A DNA stretch of 64,000 nucleotides from Chthoniobacter flavus (GTDB taxonomy: Bacteria; Verrucomicrobiota; Verrucomicrobiia; Chthoniobacterales; Chthoniobacteraceae). The position numbers and the translations under genes were made by a program. The notes beneath the pieces are model-generated. The model made no database searches and was not told the origin of the DNA. It was given only the letters and a program-made list of their open reading frames with translations. Shown one piece after another: positions 1 to 64,000 of this stretch. The DNA lies in contig CAMAUX010000001.1 in assembly GCA_945861435.1 (NCBI GenBank), positions 1 through 64,000 on the forward strand, written 5' to 3'. Within the stretch, counting starts at the first letter, position 1. Each line of letters starts with the position of its first letter.

Positions 1-1
1 G

Positions 2-91
2 GAAGAGGCAGCGGTGCTGCTCGCGCACCTTGGCCTTCATCTGCCCAAGCGATCCAAAATCGTCGAAAATGTAGTGGAGAAAAACCGCTGA
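2..91 (+). CDS. C-terminal end of an unidentified protein (partial at window edge)
   Basis: An open frame enters from the left edge and stops with TGA at 89-91, leaving 29 residues that end in KIVENVVEKNR. The tail is charged and helical in character and has no recognisable motif. It lies on the same strand as the chemosensory operon, 75 bp upstream of cheA. A small hairpin at 127-143 sits between them, so this is probably the last codons of a separate upstream gene. No function can be assigned. Confidence 0.35.
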   Translation, partial: EEAAVLLAHLGLHLPKRSKIVENVVEKNR

Positions 92-126
92 AAAACGCCG
101 CCAACCCGCATGGTTGCGTCATTGGC

Positions 127-143
127 TTCCGCAAACTGCGGAA
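127..143. repeat. Perfect 7-bp inverted repeat upstream of cheA
   Basis: TTCCGCA and TGCGGAA are perfect reverse complements separated by AAC, forming a tight hairpin between the upstream gene end and cheA. There is no T-run after it, so a classic intrinsic terminator is not supported. The core CCGCAAA...GCGG is close to the hairpin at 7748-7766 beyond the other end of the operon. The two may be copies of a small genomic palindromic repeat. Confidence 0.45.
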
Positions 144-166
144 CTTGGGTTAGGCATCGTTAGCTA

Positions 167-2533
167 GTGATGAAATGCCGGCCAATGCTATGGAACGCCC
201 AGTCGATCGAAGCGGCCTCCAGCTTCATTAGCCAACTCGCCGAGGAACTGGCTTTTGTCGTGCCCGACCGGGATTCCGGATTGCTCGCGATCAACGCCGT
301 GGCGTTGGATTTGGAATCTCTCGCGGAAGGCGATGCGCCCCCGGCTTTCCGGACCGCTGTCACTGCGCTTCGCGGCTGGATGGATGCCATTCTGGACGGA
401 CCGGTGGTTTTCACCTCCGAGATGATCACCCGTCTGAGCGAATGGCACGGCGTGGCTAGTGCGATGGTGGTTGCGATGTCCCAAGGCGCGGACCTGACAC
501 CGATTCCCGCAGAATGGTCGGCCGCTGCCGGAGGAGCATCTGCCGCCGCAGCAGAGGAGTCGGCTTCGGAAGAGGCCGTGGCAGATGCCGGCGCTCACGA
601 GACGACCATCGTCTTCTCGCCCGATTTCGCAAAGGACCGTGAACTGCTCACCGACTTTTCCAGCGAGGCGATCGAATTGCTGCAGACCGTCGAGAGAGGT
701 GTGTTGGTGCTGGAGGACAAGCCCAACGACAAGCCGACCATCAACGCCATTTTCCGCGCCTTCCATACCTTCAAGGGGGGCGCCGGTTTCCTGCGACTGC
801 CCACGCTCGGCGAGCTGGCCCACGAACTCGAGACGCTCCTCGATGCGGTGCGAAAGGACACACTGGCCGTCAACCGGGGGATCATTGATACCATTCTGGC
901 CGGTGCCGATGTCCTGAACGACTTCACGCAGAAGATCAGTCAGCAACTGGAAGGCGTTGGTGTCGGCACCCCCATCACGGTGCCCACGCACCACGTTCTC
1001 ATCCGCGTCCGTGCTGCGTTGGGAGGCGAGGTTGTTGTGAGCCCTGCCCCTGCCGCGGCTGCTCCAGCGCCCAAGGCCGCACCGGCACCTCAGCCGACGC
1101 CAGCCGCCCCAGCACCGAAAGCCGTGCCAGCGCCGCAAGCCGTGCCAGCGCCGAAGCCCGCCCCAGTTTCCCAAGCTGCGCCCGCGCCGCAAGCCGTGCC
1201 AGCGCCGAAGGCTGCTCCGGCCCCCCAAGCTGCTCCGGTTGTCCCAGTCGCGCCTGTGGCCAAGGCCGCTCCGGCCGCCGATCCTTCCGCCGATGCGCGT
1301 GCGCGTGATGCGGCAGGGGGCGGGTCCGTTTTCGTCAAGCTCGACATCAAGAAGCTCGATAGCTTGGTCAATTTGGTCGGTGAATTGGTGATCGCGCAGT
1401 CGATGGTGGTGGAAAACCCGGAGGTGCAGGGCATCAACAGCCTGCAACTGTCGCGTTCCCTGCGGCAGCTGAGCCGGGTCACCGCTGAACTGCAGCGCAA
1501 TGCCATGTCCCTCCGCATGGTGCCGGTGCGCGGTCTGTTTCAGAAGATGGCGCGTCTTGTCCGCGATCTTGGGATGAATCTGGGCAAGCAGGTGCAACTC
1601 TCGTTGGAAGGCGAAGACACCGAACTCGACCGCAACATCGTCGAGAAGATGGGCGACCCCCTCATCCACATGATCCGCAATTCAGTGGATCACGGATTGG
1701 AAAGCCCCGAGGAACGGATTGCGGCGGGGAAACCCGCACAGGGAACAGTCACCCTTTCGGCTGCACATCAGCGCGGCGGCATCGTCATCCGCATTCAGGA
1801 CGATGGTCGTGGTCTCCACACCGAGCGCATTCTGGCCAAGGGCATCGAGCGCGGTCTGGTGAAGCCGGGCGCCAGTCTGACCGAGTCGGAGATCCATGCG
1901 TTGATCCTGCTGCCCGGGTTCTCGACTGCGGAGACGATCACTGAACTCTCGGGACGCGGCGTGGGCATGGACGTCGTGCGCGGTAATATCGAGAACCTGC
2001 GCGGCAAGATCGAGATTCACTCCGTACCCGGGAAGGGCTCGACGTTCACCATTCTGCTGCCACTGACGCTGGCCATCATCGACGGCCTGCTCGTGGGCGT
2101 GGGCGGGGACCGTTACATCATCCCCACCCTGTCGGTGCGCGAATCGTTCCGGCCGCGGCCAGGGCAGGTCACCACTGTGCATGAGCGCGGAGAAATGGTT
2201 TCGGTCCGCGGCAAGCAGACTCCGCTGCTGAGGCTCGGCCGGTTTCTGGGCGGTAAAAGCAAGGCGCTCACTCCGACGGATGGCATCATCGTCGTCATTG
2301 AATCCGGCGACGCAGCGCGCGGCCTCCTCGTCGACGAATTGATCGGCAAACAGGAGGTGGTCATCAAGAGCCTTGGCCATGCTTTCGAGAACCAGAACCT
2401 GATCGCTGGCGGCGCCGTGCTCGGCGATGGCTGGGTCGGACTGATTCTCGATGTCGATACTCTGGTGAAGCTCCCCCTGGATCGTCCCAACGCCGCAGCT
2501 CATCCGATCAAGGAACTTGCCCATGACAACTAG
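167..2533 (+). CDS. cheA: Chemotaxis histidine kinase CheA
   Basis: 788-residue cytoplasmic histidine kinase that would phosphorylate the CheY- and CheB-type regulators encoded downstream. An N-terminal helical stretch (about 1-120) precedes an Hpt domain (about 150-260) whose AFHTFKGGAGFL motif places the phospho-acceptor at His200. A Pro/Ala-rich linker runs from about 290 to 385. Dimerisation and HATPase domains follow, with an N-box (IRNSVDHGLESPEE), a G1 box (DDGRGL) and a G2 region (SGRGVGMDVV). A CheW-like P5 domain closes the protein. No receiver domain is fused. Start codons compete at 167 (GTG), 170 (ATG) and 185 (ATG) and none has a clear Shine-Dalgarno. The 3' end overlaps cheW by 11 nt, indicating coupling. 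Confidence 0.95.
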   Translation: MMKCRPMLWNAQSIEAASSFISQLAEELAFVVPDRDSGLLAINAVALDLESLAEGDAPPAFRTAVTALRGWMDAILDGPVVFTSEMITRLSEWHGVASAMVVAMSQGADLTPIPAEWSAAAGGASAAAAEESASEEAVADAGAHETTIVFSPDFAKDRELLTDFSSEAIELLQTVERGVLVLEDKPNDKPTINAIFRAFHTFKGGAGFLRLPTLGELAHELETLLDAVRKDTLAVNRGIIDTILAGADVLNDFTQKISQQLEGVGVGTPITVPTHHVLIRVRAALGGEVVVSPAPAAAAPAPKAAPAPQPTPAAPAPKAVPAPQAVPAPKPAPVSQAAPAPQAVPAPKAAPAPQAAPVVPVAPVAKAAPAADPSADARARDAAGGGSVFVKLDIKKLDSLVNLVGELVIAQSMVVENPEVQGINSLQLSRSLRQLSRVTAELQRNAMSLRMVPVRGLFQKMARLVRDLGMNLGKQVQLSLEGEDTELDRNIVEKMGDPLIHMIRNSVDHGLESPEERIAAGKPAQGTVTLSAAHQRGGIVIRIQDDGRGLHTERILAKGIERGLVKPGASLTESEIHALILLPGFSTAETITELSGRGVGMDVVRGNIENLRGKIEIHSVPGKGSTFTILLPLTLAIIDGLLVGVGGDRYIIPTLSVRESFRPRPGQVTTVHERGEMVSVRGKQTPLLRLGRFLGGKSKALTPTDGIIVVIESGDAARGLLVDELIGKQEVVIKSLGHAFENQNLIAGGAVLGDGWVGLILDVDTLVKLPLDRPNAAAHPIKELAHDN

Positions 2534-3047
2534 ATCCAATGCGAACGCGAACGAAGGTGGTCTCGCTGGCCGCTACCTGACTTTCGGGCTGGGTGCCGAC
2601 TCTTACGGAGTGCCGGTGCTCAATGTGCGCGAAATCATCCGTCTGTGTCCGATCACCCCGGTGCCAAGGATGCCGTCCTATGTGAAGGGCGTGATCAACC
2701 TGCGCGGCACCGTGATCGCGGTGCTCGACCTGCGCGCGAAGTTCGAGATGCCCACCGTGGCCGGCGGCGACCGCACCTGCATCATCGTCCTGCAGTTTTC
2801 TTCCGCAAACGGGGACAGCACCCTGATGGGCGCGATCGTCGATGCGGTCGAGGAGGTGGTCCACATCGGTGCCGGCGAGATCGAGCCGACGCCGGACTTC
2901 GGTGAAGCGCTGGATACCCAGTACATGCTGGGAGTGGCGACCATCCGTGGCGGAGTGAAAACCCTTCTGAACATCGACCACATCTTCCGGCAGGAAGGCA
3001 GTCTCGTGATTCCCCCGCAATCCTCTTCGGCGCATCTCAAATCCTAA
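2523..3047 (+). CDS. cheW: Chemotaxis coupling protein CheW
   Basis: 174-residue CheW scaffold that links receptors to CheA. The ATG at 2523 is preferred over the upstream in-frame TTG at 2517, because an AAGGA element lies at 2510-2514 just upstream. The sequence shows the family pattern: a [12 protein letters not shown] strand, [15 protein letters not shown], then [11 protein letters not shown] and a [11 protein letters not shown] segment. Length is normal apart from a slightly long polar N-terminus. It overlaps the end of cheA and sits 11 nt before the receptor gene, as expected of an operon member. Confidence 0.95.
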
Positions 3048-3058
3048 CTAATCAAAGT

Positions 3059-4690
3059 ATGAAGAACTGGACTATTGGCAGCCGCATCATCGTCGGCTTC
3101 TCCACTCTGATCGTTCTCACAATGCTGCTTGGTGGGTCGGCGTTGTGGAGGCTGAACTCGACCAAGGACGCCTTGCACAACCTCGCGAAGAACAGCATGC
3201 CGAGCTTGGTGCTCATGGCGGAAATTATTGATGACGGGCAGGAGCAGATGCTCGCACAGCTCGACACGATCAACTCGGAGGATCCAGCAGCCATCGCAAA
3301 GGCGGACGCACTGGTGGATGAGAAGGACAAAAGCATCCAGGCGCATCTCGCGAGTTACAAGGAGCTGATCTCCGACGCCGAAGACCGCCAACTCTACGAG
3401 AAAATCGTGAGTGCTTACGCTGCAGTCACCGAGCTGCGTCCCAAACTCAAGGAGCTGCACCGGCAGGGCAACGCGGATGAGTACAAGAAGCTCTTCCTTC
3501 AAACCCAGATCACCAACTACGAGCACTTCTCCGAGGCCGCTTCGAAGGACTTCGCCTACAACGTGAAGCAGGGCGAGAAAGCGGGGCAGGACGGCGAGAC
3601 GCAGGCGAACGCCGGCTTGTTCTCGACGAAGATCATCATCGGAGTGGTGCTGGTAATCGCCCTGCTCATCGCCATCGCGATGATCCGCAGCATCAATTCC
3701 GCGCTCCGCGCCATTTCCACGAACCTCGAAGAAGGCTCGCTGCGGACTGCTTCCGCGGCCAAGCAGGTCCTGTCCGCCAGCCAGTCCCTCTCCACGGGCG
3801 CGACGGAGCAGGCCGCTGCCATCGAGGAGACCAGCGCTTCTCTTGAAGAGATGTCCACCATGATCCGGACCACCGCAGACAGCGCGCAGCAGGCGAAGGC
3901 CCTCGCCGCCGAAGCCCGCGGTGTGGCGGAGAACGGGACCAAGACGATGACGGAGATGAACCAGGCCATGACGGCCATCGATTCGTCCAGCGCCGAGGTG
4001 GCCAAGATCGTGAAGAACATCGACGAGATCGCCTTCCAGACGAACATTCTTGCCCTCAATGCGGCAGTCGAAGCCGCGCGCGCCGGCGAGGCCGGAGCGG
4101 GATTCGCCGTCGTCGCCGACGAGGTGCGCTCGCTCGCCCAGCGGAGTGCGGCAGCCGCCAAGGAAACCGCCGACAAGATCGAGGCCGCCATCTCCAACAG
4201 CCGCCGTGGAACCGAGTGCACGGCTCTGGTCGGCAAGGCGCTGCTCCAGATCTCCGAAAAGGTGTCAGCCACGGACGCGCTCGTCGGCAACATCGCCCGG
4301 GCCGCATCCGAGCAATCCCAAGGCATCTCGCAGATCGGCACGGCCATCAACCAGATGGAGACCGTGTCGCAGACGAACTCCGCGAGCGCAGAGCAGAGCG
4401 CCAGTTCCGCGCAGGAACTCGAGGCTCAAGCCGAGAACCTGAAGAACCAGGTGCTCAAGCTGGGCGCTCTGGTGGGCGCATCGACGGACCATACGGAAGA
4501 GAGGGATCACGAGATTCGGCTCGTTCAGACGCCGCAGGTGAAGAGGCCAGCCAGCGCGGCTCCGTCGTCGGCCGTGAAGTCGCCGGCCGCGCCCGCTCTG
4601 GGTGGAGGACGTCGGCGCGCTTTGGGCAATATTCCCATGCCCGAACCTGCGGATGATGGCTCGGACGACTCCGGCTTTCGCCGCTTCTAA
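3059..4690 (+). CDS. Methyl-accepting chemotaxis protein
   Basis: 543-residue transmembrane receptor. The first membrane segment lies at about residues 10-32, followed by a helical periplasmic domain of the four-helix-bundle type (about 33-187) and a second membrane segment at about 188-212. The cytoplasmic signalling domain contains the conserved hairpin tip ([20 protein letters not shown], then [20 protein letters not shown]). The C-terminus is a Pro/Ala-rich tail ending in RRF. It is the only receptor in the operon, so it probably supplies the input for this array. The ligand cannot be told from sequence. Confidence 0.93.
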
Positions 4691-4721
4691 GCATGGCCAG
4701 CCACTCTTTTGATCGCTGCCG

Positions 4722-5561
4722 GTGAATCCGGCGACTCATGGTCTGACGGCGCATGCGTACAGGGCGTTGGTCTCTCTGATCTATGAGCACAGCCGCATCC
4801 AGATCGGTGCGGACAGGCAGTCGATGCTGCAGAACCGACTGCGGCGTCGCATCGGTGAGCTGGAATTGGAGAGCTTCGACGATTACGTCGCGCTCCTGTC
4901 TTCGCGGCGCGATCCCGACGAGCTCGACATGGTCGTGGATCTTGTCTCCACCAACCACACGCATTTCTATCGCGAGCCGGACCACTTCTCCTTCCTCTCC
5001 CAGCGCGTAATCCCGGAGTTGTTGCCGACGCTGATCTCGGCGAGCCGGCCGATGAATGTCTGGTCTGCCGCGGCGTCTTCCGGTGAGGAGTGTTACACCA
5101 TTGCGATGGTGCTCTCCGATGAGCTGGCCAAGTACCCGAGCCTTTCGTGGCGGATCATCGCCTCCGATATCTCCCGTAGCATTCTGGCTCGCGCCCAGCG
5201 GGGCGTCTATCGACTCGAAGACGTCGACCGCGTTCCCATGGAACAGTTGAAGCGCTACTTCGAGCGTGGGCACGGACGTTTTGAGGGCACCTGCCGGGTC
5301 CGTGCGGAGCTCCGCCAGAAGGTGCAGTTCGAGCGGATCAACCTCTTCCAGCCAGCTTACCCGGACATGGTTGCGCAGGACGTCATCTTCTGCCGCAACG
5401 TCATGATCTATTTCGATCTGCCGTCGCGCATCCTTTTGATCAAGCGCCTGTCCGAAATGCTGAGACCCGGGGGCTACCTCGTCATTGGGTGCTCGGAAAA
5501 TCTCGTCGGGATCCCCCATGCCCTGCAGGCTGTGCAGCAGGGTATTTACCGGAAAAGCTGA
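4722..5561 (+). CDS. cheR: Chemoreceptor glutamate methyltransferase CheR
   Basis: 279-residue SAM-dependent methyltransferase that would methylate receptor glutamates for adaptation. The N-terminal helical CheR domain carries a basic MLQNRLRRRI helix. The catalytic domain shows TNHTHFYREPDHF, the SAM-binding stretch NVWSAAASSGEECYTIAM and the motif VIFCRNVMIYFD. Translation appears to start at GTG 4722, since no ATG lies nearby in frame. The stop codon overlaps the cheB start in TGATG (5559-5563), implying translational coupling. Confidence 0.94.
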   Translation: MNPATHGLTAHAYRALVSLIYEHSRIQIGADRQSMLQNRLRRRIGELELESFDDYVALLSSRRDPDELDMVVDLVSTNHTHFYREPDHFSFLSQRVIPELLPTLISASRPMNVWSAAASSGEECYTIAMVLSDELAKYPSLSWRIIASDISRSILARAQRGVYRLEDVDRVPMEQLKRYFERGHGRFEGTCRVRAELRQKVQFERINLFQPAYPDMVAQDVIFCRNVMIYFDLPSRILLIKRLSEMLRPGGYLVIGCSENLVGIPHALQAVQQGIYRKS

Positions 5562-6628
5562 TGGCCGAAAAACGCATACGGGTGCTTGTGGTGGACGACT
5601 CGATGCTGGCCCGGCGCTCCATCACCGAGGCGCTCGCGCGGGACCCTGCCATCGAGGTCGTGGGAGTCGCACAGGATCCGTATGTGGCCCGGGAGCGGAT
5701 CCTCGAGTTGGATCCGGACGTGATCACGCTCGATCTGGAGATGCCGCGGATGGACGGCCTCACCTTTCTGAAAATCCTGCAGCAGCACCATCCGATCCCG
5801 GTGGTTGTGGTGAGTTCCCTGACGCAGACCGGATCCGTCATGGCGCTGGAGGCTCTGGCTGCGGGCGCAGTCGATGTCATCGGAAAACCCGACGGGAGCC
5901 AGGATATCGGGGAGTTGGCGCGAAAACTGGCGTTTCTCGTGAAGGCTGCGGCCCATTCCCAGCACTTCATGGAAGCGCCCAAGGCTGAGCCGGAAAAGCC
6001 CTTGGTCACGCGGGTGAGCGGGTCGAGTCTGGCGCGGAAGGTGATTGTGATCGGCGCATCCACCGGGGGCGTGGAAGCGCTCCGTTCCATCCTGCCGCGC
6101 CTGCCGGAGGGCCTGCCCCCGATCGTCATCGTCCAGCACATGCCGGCTCACTTCTCGCGCACCATGGCGGTGCGCCTGAACCAGCTCTGCCGCTTCCCAG
6201 TAAGTGAAGCAGAGGAGGGCCAGGTCCTTGAACCCAACAGCTGCCTGATCGCCCCGGGAGACTACCACCTGGCGCTGCACAATGGGCCAAGGGGCTACGT
6301 GGCGCATCTGACCCAAAGCCCGCCCGTGCACTACTGCAGACCCGCCGTGGACGTTCTCTTCCGGTCCGCAGCCCAGTCGGTGGGGAAGAACACGGTGGCC
6401 GCGCTTCTGACGGGCATGGGGGCCGACGGCGCGCGCGGTCTTCTCACGCTTCGTGCCGCGGGCGCGAGGACCTTTGCCCAGGACGAGGCGAGTTCCATCG
6501 TGTTTGGAATGCCGAAGGCGGCGATCGAACTCGGTGCCGCTGAGAAAATCGTATCGCTCCACGAGATGCCACAAGCGATCGTCAGCGCAGTCACGGAACG
6601 GCAGAGCACGAGACCCCAATCTTCTTGA
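5561..6628 (+). CDS. cheB: Protein-glutamate methylesterase CheB
   Basis: 355-residue response regulator/methylesterase that removes receptor methyl groups. The ATG at 5561 overlaps the cheR stop and follows a GGAAAAG element. The receiver domain has the acidic pair VVDDS near residue 12 and the phospho-acceptor Asp58 in LDLEMPRMDG. After a short linker, the esterase domain shows IGASTGGVEAL with the catalytic Ser, PAHFSRTMAVRLN with the catalytic His, and LLTGMGADGA with the catalytic Asp. All catalytic positions are present and the length is typical. Confidence 0.95.
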   Translation: MAEKRIRVLVVDDSMLARRSITEALARDPAIEVVGVAQDPYVARERILELDPDVITLDLEMPRMDGLTFLKILQQHHPIPVVVVSSLTQTGSVMALEALAAGAVDVIGKPDGSQDIGELARKLAFLVKAAAHSQHFMEAPKAEPEKPLVTRVSGSSLARKVIVIGASTGGVEALRSILPRLPEGLPPIVIVQHMPAHFSRTMAVRLNQLCRFPVSEAEEGQVLEPNSCLIAPGDYHLALHNGPRGYVAHLTQSPPVHYCRPAVDVLFRSAAQSVGKNTVAALLTGMGADGARGLLTLRAAGARTFAQDEASSIVFGMPKAAIELGAAEKIVSLHEMPQAIVSAVTERQSTRPQSS

Positions 6629-6633
6629 AGGCC

Positions 6634-7107
6634 ATGACCACCCCGTCGTTTGAACCCATCGTCCACGCGGCTGTGGATCAAGTCCTGCGGACACAGTTCC
6701 GGGAGACCGCGGTCGCCCTCGGTTCCACTCCCGAGATGCCCGTGGGACCCGGCGCGTGGCTGCACAGTTCCGTGGCAATCTTCGGGCAGCTTTCCAGCGA
6801 CGTCGTGCTTTCGGTTCCCGACGAATTGGCAGGGCACCTGGCGGCGCGGATGCTCTCGCTTCCAGACGGCACGCCGGTGGATGACAGCGACAAGCGCGAT
6901 CTCGCCGGCGAGATGTGCAACATGCTCGCGGGCCGCATCAGCGAGGCGTTCCACAGTGGAGGCCACTTTTACGACCTTGGCACGCCGACCGTCAGCCGCG
7001 AATTATCTACAGGCGCCGCCTCGCCCGAGCTTCTTTTTTCCGGCACGTGGCAATGCACCGGCCAGACCTTCTCCCTCGCCATCCACCTCAGGCCCACCCA
7101 AGCATGA
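6634..7107 (+). CDS. CheX/CheC-like CheY-phosphate phosphatase
   Basis: 157-residue protein resembling the CheC/CheX/FliY family, which dephosphorylates CheY-P. The diagnostic helix is DLAGEMCNMLAGRI, with the E-x-x-N pair that forms the active site. Only one such motif is present, as in CheX. The ATG at 6634 is chosen over an upstream TTG because the cheB stop lies at 6626-6628 and a GAAG element precedes the ATG. It ends in an ATGA overlap with the next gene, a CheY-like regulator, which fits an enzyme-substrate pair. Family assignment rests on this motif, the size and the context. Confidence 0.7.
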   Translation: MTTPSFEPIVHAAVDQVLRTQFRETAVALGSTPEMPVGPGAWLHSSVAIFGQLSSDVVLSVPDELAGHLAARMLSLPDGTPVDDSDKRDLAGEMCNMLAGRISEAFHSGGHFYDLGTPTVSRELSTGAASPELLFSGTWQCTGQTFSLAIHLRPTQA

Positions 7108-7523
7108 CTCCCAAGATTCTCAGTGTTGATGACAGCGGCCTTATCCGGAAGGCCGTGGCCCGCGCCTTTGCCAAATTCGAAACCATCATCATCCATGCGG
7201 AGAACGGCGAGATCGGCCTGCAGCAGGCGAGGGAACACCGGCCGGATCTCATCGTGCTCGACGTGAACATGCCCGTGATGGACGGGCTCGAGATGCTGCG
7301 GCAACTGCGCGCCGATCCAGCGCTGAAGCCCACGAAGGTCATCATGCTGACCGCCAATTCCAACCCCGAAACGGTGTCGTCGGTCGCCCGTCTCGGCGTG
7401 CGCGAATACGTCATCAAGCCTTTCGAAGAAGGAGATTTGGTAGCGAAGGCCGGCCGTCTCATCGGCTTGATTCCCAAGGCCACCGAAGACGCATCCACAC
7501 CGTCCACGCCGCCTCAGGCCTGA
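7104..7523 (+). CDS. CheY-like single-domain response regulator
   Basis: 139-residue receiver-only protein. It has the acidic pair SVDDS near residues 9-10, phospho-acceptor Asp53 in VLDVNMPVMDG, the conserved Thr in MLTAN and the Lys in VIKPFEEGDL. A Pro/Thr-rich tail of about 15 residues follows. It overlaps the upstream phosphatase gene in ATGA, so the two are coupled. As the last gene of the operon it is the natural output of CheA. Whether it acts on a flagellar motor or another target is unknown, because no flagellar or pilus genes are in the window. Confidence 0.92.
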   Translation: MTPKILSVDDSGLIRKAVARAFAKFETIIIHAENGEIGLQQAREHRPDLIVLDVNMPVMDGLEMLRQLRADPALKPTKVIMLTANSNPETVSSVARLGVREYVIKPFEEGDLVAKAGRLIGLIPKATEDASTPSTPPQA

Positions 7524-7747
7524 GTTTGCGAGGCGGGGTGGATGGTCCCGAATGGCGCTTATTATTGGGCGTCGTACATCACGGTGACACCCGGAAGGCC
7601 CATTCTCTGGGCGCGGCGCGGTCACCCTATTTCGCGATCCTCAATAAAGGGATCTGCCATGCCTCGATGGGGTGGCTCGGCCGCGAAACGGTCGATCTCA
7701 CCGTCAGCATGCCGGAGGCATGGGAGCCCATAGCCGGTCGGTGAACG

Positions 7748-7766
7748 CAATCCGCAAAGCGGATTG
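7748..7766. repeat. Perfect 8-bp inverted repeat
   Basis: CAATCCGC and GCGGATTG flank an AAA loop. It lies between converging operons and could stall or terminate transcription from either side, although no T-run follows. Its core resembles the hairpin upstream of cheA at 127-143. Confidence 0.5.
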
Positions 7767-7798
7767 AGGAAACCACCGGAACCCGTTTCCCTACGCGA

Positions 7799-7819
7799 CG
7801 CGCCCCGGCAGCGGGCGCG
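7799..7819. repeat. Perfect 7-bp GC-rich inverted repeat
   Basis: CGCGCCC and GGGCGCG flank a 7-nt loop. It is a strong GC stem between convergent operons and a possible bidirectional attenuation or terminator element. No U-tract is visible on either strand. Confidence 0.4.
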
Positions 7820-7927
7820 AGAAGGAGGACTATGGAGGAAAACTTGCTTGTCCCCATCGGCTCCGCTGTTTGCCGGCGTCTGCCTGTCGGCGTTGCCCCC
7901 CTCGAATACCGCGGCGAAGCCTCTCAT

Positions 7928-10693
7928 CTAGGACCCGCAAGCCGCATGGTACAGCGAAGCCAGCCGCGCGATCTCGCCCGGAGTGAGTTCGCCGCCGGGT
8001 TTTTGTTCAAGCATCCGTCCGAGGTCGCGGAGCCATGTCAGACTCGCGCGTTCCGGCCCCGCGGCAAGCGCCAGCGCCTCCTCCCAGCAACCTGCGGCGC
8101 GCCAGTTCCTGAGGGCATCGCCGACCGCGGGGATCGTGGCAAAAAGGGACGCCGCCTCGCGGTGCAGTCCGCGCGCCTCGTGCATGCGGGCTTTCCGGAG
8201 GAGATCCTCCGGCTCGAGCAGGCCAAGGATCGCTTCCGCATCGCTGAACCGCCGGGCGTCGAGCAGCGTGTCGAACGCGATGCCTCGCAATCTGCGTGCC
8301 TCCTCATCGGTTGCAGCGCTGCCCGTTGCGAACCCCGTGAGCACGAGCCATCCCGGGACATCGCCGATGAAAAGGCGGGCGGAAGAAGGTGCGGCCGCTG
8401 CTGCGCCGAGCGCCTTCCGTAGTTCCTGACTGATCGGTGCAAGAGCCCCCGGCAGCCAGTCCCTGTGCGCACCCTCCGCAACGGCGGCGGTGAGGAGAGC
8501 GCAGGGGGAGATCTGCCGGTCTGCCACCCATGCCTTCAGAGCCTCGAACGCGACACGGTCCCCAGCGGGCTCCGATCCATAGCCCGTTACGGAGCCCCGG
8601 GGCGCAAGGTCGTTCATCACTTCAGATGCGAACGTGACCGCCTCCTCCCGGAGCGCCGCAACGTTCTCCGGGGAGAGAAGAAGATGCGCACACACGGCGA
8701 GCAGTGTGGAATGGGCGCGTCTGCGTGTGCCTTGATCCGCGACACCATTCGGCAGTGCAGGATCGCCGAGCAGGCACACGGCCTGGCGAGCCAGCTGCCA
8801 TGCGCGCTCGGGAGCATCCTCCAGAAGTTTGAGGGCATTGGCCGTGCGACTCTGCACGTCGGAGTCGGCGTCGTGGTCGGTCTGCGCAAGCTCCGCGAGC
8901 AGGTCGGAAATGCTGAAGGGTGCCGCGTTCCCAATGATGTTCCGGCTCAGCGCGATCGTCTCCGGCACCTGGGTGGTATCCAGAAACACGAGGGTCTCGG
9001 TGGCGCGGCTGAGAGCGACGCGAAGCTGGTCGATGCGCAGGCGGGCTTCGTGCGCCGTGAGGTCAGCGCCGACGGGGGGCCTTTGCTCAAGGAGCTTTTG
9101 CAGTCGTCGAAGGGCGCTCCCCGGATCCACCACGCATACCGTTTGATATTCCATCCCCTTTGCCTGGGCCGGCGTGAGGACCGCCTTGCCGAGCGACTCG
9201 GGAATCCAATGAGGAACCACCTCGTCCGCCGTGATCAGCACCACGCCCGGCAGCGACTCCAGCTGCGCAAGCCCCTCTTCTGCTTCGCTGCGGGAGCACC
9301 GTACATGGGCGATCCGCGCTTCCATACACTGCCCTTCTGCCGCGCACTGGCCCCTGGGTTTTTCCGACCGGTTCAGCTTGTCATAAAACGCGCTCGCGCG
9401 GTCGACCACTTCCGCGATGCGGGCTGGCGAACGCAGATTTTCACTGAGCTGCAGTTCCAGAGGTTTGGGAAATCCGAGCCGGGAAAGCAGCCTCTTGATG
9501 GAGGCCCAATCGAACGCCGAGGGGCGCACCGTCTGTGCTTCGTCGCCGGCGATCAGCAACTCAGGAAGCCTTCCTCCGCTCTTTTTCAGCGCGAGGCAGA
9601 GCTCCAGAACGACCGCAGCTTCAAGAACGCAGAGGTCCTGCACCTCGTCGACGACCACCCGGTCGAAGCCCTCAAGCACCTGTGGGGCCCCTTGTTTTTG
9701 GAGCAGGGACACCGCCTCCCAAGCCGCTTCCAGTTCCGGGAAGAACTGCGAAAGCGAAGGATACTCGGGGTCGCCGGCGACAATGTGCGTCTCGATGGAG
9801 CGGATGGTGTGGAGCAGCGACGTCACGGCGCGGCCGTCGATGCGGGAGCCGTGTTCCCGGCGCTCGCGGTAATCCTCGTCGCTCAGCCGCGTGAGTCCCG
9901 CCCGGCAGTCGGTTTTTGAATGGCCCGGAATGATGCCGCCGAAGAGCACGCCCCGGATCTCGCAAAACAGGGCGTCTTCGGCCTCAGCCCACGGCCCCAG
10001 GGTGGAACGTTCCAACCGATTGGTGACTTGGCGAAAACGCACGCGAGCGTGTGCCGACGGCTTTGGAATATCTCGTCCGCAGATTTCCCCCAGGAAAGTG
10101 GCGTAATCTTTCGAGACCACCGATCCCTCGGGCGCGAATGCGCTGAAGTGTTCGGCGGCCGTCCTTGCAAGGTCGGCCGACCACGTGAGGTACAGCACGC
10201 GCTGCCCCGGCTGCGGGATGGCGGCCTTCCAGAGAGCGAATGTTTTTCCAGAGCCTGGCGGGCCGAGGACGATCCGCACGGGGCTCGTGGACTGGGCAAA
10301 TTGCAGCTGCTTTTCTGTCCAAGGCGATCCGTGAAAATCGCCCCCCTCGAAGTCTTGGCTGGTTTGGTGGTGGAGATAATCGCTGTAGAAACCTGCGTCG
10401 AGGGGCGTGTGGTCGTCGTGGTGCCGGATATCGCGCACCACAATGGAGCCCTCTGGAAAGCTCGCGTCCTTTGTCTTCGGCGTGCCCTGCGGTGCCCACC
10501 AGAGGTAGAAGTGATTCCCGTTGTTGCCCCCCATCGGAGTCCGCCGCCAGCCCCGGTTCACCTCATCGGTGCAGGGTTTCGCGACCGACGGCCGGCCGTG
10601 CGCGGCGAGGTGCCGCAGCACCAGGGAGAAGCGTTTGCGCAGATGCTCGACCTCCGTGAGATCGCAGGCCGGATGGATGAGGACGGAATGCAT
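7928..10693 (-). CDS. UvrD/Rep-like SF1 helicase family protein with unusual N- and C-terminal extensions
   Basis: 921-residue protein with the SF1 UvrD-like motif set. Walker A is GPPGSGKT (144-151), motif II is DEVQD (349-353), motif III is IAGDEAQTVRPS, and motif IV has LSENLRSPARIAEVV. A later GMEYQTVCVVDPG and the C-terminal RVALSRATETLVFLD (motif VI) complete the core. The first ~120 residues (containing NHFYLWWAPQG and RDIRHHDDH) and the last ~320 Ala-rich helical residues match no family I know by eye. It would be an ATP-driven nucleic-acid translocase. It is the last gene of the MoxR/vWA/sigma operon, 117 bp after the preceding gene, and no Shine-Dalgarno is apparent. Confidence 0.75.
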   Translation of the reverse strand: MHSVLIHPACDLTEVEHLRKRFSLVLRHLAAHGRPSVAKPCTDEVNRGWRRTPMGGNNGNHFYLWWAPQGTPKTKDASFPEGSIVVRDIRHHDDHTPLDAGFYSDYLHHQTSQDFEGGDFHGSPWTEKQLQFAQSTSPVRIVLGPPGSGKTFALWKAAIPQPGQRVLYLTWSADLARTAAEHFSAFAPEGSVVSKDYATFLGEICGRDIPKPSAHARVRFRQVTNRLERSTLGPWAEAEDALFCEIRGVLFGGIIPGHSKTDCRAGLTRLSDEDYRERREHGSRIDGRAVTSLLHTIRSIETHIVAGDPEYPSLSQFFPELEAAWEAVSLLQKQGAPQVLEGFDRVVVDEVQDLCVLEAAVVLELCLALKKSGGRLPELLIAGDEAQTVRPSAFDWASIKRLLSRLGFPKPLELQLSENLRSPARIAEVVDRASAFYDKLNRSEKPRGQCAAEGQCMEARIAHVRCSRSEAEEGLAQLESLPGVVLITADEVVPHWIPESLGKAVLTPAQAKGMEYQTVCVVDPGSALRRLQKLLEQRPPVGADLTAHEARLRIDQLRVALSRATETLVFLDTTQVPETIALSRNIIGNAAPFSISDLLAELAQTDHDADSDVQSRTANALKLLEDAPERAWQLARQAVCLLGDPALPNGVADQGTRRRAHSTLLAVCAHLLLSPENVAALREEAVTFASEVMNDLAPRGSVTGYGSEPAGDRVAFEALKAWVADRQISPCALLTAAVAEGAHRDWLPGALAPISQELRKALGAAAAAPSSARLFIGDVPGWLVLTGFATGSAATDEEARRLRGIAFDTLLDARRFSDAEAILGLLEPEDLLRKARMHEARGLHREAASLFATIPAVGDALRNWRAAGCWEEALALAAGPERASLTWLRDLGRMLEQKPGGELTPGEIARLASLYHAACGS

Positions 10694-10810
10694 GGCGGGG
10701 GTGGTGCGGGCGGGGAAGAGGCGAGCGGGCGCATTCTACTCCAATCAGCGCACCGGATCGACTTCTCTCGCAGGGGGGGCTTGTCGGATGCTCGAAGGGG
10801 CGGTTGCTGA

Positions 10811-11467
10811 CTAACGGCTGGAATGATGAAGTCGCCAGCGACCTGTGGTTTGGACGATGCCGCTCGGGTCGATGATGGTGCACGGGAGCATCGCGCAAAG
10901 CGCTGCAGCCGTTCCGATGTCGCCGCTCGAGAGGACGGTGTCGGAGATCACAAAGGGACCGCACGGCCACTTCTGCGGATCAAGCCGACCGCGCAAAATG
11001 GGCGCTGCGGCTTCGATGTGCGTTTCATCCACAATCCGAATCGAAGTGGTCCGCGACATCCGGAACGCCGCATCGTCCAGACGACGGAAGTCGTCCTCAT
11101 CGAGAATGGCGCGCGCCATGCGCGGAAGAGCAAGCGGCGCGACATCGCACAGCACGCTGAGCACCAAGCATTCGGGCGGGAAGCGCCTTCCCACCAGCAC
11201 CACGGGGTACCCGCGCACGACACCCATCTCCCAAAGAGAAGCCACGAGCAGCTCCCGGAGCCGGCGCTCCGAGGGATGGCAAAGCGCATGACTCCACGGG
11301 AACTCTTTGCGGAAGACGTCGTCCTCCCGCCCCTCCGCCTCCATGCACGTCTCGGTGATCAAGGCCGCCTCCTCGACCGCCGCCTTCACTGCCGAGGCGA
11401 TGCGTATCTGGTGATGTTCCGCGGGGGCGTGCATGGCTGTCTGTGGCAAGGTCGGGTCAGCCTTCAA
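10811..11467 (-). CDS. Protein resembling a degenerate DnaB/RecA-type ATPase domain
   Basis: Up to 218 residues. Translation may begin at TTG 11467, which overlaps the preceding gene by 11 nt, or at ATG 11434. No domain is obvious. The spacing of GYPVVLVGRRFPPECLVLSV, a Leu/Ala helix, then DDFRRLDDAAFRMSRTTSIR and IVDE recalls the DnaB helicase C-terminal domain. There a P-loop strand is followed by a helix, then 'w.rl..a...l...pl.idd'. A Walker A lysine is absent, so it would be a non-catalytic relative. This is inference from pattern only. It lies between the winged-helix gene and the helicase gene of the operon. Confidence 0.5.
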   Translation of the reverse strand: MKADPTLPQTAMHAPAEHHQIRIASAVKAAVEEAALITETCMEAEGREDDVFRKEFPWSHALCHPSERRLRELLVASLWEMGVVRGYPVVLVGRRFPPECLVLSVLCDVAPLALPRMARAILDEDDFRRLDDAAFRMSRTTSIRIVDETHIEAAAPILRGRLDPQKWPCGPFVISDTVLSSGDIGTAAALCAMLPCTIIDPSGIVQTTGRWRLHHSSR

Positions 11468-11702
11468 TCAGACGCACGCTACCGCCACGGCCACGGCCAA
11501 GCTCGATGAGACCGGCGCCGACTGCCTCGTCCTTGATCCGCTGGTAGTCGTCCTCGGACCAGCCCAGTGTACTCCGAAGCGTGCCGTTGCCCGCTGTTCC
11601 GCCGAGCGAAATTAGCGCAAGACGAAACCCCTCCAGCGTGGCTTCACCGGACGACACCGTAGCACTGCCCCAGTCTGCGGTGTGAATGAGGGTCGTGCTC
11701 AT
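11457..11702 (-). CDS. Small winged-helix DNA-binding protein
   Basis: 81 residues starting at ATG 11702, 33 nt after the sigma-factor stop. The C-terminal half reads as a winged helix: GNGTLRSTLGWSEDDYQRIK gives the helix-turn-helix, DEAVGAGLIELG leads into the wing, and GRGRGGSVRL is the hairpin. This GRGRGGSV wing is familiar from wHTH domains in restriction-modification-like and other conflict proteins. It may regulate the operon, for example through the inverted repeat at 16794-16862. It overlaps the next gene if that starts at its TTG. Confidence 0.65.
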   Translation of the reverse strand: MSTTLIHTADWGSATVSSGEATLEGFRLALISLGGTAGNGTLRSTLGWSEDDYQRIKDEAVGAGLIELGRGRGGSVRLIEG

Positions 11703-11735
11703 GGGGTGGGGTGGGTGTCTGCGGGGTTAGAGGGA

Positions 11736-13094
11736 TCAAGCGGCGAGGGAGGATTGGCCGAGGCGCGTGGGGTGGCGCAGCTTGCGCAGGGCTTTCGCTT
11801 CGATCTGGCGGATGCGTTCCCTTGTCACTTTGAAGACGACGCCGATTTCCTGGAGGGTCATCGGGGAATGGGTGTCGCCGAGGCCGTGGCGGAGCATGAG
11901 GACCTTTTGTTCGCGCTCGGAGAGTTTTTTCAATGCGGCACGGAGACGGTCGCGTTCGCCGTTGCGTTCGGCTTCCGCGAAGGGGTTTTGGGCGCGTTCA
12001 TCGGGCAGCGTGCTTGCGAGTGTGGCGTCGCCGTCCTCGCCCATCGGAGCGTCGAGAGACACGATGCTCTGGGCTTTGGCGAGGCGTTGGAGTTGGACGA
12101 TGCGCTGGAGGGGCATGCTGGTTTCGGCCGCGATCTCTTCGGGCGATGGATCGCGTCCGAGTTCCTGTGTGAGTGTGCGCGTGGCACGTTCGAGCGCTCC
12201 GAAGTGCTCGTTCATGTGGACGGGTGTGCGGACCGTGCGGCTTTGGTTGGCGATGCCCCTTGAGATGGACTGCTTGATCCACCAGGTGGCGTAGGTGCTG
12301 AATTTGAAGCCCAGGTGCGGGTTGAATTTGTCGACGGCCCGCATGAGGCCGAGGTTGCCCTCCTGAATCACATCCGAGAGGGAAAGCCCGCGGTGGGTGT
12401 AATGACGGGCGATGGAGACGACGAGGCGCAGATTCGCCTGCATCATGTGGTTCCTTGCGGCGAGGGCCTTTGCAGAGAGCTTTTGGATTTCTTGCAGGAT
12501 GGATGGGAGATCGTCGGATGTGACCCAGTGTTTTTCGAAAAACGTGGGGGAGTCTGCCAGCGCGGCATCGGCGGCGTGAGGATGGATGGACGGTAGAGCT
12601 TCCAGCACCAAGGCGGGGCGGAGCTTCAGAGCGTGGAGGGCGGCGGCATATTTCTTGAAAGCCAGCTCGAAGATCTCCTTCGCTTCCCGGCGACGGCTTG
12701 CGCTTTTGCGAGGGAGCCTTCCGAGTGCGATGGCGGCTGCGGACACCGCGTTGATGGTGCGTTCGAGTTTCTTCACCAATGCGGGGAGTTTGGCGTGATG
12801 CTCGGAGGGATCGGCGCCGCCGGCGTTGTTACGGCGGTCGAGGGTGAAGGCCTGCTCCAGACGGTGCGAACCCTCCTCGGCACTGAGGAGTTTGTGGGAT
12901 AGGGCGAGCACGTGGTCGGCCGTGAGGCGGAACCTCGAGAGAAGTGCCGCTGCTTGGGTCTGCGCCTCCTGAAGTTCGGTGGCGATGCGGACCTCACCCT
13001 CGCGGGTCAGAAGGGCGGTGGCTCCGATGCCGCGGAGGTAGTTGCCGATGCCATCGTCTTCCTTCGGTTGCGGCGTGGGGTGCTGGATTTTCAT
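11736..13094 (-). CDS. Sigma-70 family RNA polymerase sigma factor (RpoD/SigA-like architecture)
   Basis: 452 residues starting at ATG 13094. Region 1.2 is at about 12-45 (GNYLRGIGATALLTREGEV). An Arg/Ala-rich non-conserved insert of about 150 residues follows. Region 2 is at about 213-285 (NLRLVVSIARHYTHRGL, DVIQEGNLGLMRAVDKF, FSTYATWWIKQSI), region 3 at about 295-350, and region 4 at about 385-440 with the VTRERIRQIEAKALRKLR helix-turn-helix. It would direct core polymerase to -10/-35 promoters. It sits inside the MoxR/vWA/helicase operon, 49 nt after the vWA gene, rather than in a dnaG-rpoD housekeeping locus. That suggests a dedicated or alternative sigma. Confidence 0.9.
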   Translation of the reverse strand: MKIQHPTPQPKEDDGIGNYLRGIGATALLTREGEVRIATELQEAQTQAAALLSRFRLTADHVLALSHKLLSAEEGSHRLEQAFTLDRRNNAGGADPSEHHAKLPALVKKLERTINAVSAAAIALGRLPRKSASRRREAKEIFELAFKKYAAALHALKLRPALVLEALPSIHPHAADAALADSPTFFEKHWVTSDDLPSILQEIQKLSAKALAARNHMMQANLRLVVSIARHYTHRGLSLSDVIQEGNLGLMRAVDKFNPHLGFKFSTYATWWIKQSISRGIANQSRTVRTPVHMNEHFGALERATRTLTQELGRDPSPEEIAAETSMPLQRIVQLQRLAKAQSIVSLDAPMGEDGDATLASTLPDERAQNPFAEAERNGERDRLRAALKKLSEREQKVLMLRHGLGDTHSPMTLQEIGVVFKVTRERIRQIEAKALRKLRHPTRLGQSSLAA

Positions 13095-13143
13095 GATTGT
13101 GGTGGTTCTCGAGGGGTTAGGGGGCGTGGCGGTGGCGATGTGG

Positions 13144-14742
13144 TTACTGAAGGACGCGGGTGAGGGATTTTCCGAGGACTTCGGGGAGTTGGGAGGCGTT
13201 TTGGATGGTCTCAGAGTCTGGGAAAATTCTGTGCATGGGCTGGATGCCGATGCCGATGGCGAGCAGGTGGATTCCCTGTTGTTCAAGGTCCTGGGCGGCT
13301 TCGCGCACCGCTGCTTCGGTTTCGGATGCGATGTCGCCGTCGGTGAGGAGGAAGAGGAAACGGTCCCGTTCGGGGCGCTTTTCGAGAGACTCCGCGGCCT
13401 TCTTCATCGCCTTCACCAGATTGGTGCCGCCGTCTGCTTCGAGGATTGAGCCGAGAACTGCTTCAGCGCGCGCGTCGCTCATCCGTTGCCACGCATGAAG
13501 GAGATCGACCCCATGGTTGAATCCCAGGACGGAGAAGGGAATGCCGGCTCGGGAGCAGCTCTCCCGCACGATCACCAGGGATTCAAAGGCCGCGGTCGCC
13601 TTCCCGTTTTGCTTCATGGAAAAAGACCGGTCGACGAGGAAGGCGAATGCTGGGTCTGGAAGGGTCCTGCGGACGCGTTGCATCCAGAGCTGGTTGTGAA
13701 GGCGGGGGTTGGCCTCGCATTGCATGGCGACCCGCAAGTCGATGCGATCCCCGGAAGGTCTGCCCCGGACGTGCTTGAGGCCGCGGTGGTTGGGGAGGAG
13801 CTCCAGCAGGAGGTCGGTCGTGCTGCGGATCTGCTCGTCGTGTTTCTGAACGGCGGCGAGATAGGGACCGTTCCCCTTCTTCTCGAGACGGCGCCGCATT
13901 TCTCCTGTGACGCTTGCACCAGTGCCCGCCGTGGTTCCGCCGGTGTGAACGCGTACGGTCTGGTTCGGGAACGGGGGTTCGCCGAATTCCTCGATGAGTT
14001 TCAAATAAGCAGGGAGCACACCGTTGCGGACGTGATCCCACATGGTGGCCTGTGTCATCCGGACCCAGCGCTCGAAGTTTGGCGGGGAGAGGCGCGAATC
14101 GACCTCGCGGTATGCGGCTGCCACGGGGTGGGTCTTGTAGATCTCCTCGACGAAGTCGGTGCTGGTGGTGGCGGGGGGCAGGCAGGCGAAAGCGTTTTCC
14201 AAAGCGGACCGGCACTCGAGCAGGGCGGCGCCGGCCGCGGGATGGATGCCGGCGGGGATCTCCTGGGTTTCGCCGAGTTCCATCAGGCCGCGCAGGAAGG
14301 CGCGCGCGGGGTGTTCGTCCGTGGTGAAGGGATCGGATTCGGCGCGATCGCAGAGCTTCGTCACCTCCTGCCATGGGAGGGAGCCAGGGAAGCGGGCGAC
14401 CAACCACGATTCGATCCGCACATCCTCGATGCAGTTGAGGAGGTAGTGGACGGCGGGTTGTTGGCGCAGTTTTTCGGGGACGATTTCGTGGAGACGGGTG
14501 AGCGCGGCGTGTGCGGCCTCGTGCATGACGATCCAGGCGCAGCGGGCTTTCGGGCGCGTCTGGAGTTCATGCAGCGGGAGGGTGATGACGTTGTTCGTCC
14601 AGTTGAAGGCCCACCATTGGCCGAGTTCCACTTTGAGATCTCCGCGAAGGGAGATCATCGCGGCCATGGCGAGAGCCTCCTGAATTTCTTCCGCAAGCTC
14701 CGCTCCGGTGCGCGGCGCGTGTTCTAAAAAATGGAGGTTCAA
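13144..14742 (-). CDS. vWA-domain protein with HExxH metallopeptidase-like N-terminus (DUF2201-like)
   Basis: 532 residues from a TTG start at 14742. The start is supported by GGAGGA at 14753-14748 with 5-nt spacing and by a 4-nt overlap with the stop of the AAA+ gene. The N-terminal half contains IVMHEAAHAAL, a HExxH zinc motif (His74-Glu75-His78), and a further acidic segment (CIEDVRIESWL). The C-terminal half is a von Willebrand A domain with MIDAS residues D371-x-S373-x-S375 (DRSFSM), DGGTN and FLLTDGD. This layout matches the DUF2201 family, whose members are usually encoded beside MoxR ATPases and act as their partner. The substrate is unknown. Confidence 0.85.
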   Translation of the reverse strand: MNLHFLEHAPRTGAELAEEIQEALAMAAMISLRGDLKVELGQWWAFNWTNNVITLPLHELQTRPKARCAWIVMHEAAHAALTRLHEIVPEKLRQQPAVHYLLNCIEDVRIESWLVARFPGSLPWQEVTKLCDRAESDPFTTDEHPARAFLRGLMELGETQEIPAGIHPAAGAALLECRSALENAFACLPPATTSTDFVEEIYKTHPVAAAYREVDSRLSPPNFERWVRMTQATMWDHVRNGVLPAYLKLIEEFGEPPFPNQTVRVHTGGTTAGTGASVTGEMRRRLEKKGNGPYLAAVQKHDEQIRSTTDLLLELLPNHRGLKHVRGRPSGDRIDLRVAMQCEANPRLHNQLWMQRVRRTLPDPAFAFLVDRSFSMKQNGKATAAFESLVIVRESCSRAGIPFSVLGFNHGVDLLHAWQRMSDARAEAVLGSILEADGGTNLVKAMKKAAESLEKRPERDRFLFLLTDGDIASETEAAVREAAQDLEQQGIHLLAIGIGIQPMHRIFPDSETIQNASQLPEVLGKSLTRVLQ

Positions 14743-16109
14743 GACAGTCCTCCGGCGACCATCATGCTTTGCACGGCGCGTCTGTCGCCGCTGTCCCGAA
14801 GCCGTCCGATATACAAGTCCCGGATCGCATCGGAAATGAGGTTTGGCGTGGCGGGGACGCCGGCGCGGATGTTTTCCACGACCATGCGGACGAGGTTGTG
14901 GAGGGTGCGTCGCGAGAAGCTTTGGCGCTGTTTGGAGAGGCGTCCGATGGAGGGCACTTTTCCATCGCCGCCCGCGGCGAGGACGACGCCATGGTGAAAG
15001 ATCGCGAGGCGATGGACGAGATCGTCGATGTTGCTGATCTGCTGGAGTTCGCCGAACACGGGGGTTGCGTCTCCGGCTTTGTAGGCGCGCCCGCAGGTGA
15101 TGACGCGCGGATGCTGGCCAAAGACCCACAGCCGGAGCATCGCCTCCACTTCGCGTTCGCCCGGGCTTCCCGCCTGATGCCACAAACCCCAGCGGTCGAT
15201 GAATGCCTGGGACAACAACGCGCGTCCGGCGTAGTGGGAGGGGTTCATCGTGCAGAGCAGGCGGAAGCCCGGAGCGACCGGCACATCGGTGCCCGGACCC
15301 TCGCTGAGGATGAGGCTTGGCGGGGTTTCGAGGGCGCAGTTGAGGCGTTCGAGGACCTGAGTTTCGGCGAGGTTGACCTCGTCCAGGAGCAGCCACCATC
15401 CATGGCGCATGGCCTGAGGCAGGTAACCTTCCTGGAAGCGCCAGGTGGATTTTCCCTGCTCTGATGGGACGTAGCGTCCGACGAGTTCGGAGGCATCACT
15501 GTGGCCATGGAGATTGAGGCGGACCGCAGGCTGGCCGAGCAGATGTGCGAGGTAGAGGACCGCTGTGGTCTTGGACGCGGCGGTTTCCCCTTCAAGGGCC
15601 ACCGGCATCCCGTGGCGGACGCCGAGGGCGACGGCGCGAAGGCTTTCGAGCAGGGGTTGGTCGAGGCAGAGGTGCGCGAACTGTTCACCCGCGGGAACCC
15701 TGCTCCGATGGGCCTCTGCGGGTGGCGTGGGGATCGGGAGCTCGATGTCCAAGACCCGCAGGTGCGTGGCTGTGCGTTCGATGGGGAGCCTGGCCTCTCC
15801 CTCGAGAAGAACCTGTGCATAAGCCTGCTGATCCACGTCGCCAGAGGGCGCCCCCGAGGGGTCGCCCGTGGCCACGGAAAGAAGGGCGCGGAGTTCGTCG
15901 AAGGCGATGGCTTTTGGGCCGCCGGTCTTTGTCTTTTCGAGGAGAGCGGCGTCCGCCTGCGGGCCTGCGATGACCATGTCTGCGAGCGAGGGAAGGTTGA
16001 TCACCTCCACGCCCCGGGAGGCGAGGAAGGCCGAGGCGTTGTCGTGCCCTTCCTGGTCGAAACCCTTGAGAAGCACGCGGCGTGGCAGTTTTGTTTTGGG
16101 AATCGTCAT
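14739..16109 (-). CDS. MoxR/AAA_5-type AAA+ ATPase with N-terminal BRCT-like domain
   Basis: 456 residues starting at ATG 16109. Residues about 9-78 look like a BRCT domain: RRVLLKGFD, a helix with a Gly turn (SRGVEVINLP), ADMVIAGPQ, then a Lys/Ala helix and KAIAFDELRALL. The AAA+ core has Walker A GETAASKT (174-181), with Ser replacing the second Gly, Walker B LLLDE (240-244) and a sensor-1-like LLCTMNPSHYAGR. MoxR ATPases remodel proteins together with vWA partners, and such a partner is encoded by the overlapping next gene. A BRCT-like module suggests recruitment to DNA ends or phosphoproteins. The BRCT call is by eye; the AAA+ call is firm. Confidence 0.85.
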   Translation of the reverse strand: MTIPKTKLPRRVLLKGFDQEGHDNASAFLASRGVEVINLPSLADMVIAGPQADAALLEKTKTGGPKAIAFDELRALLSVATGDPSGAPSGDVDQQAYAQVLLEGEARLPIERTATHLRVLDIELPIPTPPAEAHRSRVPAGEQFAHLCLDQPLLESLRAVALGVRHGMPVALEGETAASKTTAVLYLAHLLGQPAVRLNLHGHSDASELVGRYVPSEQGKSTWRFQEGYLPQAMRHGWWLLLDEVNLAETQVLERLNCALETPPSLILSEGPGTDVPVAPGFRLLCTMNPSHYAGRALLSQAFIDRWGLWHQAGSPGEREVEAMLRLWVFGQHPRVITCGRAYKAGDATPVFGELQQISNIDDLVHRLAIFHHGVVLAAGGDGKVPSIGRLSKQRQSFSRRTLHNLVRMVVENIRAGVPATPNLISDAIRDLYIGRLRDSGDRRAVQSMMVAGGLS

Positions 16110-16149
16110 GGGTGTGAGATGGGCAGTTGAGAGTGATTGCGGTTGCTGA

Positions 16150-16575
16150 TCACCCGGGAAAGGCGTCGCCGTCCGGGTCGCAATTGTTTCCCTGATCCGA
16201 CACGACCGAGCTCGCGGCGTTCTGCTCATCCAGCGTGATTTGGGCTTGGAGGACGCGCTTCTTGAGGTCTGGGAGCGTGATGAGGATCTGATCGCGGATT
16301 TCGTCCTTGAGCCGGAGTTGAAGGACGCCGTCGAAAGCGGAGAGGAGTTCCAATGAGGCGGCAGGGAGGTGTTGTTTGAGGAATTCGAAGCCGATCTCGA
16401 TGGCGGGTTCGGCTTTGTCCCAGTTGACCCAGGAACCGGTTTTCCCGGTGGAATCCGAGGCCATGAGGGTGTCGTCATTAGTGTCGACACGCACGACGGT
16501 GTAGACGCGGCCGGCTTGGTAGCCGTTGCCGGTGACTTTCATTCTCACTTTTTGGTTTTTGTGCGGTTGGATCAT
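16150..16575 (-). CDS. Small protein with N-terminal SH3/KOW-like barrel, first gene of the MoxR operon
   Basis: 141 residues, ATG at 16575, with its stop 41 nt before the AAA+ gene. The first ~50 residues are beta-rich with a KVRMKVTGNGYQAG...VYTVVRV pattern and a Trp (SWVNWD), like a small SH3/KOW-type barrel. The rest is helical (ELLSAFDGVLQLRLKDEIRD, then a Leu/Lys helix) and ends in an acidic Gly/Asp/Pro tail. No family is recognised. Position suggests it belongs to the system, perhaps as an adaptor. No Shine-Dalgarno precedes the ATG. The leader just upstream has a 9-bp tandem repeat (16578-16598). Confidence 0.65.
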   Translation of the reverse strand: MIQPHKNQKVRMKVTGNGYQAGRVYTVVRVDTNDDTLMASDSTGKTGSWVNWDKAEPAIEIGFEFLKQHLPAASLELLSAFDGVLQLRLKDEIRDQILITLPDLKKRVLQAQITLDEQNAASSVVSDQGNNCDPDGDAFPG

Positions 16576-16769
16576 GGTGGGTTGAGTGGGTTGAGTGGGT
16601 TTTTTGGAGGAAGGTGAGGCGGGATTATTTTTCCCCTCACTGAGTGGAAGGGGCGGGGGAGCGGATTTTCGGGTTTTTTTCTTTTGGAAGGAGAGATCCG
16701 GGCACGAGGGAGCGTCATCCGGAGGGAAAGCATCCGGTCTTGGGTATGAGGCGCCGGAGTGGGGGGCGT

Positions 16770-16788
16770 GCCTCCCGGCGCGGGAGGC
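16770..16788 (-). promoter_or_regulatory. Leader hairpin of the MoxR operon
   Basis: GCCTCCC and GGGAGGC pair perfectly around a 5-nt loop. On the minus strand it falls about 50-70 nt after the predicted transcription start, just beyond the left arm of the 9-bp inverted repeat. It is not followed by a U-run, so it is more likely an mRNA-leader structure than a terminator. Confidence 0.45.
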
Positions 16789-16793
16789 GGTGT

Positions 16794-16862
16794 GATAACT
16801 AGCTGTCTGTCTTAAAATAACAAAGACACGTCGACTAGGCTTCGTGATTATATCTAGTTATC
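16794..16862. promoter_or_regulatory. Candidate operator: widely spaced 9-bp inverted repeat
   Basis: GATAACTAG (16794-16802) and CTAGTTATC (16854-16862) are perfect reverse complements separated by 51 bp. The right arm lies inside the spacer of the minus-strand promoter and the left arm lies downstream of the predicted start. A partial copy (ACTAG) occurs at 16834-16838. Two half-sites about six helical turns apart could allow cooperative binding or looping by a repressor. The winged-helix protein of the operon is a candidate. The function is inferred. Confidence 0.55.
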
Positions 16863-16874
16863 GGGTAATGTCAA
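16847..16874 (-). promoter_or_regulatory. Near-perfect consensus sigma-70 promoter for the MoxR/vWA/sigma operon
   Basis: Read on the minus strand, TTGACA (16874-16869) and TATAAT (16852-16847) are both exact consensus hexamers separated by 16 nt. The expected start is near 16840. Exact matches to both hexamers in GC-rich DNA are very unlikely by chance at this position. The promoter points into the seven-gene operon beginning at 16575. Such a strong promoter is usually held under repression, which fits the overlapping inverted repeat. Confidence 0.75.
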
Positions 16875-16927
16875 TAAAGTAGGTCTTTTTTTTAAAGGAT
16901 GACGCCGATTTCCCTCCTCGATCGATC

Positions 16928-18607
16928 ATGGGTCGCATGGCAACATCCGCCTTCATGTCCCTTCCCTCCCCGTCTTCCCCCGGAGATTCCCCCGATCCCA
17001 GAAAACCGGGCCCGTTCCAGAAAGCCTTTTTTTGGATGGCCGGTGCGCGGTGGGAGATTCTGAGGCTGTGCGGGTCTGCGGAGCAGGAGCGGGTGGCGGT
17101 GATTGGGTCGACGCTTTTGGTTCCGACGACGATGGGTTTTCTCGGAATGCTCTTTTTTGTGCGGAGCAGATTTGAGGATCCGCCATTTCTGAGCTGTGCG
17201 GCCCTTGCGGTTTTATGGGCGCTGGTGATTTTGAATACGGACCGGGTGTTGATTGCGCTTTACCGTCCGTTTCAGCCTCTTTGGCGGAGGTTCATTCAGG
17301 TGGGCTTCCGGCTGGGGCTCGCGGGGGTTGTATCACTCGCTATTACTTTCCCCTTCTGTCTTGACCAATACCGGCCGGCGATTCGGTTCCGGTATCAGAC
17401 GGAGTTACAGGGGACGCTGAACCAGCTGCGCGATGGGGAGTCCGGTGGGCGCAAGGTGCTGACGCAGAATTTGAATCAGATGCGCGAGAGCACGGAGGCG
17501 GACCGGAGGAAGCTGGAGGCGGATCACACGACGTTGCGTGAGTCGCTTGTCGCGCAACTGGCGCCGCTGGAACGCGGGGTGATCAATGCGGAGATCTACG
17601 CGGATGAGAAGATGGAGGAGGAGCGGAGGCGCGCCACGGCGGATGATTTCGTGGCTCCGGCGACGGGGGCGACGCTCAATCTGATTGCGCGCATGGATGC
17701 GCAGAAGGAGGAATCCGACCGGCTGCGTCCGCTATTGGAGGAGCAGCTGAAGATGCACAGTCGGTACGTGGAAGCGGCGACTCGTGAGGAGGAGGGGCTT
17801 CCGAATGAGTTTTATCCCGAGCCGAAGAGGGCTGGCCAGGGGCCGCGGGTGAAGGATCTGCGGTCGCGGGACGCGCAGGTGATGATGGAGGTGAGGCGGT
17901 TGGAGGGAGCGCTGGAGAAGGCGCAGAGGGAGTTGGCGCTGACGACTGAGGCAATTACCCGGGCGCGTCTCGCGGATCGCAATGGTTACCTGGACACTCT
18001 GGCTTCCAAGAGGGAGGCGTTCGTGAAGGAGGCGGGTGAGCGGGAGCGGGTGCGCCAGGAGCGTCTTGCGCAGCTCGCCAAACAGATCAGCACGGAGGAC
18101 GAGTTGCACACCGCGCGGCGTGCGAAACAGACTGCCCATGTGGCGGCTTTGGAGGAGGATCTTGATCGCGCGCAGAAGCGGCACGACGACACGTATCTGC
18201 CGCAGATCAAAAGGCTCGAAGGGAAGATCAACGGAATCTTCGATCCGATGGAAGAGACGATCGGCTTGTACAAAGTCATCTTCACACCGCCGCCGGACAT
18301 GCCGGAGGACGCGAAGCTCGAGTATCGGTGGGCGGCGGGCGTGTTTCAGTTCCTTGTCGTTTTCGGGACGCTGTTCCTGCTGGATCTGATCCCGATCATG
18401 GTGAAGTTGCTGTCGAGGCCGGGTCCGTATGACGTGTTGGTGGCGCACGATGAGACGACGGCGAATTTGAACTGGGGGGATTTCGAGAAGCACGTGGCGC
18501 AGCATGGAAGCGGCTGGCCGGGTGAGCGGTCCGGGGATGTGGCCGTGGCGGAGGCGCTGATCCGGAGTCATTATCGGATGCCGCCCGAGAAATCTGCGGC
18601 GGCCTGA
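16928..18607 (+). CDS. DUF4407-like membrane protein with long coiled coil
   Basis: 559 residues. Three membrane segments lie near 53-77, 85-110 and 121-145, with the pattern LWALVILNTDRVLIALY typical of DUF4407 (a membrane helix ending in N-x-D-R). A long Glu/Arg/Lys-rich coiled coil covers about 160-440 and a fourth membrane segment is near 465-490. The start may be 16928 or the ATG at 16937. It is transcribed divergently from the MoxR operon and shares its control region, so co-regulation is possible. The biochemical role of this family is unknown. The next gene follows after 11 nt. Confidence 0.75.
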   Translation: MGRMATSAFMSLPSPSSPGDSPDPRKPGPFQKAFFWMAGARWEILRLCGSAEQERVAVIGSTLLVPTTMGFLGMLFFVRSRFEDPPFLSCAALAVLWALVILNTDRVLIALYRPFQPLWRRFIQVGFRLGLAGVVSLAITFPFCLDQYRPAIRFRYQTELQGTLNQLRDGESGGRKVLTQNLNQMRESTEADRRKLEADHTTLRESLVAQLAPLERGVINAEIYADEKMEEERRRATADDFVAPATGATLNLIARMDAQKEESDRLRPLLEEQLKMHSRYVEAATREEEGLPNEFYPEPKRAGQGPRVKDLRSRDAQVMMEVRRLEGALEKAQRELALTTEAITRARLADRNGYLDTLASKREAFVKEAGERERVRQERLAQLAKQISTEDELHTARRAKQTAHVAALEEDLDRAQKRHDDTYLPQIKRLEGKINGIFDPMEETIGLYKVIFTPPPDMPEDAKLEYRWAAGVFQFLVVFGTLFLLDLIPIMVKLLSRPGPYDVLVAHDETTANLNWGDFEKHVAQHGSGWPGERSGDVAVAEALIRSHYRMPPEKSAAA

Positions 18608-18618
18608 ACTTCGTTGCC

Positions 18619-19962
18619 ATGCGAGTTCGTCTTTTTCTCCGGCGTTGCTTGATCGTGTGCGTGGTGATGGGCTGCACGGTGCGGGCCGCTGCGCCCGAAG
18701 GAGCGACGCCGCTCACGCCGCCGCGGCCCCCCAAGGCGCTTGCTCCGCAGGTGCCTGTGAGTTGGAAGGCGGGGTTTGCCTCGCAGAAGATCACGCCGGA
18801 GAAACTGCTATTTATGGCGGGCTACGCGAGCCGCAAGAAGCCTGCGGAGGGAGTGGTGCAGGATTTGTTTGCGAAGGCTCTGGCGCTTGAAGATGAGCAG
18901 GGAGGGCGCGTGGTGTTTGTGACGCTTGATCTGATCGGTGTGCCGCAGGCGCTGCGTCATGCGGTGGCGGAGCGTGTGAATGCGAGGTTTCAGCTGCCGC
19001 CGGCGAACCTCGTTCTCAACGCATCGCACACCCACTGCGGGCCTTCCCTGCGGACTGCGCCGGTGGTGGAGGGGCAGCCGGGTGCCGAGCAGGGTGTTGA
19101 TTCGCTCGCCTACACGCGGGGGTTGGAAGAGGCGTTGGTGGAGTTGATCGGCCGTGCGCTTTCGCAGCGCGATCCGGCCCGGCTCACATGGAACAAAGCC
19201 CGGTGTGGTTTTGCGATGAACCGGCGCCGGGATTACACGCTGCCTGCGGATCATCCCAATGCGCAGAAGGTGCCGAATCCGGACGGGGTGGTGGATCACG
19301 AGGTGCCTGCGTTGCGGGTGGAGGCGCAGGATGGGAGGTTGCTGGGGACGCTCTTTGGTTATGCGTGTCATAATACGAGTCTTGGTTTCTTCCAATTCTG
19401 CGGGGATTACGCGGGTTTCGCGCAGCAGTATCTTCAGGAGCATCGGCCGGGGTTCACGGCGTTGTTTCTGATGGGTTGCGGTGGGGACCAGAATCCCTAT
19501 CCGAGGCGGTCGGACGTGGTGCCGGGCATCACGGATTTGGAACTGGCACAGCAGCATGGGCGGGCGCTTTCGAATGCGGTGGAAATGGCGCTGACGGTCA
19601 ATCCGCGTCCGGTGACGGGCGCGATTCGGGCTGCGTACGAGGAGATTTCGCTGGAATTCGCCAATGCGAAGCGGCCTGCGCATGATTACCCCGTGCAGGT
19701 GATCCGTCTCGGAGGAGACCTCCTTTTCATCCTGCTCGGCAGCGAGGTGGTGGTGGATTACTCGCTGCGTTTCAAGCGGGAGTTTGCAGGGCCCGCAGGC
19801 GTGTGGGTCGCGGGCTATAGCAACGATTACACGGGTTATGTTCCCAGCCTCCGGGTTCTGAAGGAAGGAGGATACGAGGCAGCGATGAACTGGGCCGATT
19901 CGGTGGAGGACCGGATCGCGGGCAAGGTGAAGGAGCTTGTGCAGCGCACTTCGGGGCAGTGA
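18619..19962 (+). CDS. Secreted neutral/alkaline ceramidase-like hydrolase
   Basis: 447 residues with a hydrophobic signal peptide (about 1-24). The sequence resembles the neutral/alkaline non-lysosomal ceramidase N-terminal domain. An early GFASQKITPE segment and MAGYASRK are followed by a LDLIG strand and NLVLNASHTHCGPSL, where the His pair is a metal-ligand motif of the family. Later come GYACHNTSLG and MGCGGDQNPYP. PVC bacteria encode many such proteins and ceramide need not be the substrate; an ester or amide lipid is equally likely. It follows the DUF4407 gene by 11 nt and may share its transcript. Confidence 0.8.
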   Translation: MRVRLFLRRCLIVCVVMGCTVRAAAPEGATPLTPPRPPKALAPQVPVSWKAGFASQKITPEKLLFMAGYASRKKPAEGVVQDLFAKALALEDEQGGRVVFVTLDLIGVPQALRHAVAERVNARFQLPPANLVLNASHTHCGPSLRTAPVVEGQPGAEQGVDSLAYTRGLEEALVELIGRALSQRDPARLTWNKARCGFAMNRRRDYTLPADHPNAQKVPNPDGVVDHEVPALRVEAQDGRLLGTLFGYACHNTSLGFFQFCGDYAGFAQQYLQEHRPGFTALFLMGCGGDQNPYPRRSDVVPGITDLELAQQHGRALSNAVEMALTVNPRPVTGAIRAAYEEISLEFANAKRPAHDYPVQVIRLGGDLLFILLGSEVVVDYSLRFKREFAGPAGVWVAGYSNDYTGYVPSLRVLKEGGYEAAMNWADSVEDRIAGKVKELVQRTSGQ

Positions 19963-20089
19963 GCGAGGAGGCTCGCACGAAGGCACAAGGGCACAAAGGG
20001 AGGAGAGGGGTTGGGAGGATTCGGACTCCGAGGCTGTCTTGGTGCGTTAGTTCCTTGGCGTGAGGCTGCTGGGCTTGCTTGCGGAGCCG

Positions 20090-20122
20090 CTTCCATGGTG
20101 CAGTGGGGGACTATCATGGAAG
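20090..20122 (+). promoter_or_regulatory. Hairpin that would sequester the start codon of the metzincin-like gene
   Basis: CTTCCATG (20090-20097) and CATGGAAG (20115-20122) are perfect reverse complements with a 17-nt loop. Both in-frame ATG candidates of the following gene (20095 and 20116) lie within the arms. Folding of the mRNA would therefore hide the start codon. Regulation is inferred; the repeat itself is plain in the sequence. Confidence 0.4.
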
Positions 20123-22272
20123 TTTCCCAACGCCCGTTCGGTCTGCGCGTCTTTTGCGCGTTGCTGGTTCTGGCGGCGTCTGTGGCGCCGTCCTCTGCTG
20201 CGATCGACATCGTGTTTGACTATTCATTAGACAGCAGCGGTTTCTTTTCCGGGGCGAACATTGCCCGGCGCGCGTTGCTGGACGAGGCGGCGAGGGTGTT
20301 TGAGACCCAGCTTGGGGGCACCACATGGGGGGCGCTCACTCCATCGGGAACGAACCATCTGAGTCTGGAACTCACGAACCCGACTACGGGTGTGACGTTC
20401 TCCCTCACGGATCCGAAGCTGTCGGCGGACACGCTGATTATTTACATCGGGGCGCGGGATCTGGAGGGCCCGACGTTGGGGCTTGCGACCACGCCGGGGA
20501 ATTCCACCCAAGGGACCCAGGCGTGGGTGGACATGGTGAGTGGCAAGAATTCCTCTGTGCGTTTTGAGCCCATGGGTGGGACCATCGCGTTCGATAATGT
20601 GGCGAATTGGTATTTTGATCCCACCCCGACCACGCTGGAGGCGTTTGCCGGGAAGTACGATTTCCTTTCGGTGGCCCAGCACGAGATTGGGCATCTGCTG
20701 GGATTCACCGACGCTTCCAAGGCACTCGTTGCGCAGACCACGGCCGGTGGGTTTACCGGCTCGCGTGCGCTTGCCCTCTACAAGACGCTCAATCCGGATG
20801 CGACGAGCATTCCTCTGGGTGACGATGCGTCCCACTGGGCGGACGGGTTGAAGTTCGATGGCAAGCAGCTCTGCATGACGCCCTCGCTGCCCGTCAATAC
20901 GCGGACTCCCTTCGCGCCGCTGGATTTTGCTGTGCTGGGCGACATGGGGTATGCGCTGACCGGGAGCACGGCGGTGCTCACCGCGGCCGTCAACAACGCA
21001 GCGAGGGGCTCCATCGAGGCGCCTTATGCCGGCACGACTACGCAGCTCCTTGGGGCGCAGCTGAGTTTCAAGGCGACGGCCAAGACGGGCTCCCTTTTCC
21101 GCGACTGGACGGTCACCACGCCGAACGGGACCACCACCTCCACCTTGAACCCGCTTCCGGTGGGGATGGTGGAGGGTTTGCAGGTGACAGCAAACTTCAT
21201 CCCACTGCCTTTCACGGCGGGCAGTTACTACGGCGCGTTTGGAGGCGGCTCCACCGCGGACACGCAGGGCAGATGGAAGTTCACGGTGGGCGGGCTGGGG
21301 GCGGTGACCGGGACGCTTTTTTTGGACGGACGCACGCTCATCGTCCGGGGCGCTCTCAGCCAGCAGGGCACGCTCACGGTTTCGCTCCTCAATAAGAGCG
21401 CGACGTTGGTTCTCGAACAGGTCGCGCTGGGGGAGCAGGACGCCGGGGTGTTGAGTGGCACTCTGACCGTTGGAGATGTTACGGCGGGATTTCAGGGCAA
21501 GCCGCTCCCGGTCTACACCGCTGCGGCACCGTGCCCGCAGGCGGGTAACTATACCGTGGGCTTTTTCTCCGAGGCCGAGACGGGTGCGCCTGCGACTTCT
21601 CCGGAGCCGCCCCGGGGGAATGGGTGGGCGACGCTGTTGGTTCGTGCTGCGGGCAGTGCGAGGATTTCGGGTGTGCTAGCCGATGGCACTTTGATGGTCC
21701 TCGAGGCGCCGTTGAATGCGGATGGCGACTTGATTCTCAGTCATGTGCTGACGGGGAAGCTGGAGACCTTGCGCGGGAGTCTGGGCTTCCCTGCGCAGAC
21801 GGAGGGTGCGGCGTTTGACGGTGGTCTTGAATGGAAGCGGACGGCGAACACGCGTGCCGCACCGCGCGCGTGGAATGAGGGATTCGACACCGTGCTGAGC
21901 ACCTATGGGCACCGATGGAGGAAGCCGGTTGCCGGTCAGCGGATCCTGCCGGCGCTTTCTGCGAGCGGGGGAGTGGGCGGGATCACCCTTTCCATTGGGG
22001 TGGCCGACATGAGCGCGGGGCTGCTTTTCAGCGACAAGCACGTTGTCAGCGCCGACCCGCAGGTGCTGTCCGAGGTGGAGGTCAGCGTGAGTATCAACGC
22101 GTTCAGCGGGCAGTTCAGCGGCAACTTCCTCGACACCTCGACTGCACCGAATGTGCGGCGCTTGTTCAGGGGCGTGTTCCTGCCCGGCGCCAACACGGGC
22201 ACCGGATTTTTTCTCAAGCCCGGCACGCCCGTGCAGAGCGGTGTGGTGTGCATTGGCGCTTCCGGCGGTTAG
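20116..22272 (+). CDS. Secreted metzincin-like metalloprotease with HExxHxxGxxD motif
   Basis: 718 residues from ATG 20116, or slightly longer from 20095, with a signal peptide ending near SSAA. The catalytic-like segment is VAQHEIGHLLGFTD: His189, Glu190, His193 and Gly196, with Asp199 at the position of the usual third His. Asp as third ligand is known in snapalysin-type (M7) enzymes. The ~500-residue C-terminal part is beta-rich with Thr/Gly/Ala repeats and contains an ASYYGAF-like segment (TAGSYYGAFGGGS) common in verrucomicrobial surface proteins. No PEP-CTERM tail is visible. It stands alone between the ceramidase-like and SGNH genes. Confidence 0.7.
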   Translation: MEVSQRPFGLRVFCALLVLAASVAPSSAAIDIVFDYSLDSSGFFSGANIARRALLDEAARVFETQLGGTTWGALTPSGTNHLSLELTNPTTGVTFSLTDPKLSADTLIIYIGARDLEGPTLGLATTPGNSTQGTQAWVDMVSGKNSSVRFEPMGGTIAFDNVANWYFDPTPTTLEAFAGKYDFLSVAQHEIGHLLGFTDASKALVAQTTAGGFTGSRALALYKTLNPDATSIPLGDDASHWADGLKFDGKQLCMTPSLPVNTRTPFAPLDFAVLGDMGYALTGSTAVLTAAVNNAARGSIEAPYAGTTTQLLGAQLSFKATAKTGSLFRDWTVTTPNGTTTSTLNPLPVGMVEGLQVTANFIPLPFTAGSYYGAFGGGSTADTQGRWKFTVGGLGAVTGTLFLDGRTLIVRGALSQQGTLTVSLLNKSATLVLEQVALGEQDAGVLSGTLTVGDVTAGFQGKPLPVYTAAAPCPQAGNYTVGFFSEAETGAPATSPEPPRGNGWATLLVRAAGSARISGVLADGTLMVLEAPLNADGDLILSHVLTGKLETLRGSLGFPAQTEGAAFDGGLEWKRTANTRAAPRAWNEGFDTVLSTYGHRWRKPVAGQRILPALSASGGVGGITLSIGVADMSAGLLFSDKHVVSADPQVLSEVEVSVSINAFSGQFSGNFLDTSTAPNVRRLFRGVFLPGANTGTGFFLKPGTPVQSGVVCIGASGG

Positions 22273-22336
22273 CTGGGCTGCCCCTTTGCTTGATCCTATC
22301 CTCGAAGACGGCTAGTAACCGCGCTCATTCCACCCC

Positions 22337-22975
22337 ATGAAACCGCTCCTCCGCCTTCTTTCCGCCCTCCTCCTTTTCCTTCCCATCCTGCGCGCTGCGG
22401 ATCCGATCCGGGTGGCCTGCGTGGGGGATAGTATTACGCAGGGTGCCGGGGCGGGAAATGGGATGAGTTATCCGTCCCAGCTCCAGACTGTGTTGGGCGA
22501 GGGGTACAAGGTGGGGAATTTCGGAGTGAGCGGTCGGACGTTGATGCAGAGTGGGGATCATCCGTACCGCAAGGAGGCCAAGTATCAGCAGGCGCTTGAG
22601 ATGTTGCCGCAGGTGGTGGTGATCATGCTGGGGACCAACGATTCGAAGCCCCACAATTGGACGCACGAGGCGGACTTTGTCGGCGACTACCGCGAGCTGG
22701 TGAAGTCCTTCCAAGGTCTTTCCTCCAAGCCGAAAGTCTTTGTTTGCCGCCCCTGTCCGGTGCCCGGCGCCGGCAACTTCGGGATCAACGAGGAGAACGT
22801 GCAGAAGATCATCGCGCGTCTCGATCCGCTGGCCAAGGAGCTGCAGTGCGAGGTGATCGACATGCACGCTGCTCTTGCCGACAAGCCTGAGATGCTTCCG
22901 GACCGCGTGCACCCGAACACGGAGGGTGCCGGGGAGATGGCTAAAGCCGCGGCAAAGGCCATCGCGGGTAAATAA
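22337..22975 (+). CDS. Secreted SGNH/GDSL hydrolase
   Basis: 212 residues with a signal peptide (about 1-20). Block I is CVGDSITQGAG with the nucleophile Ser32. Block II Gly is in NFGVSGRT, block III is IMLGTND, and block V is PDRVHPNTEG with Asp189 and His192. The set is complete for an active esterase. Close relatives act on acetylated sugars or other esters, which fits the carbohydrate-processing genes elsewhere in the window. A weak hairpin at 23001-23015 follows. Confidence 0.88.
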   Translation: MKPLLRLLSALLLFLPILRAADPIRVACVGDSITQGAGAGNGMSYPSQLQTVLGEGYKVGNFGVSGRTLMQSGDHPYRKEAKYQQALEMLPQVVVIMLGTNDSKPHNWTHEADFVGDYRELVKSFQGLSSKPKVFVCRPCPVPGAGNFGINEENVQKIIARLDPLAKELQCEVIDMHAALADKPEMLPDRVHPNTEGAGEMAKAAAKAIAGK

Positions 22976-23000
22976 CCTTTCAGGGCTCTCATTCTGAAAT

Positions 23001-23015
23001 CGCCACCAGCTGGCG
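23001..23015 (+). terminator. Possible weak terminator hairpin
   Basis: CGCCA and TGGCG flank CCAGC, within a longer imperfect palindrome around CCAGCTGG. Only three Ts follow. It lies 25 nt after the SGNH hydrolase stop, so it may end that transcript. Confidence 0.3.
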
Positions 23016-23065
23016 GCTTTGGTAGAGTTTTCAAACGTCGCCGCGAACTAAAACCACCACCCTCC

Positions 23066-23407
23066 ATGCTTCGGAAATCCCTCCTTATTCTTTTGAGCGC
23101 CGTCCTCTCGGGCTGCGCATGGACCACGATTATCGACAAAGACTACGAGACTCCGATCGTCAAACTTCGGGCTCCAAGGCTTCACCTGTTGAGCATGGGT
23201 ATGGGCAAGCAGGAGGTGATCAAGATTTTAGGGCATCCGGACCAGTTCAATGGAGTGAGAAGGAACGGCGCTGATTTGATCGAGGTATGGGAGTATCATC
23301 GGATGAAGCCTGTCCCCGGGCCCGATATTGTTGCGGAGCGCTACGCGTTGGAATTCACCAACGGGCAGCTGAGTCGCTACGAGTCTGCAGGCGCCGAGTC
23401 GCAGTAG
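23066..23407 (+). CDS. Small BamE/SmpA-like lipoprotein
   Basis: 113 residues with a lipoprotein signal: a Leu-rich core followed by LSGC, giving lipidation at Cys17. The mature part contains MGMGKQEVIKILGHPDQF, the G-x-x-x-x-x-V-x-x-x-L-G-x-P pattern of the BamE/SmpA/OmlA fold. A Trp/Tyr pair (EVWEYHR) and a beta strand ending in LEFTNGQLSRYE follow. It would sit on the inner leaflet of the outer membrane. It is monocistronic-looking, 54 nt before the SPFH gene. A role in Bam-type assembly is not established from sequence. Confidence 0.65.
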   Translation: MLRKSLLILLSAVLSGCAWTTIIDKDYETPIVKLRAPRLHLLSMGMGKQEVIKILGHPDQFNGVRRNGADLIEVWEYHRMKPVPGPDIVAERYALEFTNGQLSRYESAGAESQ

Positions 23408-23461
23408 GGATCGACTGCGTCTTCAGTCGAACCTTTCCACCCCGAACCTCTGAATCCGGCC

Positions 23462-24535
23462 ATGGGCGTCCTCGACTATCTCCGCACGCAGTTTCTTGAA
23501 ATCATCCAGTGGGAGGACGACTCCCGCGACACGCTTTCGTGGCGGTTTCCGGATCAGGACAAGGAGATCAAGCGGGGCGCAAAGCTGGTCGTGCGGGAAT
23601 CGCAGGCGGCGCAGTTTGTTTACCTTGGGCAGTTTGGCGACACTTTCGGGCCGGGGACGCATGAGTTGGTGACGGACAACATCCCCGTGCTCTCGACCCT
23701 GAAGGGCTGGAAGTACGGCCTTGAGAGCCCTTTCAAGGCGGATGTCTACTACGTCAACACACGCCTTTTTACTGGGAACAAATGGGGCACCTCCAACCCG
23801 GTGATGCTTCGCGATGCGGACTTCGGGATTGTGCGGGTCCGTGCATTTGGGACCTTCGATTTCCGGGTGTCGGATGTGAAGACGTTTCTCAAGGAGGTGG
23901 CTGGAACGGACAACCACTTTCGACTTGATGAGTTTGCGGACACGATGCGTTCGCGCGTGGTGAGCGTTTTTACAGAGGCCCTTGCGTCGGCAAAGGTGCC
24001 GGTGCTGGATGTGGCTGCGCGTTACGGTGAACTTGGGCAGGCGCTTCTGCCGCTGATCAATGCGACGTTCACAGCCCGCTATGGGCTGGAGATGACCAGC
24101 ATGGTCGTCGAGAACGTCTCCCTTCCCCCAGAGGTTGAGCAGGCCATCGACAAGCGTTCCAGCATGGCGGCGATCGGGAATCTCAACGACTACGTGAAGT
24201 TCCAGATGGCCGAGGGCCTCGCGCACAGCGGGGGCGGTCCGGGCGGCGCTGCGGCGGAGATCGCGATGGGCTTTGGCATGGCGCAGCAGCTCATGAACCA
24301 GCCCGGCGGCATCCTTGCACCGCAGGCCACGCCGGCCGCCGCGCCGCCCCCGCTTCCGGCGACTCCGCCCCCGCTGCCTGTGACTCTTCTGACACCAGCC
24401 GAGGTGGCCGGCGAGCTGGGTGTCACGGAAGCGGACGTTCTCGCATCGCTCGCTGAAGGAGCGCTCAAGGGCAAGAAGATCGGCTCCGCATGGCGTGTCT
24501 CCCGGGCCGCGCTCGACGAGTTTCTGCGCAGTTGA
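23462..24535 (+). CDS. SPFH-domain (YdjI-like) protein with C-terminal excisionase-type HTH
   Basis: 357 residues. The N-terminal ~250 residues match the 'SPFH domain/virion core protein' family: FLEIIQWEDDSRDTLSWRFP, then KRGAKLVVRESQAAQFVYLG, and an RVRAFGTFDFRV strand. A Gly/Ala/Pro linker (about 255-305) leads to LTPAEVAGELGVTEADVLAS and GKKIGSAWRVSRAALDEFL, a MerR/excisionase-like helix-turn-helix. Relatives such as B. subtilis YdjI assemble at membranes. In this family a C-terminal zinc ribbon is more usual than an HTH. The next gene encodes the matching zinc-ribbon membrane protein. Confidence 0.8.
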   Translation: MGVLDYLRTQFLEIIQWEDDSRDTLSWRFPDQDKEIKRGAKLVVRESQAAQFVYLGQFGDTFGPGTHELVTDNIPVLSTLKGWKYGLESPFKADVYYVNTRLFTGNKWGTSNPVMLRDADFGIVRVRAFGTFDFRVSDVKTFLKEVAGTDNHFRLDEFADTMRSRVVSVFTEALASAKVPVLDVAARYGELGQALLPLINATFTARYGLEMTSMVVENVSLPPEVEQAIDKRSSMAAIGNLNDYVKFQMAEGLAHSGGGPGGAAAEIAMGFGMAQQLMNQPGGILAPQATPAAAPPPLPATPPPLPVTLLTPAEVAGELGVTEADVLASLAEGALKGKKIGSAWRVSRAALDEFLRS

Positions 24536-24592
24536 GGGATGCGGTTTCGTTGGTGAGAACCCTCCGCATTTGACCGTGTTTCCTTCTGCGGA

Positions 24593-25699
24593 ATGACGAC
24601 CGCACTGAACAAGTTCTCCTGCCCCGCCTGTGGTGCGGAAGCCACATGGAACCCGGCGAAGAAAGCCCTCGTCTGCGGATACTGTGCGACGGTATCCCCG
24701 GCAAACATCGAGCTGTCGGCGGGCGGAGCGGAGCAGATCGTGGAGCACGATTTGGTGGTGGCGTTGCGCGGGATTCCGGACGATGCGCGGGGTTGGGAGG
24801 TGGAACGCACTGAAGTGCGCTGCCAGAGCTGTCAGGCCATTTCGGTTTTTGAGCCTGAACGTGTCGGCCAGCGGTGCGACTTCTGCGGGTCGTCTGCGCT
24901 TGTTCCATACGAGCAGACAAAGGAGGCGTTCCGTCCGGAGAGCCTGCTCGAATTCCTTTGCAGCGAAAGCCAGGTGCGGGATGCGGTGCGAGCATGGTAC
25001 GGCAGCCGTTGGTTTGCGCCGAGCGCCCTTGGATCGCGGGCGATGACGGACACGCTCCGCGGGCTGTACATCCCGTACTGGACCTTTGACGCGCAGGTGG
25101 ATGCCCAGTGGACCGCGGAGAGCGGATATCATTACCAGGAGACGGAGCATTACACGGACTCGGAGGGGCGCAGCCAGAGCCGCACGGTGCAGCGCACCCG
25201 GTGGGAGTATAGCGCGGGATCACTCGATCACTTTTTCGACGACGAGCTGGTGGCGGCATCGCGCGGCGTGGATCCGGAGTTGCTGGCCGATGTCGGATCC
25301 TTTCCGACGGACAAGTTGAAGCCGTATAACGCGGGCTATCTTTCTGGCTGGGTGGTGGAGCGCTACCAAGTCGACCTCGTTGCGGCGGCGGGTTCCGCGC
25401 GCGAGCGGATGCAGGCGGAATTGGAGGATCTGTGCGCCCGGCAGGTGCCTGGAGACACGCATCGCAACCTGCAGGTGAACGCTGATTTTTCGGGGCAGAC
25501 CTTCAAGCACATCCTGGTTCCCGTGTGGCTTCTCAGCTATCAGTTCGGGGGGCGGAACTACCAGGTGGTGGTGAACGGTTACACGGCTACCATTGCGGGC
25601 CGGTATCCCAAGAGCTGGATCAAGATCACCCTCGCGGTCGGCTTCGTTCTTCTCGGCGTCTTGCTCGTGTACTTTTTGCTTCAGAACGAACGCGCATAG
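24593..25699 (+). CDS. Zinc-ribbon membrane protein (TFIIB-type ribbon, SPFH partner)
   Basis: 368 residues. Two zinc ribbons occur at the N-terminus: CPACG...CGYC (about 10-32) and CQSC...CDFCG (about 83-103). A globular central region follows with aromatic-rich segments (GLYIPYWTFDAQ). One membrane helix lies near the C-terminus (about 340-362) ahead of a short basic tail. Proteins of this layout are encoded next to SPFH YdjI-like genes, as here, and probably work with them at the membrane. Its target is unknown. It is last in this plus-strand run. Confidence 0.72.
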   Translation: MTTALNKFSCPACGAEATWNPAKKALVCGYCATVSPANIELSAGGAEQIVEHDLVVALRGIPDDARGWEVERTEVRCQSCQAISVFEPERVGQRCDFCGSSALVPYEQTKEAFRPESLLEFLCSESQVRDAVRAWYGSRWFAPSALGSRAMTDTLRGLYIPYWTFDAQVDAQWTAESGYHYQETEHYTDSEGRSQSRTVQRTRWEYSAGSLDHFFDDELVAASRGVDPELLADVGSFPTDKLKPYNAGYLSGWVVERYQVDLVAAAGSARERMQAELEDLCARQVPGDTHRNLQVNADFSGQTFKHILVPVWLLSYQFGGRNYQVVVNGYTATIAGRYPKSWIKITLAVGFVLLGVLLVYFLLQNERA

Positions 25700-25837
25700 G
25701 AGGGCGCGCTCCACGGCGAGACGGTTGCGTGGTGGGAAGTCGTCAAAAGTCCGAAGGATCAGGAGATCAGGGGAGAAATGGCCGCTTTTCCGAGGGGGAA
25801 ATTTTCGGGCGATGGCCGGGACTTTCGGCGATCGAAA

Positions 25838-25911
25838 TCGGGGCGACAGGATTCGAACCTGCGACCTCCTGGTCCCAAACCAGGCGCTCTACCAAGCTAA
25901 GCTACACCCCG
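25838..25911 (-). tRNA. tRNA-Pro (anticodon TGG)
   Basis: Read on the minus strand, CGGGGTG pairs with CGCCCCG as the acceptor stem, with discriminator A. The anticodon stem CCTGG/CCAGG holds a loop with TGG, and the T arm has GCAGG-TTCGAAT-CCTGT. The 3' CCA is not encoded. All arms fold normally. Confidence 0.95.
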
Positions 25912-26194
25912 TTGAACGCCCAACCATACGGAAGGGGGGCGCGCCCGGCAAGGGACTTCACCAATCATCGTCTGATCCCTTCGGAGGCCGATGGGTGGGT
26001 TCGGTAGAGGCTGCGGACTCGGGCACGACCGAGTCGACCGATTCGTGCGGCCTGGCCATGAGTGGCATCGCGATCGGCCGAAGCGAAGGGGTCGGTGGAC
26101 GAACCGCTGTCCGATCTCGCAGACGAGGACCGGCGGAAGGGGGAAGCGGAGAGCCTTGATGGCCGGCATGAGCGCCGGGGAGCAAGGGTGGTGG

Positions 26195-26281
26195 CGGATG
26201 GGGGGGGATTCGAACCCCCGGTGCCGATAAAAGCACACACGCTTTCCAGGCGAGCACAATAGACCACTCTGTCACCCATCC
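26195..26281 (-). tRNA. tRNA-Ser (anticodon GGA)
   Basis: On the minus strand the acceptor GGATGGG pairs with CCCATCC, discriminator G. The anticodon stem-loop (CGCCTGGAAAGCG) contains GGA. A long variable arm (about 15 nt) and a T arm of five G-C pairs around TTCGAAT identify a class II serine tRNA. CCA is not encoded. Confidence 0.95.
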
Positions 26282-26402
26282 AGACTGAAGTCTTCATACT
26301 TGGGGGAAAACCGGGCGGCTTCAAGAGCAGATGTTGGGGTGGGAGCCGAGTGATGCGGAAAAAGCGGGGTACTGCCCCGGGGGGGAGGAGCCGGAAATTG
26401 GC

Positions 26403-27368
26403 TCAGGGGCCGACGGTGCGGGGACGAGGGGAGGCCTTGGAGCGGATGAACTGCGCGATGTCCTGCGCGTTGGCGGGTTGGGAGCCCGCGGGGGTGCCCT
26501 GCTGGAAGAGGCGTTGGTTTTGCCAGATCCATGCATCGGGGTTGTAGGGGCCGACCTTGTGTGGATCGCTCCACGTGTGGAGGGAGAGGAGCGGGGTGCC
26601 GAGAGCGGCGGCGATATGCATGGGGCCGCTGTCGACGCTGAACACAAACGCGGCGCGGCGCAGGAGCCAGATCAGCTGCGGGAGCGAGGTTTGGTTGAGG
26701 AGGTTGGTTGCGTGAGAGGGGAGACGAAGGGTTTCGGAGGAACGACCTGCGATGAGGATGCGTAGCGGTGCGAGAGCATGGCAGAGATTCTCGACCTCGT
26801 GTGCGCTGAGGGATTTGCCCGTACCACGGGAGAACGGGTGGAGGAGGATGAAGTCCTGAGGGATGTCCGGGACGGGGTCGCCGTTGGGGAGCGGCCAGTC
26901 GGGAGGGGTGTCGGTGGAGGCACCGACGGCGCGAGCGAGGGCGAGGTAGCGGTCGACTGCGTGGGCGTGGGAGGAGACGTCGACGACGTGGTCGTAGAAG
27001 AAACGTGCGCCTTCACGTGCATCGGAGAGGCCGGCGACGCGGCGTGCGCGGCAGAGGCGGGAGACGAGGGCGCTGCGGAGGAGGCCTTGGAAATCGAGGA
27101 CGAGTTCGGAGCGGAACGTTTTGAGGGTGCGTGCCCATGCGAGTGCGCGCAGGGGGCCGAGGGGGCCGCGGAACTGGCCGCGAGGGAAGAGAAGGATCTC
27201 GTCGATGCAGGGGTTGCCTTCGAGGAGGGGAGCCCATTCGGGATTCACCATCCAGCGGAAGAGGGTGTGGGGCCACTGGCGGCGGAGTGCTGCGACAGCG
27301 GGGAGGGTGTGAACGACGTCGCCGAGGGAGCTGGGCTTGAGGATCAGCAGGCTGGCGGGAGACTGCAC
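26403..27368 (-). CDS. Family 9 glycosyltransferase (heptosyltransferase-like)
   Basis: 321 residues from GTG 27368. The N-terminus carries the ADP-heptose:LPS heptosyltransferase signature ILKPSSLGDVVHTLPAVAAL. The C-terminal domain has DFILLHPFSRGTGKSL and FVFSVDSGPMHIAAALGTPLLSLH, the nucleotide-sugar binding part of GT9 enzymes. It would add a heptose or other sugar in lipopolysaccharide core assembly on the inner membrane face. It is the last gene of a minus-strand operon with a metallophosphoesterase, a TPR protein and an ABC exporter. The start is uncertain, because no Shine-Dalgarno is visible; the upstream gene ends at 27397. Confidence 0.85.
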   Translation of the reverse strand: MQSPASLLILKPSSLGDVVHTLPAVAALRRQWPHTLFRWMVNPEWAPLLEGNPCIDEILLFPRGQFRGPLGPLRALAWARTLKTFRSELVLDFQGLLRSALVSRLCRARRVAGLSDAREGARFFYDHVVDVSSHAHAVDRYLALARAVGASTDTPPDWPLPNGDPVPDIPQDFILLHPFSRGTGKSLSAHEVENLCHALAPLRILIAGRSSETLRLPSHATNLLNQTSLPQLIWLLRRAAFVFSVDSGPMHIAAALGTPLLSLHTWSDPHKVGPYNPDAWIWQNQRLFQQGTPAGSQPANAQDIAQFIRSKASPRPRTVGP

Positions 27369-27396
27369 GGTCGCGGAGGGGAGGCCCGGGCAGTGC

Positions 27397-28134
27397 CTAT
27401 TTGCCGAGGGCGAGGCGGTCGGCGAGGCGTTGGGGGAGGCCGGCCGACAGGATCTTATCTTGAGCGGCGCCGATTTCGTATTCGAGGCGGCGGAGTTGGA
27501 TGGATTGGTCCGCGGGTGTGTAGAGGCAGTAGGAGGCGTGCCAGTCTCCATCCCGTGGCTGCCCGACGGAGCCTACATTGACGAAGTATTTTTTCCCGGC
27601 CTCGACGGGGAGGGGGGAGTCCGCGGTGAAAGCGTGGCTGTGGACGGTGGTGCTGCTGTCGCGGACGTAGGCGCGCGGGGCGTGGGTATGGCCGTAGAAG
27701 CAGAGCTGGGTGTTCTGGTAGTTGAAGCTGGCCTCAGCGTCGAGTGGGTTGAAGATGTAGCCCCAGCGCTGCGGGGTATCCAAAGTGGCGTGGACGATGG
27801 TGAAATCGCGCACTTGGCGGACGAGTTTCATGGCGCGCAACCAGTCCTTTTGCTCGGGGGAAAGTTGCTGGCGGGTCCAGTCGATGGCGAACTGGGCGAG
27901 AGGGTTGAAGCCGGCGAGATCGTCGTTGGCGCAAGCCTGTTCGTCGTGGTTGCCTTGGACGACTGGGCATTCGAGGGCGCGGACGATTTCGAGGCATTCG
28001 CCGGGGTTTGCTGCGTAGCCGACGATATCGCCGAGGCATACGTAATGGGTGACGCCATGGGCCTGAGCATCCGCGAGGACTGCGTTGAGGGCCTCGAGGT
28101 TGGCGTGGATGTCTCCGAAGATGGCGAATCGCAT
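27397..28134 (-). CDS. Calcineurin-like metallophosphoesterase (YfcE/Apa-like)
   Basis: 245 residues. The metal-binding signature is complete: FGDIHAN (Asp8, His10), CLGDIVGY, QGNHDE, a central VHATLD and CFYGHTHAPRAY. The fold is the compact single-domain phosphoesterase seen in YfcE and related cytoplasmic enzymes. The substrate is a small phosphodiester or dinucleotide and cannot be specified. It lies 28 nt ahead of the GT9 gene and 15 nt after the TPR gene, so it is co-transcribed with them. Confidence 0.85.
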   Translation of the reverse strand: MRFAIFGDIHANLEALNAVLADAQAHGVTHYVCLGDIVGYAANPGECLEIVRALECPVVQGNHDEQACANDDLAGFNPLAQFAIDWTRQQLSPEQKDWLRAMKLVRQVRDFTIVHATLDTPQRWGYIFNPLDAEASFNYQNTQLCFYGHTHAPRAYVRDSSTTVHSHAFTADSPLPVEAGKKYFVNVGSVGQPRDGDWHASYCLYTPADQSIQLRRLEYEIGAAQDKILSAGLPQRLADRLALGK

Positions 28135-28149
28135 GGGGGCTGGGCTTGC

Positions 28150-28917
28150 CTACGGACTTTCAAGTATAGGCAGTCGTTGGTCGGGCGGCACGCTCAATTT
28201 TTTTTCCAGATCCTGCAAGCGGCGAAGCAGCGTGGGGAGGTGTTCCTGCTTGGATTTTTGGTACAGGGCCTTGAGGCAGGCGTAGGCTTCCGCCTCTCTG
28301 CCGGGGACGAGGGCGAGTTGGTAGAGGGCGAAGCGGTGGACGTACTGCGATGCGCCTGGAAGTTGGGCGCTCCTTTGGAAAGCCTCTGCGGCGCGGGCGG
28401 GGTCGCGGAATTTGTCTTGGTAGAGGAGGCCGAGGCGTTCGTGGAGGAGGGCGCTGGAGGGGTTGTTCTGGATGCCGCGGAGGAGGAAGTCTTCGCCCGC
28501 CTTGAAGTATTCGCGCTGGTTGCGGATGCGGAGGGCTTCACGAGGTTGGGAACGGTCCTCGCGTGCGGCGACGCTGGCATTCCATGCCATGTGCCATGCG
28601 GCGTTGTCCCAAAAAAGGATGGCGCGGGGTTGGAGGGCGGTGACGGTGTCGAGGAGGAGCTTCATGCGGCCCCACTCGGTGCGTTCCCACGCGGAGTGGG
28701 CTTCGATCCAGAGGAGGTCTGCTACGACGGCGCGGAAGCCGCTGAGTGCGGCGAGGAAGCTCATCTGGCCGATGCGCTGGCGGAGGGAGAGGTCGAGTTG
28801 GGCGGTGTTGAGTCCTGCGGCGCCATGGCGTGCGGCCAGATGGTTTTCGATGGGGATCCTGCCGGCGCCGAAGGCGAGGAGGCAGGCGAGGGTGATGAGC
28901 GCTGTGCGGATGCGCAT
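28150..28917 (-). CDS. Membrane-anchored TPR-like protein
   Basis: 255 residues with an N-terminal membrane anchor or signal (about 4-20). The rest is helical with tetratricopeptide-like repeats: YFKAGEDFLLRGIQNNPSS, LLHERLGLLYQDKFRD and AAEAFQRSAQLPGAS. An early FRAVVADLLWIEAHSAWE stretch is aromatic and conserved-looking. It lies 4 nt after the ABC permease stop, so it may be an accessory factor of that exporter. No catalytic motif is seen. Confidence 0.6.
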   Translation of the reverse strand: MRIRTALITLACLLAFGAGRIPIENHLAARHGAAGLNTAQLDLSLRQRIGQMSFLAALSGFRAVVADLLWIEAHSAWERTEWGRMKLLLDTVTALQPRAILFWDNAAWHMAWNASVAAREDRSQPREALRIRNQREYFKAGEDFLLRGIQNNPSSALLHERLGLLYQDKFRDPARAAEAFQRSAQLPGASQYVHRFALYQLALVPGREAEAYACLKALYQKSKQEHLPTLLRRLQDLEKKLSVPPDQRLPILESP

Positions 28918-28921
28918 GGGC

Positions 28922-29818
28922 TCAGAGTTCCTTTTGGGCGAAGGAAAGGTAGGCGAGGATGGTGTAGACGGCGGTGTAACCGAGGCCGAGCAAGGCGGTC
29001 TGAGCGAAGGCGGCGAAGGGCACGGCGGCGCCGACCACGATGTCGTCGATGAGGTTGAAGAGTTGGAAGTCTGGGAAGATCAAGGCGACGAAGCCGAGGA
29101 ACACCTTGATCAGAGGAGGGACGATGGTGCCGGCTGGGAGTTGGTTGAGCCAGTACTCGCGGGCGATCGGCTGGATGTGGCCGATGAGGTAGACCATGAC
29201 CGAGACGATGATGGTGAAGACGGGGGAGGAGGCGAAGCTGGAGATCAGCAGGGTGAGGGCGGCGCAGATGGCGGCCTTGATGTAGATGAGGAGGATGCCG
29301 GGGATGAGGTTGGCGGTGAAGGTGGAGGCCTTGAGTTCGCGCACTGCCGCGTCGAGGTCCTCCGGTGCGGTGTGGGCAAGGATGCCGGCGAGTACGTCCT
29401 GCTGGCGGAGGTAGAGGACGAGGGCGGCGACCACGCCCATGAGGGAGAGGGCGAGCAGAAGGAGGAGCAGGACGCCGGCGAGTTTGCCGAGAAGGTATTC
29501 AAAGCGGGGGACCGGCTTGGCGAGGATGGTGTAAAGGGTGCGGTCCTCGATATCCCGCGGGAGGATCATGGCGGTGCAGAGAACGGCGAGGAGCCATGTG
29601 AAGATGGACATGGCGCCGAGGGCGACGTCCTTGAGGACTTGGAACTGCTGCTGGAAGGAGAATTGGACGAGGATGACCGAGCTGCCGATGCTCACCAGGG
29701 CGAAGAGGAGGAGGAAGTAGAAGACCTTCTGCCGGACGAGTTCGAGCAGGGTGTTGGAGGCGATGGCCCAGAGGCGCGTCGGGGAGAAGATGCGGTGGGT
29801 GGAAGGAGAGGGGTGCAT
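28922..29818 (-). CDS. ABC-2-type transporter permease
   Basis: 298 residues with about six membrane segments: near 30-50, 65-90, 110-135, 175-205, 210-230 and 265-290. An ILPRDIEDRTLYTILAKPVPRFEYLLGK segment between helices 2 and 3 is typical of ABC-2 exporter permeases (GldF/NosY-like). It starts 4 nt after the stop of the ATPase gene, and both would form one exporter. The substrate is unknown. Confidence 0.85.
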   Translation of the reverse strand: MHPSPSTHRIFSPTRLWAIASNTLLELVRQKVFYFLLLFALVSIGSSVILVQFSFQQQFQVLKDVALGAMSIFTWLLAVLCTAMILPRDIEDRTLYTILAKPVPRFEYLLGKLAGVLLLLLLALSLMGVVAALVLYLRQQDVLAGILAHTAPEDLDAAVRELKASTFTANLIPGILLIYIKAAICAALTLLISSFASSPVFTIIVSVMVYLIGHIQPIAREYWLNQLPAGTIVPPLIKVFLGFVALIFPDFQLFNLIDDIVVGAAVPFAAFAQTALLGLGYTAVYTILAYLSFAQKEL

Positions 29819-29822
29819 CGGG

Positions 29823-30695
29823 TTAACGGGGATCCTGCCCGGTGGTTACTTCGATGAAGAAGCGCTCCAGAGTGGTCTGGGGCCTGCGTTTTTCGAGGAG
29901 CTTCGCGCCTCCGAGAGTGATGCGCGCTTCGAGATCGGCGAGCAGTTCGGGGCTGGCGTTTTCGAGGACGAGTTCCGTCTGGTTTTCGATGGAGATGAGG
30001 TCGCGCAGGGGGCCTTCGCGGAGGAGTTTGCCGCGGTGGAGGATGCCGATGCGGTCGCAGACCTCCTGGACCTGGCCGAGGAGGTGGGAGCAGAGGAGCA
30101 CGGTGATGCCGCGCTCTTTGAAGCGGAGGATGAGGTCGCGGATGTCGCGGGAGCCCGCGGGGTCGACGCCGGCGGTGGGTTCATCGAGGACGAGGAGACG
30201 GGGCTCTTGGACGAGGGCTTGAGCGAGGCCGATGCGTTGCAGCATTCCCTTGGAATAGCCACCGACGCGGCGGTCGGCGGCGTCTTCGAGGCCGACGAGG
30301 GCGAGCAATTCCCGCGTGCGCTCGCTCAGTTTGCGGCCGGAGAGGCCGCAGAGTCGGCCGTAGAAGTGGAGGGTCTCGGAGCCTGTGAGGAACTTGTAGA
30401 AGTAGGGGTTCTCGGGGAGGAATCCGACGGCTTCGCGGCTGTCGACGCTGGTGCAGGGGCGCCCGAAGATTTCGGCGTGCCCCTTGGTGGGGGTGACGAG
30501 GCCGAGGACGATCTTCATGGTGGTGCTCTTGCCCGAGCCGTTGGGGCCGAGGAGCCCGTAGACTTGGCCGGGGGCGACGGTGAGCGATAGGGAGTCGACG
30601 GCGGTGACGACCTCGCGTTTGAACGGGATGGGGAAGACCTTGGTGAGGTCGTGGATGGCGATGGCAGGAGCCGAGGGGGTGGGGGCCGTGCTCAT
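29823..30695 (-). CDS. ABC transporter ATP-binding protein
   Basis: 290 residues from ATG 30695. Walker A is GPNGSGKST (50-58), the signature is GGYSKGMLQRIGLAQAL, Walker B is LLVLDEPTAGVDP, and the switch His is in LLCSHLLGQ. The C-terminal extension after HRGKLLREGPL is usual for the drug/gliding-type exporter ATPases (CcmA/NatA-like). It is the first gene of the exporter operon, 91 nt after the acylphosphatase gene. It pairs with the permease that follows. Confidence 0.92.
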   Translation of the reverse strand: MSTAPTPSAPAIAIHDLTKVFPIPFKREVVTAVDSLSLTVAPGQVYGLLGPNGSGKSTTMKIVLGLVTPTKGHAEIFGRPCTSVDSREAVGFLPENPYFYKFLTGSETLHFYGRLCGLSGRKLSERTRELLALVGLEDAADRRVGGYSKGMLQRIGLAQALVQEPRLLVLDEPTAGVDPAGSRDIRDLILRFKERGITVLLCSHLLGQVQEVCDRIGILHRGKLLREGPLRDLISIENQTELVLENASPELLADLEARITLGGAKLLEKRRPQTTLERFFIEVTTGQDPR

Positions 30696-30786
30696 GGCAA
30701 CTGGGGTCTCGATGGCAGCGATCGTGCGATTCAACCGGGAATGGGGAGGCGTGACAGCGTGTGTGGGTGGCGCGATACGGAGGCTT

Positions 30787-31059
30787 TTACTGGGCGATCT
30801 CGAAGCCGCGCAGGCCGCGGGAAGGCGGGACGGTGCTGGATTCGACGCCCTTGATGTGGCTCTTGAGTTGGCTCTCGGCGATGCCTTCAAGGAAGGCTTC
30901 GACCTCCTCCTGCTCTCCGGTGGCGTGGAGTTCGACGCGCCCATCGGCGAGGTTGCGCACCCAGCCAAGCACTTCGTAGCCGCGCGCGATGGATTTGACA
31001 GTGAAACGGAAGCCGACGCCTTGGACGCGTCCTTCGTAGAAAACCTGACGGCCGATCAT
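30787..31059 (-). CDS. acyP: Acylphosphatase
   Basis: 90 residues, the normal family length. The phosphate-binding loop GRVQGVGFR carries catalytic Arg18, and [12 protein letters not shown] carries catalytic Asn36. It hydrolyses acyl phosphates such as acetyl phosphate or carbamoyl phosphate in the cytoplasm. It lies between the endonuclease III gene (78 nt away) and the ABC exporter genes on the same strand. Confidence 0.93.
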
Positions 31060-31137
31060 GATGAGCGAGTTTCGGGAGGGTTGGGGGGGAAGGGCGAGAG
31101 GTTTCTCGGGGATTGGAAGTTCGCTCTGGGTTGATGG

Positions 31138-31878
31138 TCAGGCTACCGGACTGGCGCTGGGGCAGAGGGCGCGCAGTTCGCAGTCTGGGCAGTCGGGTTT
31201 TCGAGCGGAGCAGCGGCGGCGTCCGTGCCAGATGAGCCAGTGGCTGAGGACGGCCCATTGCGGTTGGGGGACGATGGCGGCGAGGTCGGCTTCCACCTTG
31301 ACGGGGTTGGAGTGGGAGGTGAATCCGAGGCGTCGGGCGAGGCGGCCGACATGGGTGTCGACGACGACGCCTTCATTGAGGTCGAAAGCGTTGCCGAGGA
31401 CGACATTGGCGGTTTTGCGGCCGACGCCTGCGAGCTTGATGAGGGCGTCCATGGAGGCGGGCACCTGGCCGCCGTGTTCGGCGACGAGTGCGGCGCAGCA
31501 GTTGCGGATGTTACGGGCCTTGGCGCGGAAGAAGCCGGTGGATGCGACGAGGGCTTCAAGCTCGGCGGGCGGGATTTCCGCGTAGTCGCGTGCGGTGCGG
31601 CAGCGTTGGAAGAGCTGCTTGGTGACGATGTTGACGCGCTTGTCCGTGCACTGGGCGGACAGGATGGTGGCGACGAGGAGTTCGAGGGGGTTGGTGAAAT
31701 CGAGCTCGCAGTGCGCGGTCGGATAAGTCTGCGCGAGGATGGCGAGGACCGTGGCCGCGTCCGGGGCCTTGCGTCTGCCCCGTCTACTTTTTGCCGGCCG
31801 GGGGCTTGAGGGCTTCGATGCGCTCCTTGGCTTTGGCGGCGTGGGGTGAGTCGGGGTAGTCCTTGACGATCTGGCCAT
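31138..31878 (-). CDS. nth: Endonuclease III (DNA glycosylase/AP lyase)
   Basis: About 246 residues as drawn. The core is complete: LELLVATILSAQCTD, the helix-hairpin-helix LIKLAGVGRKTANVVL with the catalytic Lys, the catalytic Asp in VVDTHVGRLARRLG, and the [4Fe-4S] cluster C-x6-C-x2-C-x5-C at the C-terminus. It removes oxidised pyrimidines in base-excision repair. The start is doubtful. No ATG, GTG or TTG lies in frame between the lipoprotein stop (31784) and the conserved domain. The ATG at 31878 inside the lipoprotein gene gives a 95-nt overlap and a low-complexity basic N-terminus. Confidence 0.88.
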   Translation of the reverse strand: MARSSRTTPTHPTPPKPRSASKPSSPRPAKSRRGRRKAPDAATVLAILAQTYPTAHCELDFTNPLELLVATILSAQCTDKRVNIVTKQLFQRCRTARDYAEIPPAELEALVASTGFFRAKARNIRNCCAALVAEHGGQVPASMDALIKLAGVGRKTANVVLGNAFDLNEGVVVDTHVGRLARRLGFTSHSNPVKVEADLAAIVPQPQWAVLSHWLIWHGRRRCSARKPDCPDCELRALCPSASPVA

Positions 31879-32026
31879 AGGCCTTGAGGGCGTTGTCCTT
31901 GAGTTTGTTGAGCTCCTGAGTGGAGAGTTCGCCGGGTTTTTTAGGTTCGGGCTTCTTTTTGGAGCAGGCAGTGGAGCCGACGGCGAGGAGCGCGGCGAAG
32001 GCGGAGGAGAGAAGGATCCGGAGCAT
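31784..32026 (-). CDS. Small TPR-related lipoprotein
   Basis: 80 residues. A signal peptide ends in a lipobox GSTAC (Cys21), followed by a Lys/Pro stretch. A single TPR/YfiO-like helix pair comes next: LKDNALKAYGQIVKDYPDS, then PHAAKAKERIEAL. It lies 12 nt after the long TPR protein gene, so the two are co-transcribed and may interact at the envelope. Its 3' end overlaps the assigned start of nth. Confidence 0.7.
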   Translation of the reverse strand: MLRILLSSAFAALLAVGSTACSKKKPEPKKPGELSTQELNKLKDNALKAYGQIVKDYPDSPHAAKAKERIEALKPPAGKK

Positions 32027-32038
32027 GACAGGGGGGTG

Positions 32039-35000
32039 TTATTTGGACTTGGAAGCTCCGATGGCAGCGGCCTTGGCCATCTTTTCCTCAATGAGCTGGG
32101 CTCCGCGCCAGAGGCCGTCGGGAGCGAGTTCGGATTCTGCCGGGAAGAGTGCGCCGACCTTGATGTAATTGTTGATGGCGGAATCGACGTCGCCTTTTTC
32201 CTGAGAGATCTTGCCGATGAGGAGCATGGCGCGGGCGCGGAGATTGGTGGGTGCGACGGTGGACTTGGCGACCTTGCCGAGGAGGGTGAGGGCTTCCTCG
32301 AGTTTTTTGGCCTGAAACTCGCCCTCAGCGATGCCGAAGTCGGCTTCGAGCAGTTTGGTGGAAAAGGGGTAGGTCGTTTTGAGTTCCGCGAACTTCTCCA
32401 TGGCTTCCGCTTTTTTATCCTGTCCTTGGAGGACCTTGGCGAAGCCGTAAAGGGCGGTGGATTGGGCTTCGCCCACGATGCGGGGCGCCTTGTCCGGCGT
32501 GGTGTTGGCTGGGATCGGGTAATCTTTGGCGAGCTTTTCGAAGATCTTCTGCGCGGCGGTCCAGTCCTTCTTTTTGAGGAGGACGCCGCCGTAAAGGTCG
32601 AGGTCGGCGGGTGCGTAAACGAGTTTTTCGTCGTAGGCGGCCTTCATGGTCTCGAAGGACTTTTCCTCCTGCTTTTCCGCAAGAAGGCCCGCGTAGGCGA
32701 AGAGGATTTTGCTTTTGGTGGCGGCCTGCGATTCGAATTTTTTGGCGAAGGATTGGAAGTAGTCGTCGACGTCCTTCTCCGACTTCAGCTTTACGCGCTG
32801 CATGAGTTTCTGGCAGGCGAGGAGGTTCTGAAGGGCGAGCGAGACCTCGGAGGCGTCAGGGAATTGTTCGACGACTTTTTCAGCGCTGGAGACGGTGCTG
32901 TTGATGGCCTTCTCCCAGTCCTTGCGTTGTTGCTCGTTGAGGGAGAGGTAGACGGGCATGGCGTCGGCGAGCTTTTTGTAAAGGTTGCTGACTTTGACGA
33001 GCGCCTTGGCCACATCCACTTCCTTGCGGCCGAGGGCGAGGTATTTTTCGTAGGTGGCGATGGCGTCGGCATTGGCCTGCTGGGCGATTTGCACTTGGGC
33101 GATGAAATCGTAGGCGGAGTAGCTCCGGTCGCTGTCCGGGTAGGTATCCAGAAAGGCGGCCATCACGGCCTTCACCTGGTCGTATTCCTGATCCTTGAGG
33201 TGAAGGGCGGCCCGGCTGAAGTAGGCGTTTGGAGCGGGATCCGACTTGGGATGCTTTTCGGTGATTTCGGTGTAGCTCGCGAGGGCTCCGGCCTTGTCGT
33301 TGGAGGCGGTCTGGATCTGGCCGAGGAGGAAGAAGCCGGCTGGGCGGGTTTGGCTGCTGGGATACTCGGTGAGGAACAACTGGGCTGCGTCGAGTGCGGC
33401 CTTGGTGTCGCCCTTGGCAAAGGTGAGTTGTGCGACCCAGTAGGAGGCTTGGTCGGCTTCCGGGGTGCCCTTGTGGTCGTCGCGGACCGTGAGGAAGGAT
33501 TTGAGAGATTCTTCGTTTTTGCCGGTTTTTTGGTAGATGCTGCCGAGGCCCATCAGGGCTGCGCGAGCCTGTGGCGGTTCGGGGTTGGTTTTGAGGAACT
33601 TGATGAGGACCTCGAGTGCATCGTCGAATTTTCCGAGTGGGATGAGGGAGAGGGCCTCGTTCATCGCGGCGTCGGAGGTGAGCTTGCTTTGCGGATAGAG
33701 CTCGGTCTGGGCCTTGAAATACTTGGCAGCCTCGTCGGGCTTGTTGTGGTGGGAGAAGGCTGCGCCGAGGAGGATGGGGAGGTTTTCCGCCATGGGGTCC
33801 GCCTTATAAGCGGCCATGAAAGCGTCGTAGTATTTGACGGCGGGCTCGGTGAGATGCTGGACGGCGTAGGTGAGTGCGAGGATGTAGGCGACCTGCTTCT
33901 TCTGCTCCGGGTCCTCCATCTGGTTCTCTAAAAAACGGGCGACGATGCGCGCGGCATCGTATTGTTCGAGGGTGACGTAGACGTTGGCCATCTTCAGCTT
34001 TGCCGGGATGAACTGGTCGGCACGGGCCTCAAAGTTGGCGAGCTTCTCCTTCTCGTTCATGAGCGTGCGTTGGTAGAGGCGGAACTGGTCGGCGGGCATT
34101 CCGCCGCGTTCGACGATGCCTTTGTAGAAGGCGACTTTTGCCTGCTGAAGCTTGACGACCTCGGATTTGGGGAGGACGGCGCGGTAGGCGTCGAGGGACA
34201 AGCGGAGGCGGCGGGCCTTGTCGTCGCCCTCGGTGAGTTGCCCGCGAATCTGCTGCATTTCTGCGATCTGGAATTGGGCGTCGTTGGAAAGGGCGAGATC
34301 GACGCGTTGGAAGATGAGCTCACCGAAGAGCTTGTTGGCCTCGTCGAAGGTCTTGATGGCCTCCGGATCGGGGGCGGTGGCCTTGGAGAGGCCGATCTTG
34401 CTTTTGGTGCCGAGGGCGAAGGCGAGGGAGTACTTGTTATCGAGCGCGGAAGGGCTCTGCGGGAATTTTTGAATGTTAAAGCGGAGGGATGCGACCGCCT
34501 CGTCGAACTGCTCGAGGGCGAAGTGCGCCTGCGCCTTGACCAAATTGGCAGCCTCGACTTCCTCCGAGTTGGGGAAGCGCTTCAGGAAGGCGTCGAATTC
34601 ATTCACGGCGGTCTGGAGTGCCTCCTTGCGGTTGGGGGCGTTTTCCGGAAGGGCCATGGCCTTGCCGAGGAGGAGCTTGGGGATGAAGCCGAGGGCGGCT
34701 TCGACGGTTTCCTTGGGAACATTCTTGAGCTCGACCGTGGCCTTGAGCAGTTCGACGCCCTTGTCGAATTCGCCCATGAAGTAATAGCAGTACGCGAGCC
34801 GGAAGTTCGCCTCTGGGATCATGGGCGACGTCGGATAGTTCTTGGGAATGCCGAGGAAGAACTGTGCAGCCTCCCCGTACTTGCCTTCGCTGAGGAGCCG
34901 GATCCCCTGTTTGGTGTCCTGAACGTCGAGTGTGTCCGGCTTCGGGCCCTGCGCGGAGGCGGGTTCCGGTTGCAGGAACAAAAGCGAAAGGACTGTGATT

Positions 35001-35056
35001 GCGGCGGCGGTCAGGGAGCGGAGCCGCGGGAGGAGAATCGACGGGGCGGGCGTCAT
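32039..35056 (-). CDS. Large periplasmic tetratricopeptide-repeat protein
   Basis: 1005 residues from ATG 35056, with a signal peptide ending near ASAQ. The mature protein is almost entirely TPR-type helix pairs, for example EGKYGEAAQFFLGIPKNYPT, FRLAYCYYFMGEFDKGVELL, FDDALEVLIKFLKTNPEPPQ and KAGALASYTEITEKHPKS. Such proteins act as scaffolds in the periplasm, and relatives are described as outer-membrane assembly or 'tol-pal' type TPR proteins. No catalytic domain is seen. It is followed by the small TPR lipoprotein gene. Confidence 0.82.
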   Translation of the reverse strand: MTPAPSILLPRLRSLTAAAITVLSLLFLQPEPASAQGPKPDTLDVQDTKQGIRLLSEGKYGEAAQFFLGIPKNYPTSPMIPEANFRLAYCYYFMGEFDKGVELLKATVELKNVPKETVEAALGFIPKLLLGKAMALPENAPNRKEALQTAVNEFDAFLKRFPNSEEVEAANLVKAQAHFALEQFDEAVASLRFNIQKFPQSPSALDNKYSLAFALGTKSKIGLSKATAPDPEAIKTFDEANKLFGELIFQRVDLALSNDAQFQIAEMQQIRGQLTEGDDKARRLRLSLDAYRAVLPKSEVVKLQQAKVAFYKGIVERGGMPADQFRLYQRTLMNEKEKLANFEARADQFIPAKLKMANVYVTLEQYDAARIVARFLENQMEDPEQKKQVAYILALTYAVQHLTEPAVKYYDAFMAAYKADPMAENLPILLGAAFSHHNKPDEAAKYFKAQTELYPQSKLTSDAAMNEALSLIPLGKFDDALEVLIKFLKTNPEPPQARAALMGLGSIYQKTGKNEESLKSFLTVRDDHKGTPEADQASYWVAQLTFAKGDTKAALDAAQLFLTEYPSSQTRPAGFFLLGQIQTASNDKAGALASYTEITEKHPKSDPAPNAYFSRAALHLKDQEYDQVKAVMAAFLDTYPDSDRSYSAYDFIAQVQIAQQANADAIATYEKYLALGRKEVDVAKALVKVSNLYKKLADAMPVYLSLNEQQRKDWEKAINSTVSSAEKVVEQFPDASEVSLALQNLLACQKLMQRVKLKSEKDVDDYFQSFAKKFESQAATKSKILFAYAGLLAEKQEEKSFETMKAAYDEKLVYAPADLDLYGGVLLKKKDWTAAQKIFEKLAKDYPIPANTTPDKAPRIVGEAQSTALYGFAKVLQGQDKKAEAMEKFAELKTTYPFSTKLLEADFGIAEGEFQAKKLEEALTLLGKVAKSTVAPTNLRARAMLLIGKISQEKGDVDSAINNYIKVGALFPAESELAPDGLWRGAQLIEEKMAKAAAIGASKSK

Positions 35057-35223
35057 AATGGGAAGAGCGCCAAGAGTAGATGAGCGGGGGGGCTGTGACC
35101 ATCCCATTCTGCTGCTCCCAAAGGCGGATTCCAGAGCGTTTGGAGCGGACGCATCGCCCTCTGCGGCGCGGCTCCAAGCACACCTGTGGACGTTGCGTCT
35201 GCAGCCGGTTCGGCGTGCGCGTG

Positions 35224-38200
35224 CTAGTGCGGTTTCTCGAAGACGATGGTCTGTTCCGCCCGGCTCAGAGCGGCGGCGCAGCTGGATTGGAATGCGCTGT
35301 ACCGCGTGGCCGGGAATTCCCCGCGCTGCCGGAGCAGGCGGCAGTCGAGGAGCAGGTTCTGGGCGTCAATGCGGGCGATGGGCTGGGCCTGCGAGAAGGC
35401 GTCCTTGTGTTCGGTGCCCTTGGAGAGAGAGGGCTTCCAGCCAGCGGCGCTATGGATTTCCACATGGCATTCCATGCCCAGTGGCATGCGCAGATGAAAG
35501 GGACTCTGCCGCTTCTCGACTGGTTCCGGCACAAAGAAAGCGCGCTCCCAGATGGCCGGGATCTGTCCGATGAGTTGGTTGCCGACGGTCTGGAAGCGTT
35601 GGCGGAGGAGATAGCGGAGTTCGAGGCGGAAGGGCTTTTCCGGGGAGTCGACTCCGGTGACTTCTGCGGACTGCAGTTCGAGGGAGGGGGCTTTGTCGTG
35701 CAGCATCGTCTGGAGGGCGCTCTGGCGTTGTGCGGGTTGGATGCGCTCGAGGTGTTCGCGAAGGGATGCTGCAATGTAGCCCTCGAAGGTGACGCTCTCC
35801 CGCACACTGAGGTCGCCGTTTTCCTCCACGGTGAGGTGGCGCTGGGAACTGACGCGGGCGGCGGTGTCCGGATAATCGGGGATCGCGACGAGACCCGGTT
35901 TCTCGGGATCGAGAACGAGGGCGTGATGTGTGGCGAGGCTGTGGGGCGGGAGTTTGTCGCGCAGGTTGGCGGACTTGGATGTGCAGTCCACGAAGCGGCC
36001 GCCGTCCGTGAACGGGAGGTAGACGATCATATGGTTGAACTGATCGAGGGAGGGGAGTTGAGGGCGCACGTCGGCGGCTGTGGAGACGAGGGCGAGGCGA
36101 GCGTCCACGCCCGATGCCTCCAGAAGCTGCCAGAGCAGCAAGGAGTGGTCTTTGCAGTCCCCGTAACGGTTGCGAAGAGTCTCTGCCGCGGGAGCAGGGA
36201 CCCGTGCGCGACGGCCGAACTCGAGGCCCTTGTAGGTGAGATCCCGCTGCACCAGCCGGCTGAGGGCGGCGATTTTCTCACCGGGTTCGCTGAGGCCTGC
36301 GACGGCTTTCTTGGCCGCCTCGCGCACCGCGGGATCGATGGGGGTGCGGTCCTTGATGAGCTTGAGGTAATTCTGGGCCTCGGCCTTCCAGCTTCCTGTG
36401 CTCTCAGCCATCCAGAGAAGGGGGAGGCAGTGCTCGGTGTCGGCTTGGAGGGGTTCGCTGCGGTAAACCGGGGGTTTTTCGAAGTGCCAGCGAAGCGTCT
36501 TGCTACTTGGATCTTGAAGGGGCGCGGGGACGTCCGGCGTTGTTTCCCAGCGGATGTTTTTGGTGGGGGCCTTGAGCTGCACGACGCTGCGCAACACCGG
36601 AAGACCGCGGGAGAAAGTGAACGAGCGGAATTCGAAGGCGTCCGGAGCGTCTACGTCGCGCCGTGTGAGGGTGTAGTGGAGGGTGCTGCCCGGCTGGAGT
36701 CCCGGCACCGGCACATGGAGGATCTTGCGCTGGCTGACGAGGTCGCTGCCGCCTTCGTCGAGCACGTAGCTTTGTTCCATGCTGGCGCTGGCGATGAGCT
36801 CGCCCTCTGCGTTGCGGACCGAGAGCGCGTTCACGAAGATCTCCTCCTGAAGAGGGTCGAACGGGAAGGAGAGTGTGGAGAAGGATTCCACGGCGGGGGC
36901 ATCGAGCACGGTGACCACGTGCCGTTCGGTGGAGCGGAGTTCCCGGCCCTTTTGGTAGACGATCGCGCGGTGGCACAGACGGTAGTAAGCGTTGTAGCCC
37001 TGCAGGTAGTCGGCCGCCGTGGCGGGGTCTGCGGGGATGAGTTGATCGGCCGGCACCTCCACTTCGGCCAGCGGTTTTTTGACGGTGAGGTTGTCGCCCT
37101 GTCCCAGCATGGCGTTGGTCTGGTCGAGAAGCTTTTTGATGTTGGGTTCGCCGGGTTCCTTCTGATGCGCCTTCTCGAAGGATGCCTTGGCGTTGCGGTA
37201 GCGTTTGAGCGCAAGTTCGCACAGGCCCTTGCGGAAATACACCGGCGCAAGCTCGTGCCCCTGTGCGAGGAGGCGTTCGCACTGGACGGCGCATTCGCTG
37301 AAGCGTTCGGCAGCGAAGTAACCTTCCGCGAGCGCGACGAGGTTTGCCTCGCTTCCGGGGTCGTCCTTGCAAAGCGCCTCCAGCACAGCGAGTGCGGAGT
37401 CGAAATCCTTGCGGGCGCAGAGAATGGTGGCGCGCAACCGACGCAGCCGGGCGCTGTCCTGTCCCTTGGCGTAATTCTCCAGCGCATTCAGCGCGTGCTC
37501 GGTCTCGCCTCGTTCGCACAGTGCCCGGATCCAGAACTCGAATTGGTCGTCGTCGCGGAAGCCTTTGCTGAAGCCCTTTTCGAAGCTTGTGGAGGCGGCG
37601 GTCCAGTCGCCTTTCGCAAGCTCAAGGCTCGCGCGGGTGAGGCAGATCAGGGGATGCTCGTTGAGTTCCTCCCCGGCCTTGGCGAGGGTTTCGAGCGCTT
37701 CGTCGGCCTTACCCATGACGCCGAGGGCCTTGACGAGGTTGAACAGGAACGCGGGCTCCGGGCGCCCCCTTTCCACGGCGCGCTGGAACCAGGAAAGGGA
37801 CTCCGCTGGCTGGCGCTTCTGATCCAGGAAAAAGAGGCCGATGCTGTTGAGGATATACTGGTGGCGCGCCTTCTCCTCGTCGTTCAGGGCGTCCCAAGCG
37901 GGGGGATTCGCGGACTCGAACCGCACGGCGTTGAGCGCCCGCTCGAGCTGCTCGGGGCCCGGTGGGTCGAGCTTGTGGGTCCATGCAGCGAGCAGGTAGC
38001 TGGCGTGGGCCGAGGAGAGGATGCGCGCGCGCAGAAGACTGTCAGAACCGTCGCGGGGGCCCCTCCATGTGAGGTCGCGGCCGCTGAGCGCGCCTTGTTC
38101 AAAGGGCTTCTCGGAAGTGTTTTTACCTTCCATCGAAAAGTTCAATGTCCGCAGGAGTGCGAACACCATGGGATCGAGCTCCGCGTCCTGGCGGCCGAGT

Positions 38201-39345
38201 CCGACGGGGATGATGAAGAAAGCCGATTTGCCGTCGCCGCTGAGCACCGCCCACTCAGCCATCGGCACGGACCTGGCGCGAGCGGACGCCGGGAGCGGCT
38301 GAGTCCACCCGGTGCCCGACAGATCGGCGCTGAATCCAAACTGGGGGGAACGGTAACGCTGGCCGACTGCGAGGCTGAGGCCCGGGGGCGGTGTCTGCAG
38401 GAGGTGGAAGGTGGATCTGAAAAGGGCTGCGTCGGCTTGGATTTGAGCGCGTTCGCTCAGCGGGCCCCATGTCACCACGCTGTAGCGAGCGCCCTTCTGG
38501 ATCGTGGCCCACGTTTCGGAACAGTAGAGGGTGAACGGCGCGCCCATGAACTTTGCATCGACTCGCACGCCGTCCATGGAGTTCACCCGCAGGGGTTGCT
38601 CGCCAAGGACGTCGCCCGCTTGAAGCCGGTAGATGTTTGCACGGACGCCCTTGGCTTCGTCCTGCAGCGTGTGGCGGTTGCCCTCGGGGAGGGGTTCTGC
38701 CAGCACCACTGTCCGCATCTGGGAGTTCTTTTTTCCAAAGAGCACGCGGCCGCGGGACGGCGTTGCGTCCTTTGCCTGGCTTGCATCCAGTTCCTTCGGG
38801 TCCCGCTGTTCCCAGCCCTCCGGTGGTGCGATGCGGAACCGGTATTCCTCCACCGCGACCGAGCCCGGTTCCCAAGGTCTGGTGTCTCCGCGTGCGGCGA
38901 GCGCCCCTGCGACTGCTCCGGCAATCGCGAGGGAACCTCCAAGGAGGACCAATGCGCAGACGCTGATGCAGCGTTTGCGGCCCCGGCTGTAGCGCTCGGG
39001 AGAACGGTAGGTGTCGATCGTTCCGAGCAGGGAGAGGACCCCGCCGGCCATGAACAGCCCCACCACCGGAGCGAGCATGAGAATCCGGGCCGCGATGAGG
39101 ATCGGCGCGGACTGGTTGGGGACGAGCAGGCTCGCCGAACCAAGGAGGCTTTGAAGGAGCCAGCCTCCTTGAAAACACATCCGACCGACGACGCCCCTCT
39201 TGCTGTATTCCGGAAGCCTGAACTGGCCGCGCAACCGCACGAGAAAAACCGCGGGGATGACGACGCCCAGCAGCGTGCCCATGATGTAGCCGTGGGAGAG
39301 TGCGCTGTCTGGAGCCGATGAAGCGATGGCGTGGATCGGAGGCAT
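35224..39345 (-). CDS. Membrane-anchored DUF3857/transglutaminase-like protein with TPR region
   Basis: 1373 residues. Three membrane helices lie near 20-37, 82-105 and 128-150. An extracytoplasmic domain follows, then TPR-like helices (about 500-770, such as YFRKGLCELALKRYRNAKAS). A DUF3857 domain comes next (SMEQSYVLDEGGSD, LHYTLTRRDVD). The transglutaminase core has NRYGDCKDHSLLLWQLL (catalytic Cys1064), FNHMIVYLP with the His, and RFVDCTS with the Asp. The triad is complete, so amide bond cleavage or cross-linking is plausible. It faces the opposite way to the next group and seems to be transcribed alone. Confidence 0.82.
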   Translation of the reverse strand: MPPIHAIASSAPDSALSHGYIMGTLLGVVIPAVFLVRLRGQFRLPEYSKRGVVGRMCFQGGWLLQSLLGSASLLVPNQSAPILIAARILMLAPVVGLFMAGGVLSLLGTIDTYRSPERYSRGRKRCISVCALVLLGGSLAIAGAVAGALAARGDTRPWEPGSVAVEEYRFRIAPPEGWEQRDPKELDASQAKDATPSRGRVLFGKKNSQMRTVVLAEPLPEGNRHTLQDEAKGVRANIYRLQAGDVLGEQPLRVNSMDGVRVDAKFMGAPFTLYCSETWATIQKGARYSVVTWGPLSERAQIQADAALFRSTFHLLQTPPPGLSLAVGQRYRSPQFGFSADLSGTGWTQPLPASARARSVPMAEWAVLSGDGKSAFFIIPVGLGRQDAELDPMVFALLRTLNFSMEGKNTSEKPFEQGALSGRDLTWRGPRDGSDSLLRARILSSAHASYLLAAWTHKLDPPGPEQLERALNAVRFESANPPAWDALNDEEKARHQYILNSIGLFFLDQKRQPAESLSWFQRAVERGRPEPAFLFNLVKALGVMGKADEALETLAKAGEELNEHPLICLTRASLELAKGDWTAASTSFEKGFSKGFRDDDQFEFWIRALCERGETEHALNALENYAKGQDSARLRRLRATILCARKDFDSALAVLEALCKDDPGSEANLVALAEGYFAAERFSECAVQCERLLAQGHELAPVYFRKGLCELALKRYRNAKASFEKAHQKEPGEPNIKKLLDQTNAMLGQGDNLTVKKPLAEVEVPADQLIPADPATAADYLQGYNAYYRLCHRAIVYQKGRELRSTERHVVTVLDAPAVESFSTLSFPFDPLQEEIFVNALSVRNAEGELIASASMEQSYVLDEGGSDLVSQRKILHVPVPGLQPGSTLHYTLTRRDVDAPDAFEFRSFTFSRGLPVLRSVVQLKAPTKNIRWETTPDVPAPLQDPSSKTLRWHFEKPPVYRSEPLQADTEHCLPLLWMAESTGSWKAEAQNYLKLIKDRTPIDPAVREAAKKAVAGLSEPGEKIAALSRLVQRDLTYKGLEFGRRARVPAPAAETLRNRYGDCKDHSLLLWQLLEASGVDARLALVSTAADVRPQLPSLDQFNHMIVYLPFTDGGRFVDCTSKSANLRDKLPPHSLATHHALVLDPEKPGLVAIPDYPDTAARVSSQRHLTVEENGDLSVRESVTFEGYIAASLREHLERIQPAQRQSALQTMLHDKAPSLELQSAEVTGVDSPEKPFRLELRYLLRQRFQTVGNQLIGQIPAIWERAFFVPEPVEKRQSPFHLRMPLGMECHVEIHSAAGWKPSLSKGTEHKDAFSQAQPIARIDAQNLLLDCRLLRQRGEFPATRYSAFQSSCAAALSRAEQTIVFEKPH

Positions 39346-39618
39346 GGTGAGGAAGGGCGGTGGCGCCGCTGGGTGCGCCGGGGCGTTTGAAATCAGAGGA
39401 CGGGATCTGCGGCAACACGGATGTTCAACCTGAGCTGGGCCTCAGGTTCTTGGAGATGTGTGGCTGACGACGGGTCTTCATGCCCCCTAAGGCCCGCGTC
39501 ACCTCGATGTCAGCGCACGGCTCTGTCCCGGAGGGGGACCGTCGGAGCCCACTGGGCCGGCCTGAGCTCAAGCGCCTTTGATCGAATGGCAGGCGCTTGG
39601 CCTGTTGATGAGCGGGCG

Positions 39619-41055
39619 CTACAGCCGGAGCTTCGCGAAGACAGCCTTGAGCGCCTTGGTCCAGAGGGCGTAACCGTCGGCGTTCGGGTGCAGCATGTCG
39701 GGGAACTCCGCCTTTCGGCAGGTGCCCGAGCCATCATCGAAGAGGGCCCATGTGTCGCAAAGGGTCACCTGCGGATCGTTGGCGAAGGCGGTCTCGATGA
39801 GCCCATTGAGGCGTTGGATCTTGTCGGGGAAAAGACCGGTAGCCGCGCCGCGTGGCATGACCTTGTTCACCACCACGGGCATCTGTGGATTGGAAGCTTT
39901 GAGCTTCGAGACGATGGTGCGGAGGTTTTCCGCGACGAGTTCCGGTTCGGCCCCAAGGCTGAGATCGTTGGTGCCAATGAGCAGGCTGACAGCGCGTGGA
40001 TGGAGCGCGAGCACGTCGCCCTCGAGTCGCTCGAGGAGGCCGCGCGTGGTGTCGCCGCTGATGCCGCGGTTCGCCACCTGCATCCCCTCAAAGTCTCGCG
40101 CAAGGGTCTTCCATCCCTCGGTGATGGAATCGCCAAAGAACACCACCGCACCCTGTTCCCGGTGTGCCGCCCAGTCGGCGCGGTGCCCCTTCCAGAGGCC
40201 CCGGAACCAGACTCCTGGCTGGACGGGGCCGGAGGCGGTCATGTTTTCGCTGGGGGGTTGCGCAGCGGTGCCTGCGACCTCGGTGAAGGTGACGGGTTTG
40301 CCGAGGCGCTGTGCAAAGAGCCACGGAAGCAAGTCGGGTTCCTGATAGGCGGGGGTCCACGAGTTGTGGTCGACCCGCGCGTATTCGCTGTAGAGCGGCG
40401 ACCCGCCGGCGGCCCGCAAAGCCGCCACCATGCGGCGCGAATGGCTGACCGCCACGGCCCGGTCGGAATCGCCGTGGAAGACCCAGATGGGAACTTTCGC
40501 GGCGCGCGCGATCATGGCGGGATCGCCTCCGCCACAGATGGGAACGGCGGCGGCCCAGTGATCCGGTTTGCGGCAGAGTGCATCCCATGTGCCGTAGCCG
40601 CCCATGGAGATGCCGCTGATGTAGCGTCGGTCTGAATCGATGGGGAATTCCTTCTCGAGTCCGGCGAGTGCCTCGAGGGTGCTGCGCATGCTGGGGCTGG
40701 GGTCTGCGGGCATGGCGGCCTCGGTCTTGCTCCAGTCAATATCCGCCCAGCGCTGTCCTGTCGGGACCTGCGGGACGACCACGTAGCACGGATACTTGGC
40801 GCGCACGGGGGGCTGTGTGAAAAGCGACACGCAGTGCTTGAGCTGCGCGGCGTTGTCCTCTCCACGCTCGCCGGCGCCGTGGAGGAAGAGGACCACGGGA
40901 TACTTCACCCCCGCCGCGGTCGACTCGGGTCGCAGGAGGCGGTAGCGGAGTGAGGCGCCGTCGGAGCCTTTGTAAATGCGGACTTCAAACGGTTCGTCTG
41001 CGAGGCAGCACAGCGGCAGGAGGATGCTCGCGAGGAGCAGCAGGAGTCTGTTCAT
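39619..41055 (-). CDS. Secreted bifunctional esterase: alpha/beta hydrolase fused to SGNH hydrolase
   Basis: 478 residues from ATG 41055 with a signal peptide (about 1-19). Residues about 22-255 are an alpha/beta hydrolase of the phospholipase/carboxylesterase or PHB-depolymerase type: oxyanion loop FLHGAGERGED, nucleophile Ser150 in GISMGG, Asp198 (HGDSD) and His230. Residues about 290-478 are an SGNH hydrolase: FFGDSITEGW with Ser310, NRGISGDT, LLIGTNDLS and DMLHPNADG. Both active sites are intact. Such fusions would remove ester groups from polysaccharides. It is divergent from the heme-binding dehydrogenase-like gene. Confidence 0.85.
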   Translation of the reverse strand: MNRLLLLLASILLPLCCLADEPFEVRIYKGSDGASLRYRLLRPESTAAGVKYPVVLFLHGAGERGEDNAAQLKHCVSLFTQPPVRAKYPCYVVVPQVPTGQRWADIDWSKTEAAMPADPSPSMRSTLEALAGLEKEFPIDSDRRYISGISMGGYGTWDALCRKPDHWAAAVPICGGGDPAMIARAAKVPIWVFHGDSDRAVAVSHSRRMVAALRAAGGSPLYSEYARVDHNSWTPAYQEPDLLPWLFAQRLGKPVTFTEVAGTAAQPPSENMTASGPVQPGVWFRGLWKGHRADWAAHREQGAVVFFGDSITEGWKTLARDFEGMQVANRGISGDTTRGLLERLEGDVLALHPRAVSLLIGTNDLSLGAEPELVAENLRTIVSKLKASNPQMPVVVNKVMPRGAATGLFPDKIQRLNGLIETAFANDPQVTLCDTWALFDDGSGTCRKAEFPDMLHPNADGYALWTKALKAVFAKLRL

Positions 41056-41218
41056 GGGGTGGTGAGCCGGAGTCTGCGCCGGAAGCGGGCGCATTGCCAA
41101 GCGCTGGAGCGGCGGGGTCGGTGCGGCGGCGTTTGATGGGCTACAGGACGTGACCCTGTGCTTTTGCCGTCCGAGAATGCCGCTGACCTCCGGCGGCCTG
41201 CATGTTAGGACTGCAGAA

Positions 41219-44140
41219 ATGCAACGTGCGCTCCCCCTGGCGACACTGGTCTGCGGCTTCTTCCCGCGTCTGCTGCTCACTGCAGCTTCTGCGGCCGACA
41301 TGCCGGCCTCTGTGCCGTTGGAGATTCCGCCGTCCGCGCGCAGGCCGGTGATGTTGGAGGTTGCGCGAGGTGGCTTGGAAAGCGCTTCCACGCAGCTTCC
41401 GCGGGCGCGTCTGCCGGAGGGTTACCGGCTGGAGCGGGTTGCGGGGCCGCCGCTGGTCACGCATCCCATGGCGGCGTGCATCGGCGGGAAAGGGCGGCTC
41501 TTTGTCGCGGATGCGGTGGGGGTGAACTGGCGCAAAGCCGACCTCGAGGCGAGGCCACCCAACCGTGTGCTGCTGCTGGAGGACCGCGACGGCGATGGCG
41601 TCTTTGACCGCAGCACGGTCTTCGCCGACGGGATGACGTTCCCACAGGGCGCCCAGTGGCTCGACGGCAGCCTCTATGTGGCATCGCCTCCGGGAATTTG
41701 GAAGCTGACGGACACGGACGGGGATGGCGTGGCGGATGTGCGCGAGCAGATCGTCACCGGGTTCGATTACACGGGCAATGCGGCCGATGTGCACGGGCCG
41801 TTTCTGCATCCCAACGGCCGCTTGTACTGGTGCCATGGACGCAAGACCTTCCGGGTAACCGACGGGGCGGGCCGTGTGCTGCATGAAGGGGGGTGCGCGG
41901 GCGTGTGGAGCGCGCGTTCCGATGGGAGCGATGTGCAGTGGCATTCACTGGCCGCCGGCGACAATCCGGTGGAGATCGACTTCACTCCCGAGGGCGATGT
42001 GGTCGGGGTGCAAAATCTTTACTACAGCCAGCCGCGCGGCGACACGGTGGTGCACTGGCTGCCGGGCGGCGTGTACGAGAGGGCGGATCTGCCGCAGGTG
42101 ATCGCCGGCCGTCCGCGGACACTGGAGACGATGCCGGTGCTGCACAACTTCGGACACGTCGCGGTGAGCGGCGCGTGCTTCTGGCGGCACTGCCCGGAGG
42201 ACCGCGGTCATGCGGATGCACTGCAGTTCCTCGTGACCCACTTCAACACACAACGCGTGGTCCGTATCGAGCTCACCCCCGAGGGCTCCACGTATCGCGC
42301 GACGGAGAATGAGTTCCTGAAACTGGAGGATCCCGACATGCATCTCACGGATGTTTTGGAGGATCGCGATGGATCGCTCCTGGTGGTCGACACCGGCGGA
42401 TGGTTCCGGATCGGGTGTCCCTCCAGCCTCATGGCAAAGCCCGAAGTCCCGGGCGCCATCTATCGGATCCGCCCGCCGGCCGGCGCGCCCGCCGTATTGG
42501 CAAAGGCTTGGGCCGTTCCCTATCGACCGGCTGCAAATGTCCTGTCAGCGATGCTTGGCGAGCTTTCGTCTCCCAGACCCGCGGTGGTGCGGCGGGCTCT
42601 TGCGCAGGTTGCAGAAGAAAGTCGCACGGAACCGGAGGTGGCGGCTGCGTTGCGCTCGCTAATGGGGCGCCCGCTGGATGCGCCGCTCGAACACGCGCTG
42701 CTTTGGGCAGCGCAGCGGACTGGAGCGGTGAAGCTCGTGGACTGCGCGCAGGCGCGCTCACCGCTTGAGCTCAGTCGGCTTATGCTGAGTGTGGCTGCGG
42801 GTGCTGAGGGGAAGCGGCCCTCGGAGCTGGTCGCCTTTGCGGCTGCGCGCATTGATGACAAGGACGCTGTGCTCGCACGAACCGCGCTGCGCCTTGTGGT
42901 GGAGCAGGGTGAGCCGCCGGCGGAACTGGTGGAGCAGATGCGCGGCTGGCTTTCCGGCGCCGAAGTTTCTGCGGAGCGACTGCGCGCAGTAAAGACGGTC
43001 GCAGGCGGGCTTCTGCGCAAAAAGGCAGGGGAGGTGCTCGTGGGCGCAATGCTGCGGCACCCGTCTGCGGAACTGCAAAGAGCCGGGCTGGAGGTGATCG
43101 TGGGCCAACCCAGCGGACCTGCTTCCGCCGAATGGATCGAGCCACTGGAAACACTCCTCGCATCGCCATCCGGTCCGCCGCCGCTGTTGCTCGATGCCCT
43201 GCGCAAGCTCCGCGCACCGCAGATCGATGCCGCTTTGGACGCGTTTGCCTCGGACTCCGGTCGTCCTGCAGCTCTGCGCCTCAAGGCTCTGGATGCCATG
43301 GCAACCCGGCGCATGACGCCGGAGCTCGTGGCCATGCTGCTCGCGGGGGCCCGGGATCCTGTTTCTGCGGCGACACGCATCGAGGCCGCGCGCATTCTCG
43401 GTGCGGCGTCGCTGACCGACGCACAGATCGAGGTGAGTGCCTGGGTGCTCGCCACTGCGGGACCCGTGGAACTCAAGGAACTGCTGCCGATAGTGCGACG
43501 CACAAAGAGTCCGGCAGTGGCGCGCCGTCTTGCGGAGTCGCTGGCGGCCAATCCGGCCCTCGCGAGTCAGCAGGAGAGCGTGTATCGGACACTTTTCCAG
43601 AGTCATCCGCCGGAGCTCTTCGAGCAGATAATCTTGCCAGCGTTGCGGCGCGAGGAGGTGCATGCCGAAGCCAAACGGCGGCAGATCAGTCCGCTTGCGG
43701 AGAAGGCTGCGGCTGTTGGAGGACAGGCGCAGGCCGCCGGGCGTGCATTGTTCTTAGCGGGACGCGGGAGTTGTGTGGCATGTCATCGGGTCGGGGATGC
43801 GGGGCGCGCGATCGGCCCTGATCTCTCTAGGATCGGCTCCATCCGCACGGAGCGTGACCTTGTGGAAAGCATCCTGTTTCCGAGCAACACCCTGGCGCGT
43901 GATTACGAGGCGCACGTGGTGGAGCTGCGCGGCGGGAGTGCGGTGACCGGGGTGATCCGCAGCCACACGGCGGAGGGATTGCTGGTCGTGGAGGTTTCCG
44001 GGGAGGAGCGCAACGTGCCGCTCGCGGAGATTGTCTCGGACACGGTGCTGACGCAAAGCCTGATGCCATCGGGCCTCGATGCTACGCTCTCGGAACGGGA
44101 GTTGGTGGAGATGGTGGCATGGCTGCGATCGCTGCAGTGA
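41219..44140 (+). CDS. PVC-type heme-binding CxxCH protein (dehydrogenase-like propeller with HEAT repeats)
   Basis: 973 residues from ATG 41219, preceded by AGGA at 41207-41210. A signal peptide covers about 1-26. The N-terminal ~450 residues are a beta-propeller of the PVC 'membrane-bound dehydrogenase' type, with LLLEDRDGDGVFD and KLTDTDGDGVADV repeats. HEAT-like helices follow (about 450-830). The C-terminal domain has the c-type heme motif CVACH (852-856), then GPDLSRIG and a ligand region near TEGLLVVE. It would be an extracytoplasmic redox enzyme for sugars or alcohols. Substrate unknown. Confidence 0.85.
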   Translation: MQRALPLATLVCGFFPRLLLTAASAADMPASVPLEIPPSARRPVMLEVARGGLESASTQLPRARLPEGYRLERVAGPPLVTHPMAACIGGKGRLFVADAVGVNWRKADLEARPPNRVLLLEDRDGDGVFDRSTVFADGMTFPQGAQWLDGSLYVASPPGIWKLTDTDGDGVADVREQIVTGFDYTGNAADVHGPFLHPNGRLYWCHGRKTFRVTDGAGRVLHEGGCAGVWSARSDGSDVQWHSLAAGDNPVEIDFTPEGDVVGVQNLYYSQPRGDTVVHWLPGGVYERADLPQVIAGRPRTLETMPVLHNFGHVAVSGACFWRHCPEDRGHADALQFLVTHFNTQRVVRIELTPEGSTYRATENEFLKLEDPDMHLTDVLEDRDGSLLVVDTGGWFRIGCPSSLMAKPEVPGAIYRIRPPAGAPAVLAKAWAVPYRPAANVLSAMLGELSSPRPAVVRRALAQVAEESRTEPEVAAALRSLMGRPLDAPLEHALLWAAQRTGAVKLVDCAQARSPLELSRLMLSVAAGAEGKRPSELVAFAAARIDDKDAVLARTALRLVVEQGEPPAELVEQMRGWLSGAEVSAERLRAVKTVAGGLLRKKAGEVLVGAMLRHPSAELQRAGLEVIVGQPSGPASAEWIEPLETLLASPSGPPPLLLDALRKLRAPQIDAALDAFASDSGRPAALRLKALDAMATRRMTPELVAMLLAGARDPVSAATRIEAARILGAASLTDAQIEVSAWVLATAGPVELKELLPIVRRTKSPAVARRLAESLAANPALASQQESVYRTLFQSHPPELFEQIILPALRREEVHAEAKRRQISPLAEKAAAVGGQAQAAGRALFLAGRGSCVACHRVGDAGRAIGPDLSRIGSIRTERDLVESILFPSNTLARDYEAHVVELRGGSAVTGVIRSHTAEGLLVVEVSGEERNVPLAEIVSDTVLTQSLMPSGLDATLSERELVEMVAWLRSLQ

Positions 44141-44254
44141 TGGGGCCGGCGGGGCGGCGCGAATTACCAAACGGTTGGGCGTCTTTGCGTCGTCCGCTCG
44201 CGCGGCGCAAGCTGACTCTCCGGGATGGTCTGCGCCCGCGGAGCGTCGTGCCGA

Positions 44255-45571
44255 TTATTTCCCACCGCCCTTGTTCCCAATCGCGTAAAGGAATGCCCTG
44301 CCCTTGAGAAAAATTCTCCCATCCGCGACCGCGGGTGCGGCGCCGCACGGATCGCCGAGATCGGACTCGGCGAGGATTTCCAGAGTGGGTCCGGCCTTCA
44401 GCACGATGGATTTTCCGGCAGTGGCAAAGTAGATGCGGCCATCGGCTGATGCGATCGGGCTCACGTCGGGATTGACCCCCGCAAGACGTTCCTTGAAGAG
44501 CTCATCGCTGTTCCCAACGCGGACACAGCGCACGACGCCGGGGGCGTTCACCCGGAAGATGAAATCGCCGAAGGCGACCGGTGAGGAAACCCCTTCCGCC
44601 ATGGGACTGACCCTCCATTTGAGATGGGTGGTCGTGACATCGCCGTGGCCGCTGGGGTCCACCACGACTCCCGGATGGCCGGTCCGTCCCCCGATCGCGT
44701 AGATCAGACCATTTGCAATCACCGGTGAAGACACGGGCCAGATCTTGCGATCCCAATTGCAGGACCACAGAGCTTCGCCGTTTGCGGGATCGAGCCCCTG
44801 CATGGCGTGTGTCGCGGTAACGAGCAGTTGCGGCCTGCCTGCGATGGTCGTCAGCACCGGGGACATGTGGCCGAGGTCGGTGTCCGGTCGCTTTTTCTCC
44901 CAGCGCACTTTTCCCGTGGCGACGTCGAGGGCGAGGATGCTTGCCGCGGGCGCCTTGCGCTCGAGCAGGAGAATCACGGTGTCTTGGAAAACCACGGGGC
45001 TGCTGACGACTGCCACGTCGAACTTGTCGGGATCGCTCAGCGTGTGGGACCAGAGCAGGTTGCCCTCGAGGTCGAGGGCATGGAGGATCGACGAGCCGAA
45101 CAGTGCGAAGATGCGGCCCTCCGCGACGACGGGAGTCGGCACCGCATAGCCACCGCGCAAATCCTTCAGGCATAAAGGGCCCAGAGCGACCACGGTGTCC
45201 CAGATTGGTTTGCCGGTGGCCGCGTCGTAGGCCGCCACTCGGTGTTCTGGTTGGACGGTGCGCTTGTCCGTCGTGCCCTTGGGCCAGTGCGCTGCAGTGA
45301 CGAACACCCTGCCGTTGAATACCACGGGACTGGATGGATTGAGGTCCGGCTCGCCCTCGTGAACCGTTGGTGGGAGCGGCGCTTTCCAGAGAAGGTTTTT
45401 GCCTTCCTTGCCTCCCCATTCCAAGGGAAGCCCCGTGGCGGTTGTCGCTCCCATTCCTGTGGTGCCGCGGAATCCCGGCCAGTTTTCCGCCGAGGCAGAG
45501 GAGAGTGAGAGCAGGAGGGCCGCAGCGAAGGGGATCCAGAGATCCTTGGGGGTCTGGGTTCGATTGTGCAT
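44255..45571 (-). CDS. Secreted PQQ-like beta-propeller protein
   Basis: 438 residues with a signal peptide ending near SASA. Repeated blades show the PQQ/BamB pattern, for example ILALDVATGKVRWEKK, LHALDLEGNLLWSHT and LDPANGEALWSCNWD. It starts ENWPGFRGTTGMG, the usual opening of the verrucomicrobial and planctomycetal 'PQQ-binding-like beta-propeller' proteins. Whether it binds PQQ or is a non-enzymatic scaffold is unclear. It is the last gene of the minus-strand glycan cluster and ends convergently with the heme-binding gene. Confidence 0.82.
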   Translation of the reverse strand: MHNRTQTPKDLWIPFAAALLLSLSSASAENWPGFRGTTGMGATTATGLPLEWGGKEGKNLLWKAPLPPTVHEGEPDLNPSSPVVFNGRVFVTAAHWPKGTTDKRTVQPEHRVAAYDAATGKPIWDTVVALGPLCLKDLRGGYAVPTPVVAEGRIFALFGSSILHALDLEGNLLWSHTLSDPDKFDVAVVSSPVVFQDTVILLLERKAPAASILALDVATGKVRWEKKRPDTDLGHMSPVLTTIAGRPQLLVTATHAMQGLDPANGEALWSCNWDRKIWPVSSPVIANGLIYAIGGRTGHPGVVVDPSGHGDVTTTHLKWRVSPMAEGVSSPVAFGDFIFRVNAPGVVRCVRVGNSDELFKERLAGVNPDVSPIASADGRIYFATAGKSIVLKAGPTLEILAESDLGDPCGAAPAVADGRIFLKGRAFLYAIGNKGGGK

Positions 45572-45625
45572 GGAGGCTTTGGGGGCGTGGTTGCCAGTGC
45601 GTTCAGGGCATTCGAGGGATCGGAG

Positions 45626-46300
45626 TCACGGCAGTGCTTCAGAATGGATGATGATCGAGCCGAGGTAGGCGGTGATGGCGCCATCCGCGATGATATACAG
45701 CGAACTCACAGCCTTCGTCTTGGACTCGAAGGCAACCCCCTCGGCTCTGTGTTGAAAAGGGCTCCCGTCCTTTCTTTGGCCTGAGAGGGTGAGGTCGTAG
45801 GTCCGCCTCGCGTAATCGATGGTCAGCGCAAAGGTGTAGAAGGAATTGATTTTGACCTCGGACTTTCTCAGCGCCACCACACCGCCGCGCCCGCTTCCGT
45901 CCGCCTGAAAACCAAGGCCGCCGTCCGCCCCTCCCTCGAGGAAAATCTCGCCGCACGGTGCGCCCGTGAAACCAAGGCGGAACGGTCTTCGCGCGGCGTT
46001 ATCGGGAAAAGTGACGGCGAGATCGAAGGTGATTTTGACCTTGTCGCCCACGGTGGGCGGGAACGTGTTTTTCAAATTCGCGCCCTTCATCATCAGCGCT
46101 CCGTGGTGGTTGTTCCAGCGGACAGCGACGACACGCGTGGTGTCTGGCTTGGCCTTTTCTGTGGGCAACCGGTCGGTCCATCCGTCCGTGCCAATGACGG
46201 TTTGGTCCAGTGCATAAGGCGGGGTGGCGAACGTGGTGCTGTAATCCGCGCGAGCGGAGGCGAGCGTGAGCGCGGCGGCGGCGAGCAATGGAAGCTTCAT
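45626..46300 (-). CDS. Secreted LamG/concanavalin-like domain protein
   Basis: 224 residues from ATG 46300 with a signal peptide ending near ASARA. The beta-rich mature part resembles a concanavalin A/LamG-type jelly roll: GWTDRL, VGDKVKITFDLAVTF, FTFALTIDYARRTYDLTLSG and a final LYIIADGAITAYLGSIIIH. It may bind glycan or serve as a surface lectin. It lies 13 nt after the M14 peptidase gene. No catalytic residues are recognised. Confidence 0.6.
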   Translation of the reverse strand: MKLPLLAAAALTLASARADYSTTFATPPYALDQTVIGTDGWTDRLPTEKAKPDTTRVVAVRWNNHHGALMMKGANLKNTFPPTVGDKVKITFDLAVTFPDNAARRPFRLGFTGAPCGEIFLEGGADGGLGFQADGSGRGGVVALRKSEVKINSFYTFALTIDYARRTYDLTLSGQRKDGSPFQHRAEGVAFESKTKAVSSLYIIADGAITAYLGSIIIHSEALP

Positions 46301-46313
46301 AGACAGAGACGCG

Positions 46314-47540
46314 TTATTTGCCGACGGCGGTTGCGTGCTCTTCACGCAGGAAGTGCATGAAGGCTACGGCGATGTCGCGGCCCAGTTCCCTTGCTGAGTG
46401 GGCGTTCACCTCGCAGCCCGCGGCATTGGCATAGGCGATCTCGACGGTGCACCCGAGGAGTGTGTTGGGCAGCGATCGCGCCCAGCCGGCGCTCAGCGGC
46501 GAGGGTCGTGCGATGTGCGTGTTGTAGCCCGCGCCAAAACGCAGGTTGTGGGCCTTCCTGTACAAGATGGGCCCCTGCTGCTCGCGCTCGAGCGCGGTGC
46601 AGAGTTTGTCCATGCGCGCGGCCATGTCCCGTTCCTCGGGCTCGAGAAAATGCACGGTTTCGTGGATGTCCGTGCGCAAAGCCGGGTCGTGGAGATCGAG
46701 GAAGAGGAGGGGGCGTCCCGCGCTCCACTCTGGCAGGCGTTTCTTCAAGGCCGCCACCTCTGGATAGCGCGGCGGGTCCCCGGCATAGTCGCGGTTATGG
46801 TCGAAGGGCGCGCGATTTTTTCCCTGATCGCCGTCCTCTGCCCCATCGGTGTCCATGAAGGGGGCGAAGAGGAAATCCACGTTGGCGCGGAGCCAGCGGC
46901 CCGCGGGATCATCGGCGAGCGCGCCTTCGACCAGGCCCTCCAGCGCGTAACTGGCCATCATCTCGCAGCAGTGATGCCGGCCGGTGATGGCCACGGCGTA
47001 GCGGCTCATCCCCTTTGGGTCGGCGATGCGCACCACGGGGACGTCGCGGTCCTTGCGTGTCTTGGTGAGAACCTCGAGGTGGAGGAAAGGATTGTCCCGG
47101 TGCCGGGCCAGACACGCGTCCAGATTCGCGCGCAGGTAAGGCATGCCCACCGAGAACCTCACATCATCGGCTTTCACCGGGAATTGAAACGTGAAGGCTC
47201 CGTCGGTCACTGCCTGCCCGCCCAGCCAGTTCCAAGTCCTGCCAGCATCGAGGCTGACGGCGGGTCCCCGCGCTCCGAGGTTGTCCCTGCCCAGCACAAA
47301 GGTGAGACGTTTGCCGCCCGCGCCGGTCACCCTGTAGTACCAGTAAAACCATGGCACCACGCTGTCGCGCTGGTCCGGGCCGAGCGTGACGGTTTCACCC
47401 TCAATCTTGTTCACGAGGATGTTCCCGCCGGGAAAGGAGGCATCGATTGTGAAGGACTGCCGGACCTGCGCAGACGCGGGCGGGGAGATGAACGCGAGCA
47501 GGCAGGCGATGACTGGAGAGAGAAGGCAACGTGAATGCAT
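46314..47540 (-). CDS. Secreted M14-like zinc carboxypeptidase
   Basis: 408 residues with a signal peptide (about 1-24). The N-terminal ~130 residues form a beta domain. The catalytic part has the H-x-x-E zinc pair His190/Glu193 (GRHHCCE), a third ligand His284 in FLDLHDP and a candidate general base Glu367 in CTVEIAYANAAG. This is the M14 set, of the kind seen in AGBL/Nna1-like and PVC peptidases. It would trim peptides or peptidoglycan amides outside the cell. It is 34 nt after the DUF5009 gene. Confidence 0.78.
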   Translation of the reverse strand: MHSRCLLSPVIACLLAFISPPASAQVRQSFTIDASFPGGNILVNKIEGETVTLGPDQRDSVVPWFYWYYRVTGAGGKRLTFVLGRDNLGARGPAVSLDAGRTWNWLGGQAVTDGAFTFQFPVKADDVRFSVGMPYLRANLDACLARHRDNPFLHLEVLTKTRKDRDVPVVRIADPKGMSRYAVAITGRHHCCEMMASYALEGLVEGALADDPAGRWLRANVDFLFAPFMDTDGAEDGDQGKNRAPFDHNRDYAGDPPRYPEVAALKKRLPEWSAGRPLLFLDLHDPALRTDIHETVHFLEPEERDMAARMDKLCTALEREQQGPILYRKAHNLRFGAGYNTHIARPSPLSAGWARSLPNTLLGCTVEIAYANAAGCEVNAHSARELGRDIAVAFMHFLREEHATAVGK

Positions 47541-47574
47541 ACGGTCGGGGCGGCTCTGGCGGGATGCTGGGGCG

Positions 47575-48759
47575 TCAGATCTTCAGGAAGAGTTTCCTGC
47601 GGAACATCCACCAGCAGACGAGCCAGAAGAGGAGCAGGGTGAGGTTCTGCTCCCACATGGCGCCGTAGCTCCCGCTGAAAAGGGCGGGGCCGAGATGGAT
47701 CTTGAGCGTGTCGCGGACCCATGGGCGCAGGAGCTGCGACATGAGGTACATCGCGATGGAGTTCATGCCGACGATGATCAGGAACTGCGACCACCGTTTG
47801 TATCCGAGCACATCGACGACCCAGTAAAACGCCGCAAGCAGCCACATGACGAATCCGCCGCTGTAGAGCGCCCATGACGGGGTCCAGATCCGCTTTACGA
47901 TGGGACACACGGTGGCGCCGGCGACTGTCCCCGCGGCGACAAGGATCAGCCCGCCAAGGAGGAGTGCCCGCAACTTGTCCCGTTGGTCTCGGGAGCTGCG
48001 CAGCAGCTCGCCACAGAGCAGGCCGAAGATCATTGTGGCCAGCGACGGGATGAAGTTGAGGGTGGCGTACCCGCCCTTGTTGAGGAGGAACGGGGTTTCG
48101 CGGGGGAAGAGGTTTAGAAACCACACATCGAATGCAGCAGCTGCATTCGTGTTCATGCCCCAGTGTGCGAAGAAGCCCGGGGGGATGGCGCCTTTTACGA
48201 TGAGATCAGGCGTGACGCCCACCGCAGCGTAATCGAAGCCTTCGGGGGGCAGCGGATGCAGTGCAAACCAGAGCCAGTAACCGCAGAGAATGGCGGCCGC
48301 GATGCCCGCCTGCAGTGTCCATCGCCGGTTGAGCAGGAGAAAAAGAAACGGATAACCGAGCCCGATCTGCGCGAGGACGTTGGGGAATTCCCAGTTCGTG
48401 CGTCCGGAGCGCGAACTAAGGAAAACCGCCAGCAGGATGAGGATGAGCGACCGAACAAGTGCGTGGCGGATTTGTTTGCCCAACGAATGCCCCTGCCCCG
48501 CGCGGCTCGCATACGAGTATGGCACCGCAACTCCGACCATGAACATGAAGCACGGCTGAATGAGGTCCCATGGGGAGCACCCAATCCACGCGACGTGATC
48601 GAAGCACCACGCCAGTGATTGCCAGAAGCTTCCCGGCAGCTTCTGCCCCGTCGCCACGACACCGAAGGAGTGGGACGCCATGAATAGCATGATGGCACCG
48701 CGGAAGGCGTCGAGAGAGGTGAGCCGTGCCGGCGGCGATTCAGGAGGGGTGGGTGACAT
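47575..48759 (-). CDS. DUF5009/heparan-alpha-glucosaminide acetyltransferase-like membrane protein
   Basis: 394 residues with about ten membrane segments. The start has RLTSLDAFRGAIMLFMASHS, the motif of the HGSNAT/YeiB and DUF5009 family, and PCFMFMVGVAVPYS follows. These proteins transfer acetyl groups across the membrane to terminal glucosamine residues in heparan-like polysaccharides. The neighbourhood of DUF4838, Gfo/Idh and SGNH genes supports a role in glycan uptake or modification. The catalytic His is not identified with certainty. Confidence 0.75.
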   Translation of the reverse strand: MSPTPPESPPARLTSLDAFRGAIMLFMASHSFGVVATGQKLPGSFWQSLAWCFDHVAWIGCSPWDLIQPCFMFMVGVAVPYSYASRAGQGHSLGKQIRHALVRSLILILLAVFLSSRSGRTNWEFPNVLAQIGLGYPFLFLLLNRRWTLQAGIAAAILCGYWLWFALHPLPPEGFDYAAVGVTPDLIVKGAIPPGFFAHWGMNTNAAAAFDVWFLNLFPRETPFLLNKGGYATLNFIPSLATMIFGLLCGELLRSSRDQRDKLRALLLGGLILVAAGTVAGATVCPIVKRIWTPSWALYSGGFVMWLLAAFYWVVDVLGYKRWSQFLIIVGMNSIAMYLMSQLLRPWVRDTLKIHLGPALFSGSYGAMWEQNLTLLLFWLVCWWMFRRKLFLKI

Positions 48760-48834
48760 GGGGGTGGTTCTGCCTTGGTTCTGACGATGAAATGAGCGGT
48801 GTCGATCCGCCGCGGCCGAGCCGGAGTCCGGAGC

Positions 48835-49512
48835 CTATGGCAGGAGGGGCATGATGGATTGGGCGACCTGTGCCGCCTGGAGCGCAGCGCCCTCGGGCGT
48901 GTAATGCACGCCGCCGCCATCCCACAGCTTCTTCGGGTGCTTCGCCACGAGCGAGTAAAGGTCATCCACCGGGATGCCGGCCTTGGTGATGTGCTCGGCG
49001 GCAGCTGCGTTCTTCTCGATGACGCTCGTGTCGGGCGCATCGTCCTTCTTCTGGCAGGGTGTGGTCGTGGCCCAGATGAGCCTCGCTTTCGGGGCGTGGT
49101 GTTTGAGTGTCGCGATGACATCCGCCAATCCGGTGCGGAGATCCGCAGTGTCGCCATGCAGGCCGAAGTTGAAGTGAATGACAGCGTAGGGATTCTGGCG
49201 GAGCACGAGCTTGAGTTCGTCGAGCAGCGCCGGATCGCCCACCGCCTTGGAGGTGCCGAGCAGCGAGACGTAGGCCTTGTCTTTAAGGGCGGTGCCGACA
49301 TCGGCTGCGTAACGCACGGTGATCGAGTCGCCGATGAGAAGGACCAGCGCGAGATCCGGCCCATTGGCAGCCTTGGTCTTGAGTGAGATGGTGGTCCAGT
49401 TCTGCGACTCGCGCGGTTTCTTGTAGTCGTAGAGATCCTGCGTCCATGCGGGAGACAGCGCCATTGCGGCGAACACTGCTGTTGCAGCGAGCGTGCGGGT
49501 TCTTGGGTTCAT
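48835..49512 (-). CDS. Secreted SGNH/GDSL hydrolase
   Basis: 225 residues from ATG 49512 with a signal peptide ending near AWTQ. Block I is LLIGDSITVRY and the last block is GGGVHYTPEGAAL with the His. A block III Asn lies in HFNFGLHGD. The middle is shorter than in the SGNH protein at 22337. It sits 75 nt before the DUF5009 gene and 97 nt after the DUF4838 gene, suggesting de-esterification of the same glycan. Confidence 0.78.
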   Translation of the reverse strand: MNPRTRTLAATAVFAAMALSPAWTQDLYDYKKPRESQNWTTISLKTKAANGPDLALVLLIGDSITVRYAADVGTALKDKAYVSLLGTSKAVGDPALLDELKLVLRQNPYAVIHFNFGLHGDTADLRTGLADVIATLKHHAPKARLIWATTTPCQKKDDAPDTSVIEKNAAAAEHITKAGIPVDDLYSLVAKHPKKLWDGGGVHYTPEGAALQAAQVAQSIMPLLP

Positions 49513-49609
49513 AAGGTTTCTGGGGTTGGGGATTGTTGGCTGGTGTCGACAGGGACTCTGCGCGCGTGCGGCGGACACGCATCCCGCATCAGTTGGTCAT
49601 TGCCCGGGA

Positions 49610-52600
49610 TCATCGATCTTTAGCAGCGGGCGCGGCGATGGCGTGGACCGGACGCCAGATGCCGCCGGCGCCGAGCTGGTTGTGGACGCGCACGCAAAGC
49701 ACGTTCTGCGCACCGGCCCGGAGTTGGTCGGACGGCACCTCGACGATGAACGGCTCGTCATACAGGGCGGTGTAGGGCTTCTTCTGCGACTTCTCGGAAT
49801 GCTCTCCGATCAGTCTGCCGTTGAGATATACCCATGCCTGTTCATCCACACTGGCGAACAGGAGCCGGAGTGCTCTGCCCTGCAAAGCCGCAGGCATGCT
49901 GAGCTCAACGCGATACCAGCCCTCCCCGAGCAGATTTCCAATGGCATCGTTTTCAGCCCAGAAGGCCGGGACGCTGACGGGAAGCCAGTCGGACTCTGAC
50001 TGCCGCGCCGGTTCGAACCACTGCTCGCGGGCGCCCACTTCTGCGGGGTCTGCACGAAACCGCCAATTGGTTAGCGGGAGTGCGGGGTTCGCGGCGATCT
50101 GATCCTTCCATGCCGGAGGCGTTTCAAAGGTGTCCCTGTAGCTCTTCTCTCGTTCGGCCTTGAGCGGATGGCTGGTAGAGAGCGTGGGATCGCTGGTGAA
50201 AGACAGTTCGCCGTTGCTGCGCGGGTCTTCGACACCGGAGCCGCCCGGGATCACCGACCAAGCGCTGGAGCCCGCAGGACCGATGCGCTGGAAATTGACG
50301 AACCAAGGCTGACCGGAGTTCACGGCTGCGGGCGGGATGGAACGCAATGGGATGGTCATCATCACGACCAGACGTCCGGCCTTGGCATCGTTGGATGCGA
50401 CGTGCGTCCACGCGGCTTTCCACAGGGTGTCAAATTTCCCGTAGCCGAGGTTCATCATGTCCTCGATCAAGCCGCGTGCGGCCTGTGTGCGAGAGTCCGG
50501 CTTGAGTCCTGCGCTGAATTTGAAGGTGACCTTCGAGTCTGCTGCGGGCTGGAGATAGGCTTCGACGCGCTCTTTCTCGATGGCATCCGCGGTCGCACCG
50601 GGCGGCAGGTCGCAGTCGAATCGGAAGTAGACGCTGCCGGCATCGCGCATCGCACGGACGTGTGTGGTCCCTGAAGAAGCAACGATCTTCTGTGGCGGGA
50701 GCTTGTCCCATTGTGGTGAATCCATCGTCACCTGACCCTCTGTGAGGCCCGCAAAAATGCGCTTCGCATTGGGCAGCGGCGCCATGCGTTTGGCGGCGGT
50801 GTCCCAGTTGAAGAAGGAGTTTTTGTAGGGCTCCTGGTAACCGTCCTGCGTGAGTTTCATCGCGGCCGCGCTGTGGCCGGAGGGAGGGAAGAGGGTGAGG
50901 GGCCAGCCCTTGAGTCCGCCACCCTTGGCGAAAAGCTGATCCACTGCGATGCGCCGAGCGTCGATCGCGTTGAGAAGGCGGTCGAGCGACCCGGGGTCCT
51001 GCGCGATCTGGTGGGCGTTGTAAAGGTGCGCGGTGTTTACGATGCCCTTGAGGAAGTCGAATTCTGCGCGCACGAGTGTGAGACGTGTCTGGATTTTGGC
51101 GCTCAGTTTCGCGGTCTTCTCGGCGAGGGCCAGTTGTTTCTCCATGCCCTGGATGAGCTCGACCGGGTAGAGAAAAGTGATGATCTGCTCCGGGTTGGAA
51201 AGGTGCTTGTGCTTGCGGCCATAGATGTCGGTGAAAGCCCATCCATCCTCGCGTGTGGCCATGTAGCGGGCGTACATCTCGAGCGAATTGTAGAGCTGAT
51301 CGTAGAAGCCGATCATGGGTGTCGCGGCTCTTCCGAAGGCCGCGCTGACATACTCGGTCACCAGATCCTTTGCGGTGTGGGTGCCCGGCCCGTCGAACAT
51401 CCGGCCCATGGTGTAATAGGTGGGACCCTCCAGCCCGTAGGCTGCACCGCCGTTGCCATCGCGTGAAATCGAACGGACCTCGGCTGCCATCAGACGCTTC
51501 GCCGCATTCTCCACATAGAGCGGCGTGCGCATCGGCATGTACCGAGGCATCATGTTCGGGCACCAGTAATAGAGGTAGGTGGAGAAGCCACGGGGAGCGC
51601 CGAATTGCCGCCATGTCGCGAGCTCATGGTCGCGGGTGCAGCTCAGGGAAAGTTGCACATTGGGCGGGAGTGACTGGAAGGTCTTGGGCAGGGTCTCCGT
51701 GATCGCATACACCGAGATCGAAACGGTGCGGCCCGGAAATTCTCTGTGGGCGCGTTCGGCGAGGTTGCGATGGAGGATCCAGACCTTCTCGCTCCAGTCG
51801 GAGCCGGTGTTGAAGAGCTTGGTGCAGGGCTCGCATTCACAGCCGCGGAAACCGTCGGGCTGCCCGAGGTCGACGGTCTGAAAGCCCAACTGGAAGTGCT
51901 TTTCCAAGTCTTTGTAGAGGAGATCCTGCACCTCTGGGTTGGAAATGCAGAACTGCACCTGCGCTTCGCTGCCGATGAGCGTTCTCTTGCCGCCGAGCAG
52001 GGCGAAGTGCTCCGGATGCGCCTTGAAAGCGGCTTCGTTCGACGGGATGGCGCGGTGCCACGTGTGCCCGCCCCATGTGGAGTCCACCAACGGAAAGCGG
52101 TTCTGGGCGAGGTGATAGAAGCTGACGGTTGGCGGCCATGTGATGTCGAACTCCAGCGCAGGCGTGGTCTTCACATCAAGATCCGGTGGCACCGCGATGC
52201 GCGGCATCGGCAGGTACTCGATCGTGGGGGTGTGGAGCAGGTCCACTTTGGAAACCGCAGCGAGCGGCACGAATCCGCCTTGTTCTGGGAACAGAAACCG
52301 TGTGCCAGCGTGCAGTTGCAGGAAGTCCGTCACGGCCTTGGCGGTGCCGAGTCGATCGAAGCCCGGACCCTTCGTGGTGCCCGCGCCGCGACCGGGCGCG
52401 GGTTCATCGCGGCCCGCGAGGATAAGATCGCGGCCAACCGCCTTGTGGACGTAACTCCAGCCGACGGGCTGCACGCCGTGGGCGCGTGCGAATGCGGTGG
52501 AGCCAAGGTAGAGGGAGGGCTTTGCCATGTCGCGGGCTGTTTCAGCGACGATAGGGAGTTCCGCACCGTTGGCCTTGAACGCGGTTTGGAGGAGGCGCGC

Positions 52601-53281
52601 CACCTGTTCCAAGTCTGCGCCAATCGCAGGCGTCGGATGGCTGTCGGGCAGGACGATCTGGTAGTCGCTCGCGCCCTTGTCGGCCAGCACCAGCAGGGAG
52701 CCGCTGAGTTTGTCCGCGATCCGCTCATTGGCTGCGCGCATCTTGTCTCCCCAGACGGGTGCCATCTGGACGAGGTCGGAGGTGTCATAACGCTCCATCA
52801 CCTTGCGGGCGTCCTGTGGTTTGCCCAGTTGCAGAAGGATCGTCGCCGCATTGAGCGTGGCGCTGATCGACAACCATCCGAACGATTTGCCGGAGCAGGC
52901 ATAAGCCCTGCCATACGCGGTCAGCGCCTCTTCCCTGTTCGCTAGCAGCCCTTCATACAGGGCGCCCAGTTCATGCCAGTATTCCCCGCTCTTGGGTGCC
53001 AGTTCGACGGCGAGCTTCAGGTCGCGCTCCGCGCTGCCCCCATCCTTGAGCGCGATGTAGGCACGCGCCCGAATACTGGCTCCCTCGGCAGCCTTGGCGG
53101 GCACGTCCTTCCATGCCGCGAGGTTCTGGTCCTTGAACTGTGCAATCAGATCGCCCCATTTGCGTTCCTTGGTCAGCTCGCGCATCTGGCTGAGCGCGGC
53201 TCCGACATCACTCTCCGCGCCCGTTGCGAAAATGGCCGTGGCGAGAAGAAGGGTGAGCAGCCGTGTGATATGGAGGTGCAT
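49610..53281 (-). CDS. Large secreted DUF4838 glycoside-processing protein
   Basis: 1223 residues with a signal peptide (about 1-22). A TPR-like N-terminus (about 25-200) is followed by the DUF4838 alpha/beta region (about 200-850), with LYLGSTAFARAHG and a Trp-rich GGHTWHRA segment. A CBM9-like beta domain lies at about 850-1050 (WFVNFQRIGPAG, WSVIPGG). The end is a beta-galactosidase-type jelly roll with FASVDEQAWVYLNGRLIGEH. It would bind and hydrolyse a complex polysaccharide outside the cell. It heads the glycan cluster, 237 nt after the Gfo/Idh gene. Confidence 0.78.
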   Translation of the reverse strand: MHLHITRLLTLLLATAIFATGAESDVGAALSQMRELTKERKWGDLIAQFKDQNLAAWKDVPAKAAEGASIRARAYIALKDGGSAERDLKLAVELAPKSGEYWHELGALYEGLLANREEALTAYGRAYACSGKSFGWLSISATLNAATILLQLGKPQDARKVMERYDTSDLVQMAPVWGDKMRAANERIADKLSGSLLVLADKGASDYQIVLPDSHPTPAIGADLEQVARLLQTAFKANGAELPIVAETARDMAKPSLYLGSTAFARAHGVQPVGWSYVHKAVGRDLILAGRDEPAPGRGAGTTKGPGFDRLGTAKAVTDFLQLHAGTRFLFPEQGGFVPLAAVSKVDLLHTPTIEYLPMPRIAVPPDLDVKTTPALEFDITWPPTVSFYHLAQNRFPLVDSTWGGHTWHRAIPSNEAAFKAHPEHFALLGGKRTLIGSEAQVQFCISNPEVQDLLYKDLEKHFQLGFQTVDLGQPDGFRGCECEPCTKLFNTGSDWSEKVWILHRNLAERAHREFPGRTVSISVYAITETLPKTFQSLPPNVQLSLSCTRDHELATWRQFGAPRGFSTYLYYWCPNMMPRYMPMRTPLYVENAAKRLMAAEVRSISRDGNGGAAYGLEGPTYYTMGRMFDGPGTHTAKDLVTEYVSAAFGRAATPMIGFYDQLYNSLEMYARYMATREDGWAFTDIYGRKHKHLSNPEQIITFLYPVELIQGMEKQLALAEKTAKLSAKIQTRLTLVRAEFDFLKGIVNTAHLYNAHQIAQDPGSLDRLLNAIDARRIAVDQLFAKGGGLKGWPLTLFPPSGHSAAAMKLTQDGYQEPYKNSFFNWDTAAKRMAPLPNAKRIFAGLTEGQVTMDSPQWDKLPPQKIVASSGTTHVRAMRDAGSVYFRFDCDLPPGATADAIEKERVEAYLQPAADSKVTFKFSAGLKPDSRTQAARGLIEDMMNLGYGKFDTLWKAAWTHVASNDAKAGRLVVMMTIPLRSIPPAAVNSGQPWFVNFQRIGPAGSSAWSVIPGGSGVEDPRSNGELSFTSDPTLSTSHPLKAEREKSYRDTFETPPAWKDQIAANPALPLTNWRFRADPAEVGAREQWFEPARQSESDWLPVSVPAFWAENDAIGNLLGEGWYRVELSMPAALQGRALRLLFASVDEQAWVYLNGRLIGEHSEKSQKKPYTALYDEPFIVEVPSDQLRAGAQNVLCVRVHNQLGAGGIWRPVHAIAAPAAKDR

Positions 53282-53518
53282 TCAATGGGGGGGGATTGCG
53301 ACCGTGGCACGGGGAACATCGCGAACACAGGGCGGGCGTGTTCCAGTCGGGCCGGGGAGACGGATGCAGCCTACAGGACTGCCGCGCCGCTTCCATGCTC
53401 GTGCGGCGATCAATTTCGTAAACGCCTTTACGGTGCGGCTAAAACCAGCGACCGCGGTGAACCGCGAGTGCCGTCAAGGTCCGCGCTACCCATCGCCACG
53501 TCCCCTCCGGATGCGCTT

Positions 53519-54640
53519 CTAGGATTCAACCGCCATCGATACGCCGCCGGAGCGCGCGGAGCGCAGGCAGGCGTCGAGCACCTGCTGGGTGAGCAGGCTG
53601 GTCCGGGGCCAGCGTGGATCGCGTTCTCCTGCGAGAACCAGGGCGGAGAAGTCCGCAAACATCGCGGATTCCTGCGAGCCAGGTGCATTGTTGGTGGGTT
53701 CCGTGACCCGCCCGGCCTGTGGGTTCTCGTGGAAGTCGGCCCGGCAAACATTGAAGGCGAACTGCGATTGCCTGAGATCGTAGCGGGTCTCGTCGCCGCG
53801 GAAAGGGACGACAAAGTCGGGCACTTGGAGCAGCCCCTTTGTCCCGCTGACACTGGCCCACTGGGCATTCTGGGCCGTGAACGAGCAGTAATAGGAGGCG
53901 CTGACTCCGCCCGCGAACTCGAGGGTGCCGGAGAATGCGAGCGGGACGGGAGGTGCATCGGTGCTTTGCTGCGTCTCCGCGTGGATGCGGCCGGTGACGG
54001 TCAACGGGGTGGTTTCGCCCATGGCCCAGAGGCTGAAGCGCAGGCAGTACCAGCCGAGATCGCCGAGGCAACCGAGCGGCTCGAGTGCGCCGTGAGCGCG
54101 GATGTTGGCGTGCGCAAAACCGTCATCGGCAAGGAAGCTGAACTGGCTGGCGATGTGCTGGATCCGGCCCACCTCGGTGTCGAGCACCTGCCGCAACCGC
54201 TGCAGGCGGCGTCCATGCATGAACATCACGCCATCCATGAACTGAACGTTGTGTTTCTCGCAGGCGGCGAGCATGTCGGCGACATCAGCGGCGGTGGAGC
54301 CCACGGGTTTCTCCACGAGCACATGCTTGCCGGCCTCCGCTGCGCGAAGAACCCATTCCTTGCGGAGCCCGGTCGGGAGCGGGATGTAGACGGCATCGAT
54401 GTCGGGCCGTGCGAGAAGCGCCTCGTAACTGGCGAGTGCCTCGGGCTTCACCGGATGGGGGACCTGTGTCTGGCACTCGTCGATGAACGCCTGCGCGCGC
54501 GCAACGTCCCGGCTGGCGAGTGCGACGAGCGTGGCGTTGCCCGCATCGCGGATGGACTGCCAGTTTTTGCGGGCAATGAATGCGGCGCCGAGAATGCCCC
54601 ATCGGCAGGTGGTTGCGGAGGGATTGCTATTTGCAGTCAT
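53519..54640 (-). CDS. Gfo/Idh/MocA family NAD(P)-dependent oxidoreductase
   Basis: 373 residues. The Rossmann start WGILGAAFIARKN is the dinucleotide fold, then ALASRDVARAQAF, YIPLPTGLRKEWVLRAAEAG and KHVLVEKPVGSTAADV. The EKPV motif carries the conserved catalytic Lys of the family. A C-terminal beta domain follows. Such enzymes oxidise or reduce sugars and inositols. It is the first gene of the minus-strand carbohydrate cluster. A decayed DUF1552 tail lies directly upstream (54655-54747). Confidence 0.9.
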   Translation of the reverse strand: MTANSNPSATTCRWGILGAAFIARKNWQSIRDAGNATLVALASRDVARAQAFIDECQTQVPHPVKPEALASYEALLARPDIDAVYIPLPTGLRKEWVLRAAEAGKHVLVEKPVGSTAADVADMLAACEKHNVQFMDGVMFMHGRRLQRLRQVLDTEVGRIQHIASQFSFLADDGFAHANIRAHGALEPLGCLGDLGWYCLRFSLWAMGETTPLTVTGRIHAETQQSTDAPPVPLAFSGTLEFAGGVSASYYCSFTAQNAQWASVSGTKGLLQVPDFVVPFRGDETRYDLRQSQFAFNVCRADFHENPQAGRVTEPTNNAPGSQESAMFADFSALVLAGERDPRWPRTSLLTQQVLDACLRSARSGGVSMAVES

Positions 54641-54654
54641 AAGGTAGTGAGAAA

Positions 54655-54750
54655 TTACGCCGGCTTCAGCGGGTTCAGGGTTCCCGCGCTGCCTCCCGTG
54701 TTTTGGAGCAGGGTGACCAAGAGATTGCAGAGCGGCTTGTTGTTGTCGCG
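54655..54750 (-). pseudogene. C-terminal remnant of a DUF1552-like gene
   Basis: Read on the minus strand, about 30 codons ending at TAA (54657-54655) give DNNKPLCNLLVTLLQNTGG, then SAGTLNPLKPA. The intact DUF1552 protein at 62729-63985 ends in TPLCNLFVTLLQQMG...GSSTGNLNQMLL. The shared PLCNL-VTLLQ block and Gly/Thr-Leu tail support a remnant. Upstream the frame loses similarity and meets a stop within about 20 codons. It marks the left boundary of the inserted segment 54847-58286. Confidence 0.5.
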
Positions 54751-54846
54751 CCCCAAAAGGCGGTGTGCTAGCCGCAATGCAACGTTCTTAGATATCTCCG
54801 ACTTGCTTTAGCCAAAGCGGGATACCCCCCGGTTCTTCAAGGGGAA

Positions 54847-55590
54847 CTAGCGGCGCCTGAGAGTTTCCAACTCTTTTTTGAGTGGGGCCCAATACTCACG
54901 ATCCCTGCGTCGCTCTTCGAGTTCCTCCACCCGCAACGCCTCCTCGACGGCATCAATCGATCCTTCCATAGCCATGGCAAGCAGCGGCCGCCTGCCCGGA
55001 TCCTGCCGCGCAAACTCAGGGTAATCAGCACAAACCGAAACCAACAATTCAGGCGTACGGAGTTCCCGCAACCAAAACAGCACCCTTGCCGTGTCGGGGG
55101 GGGTATCCCGGTTGGAAAAATAGTCGGCCTCCAAAAGGCGGCGGATCATCGGCCAGTCCTTGTCCCGCTGTGTCTTTTTCGCCTTCACAAGATCCGCTAT
55201 CGAAAGCAGGTCGCAGACTGTTCCATCTGGGAATTCCACCGTGGCGCGCCTCTGCCAGAGGAACTCGAACGCATCGACGCCTCGCATTACAGACATCACA
55301 TCCACGCGCAACCCATCGCATTCGGGATGCCGGCATCTGAAGTGAATCGCGTGCCCCTTTGCAAGGTAGGCGACTTCAAAGGGCGGCACCGCCATTACTC
55401 CTGCCTGTAGATCCTTCAGCGCCTCTTGTAGCCGCGCCAAATTCTCAGTGTCTGCGAGAATTACGAAATCAGAGTCCCTGCTGAACTCTGCCGCTCCGTA
55501 AAACACGCAAGCCTGACCGCCCATCAGCAGGCAGCGGACTTTGCGGGCAGCCATCGAAGAAAGGACTTTGAGTATCGGGTTCGGGATCAA
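54847..55590 (-). CDS. Nucleotidyltransferase-fold protein (minimal NTase, toxin-antitoxin-like)
   Basis: 247 residues from TTG 55590, strongly supported by AGGAGG at 55601-55596 with 5-nt spacing. The N-terminal motif is LLMGGQACVFYG followed by SRDSDF (Arg38, Asp39, Asp41), the G-G/S...D-x-D pattern of NTase-fold proteins. The DLVKAKKTQRDKDWPMI helix is typical of the AbiEii/DUF6036-like group. The charged C-terminus ends in LRRR. It overlaps the small partner gene by 122 nt. A regulatory, phage-defence or toxin role is probable; the activity is unknown. Confidence 0.75.
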   Translation of the reverse strand: MIPNPILKVLSSMAARKVRCLLMGGQACVFYGAAEFSRDSDFVILADTENLARLQEALKDLQAGVMAVPPFEVAYLAKGHAIHFRCRHPECDGLRVDVMSVMRGVDAFEFLWQRRATVEFPDGTVCDLLSIADLVKAKKTQRDKDWPMIRRLLEADYFSNRDTPPDTARVLFWLRELRTPELLVSVCADYPEFARQDPGRRPLLAMAMEGSIDAVEEALRVEELEERRRDREYWAPLKKELETLRRR

Positions 55591-55732
55591 GGGAGCCTCC
55601 TAGGGTGAGATAGGTTTGCCACAACTTCTCGCTCTCCTGCCACCGTTCAAGCGGCGTCAATAGGTACCATCCGGCCCACTCCTCGCCCACAATTTCCTCA
55701 GGAGTTGGACGCAAGTAAGATGGACTCGTCAC
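55469..55732 (-). CDS. Small partner protein of the nucleotidyltransferase
   Basis: 87 residues from GTG 55732. The centre has ERWQESEKLWQTYLTLGG followed by SLDPEPDTQSPFFD, a pattern I recognise from small proteins encoded just upstream of NTase-fold genes. The end is DGRSGLRVLRSG, which also fits. Its last 122 nt overlap the NTase gene in a different frame. Possible roles are antitoxin or cofactor; none is proven. A competing 78-codon frame upstream (55965-55729) ends in a GTGA overlap with it but lacks motifs. Confidence 0.65.
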   Translation of the reverse strand: MTSPSYLRPTPEEIVGEEWAGWYLLTPLERWQESEKLWQTYLTLGGSLDPEPDTQSPFFDGCPQSPLPADGRSGLRVLRSGRVQQGL

Positions 55733-55976
55733 GAGCCAGAAACTCGCACGGACGAGTCGCAGCCGTCAATAGGCCACAACCAATCCACGCCCCCTCTGCT
55801 GCGCAAACCAAACGGGCAGCGCTCAGTTTTAAGTGTCATTCGGGATAGACAGAAATGGCACTGATGCCGGCGCTCAATGCATCCTTTTCCATCCACCTCG
55901 CGAATCGAGCAATTGATCAAAGAGAAGCCTCCAGAAAAAACGGCGTCTGTTTCCCTAAGTGTCACGGCTTGGATTT

Positions 55977-56483
55977 TTAATTCTTAGCAAGGTCGCTTGG
56001 GGTGAAAATGACCTCGTCCAAATAAGTTCCATCCTTGCTGGAGTAACGGATGACGACCGTAATTCCTGCCTTGAGGAGTGCCCGGGTGGCGTCTTGTTGC
56101 AGCGTATTGGTTCGGATAGCCGGGACCGTTTTCTGTTTCCATTCGGTCCGGTCAAATTCTGATTGAGAGAGAGAAATGGTCATGTGGTAGGTCAGACCCT
56201 TTCCCGGTCCTGCCGTGGCACGATCGAGTCGGGTGACTTCATCAACAATTTTAGGGGCGGATGCGTTCACCGCTTGAGCCAGTTGTTCAAGCTGAACGTC
56301 TTTTCTCGTAAAGCCCGCAACAGCCACGAATACAGCGCACCCCAAAACAATGGGCCCGGCTACTTTTAAGACGCGATTGATCTTAGTTTTCTGCGCTGGG
56401 TCCTTTATCCAGCCAACAATGAATCCCCGGCCAAAAACGAGGAACAGCCCGACGAGAAGCTGGGTGATATTATCTAAGCTCAT
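55977..56483 (-). CDS. Small membrane protein of unknown function
   Basis: 168 residues from ATG 56483; an upstream in-frame ATG at 56513 is less likely. Two membrane segments occur at about 6-25 and 40-60 with a short basic loop (DPAQKTKINRVLK) between them. The rest is soluble, with a TYHMTISLSQSEFDRTEW strand and a RYSSKDGTYLDEVIF strand. It lies in the probable insertion between the two NTase systems. No family is recognised. The position of the hydrophilic domain suggests it faces outward. Confidence 0.6.
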   Translation of the reverse strand: MSLDNITQLLVGLFLVFGRGFIVGWIKDPAQKTKINRVLKVAGPIVLGCAVFVAVAGFTRKDVQLEQLAQAVNASAPKIVDEVTRLDRATAGPGKGLTYHMTISLSQSEFDRTEWKQKTVPAIRTNTLQQDATRALLKAGITVVIRYSSKDGTYLDEVIFTPSDLAKN

Positions 56484-56878
56484 TGTCGGTTCGGATACTC
56501 TGCAGTGGCGCAAAACACAAGCCGGCTGAACTGCTGGGATTTTGCTTTCACGTCCCGGGCGCCGGAAGCGTTCGGAACGCGGACGGAGGTCGGGGAGTGA
56601 GGGGGCTGTATGCCCGGGTATGAGTGAGCCGTATTTCGCCTGTCCCTATCGGCTCTATCGGCTCCACGTGGATTGGTAATCCGGATACGGAAGATCCACG
56701 GCTGGCGGAGGGTTTATTGGGACGATGGATCGGAGTGGAATCAGGCAGCATGGAGGCGCGGCGGGGAGCGAGGACGTCAATGCAGCGCGCGGCAACACCG
56801 CGGGCTTGAGGTGCGGAGTGTGGCGACGAGGAGAGAAATCGCAATCTCACAACAAATCATTGCAGTTTATGAAAGGAT
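56484..56878. other. Non-coding gap upstream of the AbiE pair
   Basis: About 395 bp with only short frames lacking motifs. A short direct repeat (ATCGGCTC twice, near 56648-56665) is the only visible structure. The promoter for the AbiE pair should be here, but I could not identify convincing hexamers. No RNA gene is seen. Confidence 0.4.
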
Positions 56879-57436
56879 TTGTACTGTCTCTGCGTGCAGC
56901 CTCTCCGCCAACTCCGTGAAACTCTTCAGGCGCTCGCGGATCGCGACCACTGCGTGTTTGCCGCCTCTGACCTGGCCGCTGCGGTTCCCGAGTGCGGACA
57001 ACTTTCTGTCCTCCTTTCGCGGGCAACCAAGGCCGGCGTTCTTCTCCGTGTGTGCAAGGGGATTTATCTCTACCCGGTTCGGGATTACCCGGCGGGACAT
57101 CTGCTTTTCCATGCGGCGGCCCGTCTCAGGGCCGGGGAGTTCAACTACATCAGCCTTGAGACCGTGTTGAGCGACGCCGGCGTCATTCCACAGGTGCCCA
57201 TCAACTGGATCAGCCTGATGTCCTCGGGGCGAAGTCATGTCGTGGACTGCGGCGAGTTTGGGCATATTGAATTCGTACACACCGCCCAGAGGCCGGATGA
57301 AATCAGCGCTGAGCTGAGCTACGATCCGGACAGTCATCTTTGGAGGGCGTCTGTCCGGCAGGCGCTTCGGGACATGCGGGCCACGCGACGCAGCATGGAA
57401 CTTTTGGATCAGGAGGCGCTCCATGAACTTGTTTGA
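56879..57436 (+). CDS. AbiEi-like antitoxin/transcriptional regulator
   Basis: About 185 residues. The N-terminal winged helix fits AbiEi: LRETLQALADRDHCVFAASD, LSVLLSRATKAGVLLRV and CKGIYLYPV. The C-terminal part has EFNYISLETVLSDAGVIPQ and the His/Phe-rich GHIEFVHT strand of the family. AbiEi represses the operon and neutralises AbiEii. Start is uncertain: TTG 56879 has AAAGGA almost touching it, and GTG 56894 is an alternative. It overlaps the next gene by 14 nt, the usual arrangement for abiE. Confidence 0.85.
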   Translation: MYCLCVQPLRQLRETLQALADRDHCVFAASDLAAAVPECGQLSVLLSRATKAGVLLRVCKGIYLYPVRDYPAGHLLFHAAARLRAGEFNYISLETVLSDAGVIPQVPINWISLMSSGRSHVVDCGEFGHIEFVHTAQRPDEISAELSYDPDSHLWRASVRQALRDMRATRRSMELLDQEALHELV

Positions 57437-58286
57437 CCAGCTTGTCAGCGAGGCGCTCCGATCAAAGGCGGACCTCACCACCCTGCGGCCGGTTGTCGAA
57501 AAGGAGATTCTTCACCACGATATCCTCCGGGAAATGAGCGGGGCCGGACTGCTCGCTTCTCTTACTTTTATCGGCGGCACCTGCTTGCGGGCATGTTACG
57601 GATCGCCACGTCTGAGCGAGGATCTCGATTTCACTGGCGGCAGTGGTTTCAAAAAGGAGGATCTGTCCACTCTCGCGGTCGTGCTCACTGAGCGTCTGGA
57701 AACCCGCTATGGACTGCCCGTCACCATCAGCGAGCCGGTGAAAACTGGCGGCAATGTTTCCACGTGGAAACTCACCATTGAGACCCGCGCACGTCAGCGG
57801 CATCTGCCTGCGCAGCGCATTCACCTGGATATTTGCGCGATCCCCAGCCATGCCCCGCGTCCGATGATGCTGCGCAATCTCTACGGGATCGACCTCGGAA
57901 CCTCGGGACTTATCCTGCAAACCCAGAGCCGCGAGGAGATTTTGGCCGACAAAATGATCGCCCTGGCCTTCCGCGGGAACCGCATTAAAAACCGTGATCT
58001 CTGGGACATCGCGTGGCTGGTCCAGCAGGGGGTTGCGTTGCCTGCGGAGCTGATCCCCATCAAGATCCGGGATCATCAGCGCGAAGAAGACGAGTTCGCC
58101 ACCCTGCTGCAAAGTCGTTCCGCCGCCCTGAAACAGGAGCCACGGTTGCGCGAAGATTTTTTGAAGGAAATGCGCCGCTTCCTGCCTGCCTCCTCGGTGC
58201 GGGATACTCTGGAAAATCCGTCCTGGTGGGCCTGCCTCACGCAGGTAATTGATGAGCAAGTCAGGCTTGCTTTGGCTGAACGCTGA
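57423..58286 (+). CDS. AbiEii-like nucleotidyltransferase toxin
   Basis: 287 residues. Motif I is TFIGGTCLRACYG (Gly51-Gly52-Thr53), with RLSEDLDF providing the acidic pair Asp67/Asp69. Motif III is RIHLDICAIPS and the conserved Lys region is REEILADKMIALAFRG, with KNRDLWDIAWL. This is the full AbiEii/AbiGii set. Family members are NTases that halt growth, in type IV toxin-antitoxin systems that abort phage infection. It is translated in overlap with the AbiEi gene. Active-site residues are intact. Confidence 0.9.
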   Translation: MNLFDQLVSEALRSKADLTTLRPVVEKEILHHDILREMSGAGLLASLTFIGGTCLRACYGSPRLSEDLDFTGGSGFKKEDLSTLAVVLTERLETRYGLPVTISEPVKTGGNVSTWKLTIETRARQRHLPAQRIHLDICAIPSHAPRPMMLRNLYGIDLGTSGLILQTQSREEILADKMIALAFRGNRIKNRDLWDIAWLVQQGVALPAELIPIKIRDHQREEDEFATLLQSRSAALKQEPRLREDFLKEMRRFLPASSVRDTLENPSWWACLTQVIDEQVRLALAER

Positions 58287-58774
58287 TTTTCTGGCGGTCG
58301 AGTTCATCGGGCCGCCGCCCACTTGAAGCTCAACGGCAATTCTCCAGAGCTGCTGTCGAAATTTGACTGCTAGAAAATTGTTTGTGCGCCCTGTGCGCCG
58401 GAACCGGTCTGGGAGTGAGGGGTGGTTATTTGCAAAAAGCCGCGTGGCGGGAGTGGGGCGGAAAGGTTCAGTGACCGGCTCGAGGGTTGCAAAATTGGCG
58501 AGACGCCCGAGGCCCCGCGACCCTCAAAGCGAGGACGACCCAGACCACTCCAAGCCCGGGCGGAAAATACGAAACCGATACGACTCTGCATCGACGCCTG
58601 CGCGAAATTCTATTGGGTGAGGCGGCAGGTCGACGGTGACTTCGGTCCCCGTGCCACCGCCTCCTACAAACTTCAGCGGGGATCAGCCGCAGGATTTCAT
58701 CGCGAGGTGCTTGTCGTCCTGATGGATCAATGGACCCCGCTTGGGCCATTGGAAGAGGCAGCATCAAACGGGTC
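58287..58774. other. Gap after the AbiE pair
   Basis: About 490 bp between the AbiEii gene and the esterase gene, which ends convergently. Short frames on both strands show no family pattern. A 29-codon frame directly after AbiEii (ending near 58372) contains HLKLNGNSPELLSKFD and might be a fragment, but it is too short to place. No hairpin with a T-run is seen. Confidence 0.4.
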
Positions 58775-60124
58775 TTACTGTGCTTGTCCGATGGGAATCA
58801 GGTCGCTGGAGACCGTCACGGGGCGGTCGTCTGAGACGAGCGCGAACCAGACGGCCGCCTCTGCCGGGAGTCTGGCTTCGAAGGTGTTGTCGCCAGTGTC
58901 CGAGGCGGGAAGCGCGATCCATTCACGCTCGAGCACGGATTTGCGGAGGGCCTCGGGATCCTTGGCCGCTTCAGGGTCTGTGGCCTTGGACCAGTACACT
59001 TCGGTCTTGGTGAGCGGGTGTGGCGCGCTGACGCGGAAGCGTGCGAGGTGCGCGTCGCCAGTCTTCACCAGGCTGACGGTTGGGAACGGTTTCCCGATGC
59101 CTTTGAGATGGTACTCGAAGTAAGGCACCTCCATCGCGAGCCAGTTGGCGCGGCTGCCGATGAGCTGCGGAGGGCCCGCTTTGCCGGGTTCGAACACGGT
59201 GCCTCCCGGCACACGGATCTTGTGGTTGTCGTTGGGGGAATAGAGATGGTTCTTCTCGCTCGGGATCGCATCGAACGTTGCCTGCACAGACTCCGGCCAG
59301 CCGAAGAAATCGTTCGTTGCTGCGGCATGGAAGAAGGCAGCCTTCATCTGGGGAACACGACGGCCGGGATCGAGATCGCGAAGCCAGCGTTCGGTTTCTT
59401 CCGCAGTCATGTTTGCCGCGAGGCTTCCGGGCTTCGCGCCGGGACTGGGTTTGCCGCCGTGCCAACCACCTTTGTCGAAGAAGCCGCAGCCGTAGATGGC
59501 AAAGCCCGCCTTCACTTTGTCGCCTGCGAGTCCGCACACCATGGTGGTCATCGTTCCGCCCCACGATACGCCGACGACGCCGATGCGGTCAGTGTCCACA
59601 CCGGGTTGGGCGCGCAGCAGGTCGAGCGCTTTCATTGCGGCGAGCATGCCGTCGAAGATCACGCTGCGCGTGGTGTCGGGCTGCATGGTGTAACGGCCGT
59701 CGGCGTAGCCCTTGCTCATCGGCAGGTCGCCGTGCGTGAGCGGACTGTAGAGGCCCGGCATATCCGGTGCGACGGCGATGTAGCCGCGCTGTGCCCATGC
59801 CATCGCCTTCTCCTCCTCTGCAGAGCCGCCGGAGCCGTGCAGCACAAGGATCCCGGGATGCTTGCCCGGCGTCTTCGGCGCGGCGATGACGGCATACGCC
59901 TCATTCTTTTCGCGGATGCGGAACAGCACGCGCCGCACGGTGATGGAGTCGGGTGCCGGGATGATCTCGCGGGTGATCGGCGGCGCTTTGCCATCGAGAT
60001 AGGGGACAAAGGGATCGCCCTGCGGCTTGGATGCTGGTTTGGCCGCGGGCGTGGATTGGGCGTGGCACGTTGCGGCAAGGATGCCGAGCAGCGCGGAGAT
60101 AGTGAGAGAGGCAGTGCGGGTCAT
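58775..60124 (-). CDS. Secreted dienelactone-hydrolase/acetyl-xylan-esterase-like protein
   Basis: 449 residues from ATG 60124, signal peptide ending near CHAQ. The alpha/beta hydrolase core has GILVLHGSGGSAEEE, RGYIAVAPDMPG and the nucleophile Ser187 in VGVSWGG. A later NDNHKIRVPGG may hold a substrate loop. The C-terminal ~100 residues form a beta domain ahead of the end. Relatives deacetylate xylan or cleave lactones. It lies 56 nt after the DUF1592 gene, in the same direction. Confidence 0.75.
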   Translation of the reverse strand: MTRTASLTISALLGILAATCHAQSTPAAKPASKPQGDPFVPYLDGKAPPITREIIPAPDSITVRRVLFRIREKNEAYAVIAAPKTPGKHPGILVLHGSGGSAEEEKAMAWAQRGYIAVAPDMPGLYSPLTHGDLPMSKGYADGRYTMQPDTTRSVIFDGMLAAMKALDLLRAQPGVDTDRIGVVGVSWGGTMTTMVCGLAGDKVKAGFAIYGCGFFDKGGWHGGKPSPGAKPGSLAANMTAEETERWLRDLDPGRRVPQMKAAFFHAAATNDFFGWPESVQATFDAIPSEKNHLYSPNDNHKIRVPGGTVFEPGKAGPPQLIGSRANWLAMEVPYFEYHLKGIGKPFPTVSLVKTGDAHLARFRVSAPHPLTKTEVYWSKATDPEAAKDPEALRKSVLEREWIALPASDTGDNTFEARLPAEAAVWFALVSDDRPVTVSSDLIPIGQAQ

Positions 60125-60180
60125 TGAACGGGAAGGCGTGGGTTTCGCAGGGTGGGCGATGGAGCTGACCGGTCCGTGGG

Positions 60181-62727
60181 TTATGGCTGATGCATCAGCT
60201 CGCTTGTGGAGATGAGGTGGATCAGTTCCCGAAGACTGTGCCCTTTGGCTTTCCAGTCCGACTCGAGGCGGCGCAAAGCGGGTTGGTCGGCGAAGCCGAG
60301 CGGGCGACCGAGGGCGTAGGTCAGGAGGCGGTGTGCGAGGTTGTGCGCGAGGAGTTCGGGGTGTGCGACGAGGTAGGCGCGGATGTCGGCGGGGCTGCTT
60401 ACTGGCTGGCCGCGATACTCGCCTGTGGTGTCGATCGCGGCTCCGTTGGGATAAGCGGTGCGGCACTTGCCGATGGGGTCGTAGGATTCAAGCGCGTAGC
60501 CGAGCGGGTCGATCTTTGCGTGGCAGTCCGCGCAGGCTTGGACGGAGCGGTGTTTCTCCAACTGCTGCCGGATGGTGGTGGCGCCACGGATGTCGGGCTC
60601 AATGGGCGGCACATTCGGCGGAGGCGGGCTTGGGGGAGTGCCGAGGAGTTTCTCCAACATCCACACACCGCGCTTCACAGGAGAGGTTTCGACGCCATTT
60701 GAGGTGACGGTCAGGATACTGGCATGGCCAAGTAATCCGCGGCGTGGGAAGTGGGCGGGGAGAGTCGCGCGCTGCAGATTTTCGCCGCTGACTTCGGGCA
60801 GTTCATAGAGCCGGGCGAGGCCCGCATTGAGATACGTGAAGTCCGCATCGACGAGCGCGGTGACGGGTTGGTTGGTGCGAATGAGTTCGGCGACGAAACG
60901 CCAGGTTTCCTCCTTCATCGCGGGTTCCAGACGGTCGATGTGGTACGCGGGAAAGGTTTCCTTGGCGGGCGGCATGGTGCCGAGCTTGTTCAAGCCGAGC
61001 CATTGCTCGGTGAAGAGGCGCAAGAAACGGTCGCCGCGCGCCGAGTCGAGCAGACGGTCGGTTTCACGGCGGATGGTTGCGGAGTCGAGTGCACCTGCGG
61101 TTGCAAGTGCGCGCAGCGTTTCGTCCGGCGGACCTGCCGTGAGGAAGTAGGAGAGCCGCGCGGCCAACTGCATCGGCGTGATGGTTTTCGTTTTGGACTC
61201 CGGTTCGGTGAGAAACAGGAATTCCGACGAGCAAAGCAGCGCTTTGAATACGGGCCGGGCGGCGTCTGCGTAGCGGGTGTTGCCATCGAGACGTTTCTGG
61301 ACGGCGTCGATGTAAGGAGCGATGGCTGCGCCGTTCACCTCGTGCCGGAAGAGGCGGCTGGCGAGGTCCTGCAGAGCAGATTGCACGCGTGCCGGTTCGA
61401 CCTGTTTTTCATCGGGCGCGATGGCGGCGAACAGAAGCGCGCGGGCGGGGTGTGTTGCGTCGTCGCGCAGCGGGCCGGTGACCTGCCAGCGGCGCACGCG
61501 GATCTCGGGGCCCATGTAGAGATGCTGGTAGAGCTTGTCGCGCTCGGCGCGCAGGGCGAGGTTTTCCCAGACGTTCTTTTCGATCTTGGGAACGTGAGAG
61601 TCGTATTTGTAGAGCTTGGTGGAGACGAAGTTGCCGCGGGTTCCCTTGGGCGGTCCGTCGATCCATGCGAGGTAAGGCACGGTGCCGCGATCCAGCCAGA
61701 TGCGGGCGCGGACGGTCGTGTAGCGATCATCCGGCAATTCGGTGGAGTGGATGATGTTGGGCGGAATGAGCCGCCAGCCATTGCCCTTCATTCCCTCGCC
61801 CTGGCGTCCGATGCCTAATTGCATCGGCTGCGACTCGTCATAGTAGGACTTCAGATCTTTGTAATACGGCGTCAGGAGCCCGAGCATGAGATCCTTCCCA
61901 TAAGGATGATGGCGGTTCGCCGCGGTGGCTTCGACCTCGACCTCATACCAACCGGAATGCGGCACGCCGCTTTCGCCTAGGCCGCTTTGGAAGAGCTTGC
62001 TGTCGAAGATCAGCTCCTGGTTCCGCAAGCCGTGGCTGAGATGGATGTAAGCAGGTCCCTGCGCGTTCTCCGCGCTGATGACTCCGAGCCCGAAGGCGCC
62101 ATTGAGCTCGCGCATCTTGTCCGCGCTGTCTCTCCATTGCCGGGGCTCGGGTTTGCCGTTGGCATCGACAAGATCGTACGCGTGGTCGAGCACCGCATCG
62201 GCTGCCTTGAGATACTGCTCCACGTGATGCCGCGAGGTGCGCAACGCAGAGCCGATGTTGCGAAAGCCGTCCAGTTCTTCATCTCCGGGAAAGCTGGTGG
62301 TGGGGTCGAAGTCGCCTGTGAATCCGAAGACGTCCTGCACCGTGTGCAGATACTCCGCGCGGTTCAGCCGCCGATGGACGACGGTGCCGCCCCGGGTTTG
62401 TGCGGCGGATTGCGCGACGGTGAGCTGGGAGTCGATCCACTCAAGAATGGCCCGGCGTTCGGCATCGGTGGGCTGCTTCTTCTTTACCGGCGGCATCTCG
62501 CCGAGTTGGAGTTGGTGGAGCACCTCCTGCCAGCGCTCGGCGGTGGCAATATCCGGACCGATGGTCAGAGGCAGATCATCGAGCCGACGGTCGCCCTTTT
62601 GGGTGTCGGCGTCGTGGCAACCGAGGCAGTAGCGCGACAGGAAGGCGCCGGGTTTGAGGGGGGCGGGGTCCTCGGCGTGAAGGAAGCTGGATGCGATGAG
62701 AATCGCGGCGAAAGCCTGGAAACGCAT
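60181..62727 (-). CDS. DUF1592/DUF1588/DUF1585 cytochrome-type protein
   Basis: 848 residues from ATG 62727 with a signal peptide (about 1-18). The N-terminal PSCyt1-like c-type heme site is CLGCH (34-38). Then follow the DUF1587/1595 region (VVHRRLNRAEYLHTVQDVFG), DUF1592 (ARLSYFLTAGPPDETLRAL), DUF1588 (FTYLNAGLARLYELP, then RRGLLGHASILTVTSNG) and DUF1585 (ACADCHAKIDPLGYALESYDP) with a second heme-like CxxCH, ending in a Ser-Thr-Ser motif. This is the family paired with DUF1552 in PVC bacteria. The redox substrate is unknown. The start is 1 nt from the DUF1552 stop. Confidence 0.92.
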   Translation of the reverse strand: MRFQAFAAILIASSFLHAEDPAPLKPGAFLSRYCLGCHDADTQKGDRRLDDLPLTIGPDIATAERWQEVLHQLQLGEMPPVKKKQPTDAERRAILEWIDSQLTVAQSAAQTRGGTVVHRRLNRAEYLHTVQDVFGFTGDFDPTTSFPGDEELDGFRNIGSALRTSRHHVEQYLKAADAVLDHAYDLVDANGKPEPRQWRDSADKMRELNGAFGLGVISAENAQGPAYIHLSHGLRNQELIFDSKLFQSGLGESGVPHSGWYEVEVEATAANRHHPYGKDLMLGLLTPYYKDLKSYYDESQPMQLGIGRQGEGMKGNGWRLIPPNIIHSTELPDDRYTTVRARIWLDRGTVPYLAWIDGPPKGTRGNFVSTKLYKYDSHVPKIEKNVWENLALRAERDKLYQHLYMGPEIRVRRWQVTGPLRDDATHPARALLFAAIAPDEKQVEPARVQSALQDLASRLFRHEVNGAAIAPYIDAVQKRLDGNTRYADAARPVFKALLCSSEFLFLTEPESKTKTITPMQLAARLSYFLTAGPPDETLRALATAGALDSATIRRETDRLLDSARGDRFLRLFTEQWLGLNKLGTMPPAKETFPAYHIDRLEPAMKEETWRFVAELIRTNQPVTALVDADFTYLNAGLARLYELPEVSGENLQRATLPAHFPRRGLLGHASILTVTSNGVETSPVKRGVWMLEKLLGTPPSPPPPNVPPIEPDIRGATTIRQQLEKHRSVQACADCHAKIDPLGYALESYDPIGKCRTAYPNGAAIDTTGEYRGQPVSSPADIRAYLVAHPELLAHNLAHRLLTYALGRPLGFADQPALRRLESDWKAKGHSLRELIHLISTSELMHQP

Positions 62728-62728
62728 G

Positions 62729-63985
62729 CTACAGGAGCATTTGATTGAGGTTGCCTGTGCTCGAGCCGAAGCGGTCGCGTTCGATGCCCATCTGCTGAAG
62801 CAGCGTGACGAAGAGATTGCAGAGCGGAGTCTGCTGGCGGCCCTGCTTCGGGAAGAAGAGGTGATGCCCGTGCTTGAATCCACCGCCGGCGAGAAGCACC
62901 GGGAGGTTGGTGTTCGCGTGGGAGCTGGCATTGCCCATGCCACTGCCGAAGACCACGGTGGTGTTGTCCAGAAGGGAGGTGCCGCCGATGTCCTTCATCG
63001 AGGAAAGGCGTTCAAGGAAGTGGTCCAGCTCGGCCATGAGAGCCGACTCGATGACATGCAGCTGCCGCAGTTTGTCCGGATCCTGACCGCTGTGGGAGAG
63101 GTCGTGATAGCCGCGGTTGATGCCGCGCATGTTGGTCACGGGCAGGGCGCCGCCGATGTTGAGGGTGATGACGCGCGTGGCATCGGCCTGAAGTGCGAGA
63201 GCGGCCAGGTCGAAGTGGGCGCGCACACGCTCCATGCACCCTTCATTGCCACCCGCTGGCTTCGTCCCGTCGGTCGCCGGGGTTGGTTTGTCGAGCCATG
63301 CGGCCTGGGTGGTGTTGGATCGTTCGAAGTCACGGACCGCGCCGAGGAATTCGTCCAGCTTCTCGCGGTCCCACCGGTCCAGATCTGGAGCGAGGCGCCT
63401 TGCATCCTGTGCGAGCAGTGAGAGAACGGACTCATTCTCCGCGAGCTGTGCACGGCGCGCCTCCGTGGCGGATTTCTTCTGAGGCTTGAAGAGCATGTCA
63501 AAAGCGGCCCCCGGGTCTTCGAGTTTCGGGACCGCAATGCCTGAACGCGTCCATGAGATGGCATCGCCACCGCCCACTCCGAGGCAGAGCGACGGGAATC
63601 GGGTGAGGCCGCCGCAGTGTTCTTCGGCGAGCTGGTCCAACGACACACAGCCATCCGCAAACCCGGCCGCCTGCTCGCGGCGGACGCCACTGAGAAAGGC
63701 ATGCACTCCGTAGTGTCCCCCCTGCACGCCGGGATGCTCCAACTGGGAGAACACAGTCATCTTCCGGGTCCAGCGTTGCAGCGGTTGGAGCAGGGGGGTG
63801 AGCGCGAGATCCGGTCCGTGATCCGGTGGGAAGAACGACTCGGGACGGAGGCCGAAATCCAGCCCGACACAAACGAGACGGCGGGGCGCCGATGCAGCGT
63901 CCGCGGCGTGCAGCGCGCTGCGTGAGAGCCAGGGGAAGGAGAGCGCTGTGCCGCTGAGAGCGCGGAGGAAGTGTCTTCGGTTCAT
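62729..63985 (-). CDS. DUF1552 protein with twin-arginine-like signal
   Basis: 418 residues. The N-terminus MNRRHFLRALSGTALSF carries a twin-arginine-like motif, suggesting folded export. Family landmarks are GVQGGHYGVHAFLSGVRRE, VRDFERSNTTQAA, YHDLSHSGQD and the C-terminal PLCNLFVTLLQQMG. The fold is related to alkaline-phosphatase-like DUF1501/1552 proteins. Its stop is 1 nt from the DUF1592 start, so the pair is co-translated. The gene is complete, ending 15 nt from the window edge on its upstream side. Confidence 0.92.
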   Translation of the reverse strand: MNRRHFLRALSGTALSFPWLSRSALHAADAASAPRRLVCVGLDFGLRPESFFPPDHGPDLALTPLLQPLQRWTRKMTVFSQLEHPGVQGGHYGVHAFLSGVRREQAAGFADGCVSLDQLAEEHCGGLTRFPSLCLGVGGGDAISWTRSGIAVPKLEDPGAAFDMLFKPQKKSATEARRAQLAENESVLSLLAQDARRLAPDLDRWDREKLDEFLGAVRDFERSNTTQAAWLDKPTPATDGTKPAGGNEGCMERVRAHFDLAALALQADATRVITLNIGGALPVTNMRGINRGYHDLSHSGQDPDKLRQLHVIESALMAELDHFLERLSSMKDIGGTSLLDNTTVVFGSGMGNASSHANTNLPVLLAGGGFKHGHHLFFPKQGRQQTPLCNLFVTLLQQMGIERDRFGSSTGNLNQMLL

Positions 63986-64000
63986 GACTGCAGGGGTGGT

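Follow-up and report, generated by a model that had tools for sequence, protein, structure and literature searches.

The window analysed here is a stretch of 64,000 nucleotides from Chthoniobacter flavus (contig CAMAUX010000001.1, positions 1 to 64,000). Its minus strand carries a three-gene cassette, which encodes in order a small protein, a protein joining an N-terminal domain of BRCT fold to an AAA+ core (hereafter BRCT-AAA), and a partner combining a minigluzincin-like peptidase domain with a VWA domain (Table 1). This order is kept in 9 of 9 Verrucomicrobiota loci. BRCT-AAA had been singled out in a first-pass annotation of the sequence, whose coordinates for the gene proved exact; the motifs quoted there (VLLKGFD, ADMVIAG, AIAFDELRALL and GETAASKT) are all present in the protein. 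The last two genes overlap. Indeed, within a TTGA sequence the putative TTG start of the partner overlaps the stop codon of the AAA gene, and a GGAGGA Shine-Dalgarno sequence lies just upstream. Overlaps of 1-4 bases between the AAA and VWA genes occur in the window and in several relatives, and the partner is likely translationally coupled to BRCT-AAA. The small protein has no match in Pfam, NCBIfam, PADLOC or the PDB. In BRCT-AAA itself, Pfam recognises the AAA_5 core alone, with no match in the first 100 residues. Rfam finds two tRNAs only. Elsewhere in the window, a 921-residue protein with weak UvrD/GajB-like helicase matches is encoded at 7928-10693 on the minus strand, and a gene for a DUF4407 protein (16928-18607, plus strand) diverges from the cassette.

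Table 1. Cassette genes, their domains and motifs, and the adjoining sigma factor gene, with positions in the window.
Feature	Position	Strand	Evidence or remark
Upstream small protein, 141 aa, first operon gene	16150..16575	minus	Conserved upstream in 9/9 loci; no known family
BRCT-AAA protein gene	14739..16109	minus	456 aa, P0001; ATG at 16109, stop at 14739; conserved in 9 loci
N-terminal BRCT-fold domain, residues ~9-82	15864..16085	minus	AF2; Foldseek/VIA; hhalign and shuffles; Pfam on homologue; LigA BRCT via family profile
AAA_5 core, residues 170-306, midasin/CobS/NorQ branch	15192..15602	minus	Pfam and PDB profile scores
Walker A variant GETAASKT (residues 174-181); last Gly replaced by Ser, in one relative by Ala	15567..15590	minus	Alignment
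Walker B LLLDE, residues 240-244, intact	15378..15392	minus	D243 and E244 invariant
Partner gene: minigluzincin-like peptidase domain, helical region, VWA/MIDAS	13144..14742	minus	Likely TTG start at 14742
HEAAH zinc motif of partner	14509..14523	minus	Invariant in 8, HECAH in ninth
Invariant Glu-Asp (NxxEDxRIE) of partner, candidate third zinc ligand, gluzincin type	14422..14427	minus	Alignment
VWA domain of partner	13246..13644	minus	Pfam VWA, E 2e-10
MIDAS motif DRSFS (DxSxS) of partner, intact	13618..13632	minus	D372, S374, S376, T441 and D469 invariant in 8 aligned
Sigma-70 family factor, long divergent N-terminal half	11736..13094	minus	Directly downstream of cassette

Taking fold and sequence evidence together, the N-terminal domain is almost certainly a BRCT domain, as the first-pass annotation had proposed. 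An AF2 model computed from eight sequences (the window domain and seven relatives) has the β-α-β-β-α-β-α topology and element order of BRCT domains, with strands at residues 11-15, 35-37, 45-48 and 66-69 and helices at 19-31, 54-62 and 70-81. Core pLDDT is about 84 (83-87 at residues 11-50, lower, 67-74, at 51-80) and pTM is 0.53. The model and its PDB neighbours thus agree with the BRCT sandwich, β1-α1-β2-β3-α2-β4-α3 over some 75-90 residues. When the model is compared with the PDB by Foldseek, the top ranks are the BRCT domains of LigA, PARP1, RFC1, REV1 and PARP (E 0.01-0.07, probability 0.96-1.0; overall E range 0.01-0.3), and with VIA-align nearly all leading rows are BRCT domains (Z up to 8.6). 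Yeast Rfc1 and human RFC1 BRCTs are among the neighbours found by both methods.

Sequence profiles lead to the same family over the whole length of the domain. With hhalign, the family N-domain scores 37.5 (probability 92%) against 26 LigA BRCTs; the match is more than chance, since the best of 200 column shuffles reaches 19.8 and the reversed version 7.2. Searched over whole genomes, the family profile finds a LigA BRCT at E 3e-6, at the same place as the PF00533 match, and picks up several other LigA BRCTs more weakly. Pfam BRCT has no match in the window protein itself; in one homologue it spans the whole domain at E 0.0011 and 19.6 bits, 1.7 bits under the cut-off of 21.3. The aligned relatives have in common the motif R-[IV]-[LC]-L-[KR]-G-F ... 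G ... V ... A..V..GP ... L ... G ... [VI]..D....L. The sole clear Pfam BRCT of the same genome is a separate one, in an 816-residue frame on another contig, and it aligns with the LigA set.

The ATPase core belongs to the AAA_5 family (E 2.3e-15, 57 bits), with the Walker B Asp-Glu and the sensor 1 Asn (D243, E244 and N289) invariant, as are the lid arginines, across aligned members. The Walker A motif departs from the canonical GxxxxGK[ST]. The serine variant pointed out in the first-pass annotation is a fixed feature of the family, being GETAASKT in 8/8 members and GETAAAKT in a divergent ninth, in a core that is otherwise intact; it could weaken ATP binding. The earlier description of a MoxR-type ATPase with an AAA_5 core holds for AAA_5 and is loose for MoxR. 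Indeed, the AAA_3 model of MoxR gives 18.9 bits, below its cut-off of 27, which sets the protein apart from MoxR proper, and the nearest solved AAA domains are those of midasin. The best single-domain scores of the window protein, used because whole-chain E-values for midasin are inflated by the sum of several domains, are 94.9 bits for midasin, 47.2 for NorQ, 43.5 for CobS and 18.3 for the uncharacterized 2r44. With the family profile, midasin AAA3 is the best single domain (101 bits), and CobS reaches 39 bits. Some relatives carry an insertion of about 50 residues at the same site as the insertions of midasin AAA2 and AAA4. On these profile scores, midasin is a nearer relative of the core than NorQ/CobS or MoxR proper.

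In the partner, the first 260 residues are predicted by AF2 (pLDDT 88.8) as a minigluzincin-like domain followed by helices. A minigluzincin holds Foldseek rank 1, and the fold neighbours are the minigluzincins jannalysin, selecase and abylysin (Z 8.2-10.1), the next being HtpX (6.9). A zincin fold is thus combined with an HExxH motif, over which Pfam also places weak SprT-like matches. The Glu-Asp pair that follows (E107-D108, counting from 14745, one codon before the putative TTG start) is invariant in 8 aligned sequences, and its position makes it a putative third ligand. The peptidase domain could be inactive despite the invariant HExxH. The best PDB matches of the VWA domain include midasin and NorD. 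In 9/9 loci, the AAA gene adjoins such a VWA gene, and the MIDAS is intact in the 8 aligned sequences.

Full-length relatives were found only in Verrucomicrobiota by whole-genome and contig searches, with named representatives in Spartobacteria, Chthoniobacteraceae, Akkermansiaceae, Opitutales and an unclassified verrucomicrobial bin. They occur in 2 of 387 genomes of the phylum, and the N-domain gives matches in 8 of 384 genomes of the class, some of them LigA. The most conserved peptides of the family were scanned against 84,980 species of bacteria and archaea, a method that would overlook distant relatives whose Walker A motif differs; this gave seven verrucomicrobial relatives and one partial match (32%) in a Paracoccaceae bin. 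No relative was found in the viral contigs searched. Matches on plasmids and phages were set aside as generic NorQ/CobS/GvpN-like AAA proteins, covered in the ATPase core alone. An Allochromatium neighbourhood has an AAA protein between VWA and DUF3150 genes, and a Caballeronia neighbourhood has an unannotated AAA ORF.

Some loci carry additional or altered copies. Two tandem paralogues of the small protein precede the BRCT-AAA gene at L020 4709-5654, and the most divergent locus has a second AAA+-like gene behind the peptidase-VWA gene (L081 2396-3484). A degraded partial copy at L014 7548-8382 (G000 contig C21) spans the small gene and codons 1-118 of BRCT-AAA, at about 82% DNA identity; it ends at repeat-like sequence, beside a reverse-transcriptase-like fragment. 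An ORF at L016 11281-11814, in which the N-terminal half of the small protein is joined to a piece resembling the AAA C-terminal lid, is apparently a recombination remnant. The sigma factor was considered as a fourth component and rejected. It adjoins the cassette in 4 loci, in varying orientation and position, and is absent elsewhere: L016, L017 and L020 have a sigma factor at most about 3 kb from the cassette and L018 and L021 do not, and the genome of G392 contains a better match than its cassette-side one.

The phosphate pocket of BRCT domains is recognised by a Ser/Thr-Gly in the β1-α1 loop and a Thr/Ser-X-Lys at the start of α2 (PMC10386641). In a joint alignment, 8/8 family members have Lys/Arg-Gly-Phe in place of the Ser/Thr-Gly and are devoid of the Lys of α2, whereas in LigA BRCTs strand 1 is followed by T-G and helix 2 starts mostly with (G)SK, in a few cases with GK. 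By the definition of PMC10386641, and judging from these aligned residues, the phosphoserine pocket is absent from the family. This bears on the targeting to DNA breaks suggested in the first-pass annotation. In such a scheme, the BRCT would bind 5'-phosphate DNA ends or phosphoproteins and bring the ATPase, together with the protease, to DNA breaks, in the way of the RFC1 BRCT. RFC1 is a precedent for the action of a BRCT-AAA+ protein at DNA ends (PMC9293004); its BRCT and that of yeast Rfc1 are structural neighbours of the N-domain, the nearest sequence relative is a LigA BRCT, and the Lys/Arg of the β1-α1 loop adds positive charge. Since the classical phosphate pocket is missing in all eight aligned members, however, docking at breaks finds no support in the sequence. 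In addition, the neighbourhood holds no conserved DNA-repair gene, and no operon protein belongs to a known family of DNA-repair enzymes. Targeting to breaks is therefore unlikely. Binding of DNA by other means is compatible with the lost pocket, because the RFC BRCT contacts DNA via several lysines (PMC9293004), and DNA or nucleoid association of BRCT-AAA is possible. Docking of BRCT domains to proteins without phosphate is well documented (PMC10386641), and phosphate-independent protein docking would fit the family sequences better than DNA-break targeting.

Several known systems share parts of this architecture. In NorQ-NorD, CbbQ-CbbO and CobS-CobT, as in the cassette, a subunit with a single AAA domain of the related AAA_5 type forms a ring beside a VWA/MIDAS protein, and the sequence similarity of NorQ and CobS to the window family amounts to 39-47 bits. 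To our knowledge, the AAA proteins of these systems carry no BRCT and their VWA partners no zinc-peptidase domain. The surroundings of the cassette showed no target operon of nor, cbb or cob type. Midasin (Mdn1/Rea1) has the closest solved AAA domains (95-101 bits per domain), carries a variable insertion at the corresponding site and works with a MIDAS/VWA module. However, its six AAA domains and MIDAS lie in one chain, whereas the cassette encodes one AAA domain and places the MIDAS in a separate protein; midasin is also devoid of BRCT and peptidase. Rfc1/RFC1 has an N-terminal BRCT followed by an AAA+ module, as BRCT-AAA does, but it belongs to the clamp-loader clade, has a DNA-binding collar and no VWA partner, and its BRCT works at 5' DNA, whereas the BRCT-AAA family has not retained the phosphate-pocket residues. 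The C-terminal BRCT of LigA, the nearest sequence relative of the N-domain, has the same fold and element order; it keeps the TG and mostly the GSK of the pocket, and its host protein is entirely different. Finally, the N-domain of the partner resembles jannalysin, selecase, abylysin and Wss1/SPRTN in predicted fold and HExxH, but, unlike them, is linked by a helical region to a VWA domain, in a protein whose gene neighbours that of an AAA+ protein.

From the features computed directly (the BRCT fold, the AAA core, the VWA domain and its MIDAS, the zinc-peptidase motif and fold, the conserved operon and the gene overlap), we infer a working model. BRCT-AAA is probably the ring subunit of an AAA+/VWA remodeller of the NorQ-NorD, CobS-CobT or midasin type, with the N-terminal BRCT as a docking module and a peptidase activity on the adaptor. 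The AAA subunits would assemble as a hexamer, onto which the VWA domain of the partner would plug, holding a putative substrate via the MIDAS metal ion. ATP hydrolysis would then pull or twist the substrate, and the minigluzincin-like domain might cleave it or an attached factor. Meanwhile, the BRCT would keep the ring at its work site by contacting a protein partner; with the phosphate pocket lost, this contact would most likely be phosphate-independent. In NorQ/NorD, the VWA domain acts as a plug of the ring, target binding occurs at the MIDAS, which is needed for action on the target, and the other domain of a NorD-type VWA protein sets specificity (PMC9976466). By analogy, the peptidase and BRCT domains would set the cassette apart, the former acting on the target and the latter placing the machine.

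BRCT domains of bacteria are described as largely limited to DNA ligase and a subunit of DNA polymerase III (PMC10386641), and no mention of BRCT and MoxR together was found in the open-licence literature searched. Here, the fusion of a BRCT to a midasin-like AAA+ subunit is conserved, and in the same operon the MIDAS partner carries a predicted zinc peptidase as well. The cassette thus looks like a new sort of targeted protein-remodelling machine. As a small three-gene system, it makes two questions testable: the role of AAA+/VWA machines without a known metallo-enzyme target, and what a BRCT does once its phosphate pocket is gone.

A biological-conflict or defence role is also improbable. 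MoxR-vWA pairs form the core of ternary conflict systems with a variable third component (PMC7159879), and kinship with these would agree with the patchy occurrence among relatives, the degraded partial copy elsewhere in the genome and a NACHT-associated iREase model that matches weakly. However, PADLOC is blank for all three proteins, neither an effector toxin nor a VMAP, iSTAND or FtsH component could be recognised, the viral contigs searched hold no relatives, and the core is conserved without variation in effector domains.

It is more doubtful still that the cassette is a bacterial analogue of Wss1/SPRTN-Cdc48, in which a minigluzincin protease and an AAA+ unfoldase would clear proteins stuck on DNA, with the BRCT as a chromosome tether. 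The partner fold is minigluzincin-like, SprT-like models match weakly over its HExxH, and BRCT domains are typical of DNA-repair proteins. Wss1 and SPRTN are both termed minigluzincins and act on DNA-bound proteins, Wss1 partnering with the AAA+ Cdc48 (PMC4559962). On the other hand, the operon has no demonstrated DNA-binding element, the putative third ligand is a Glu of gluzincin type, unlike the SprT type, and the nearest AAA relatives are the protein-complex remodellers midasin, NorQ and CobS rather than Cdc48. The Wss1/SPRTN precedent makes a DNA-linked role worth testing and does not establish it. A related proposal, which we regard as a long shot, is a split midasin-like machine: a homomeric BRCT-AAA ring on the chromosome or on a large complex would, with the peptidase-MIDAS partner, extract and cut proteins as a functional counterpart of Wss1/SPRTN in bacteria, with its own AAA+ motor.

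That the N-domain has some fold other than BRCT is highly improbable: PF22739 (NA-iREase3) matches one member at E 5e-5 over residues 43-80 only, the domain profile weakly matches the Rossmann strand-helix-strand of thioredoxin reductase and some receiver domains occur in the Foldseek list, but BRCT matches span the whole domain and fill most top rows of both structural lists, and the family profile recovers true LigA BRCTs with a strong shuffle control. An iREase identity was rejected, as the PF22739 match covers about residues 40-80 alone. So was a Rossmann reading, for which a PDB sequence search with the N-domain profile returned weak thioredoxin-reductase fragments, covering a partial strand-helix-strand only. 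A profile match in G001 (L061) is a GFO/IDH-like oxidoreductase and was taken as chance. Positions ~78-118 of PF22739, the last third of the model, resemble the second half of the BRCT domains in L015, L017 and L020, and the model may overlap BRCT-like sequence. Finally, the family profile finds a BRCT-like domain at L078 1441-1716 (G469, end of contig C22), in a protein that extends to the contig end; this domain keeps T-G-F and GPKKLEKAK.
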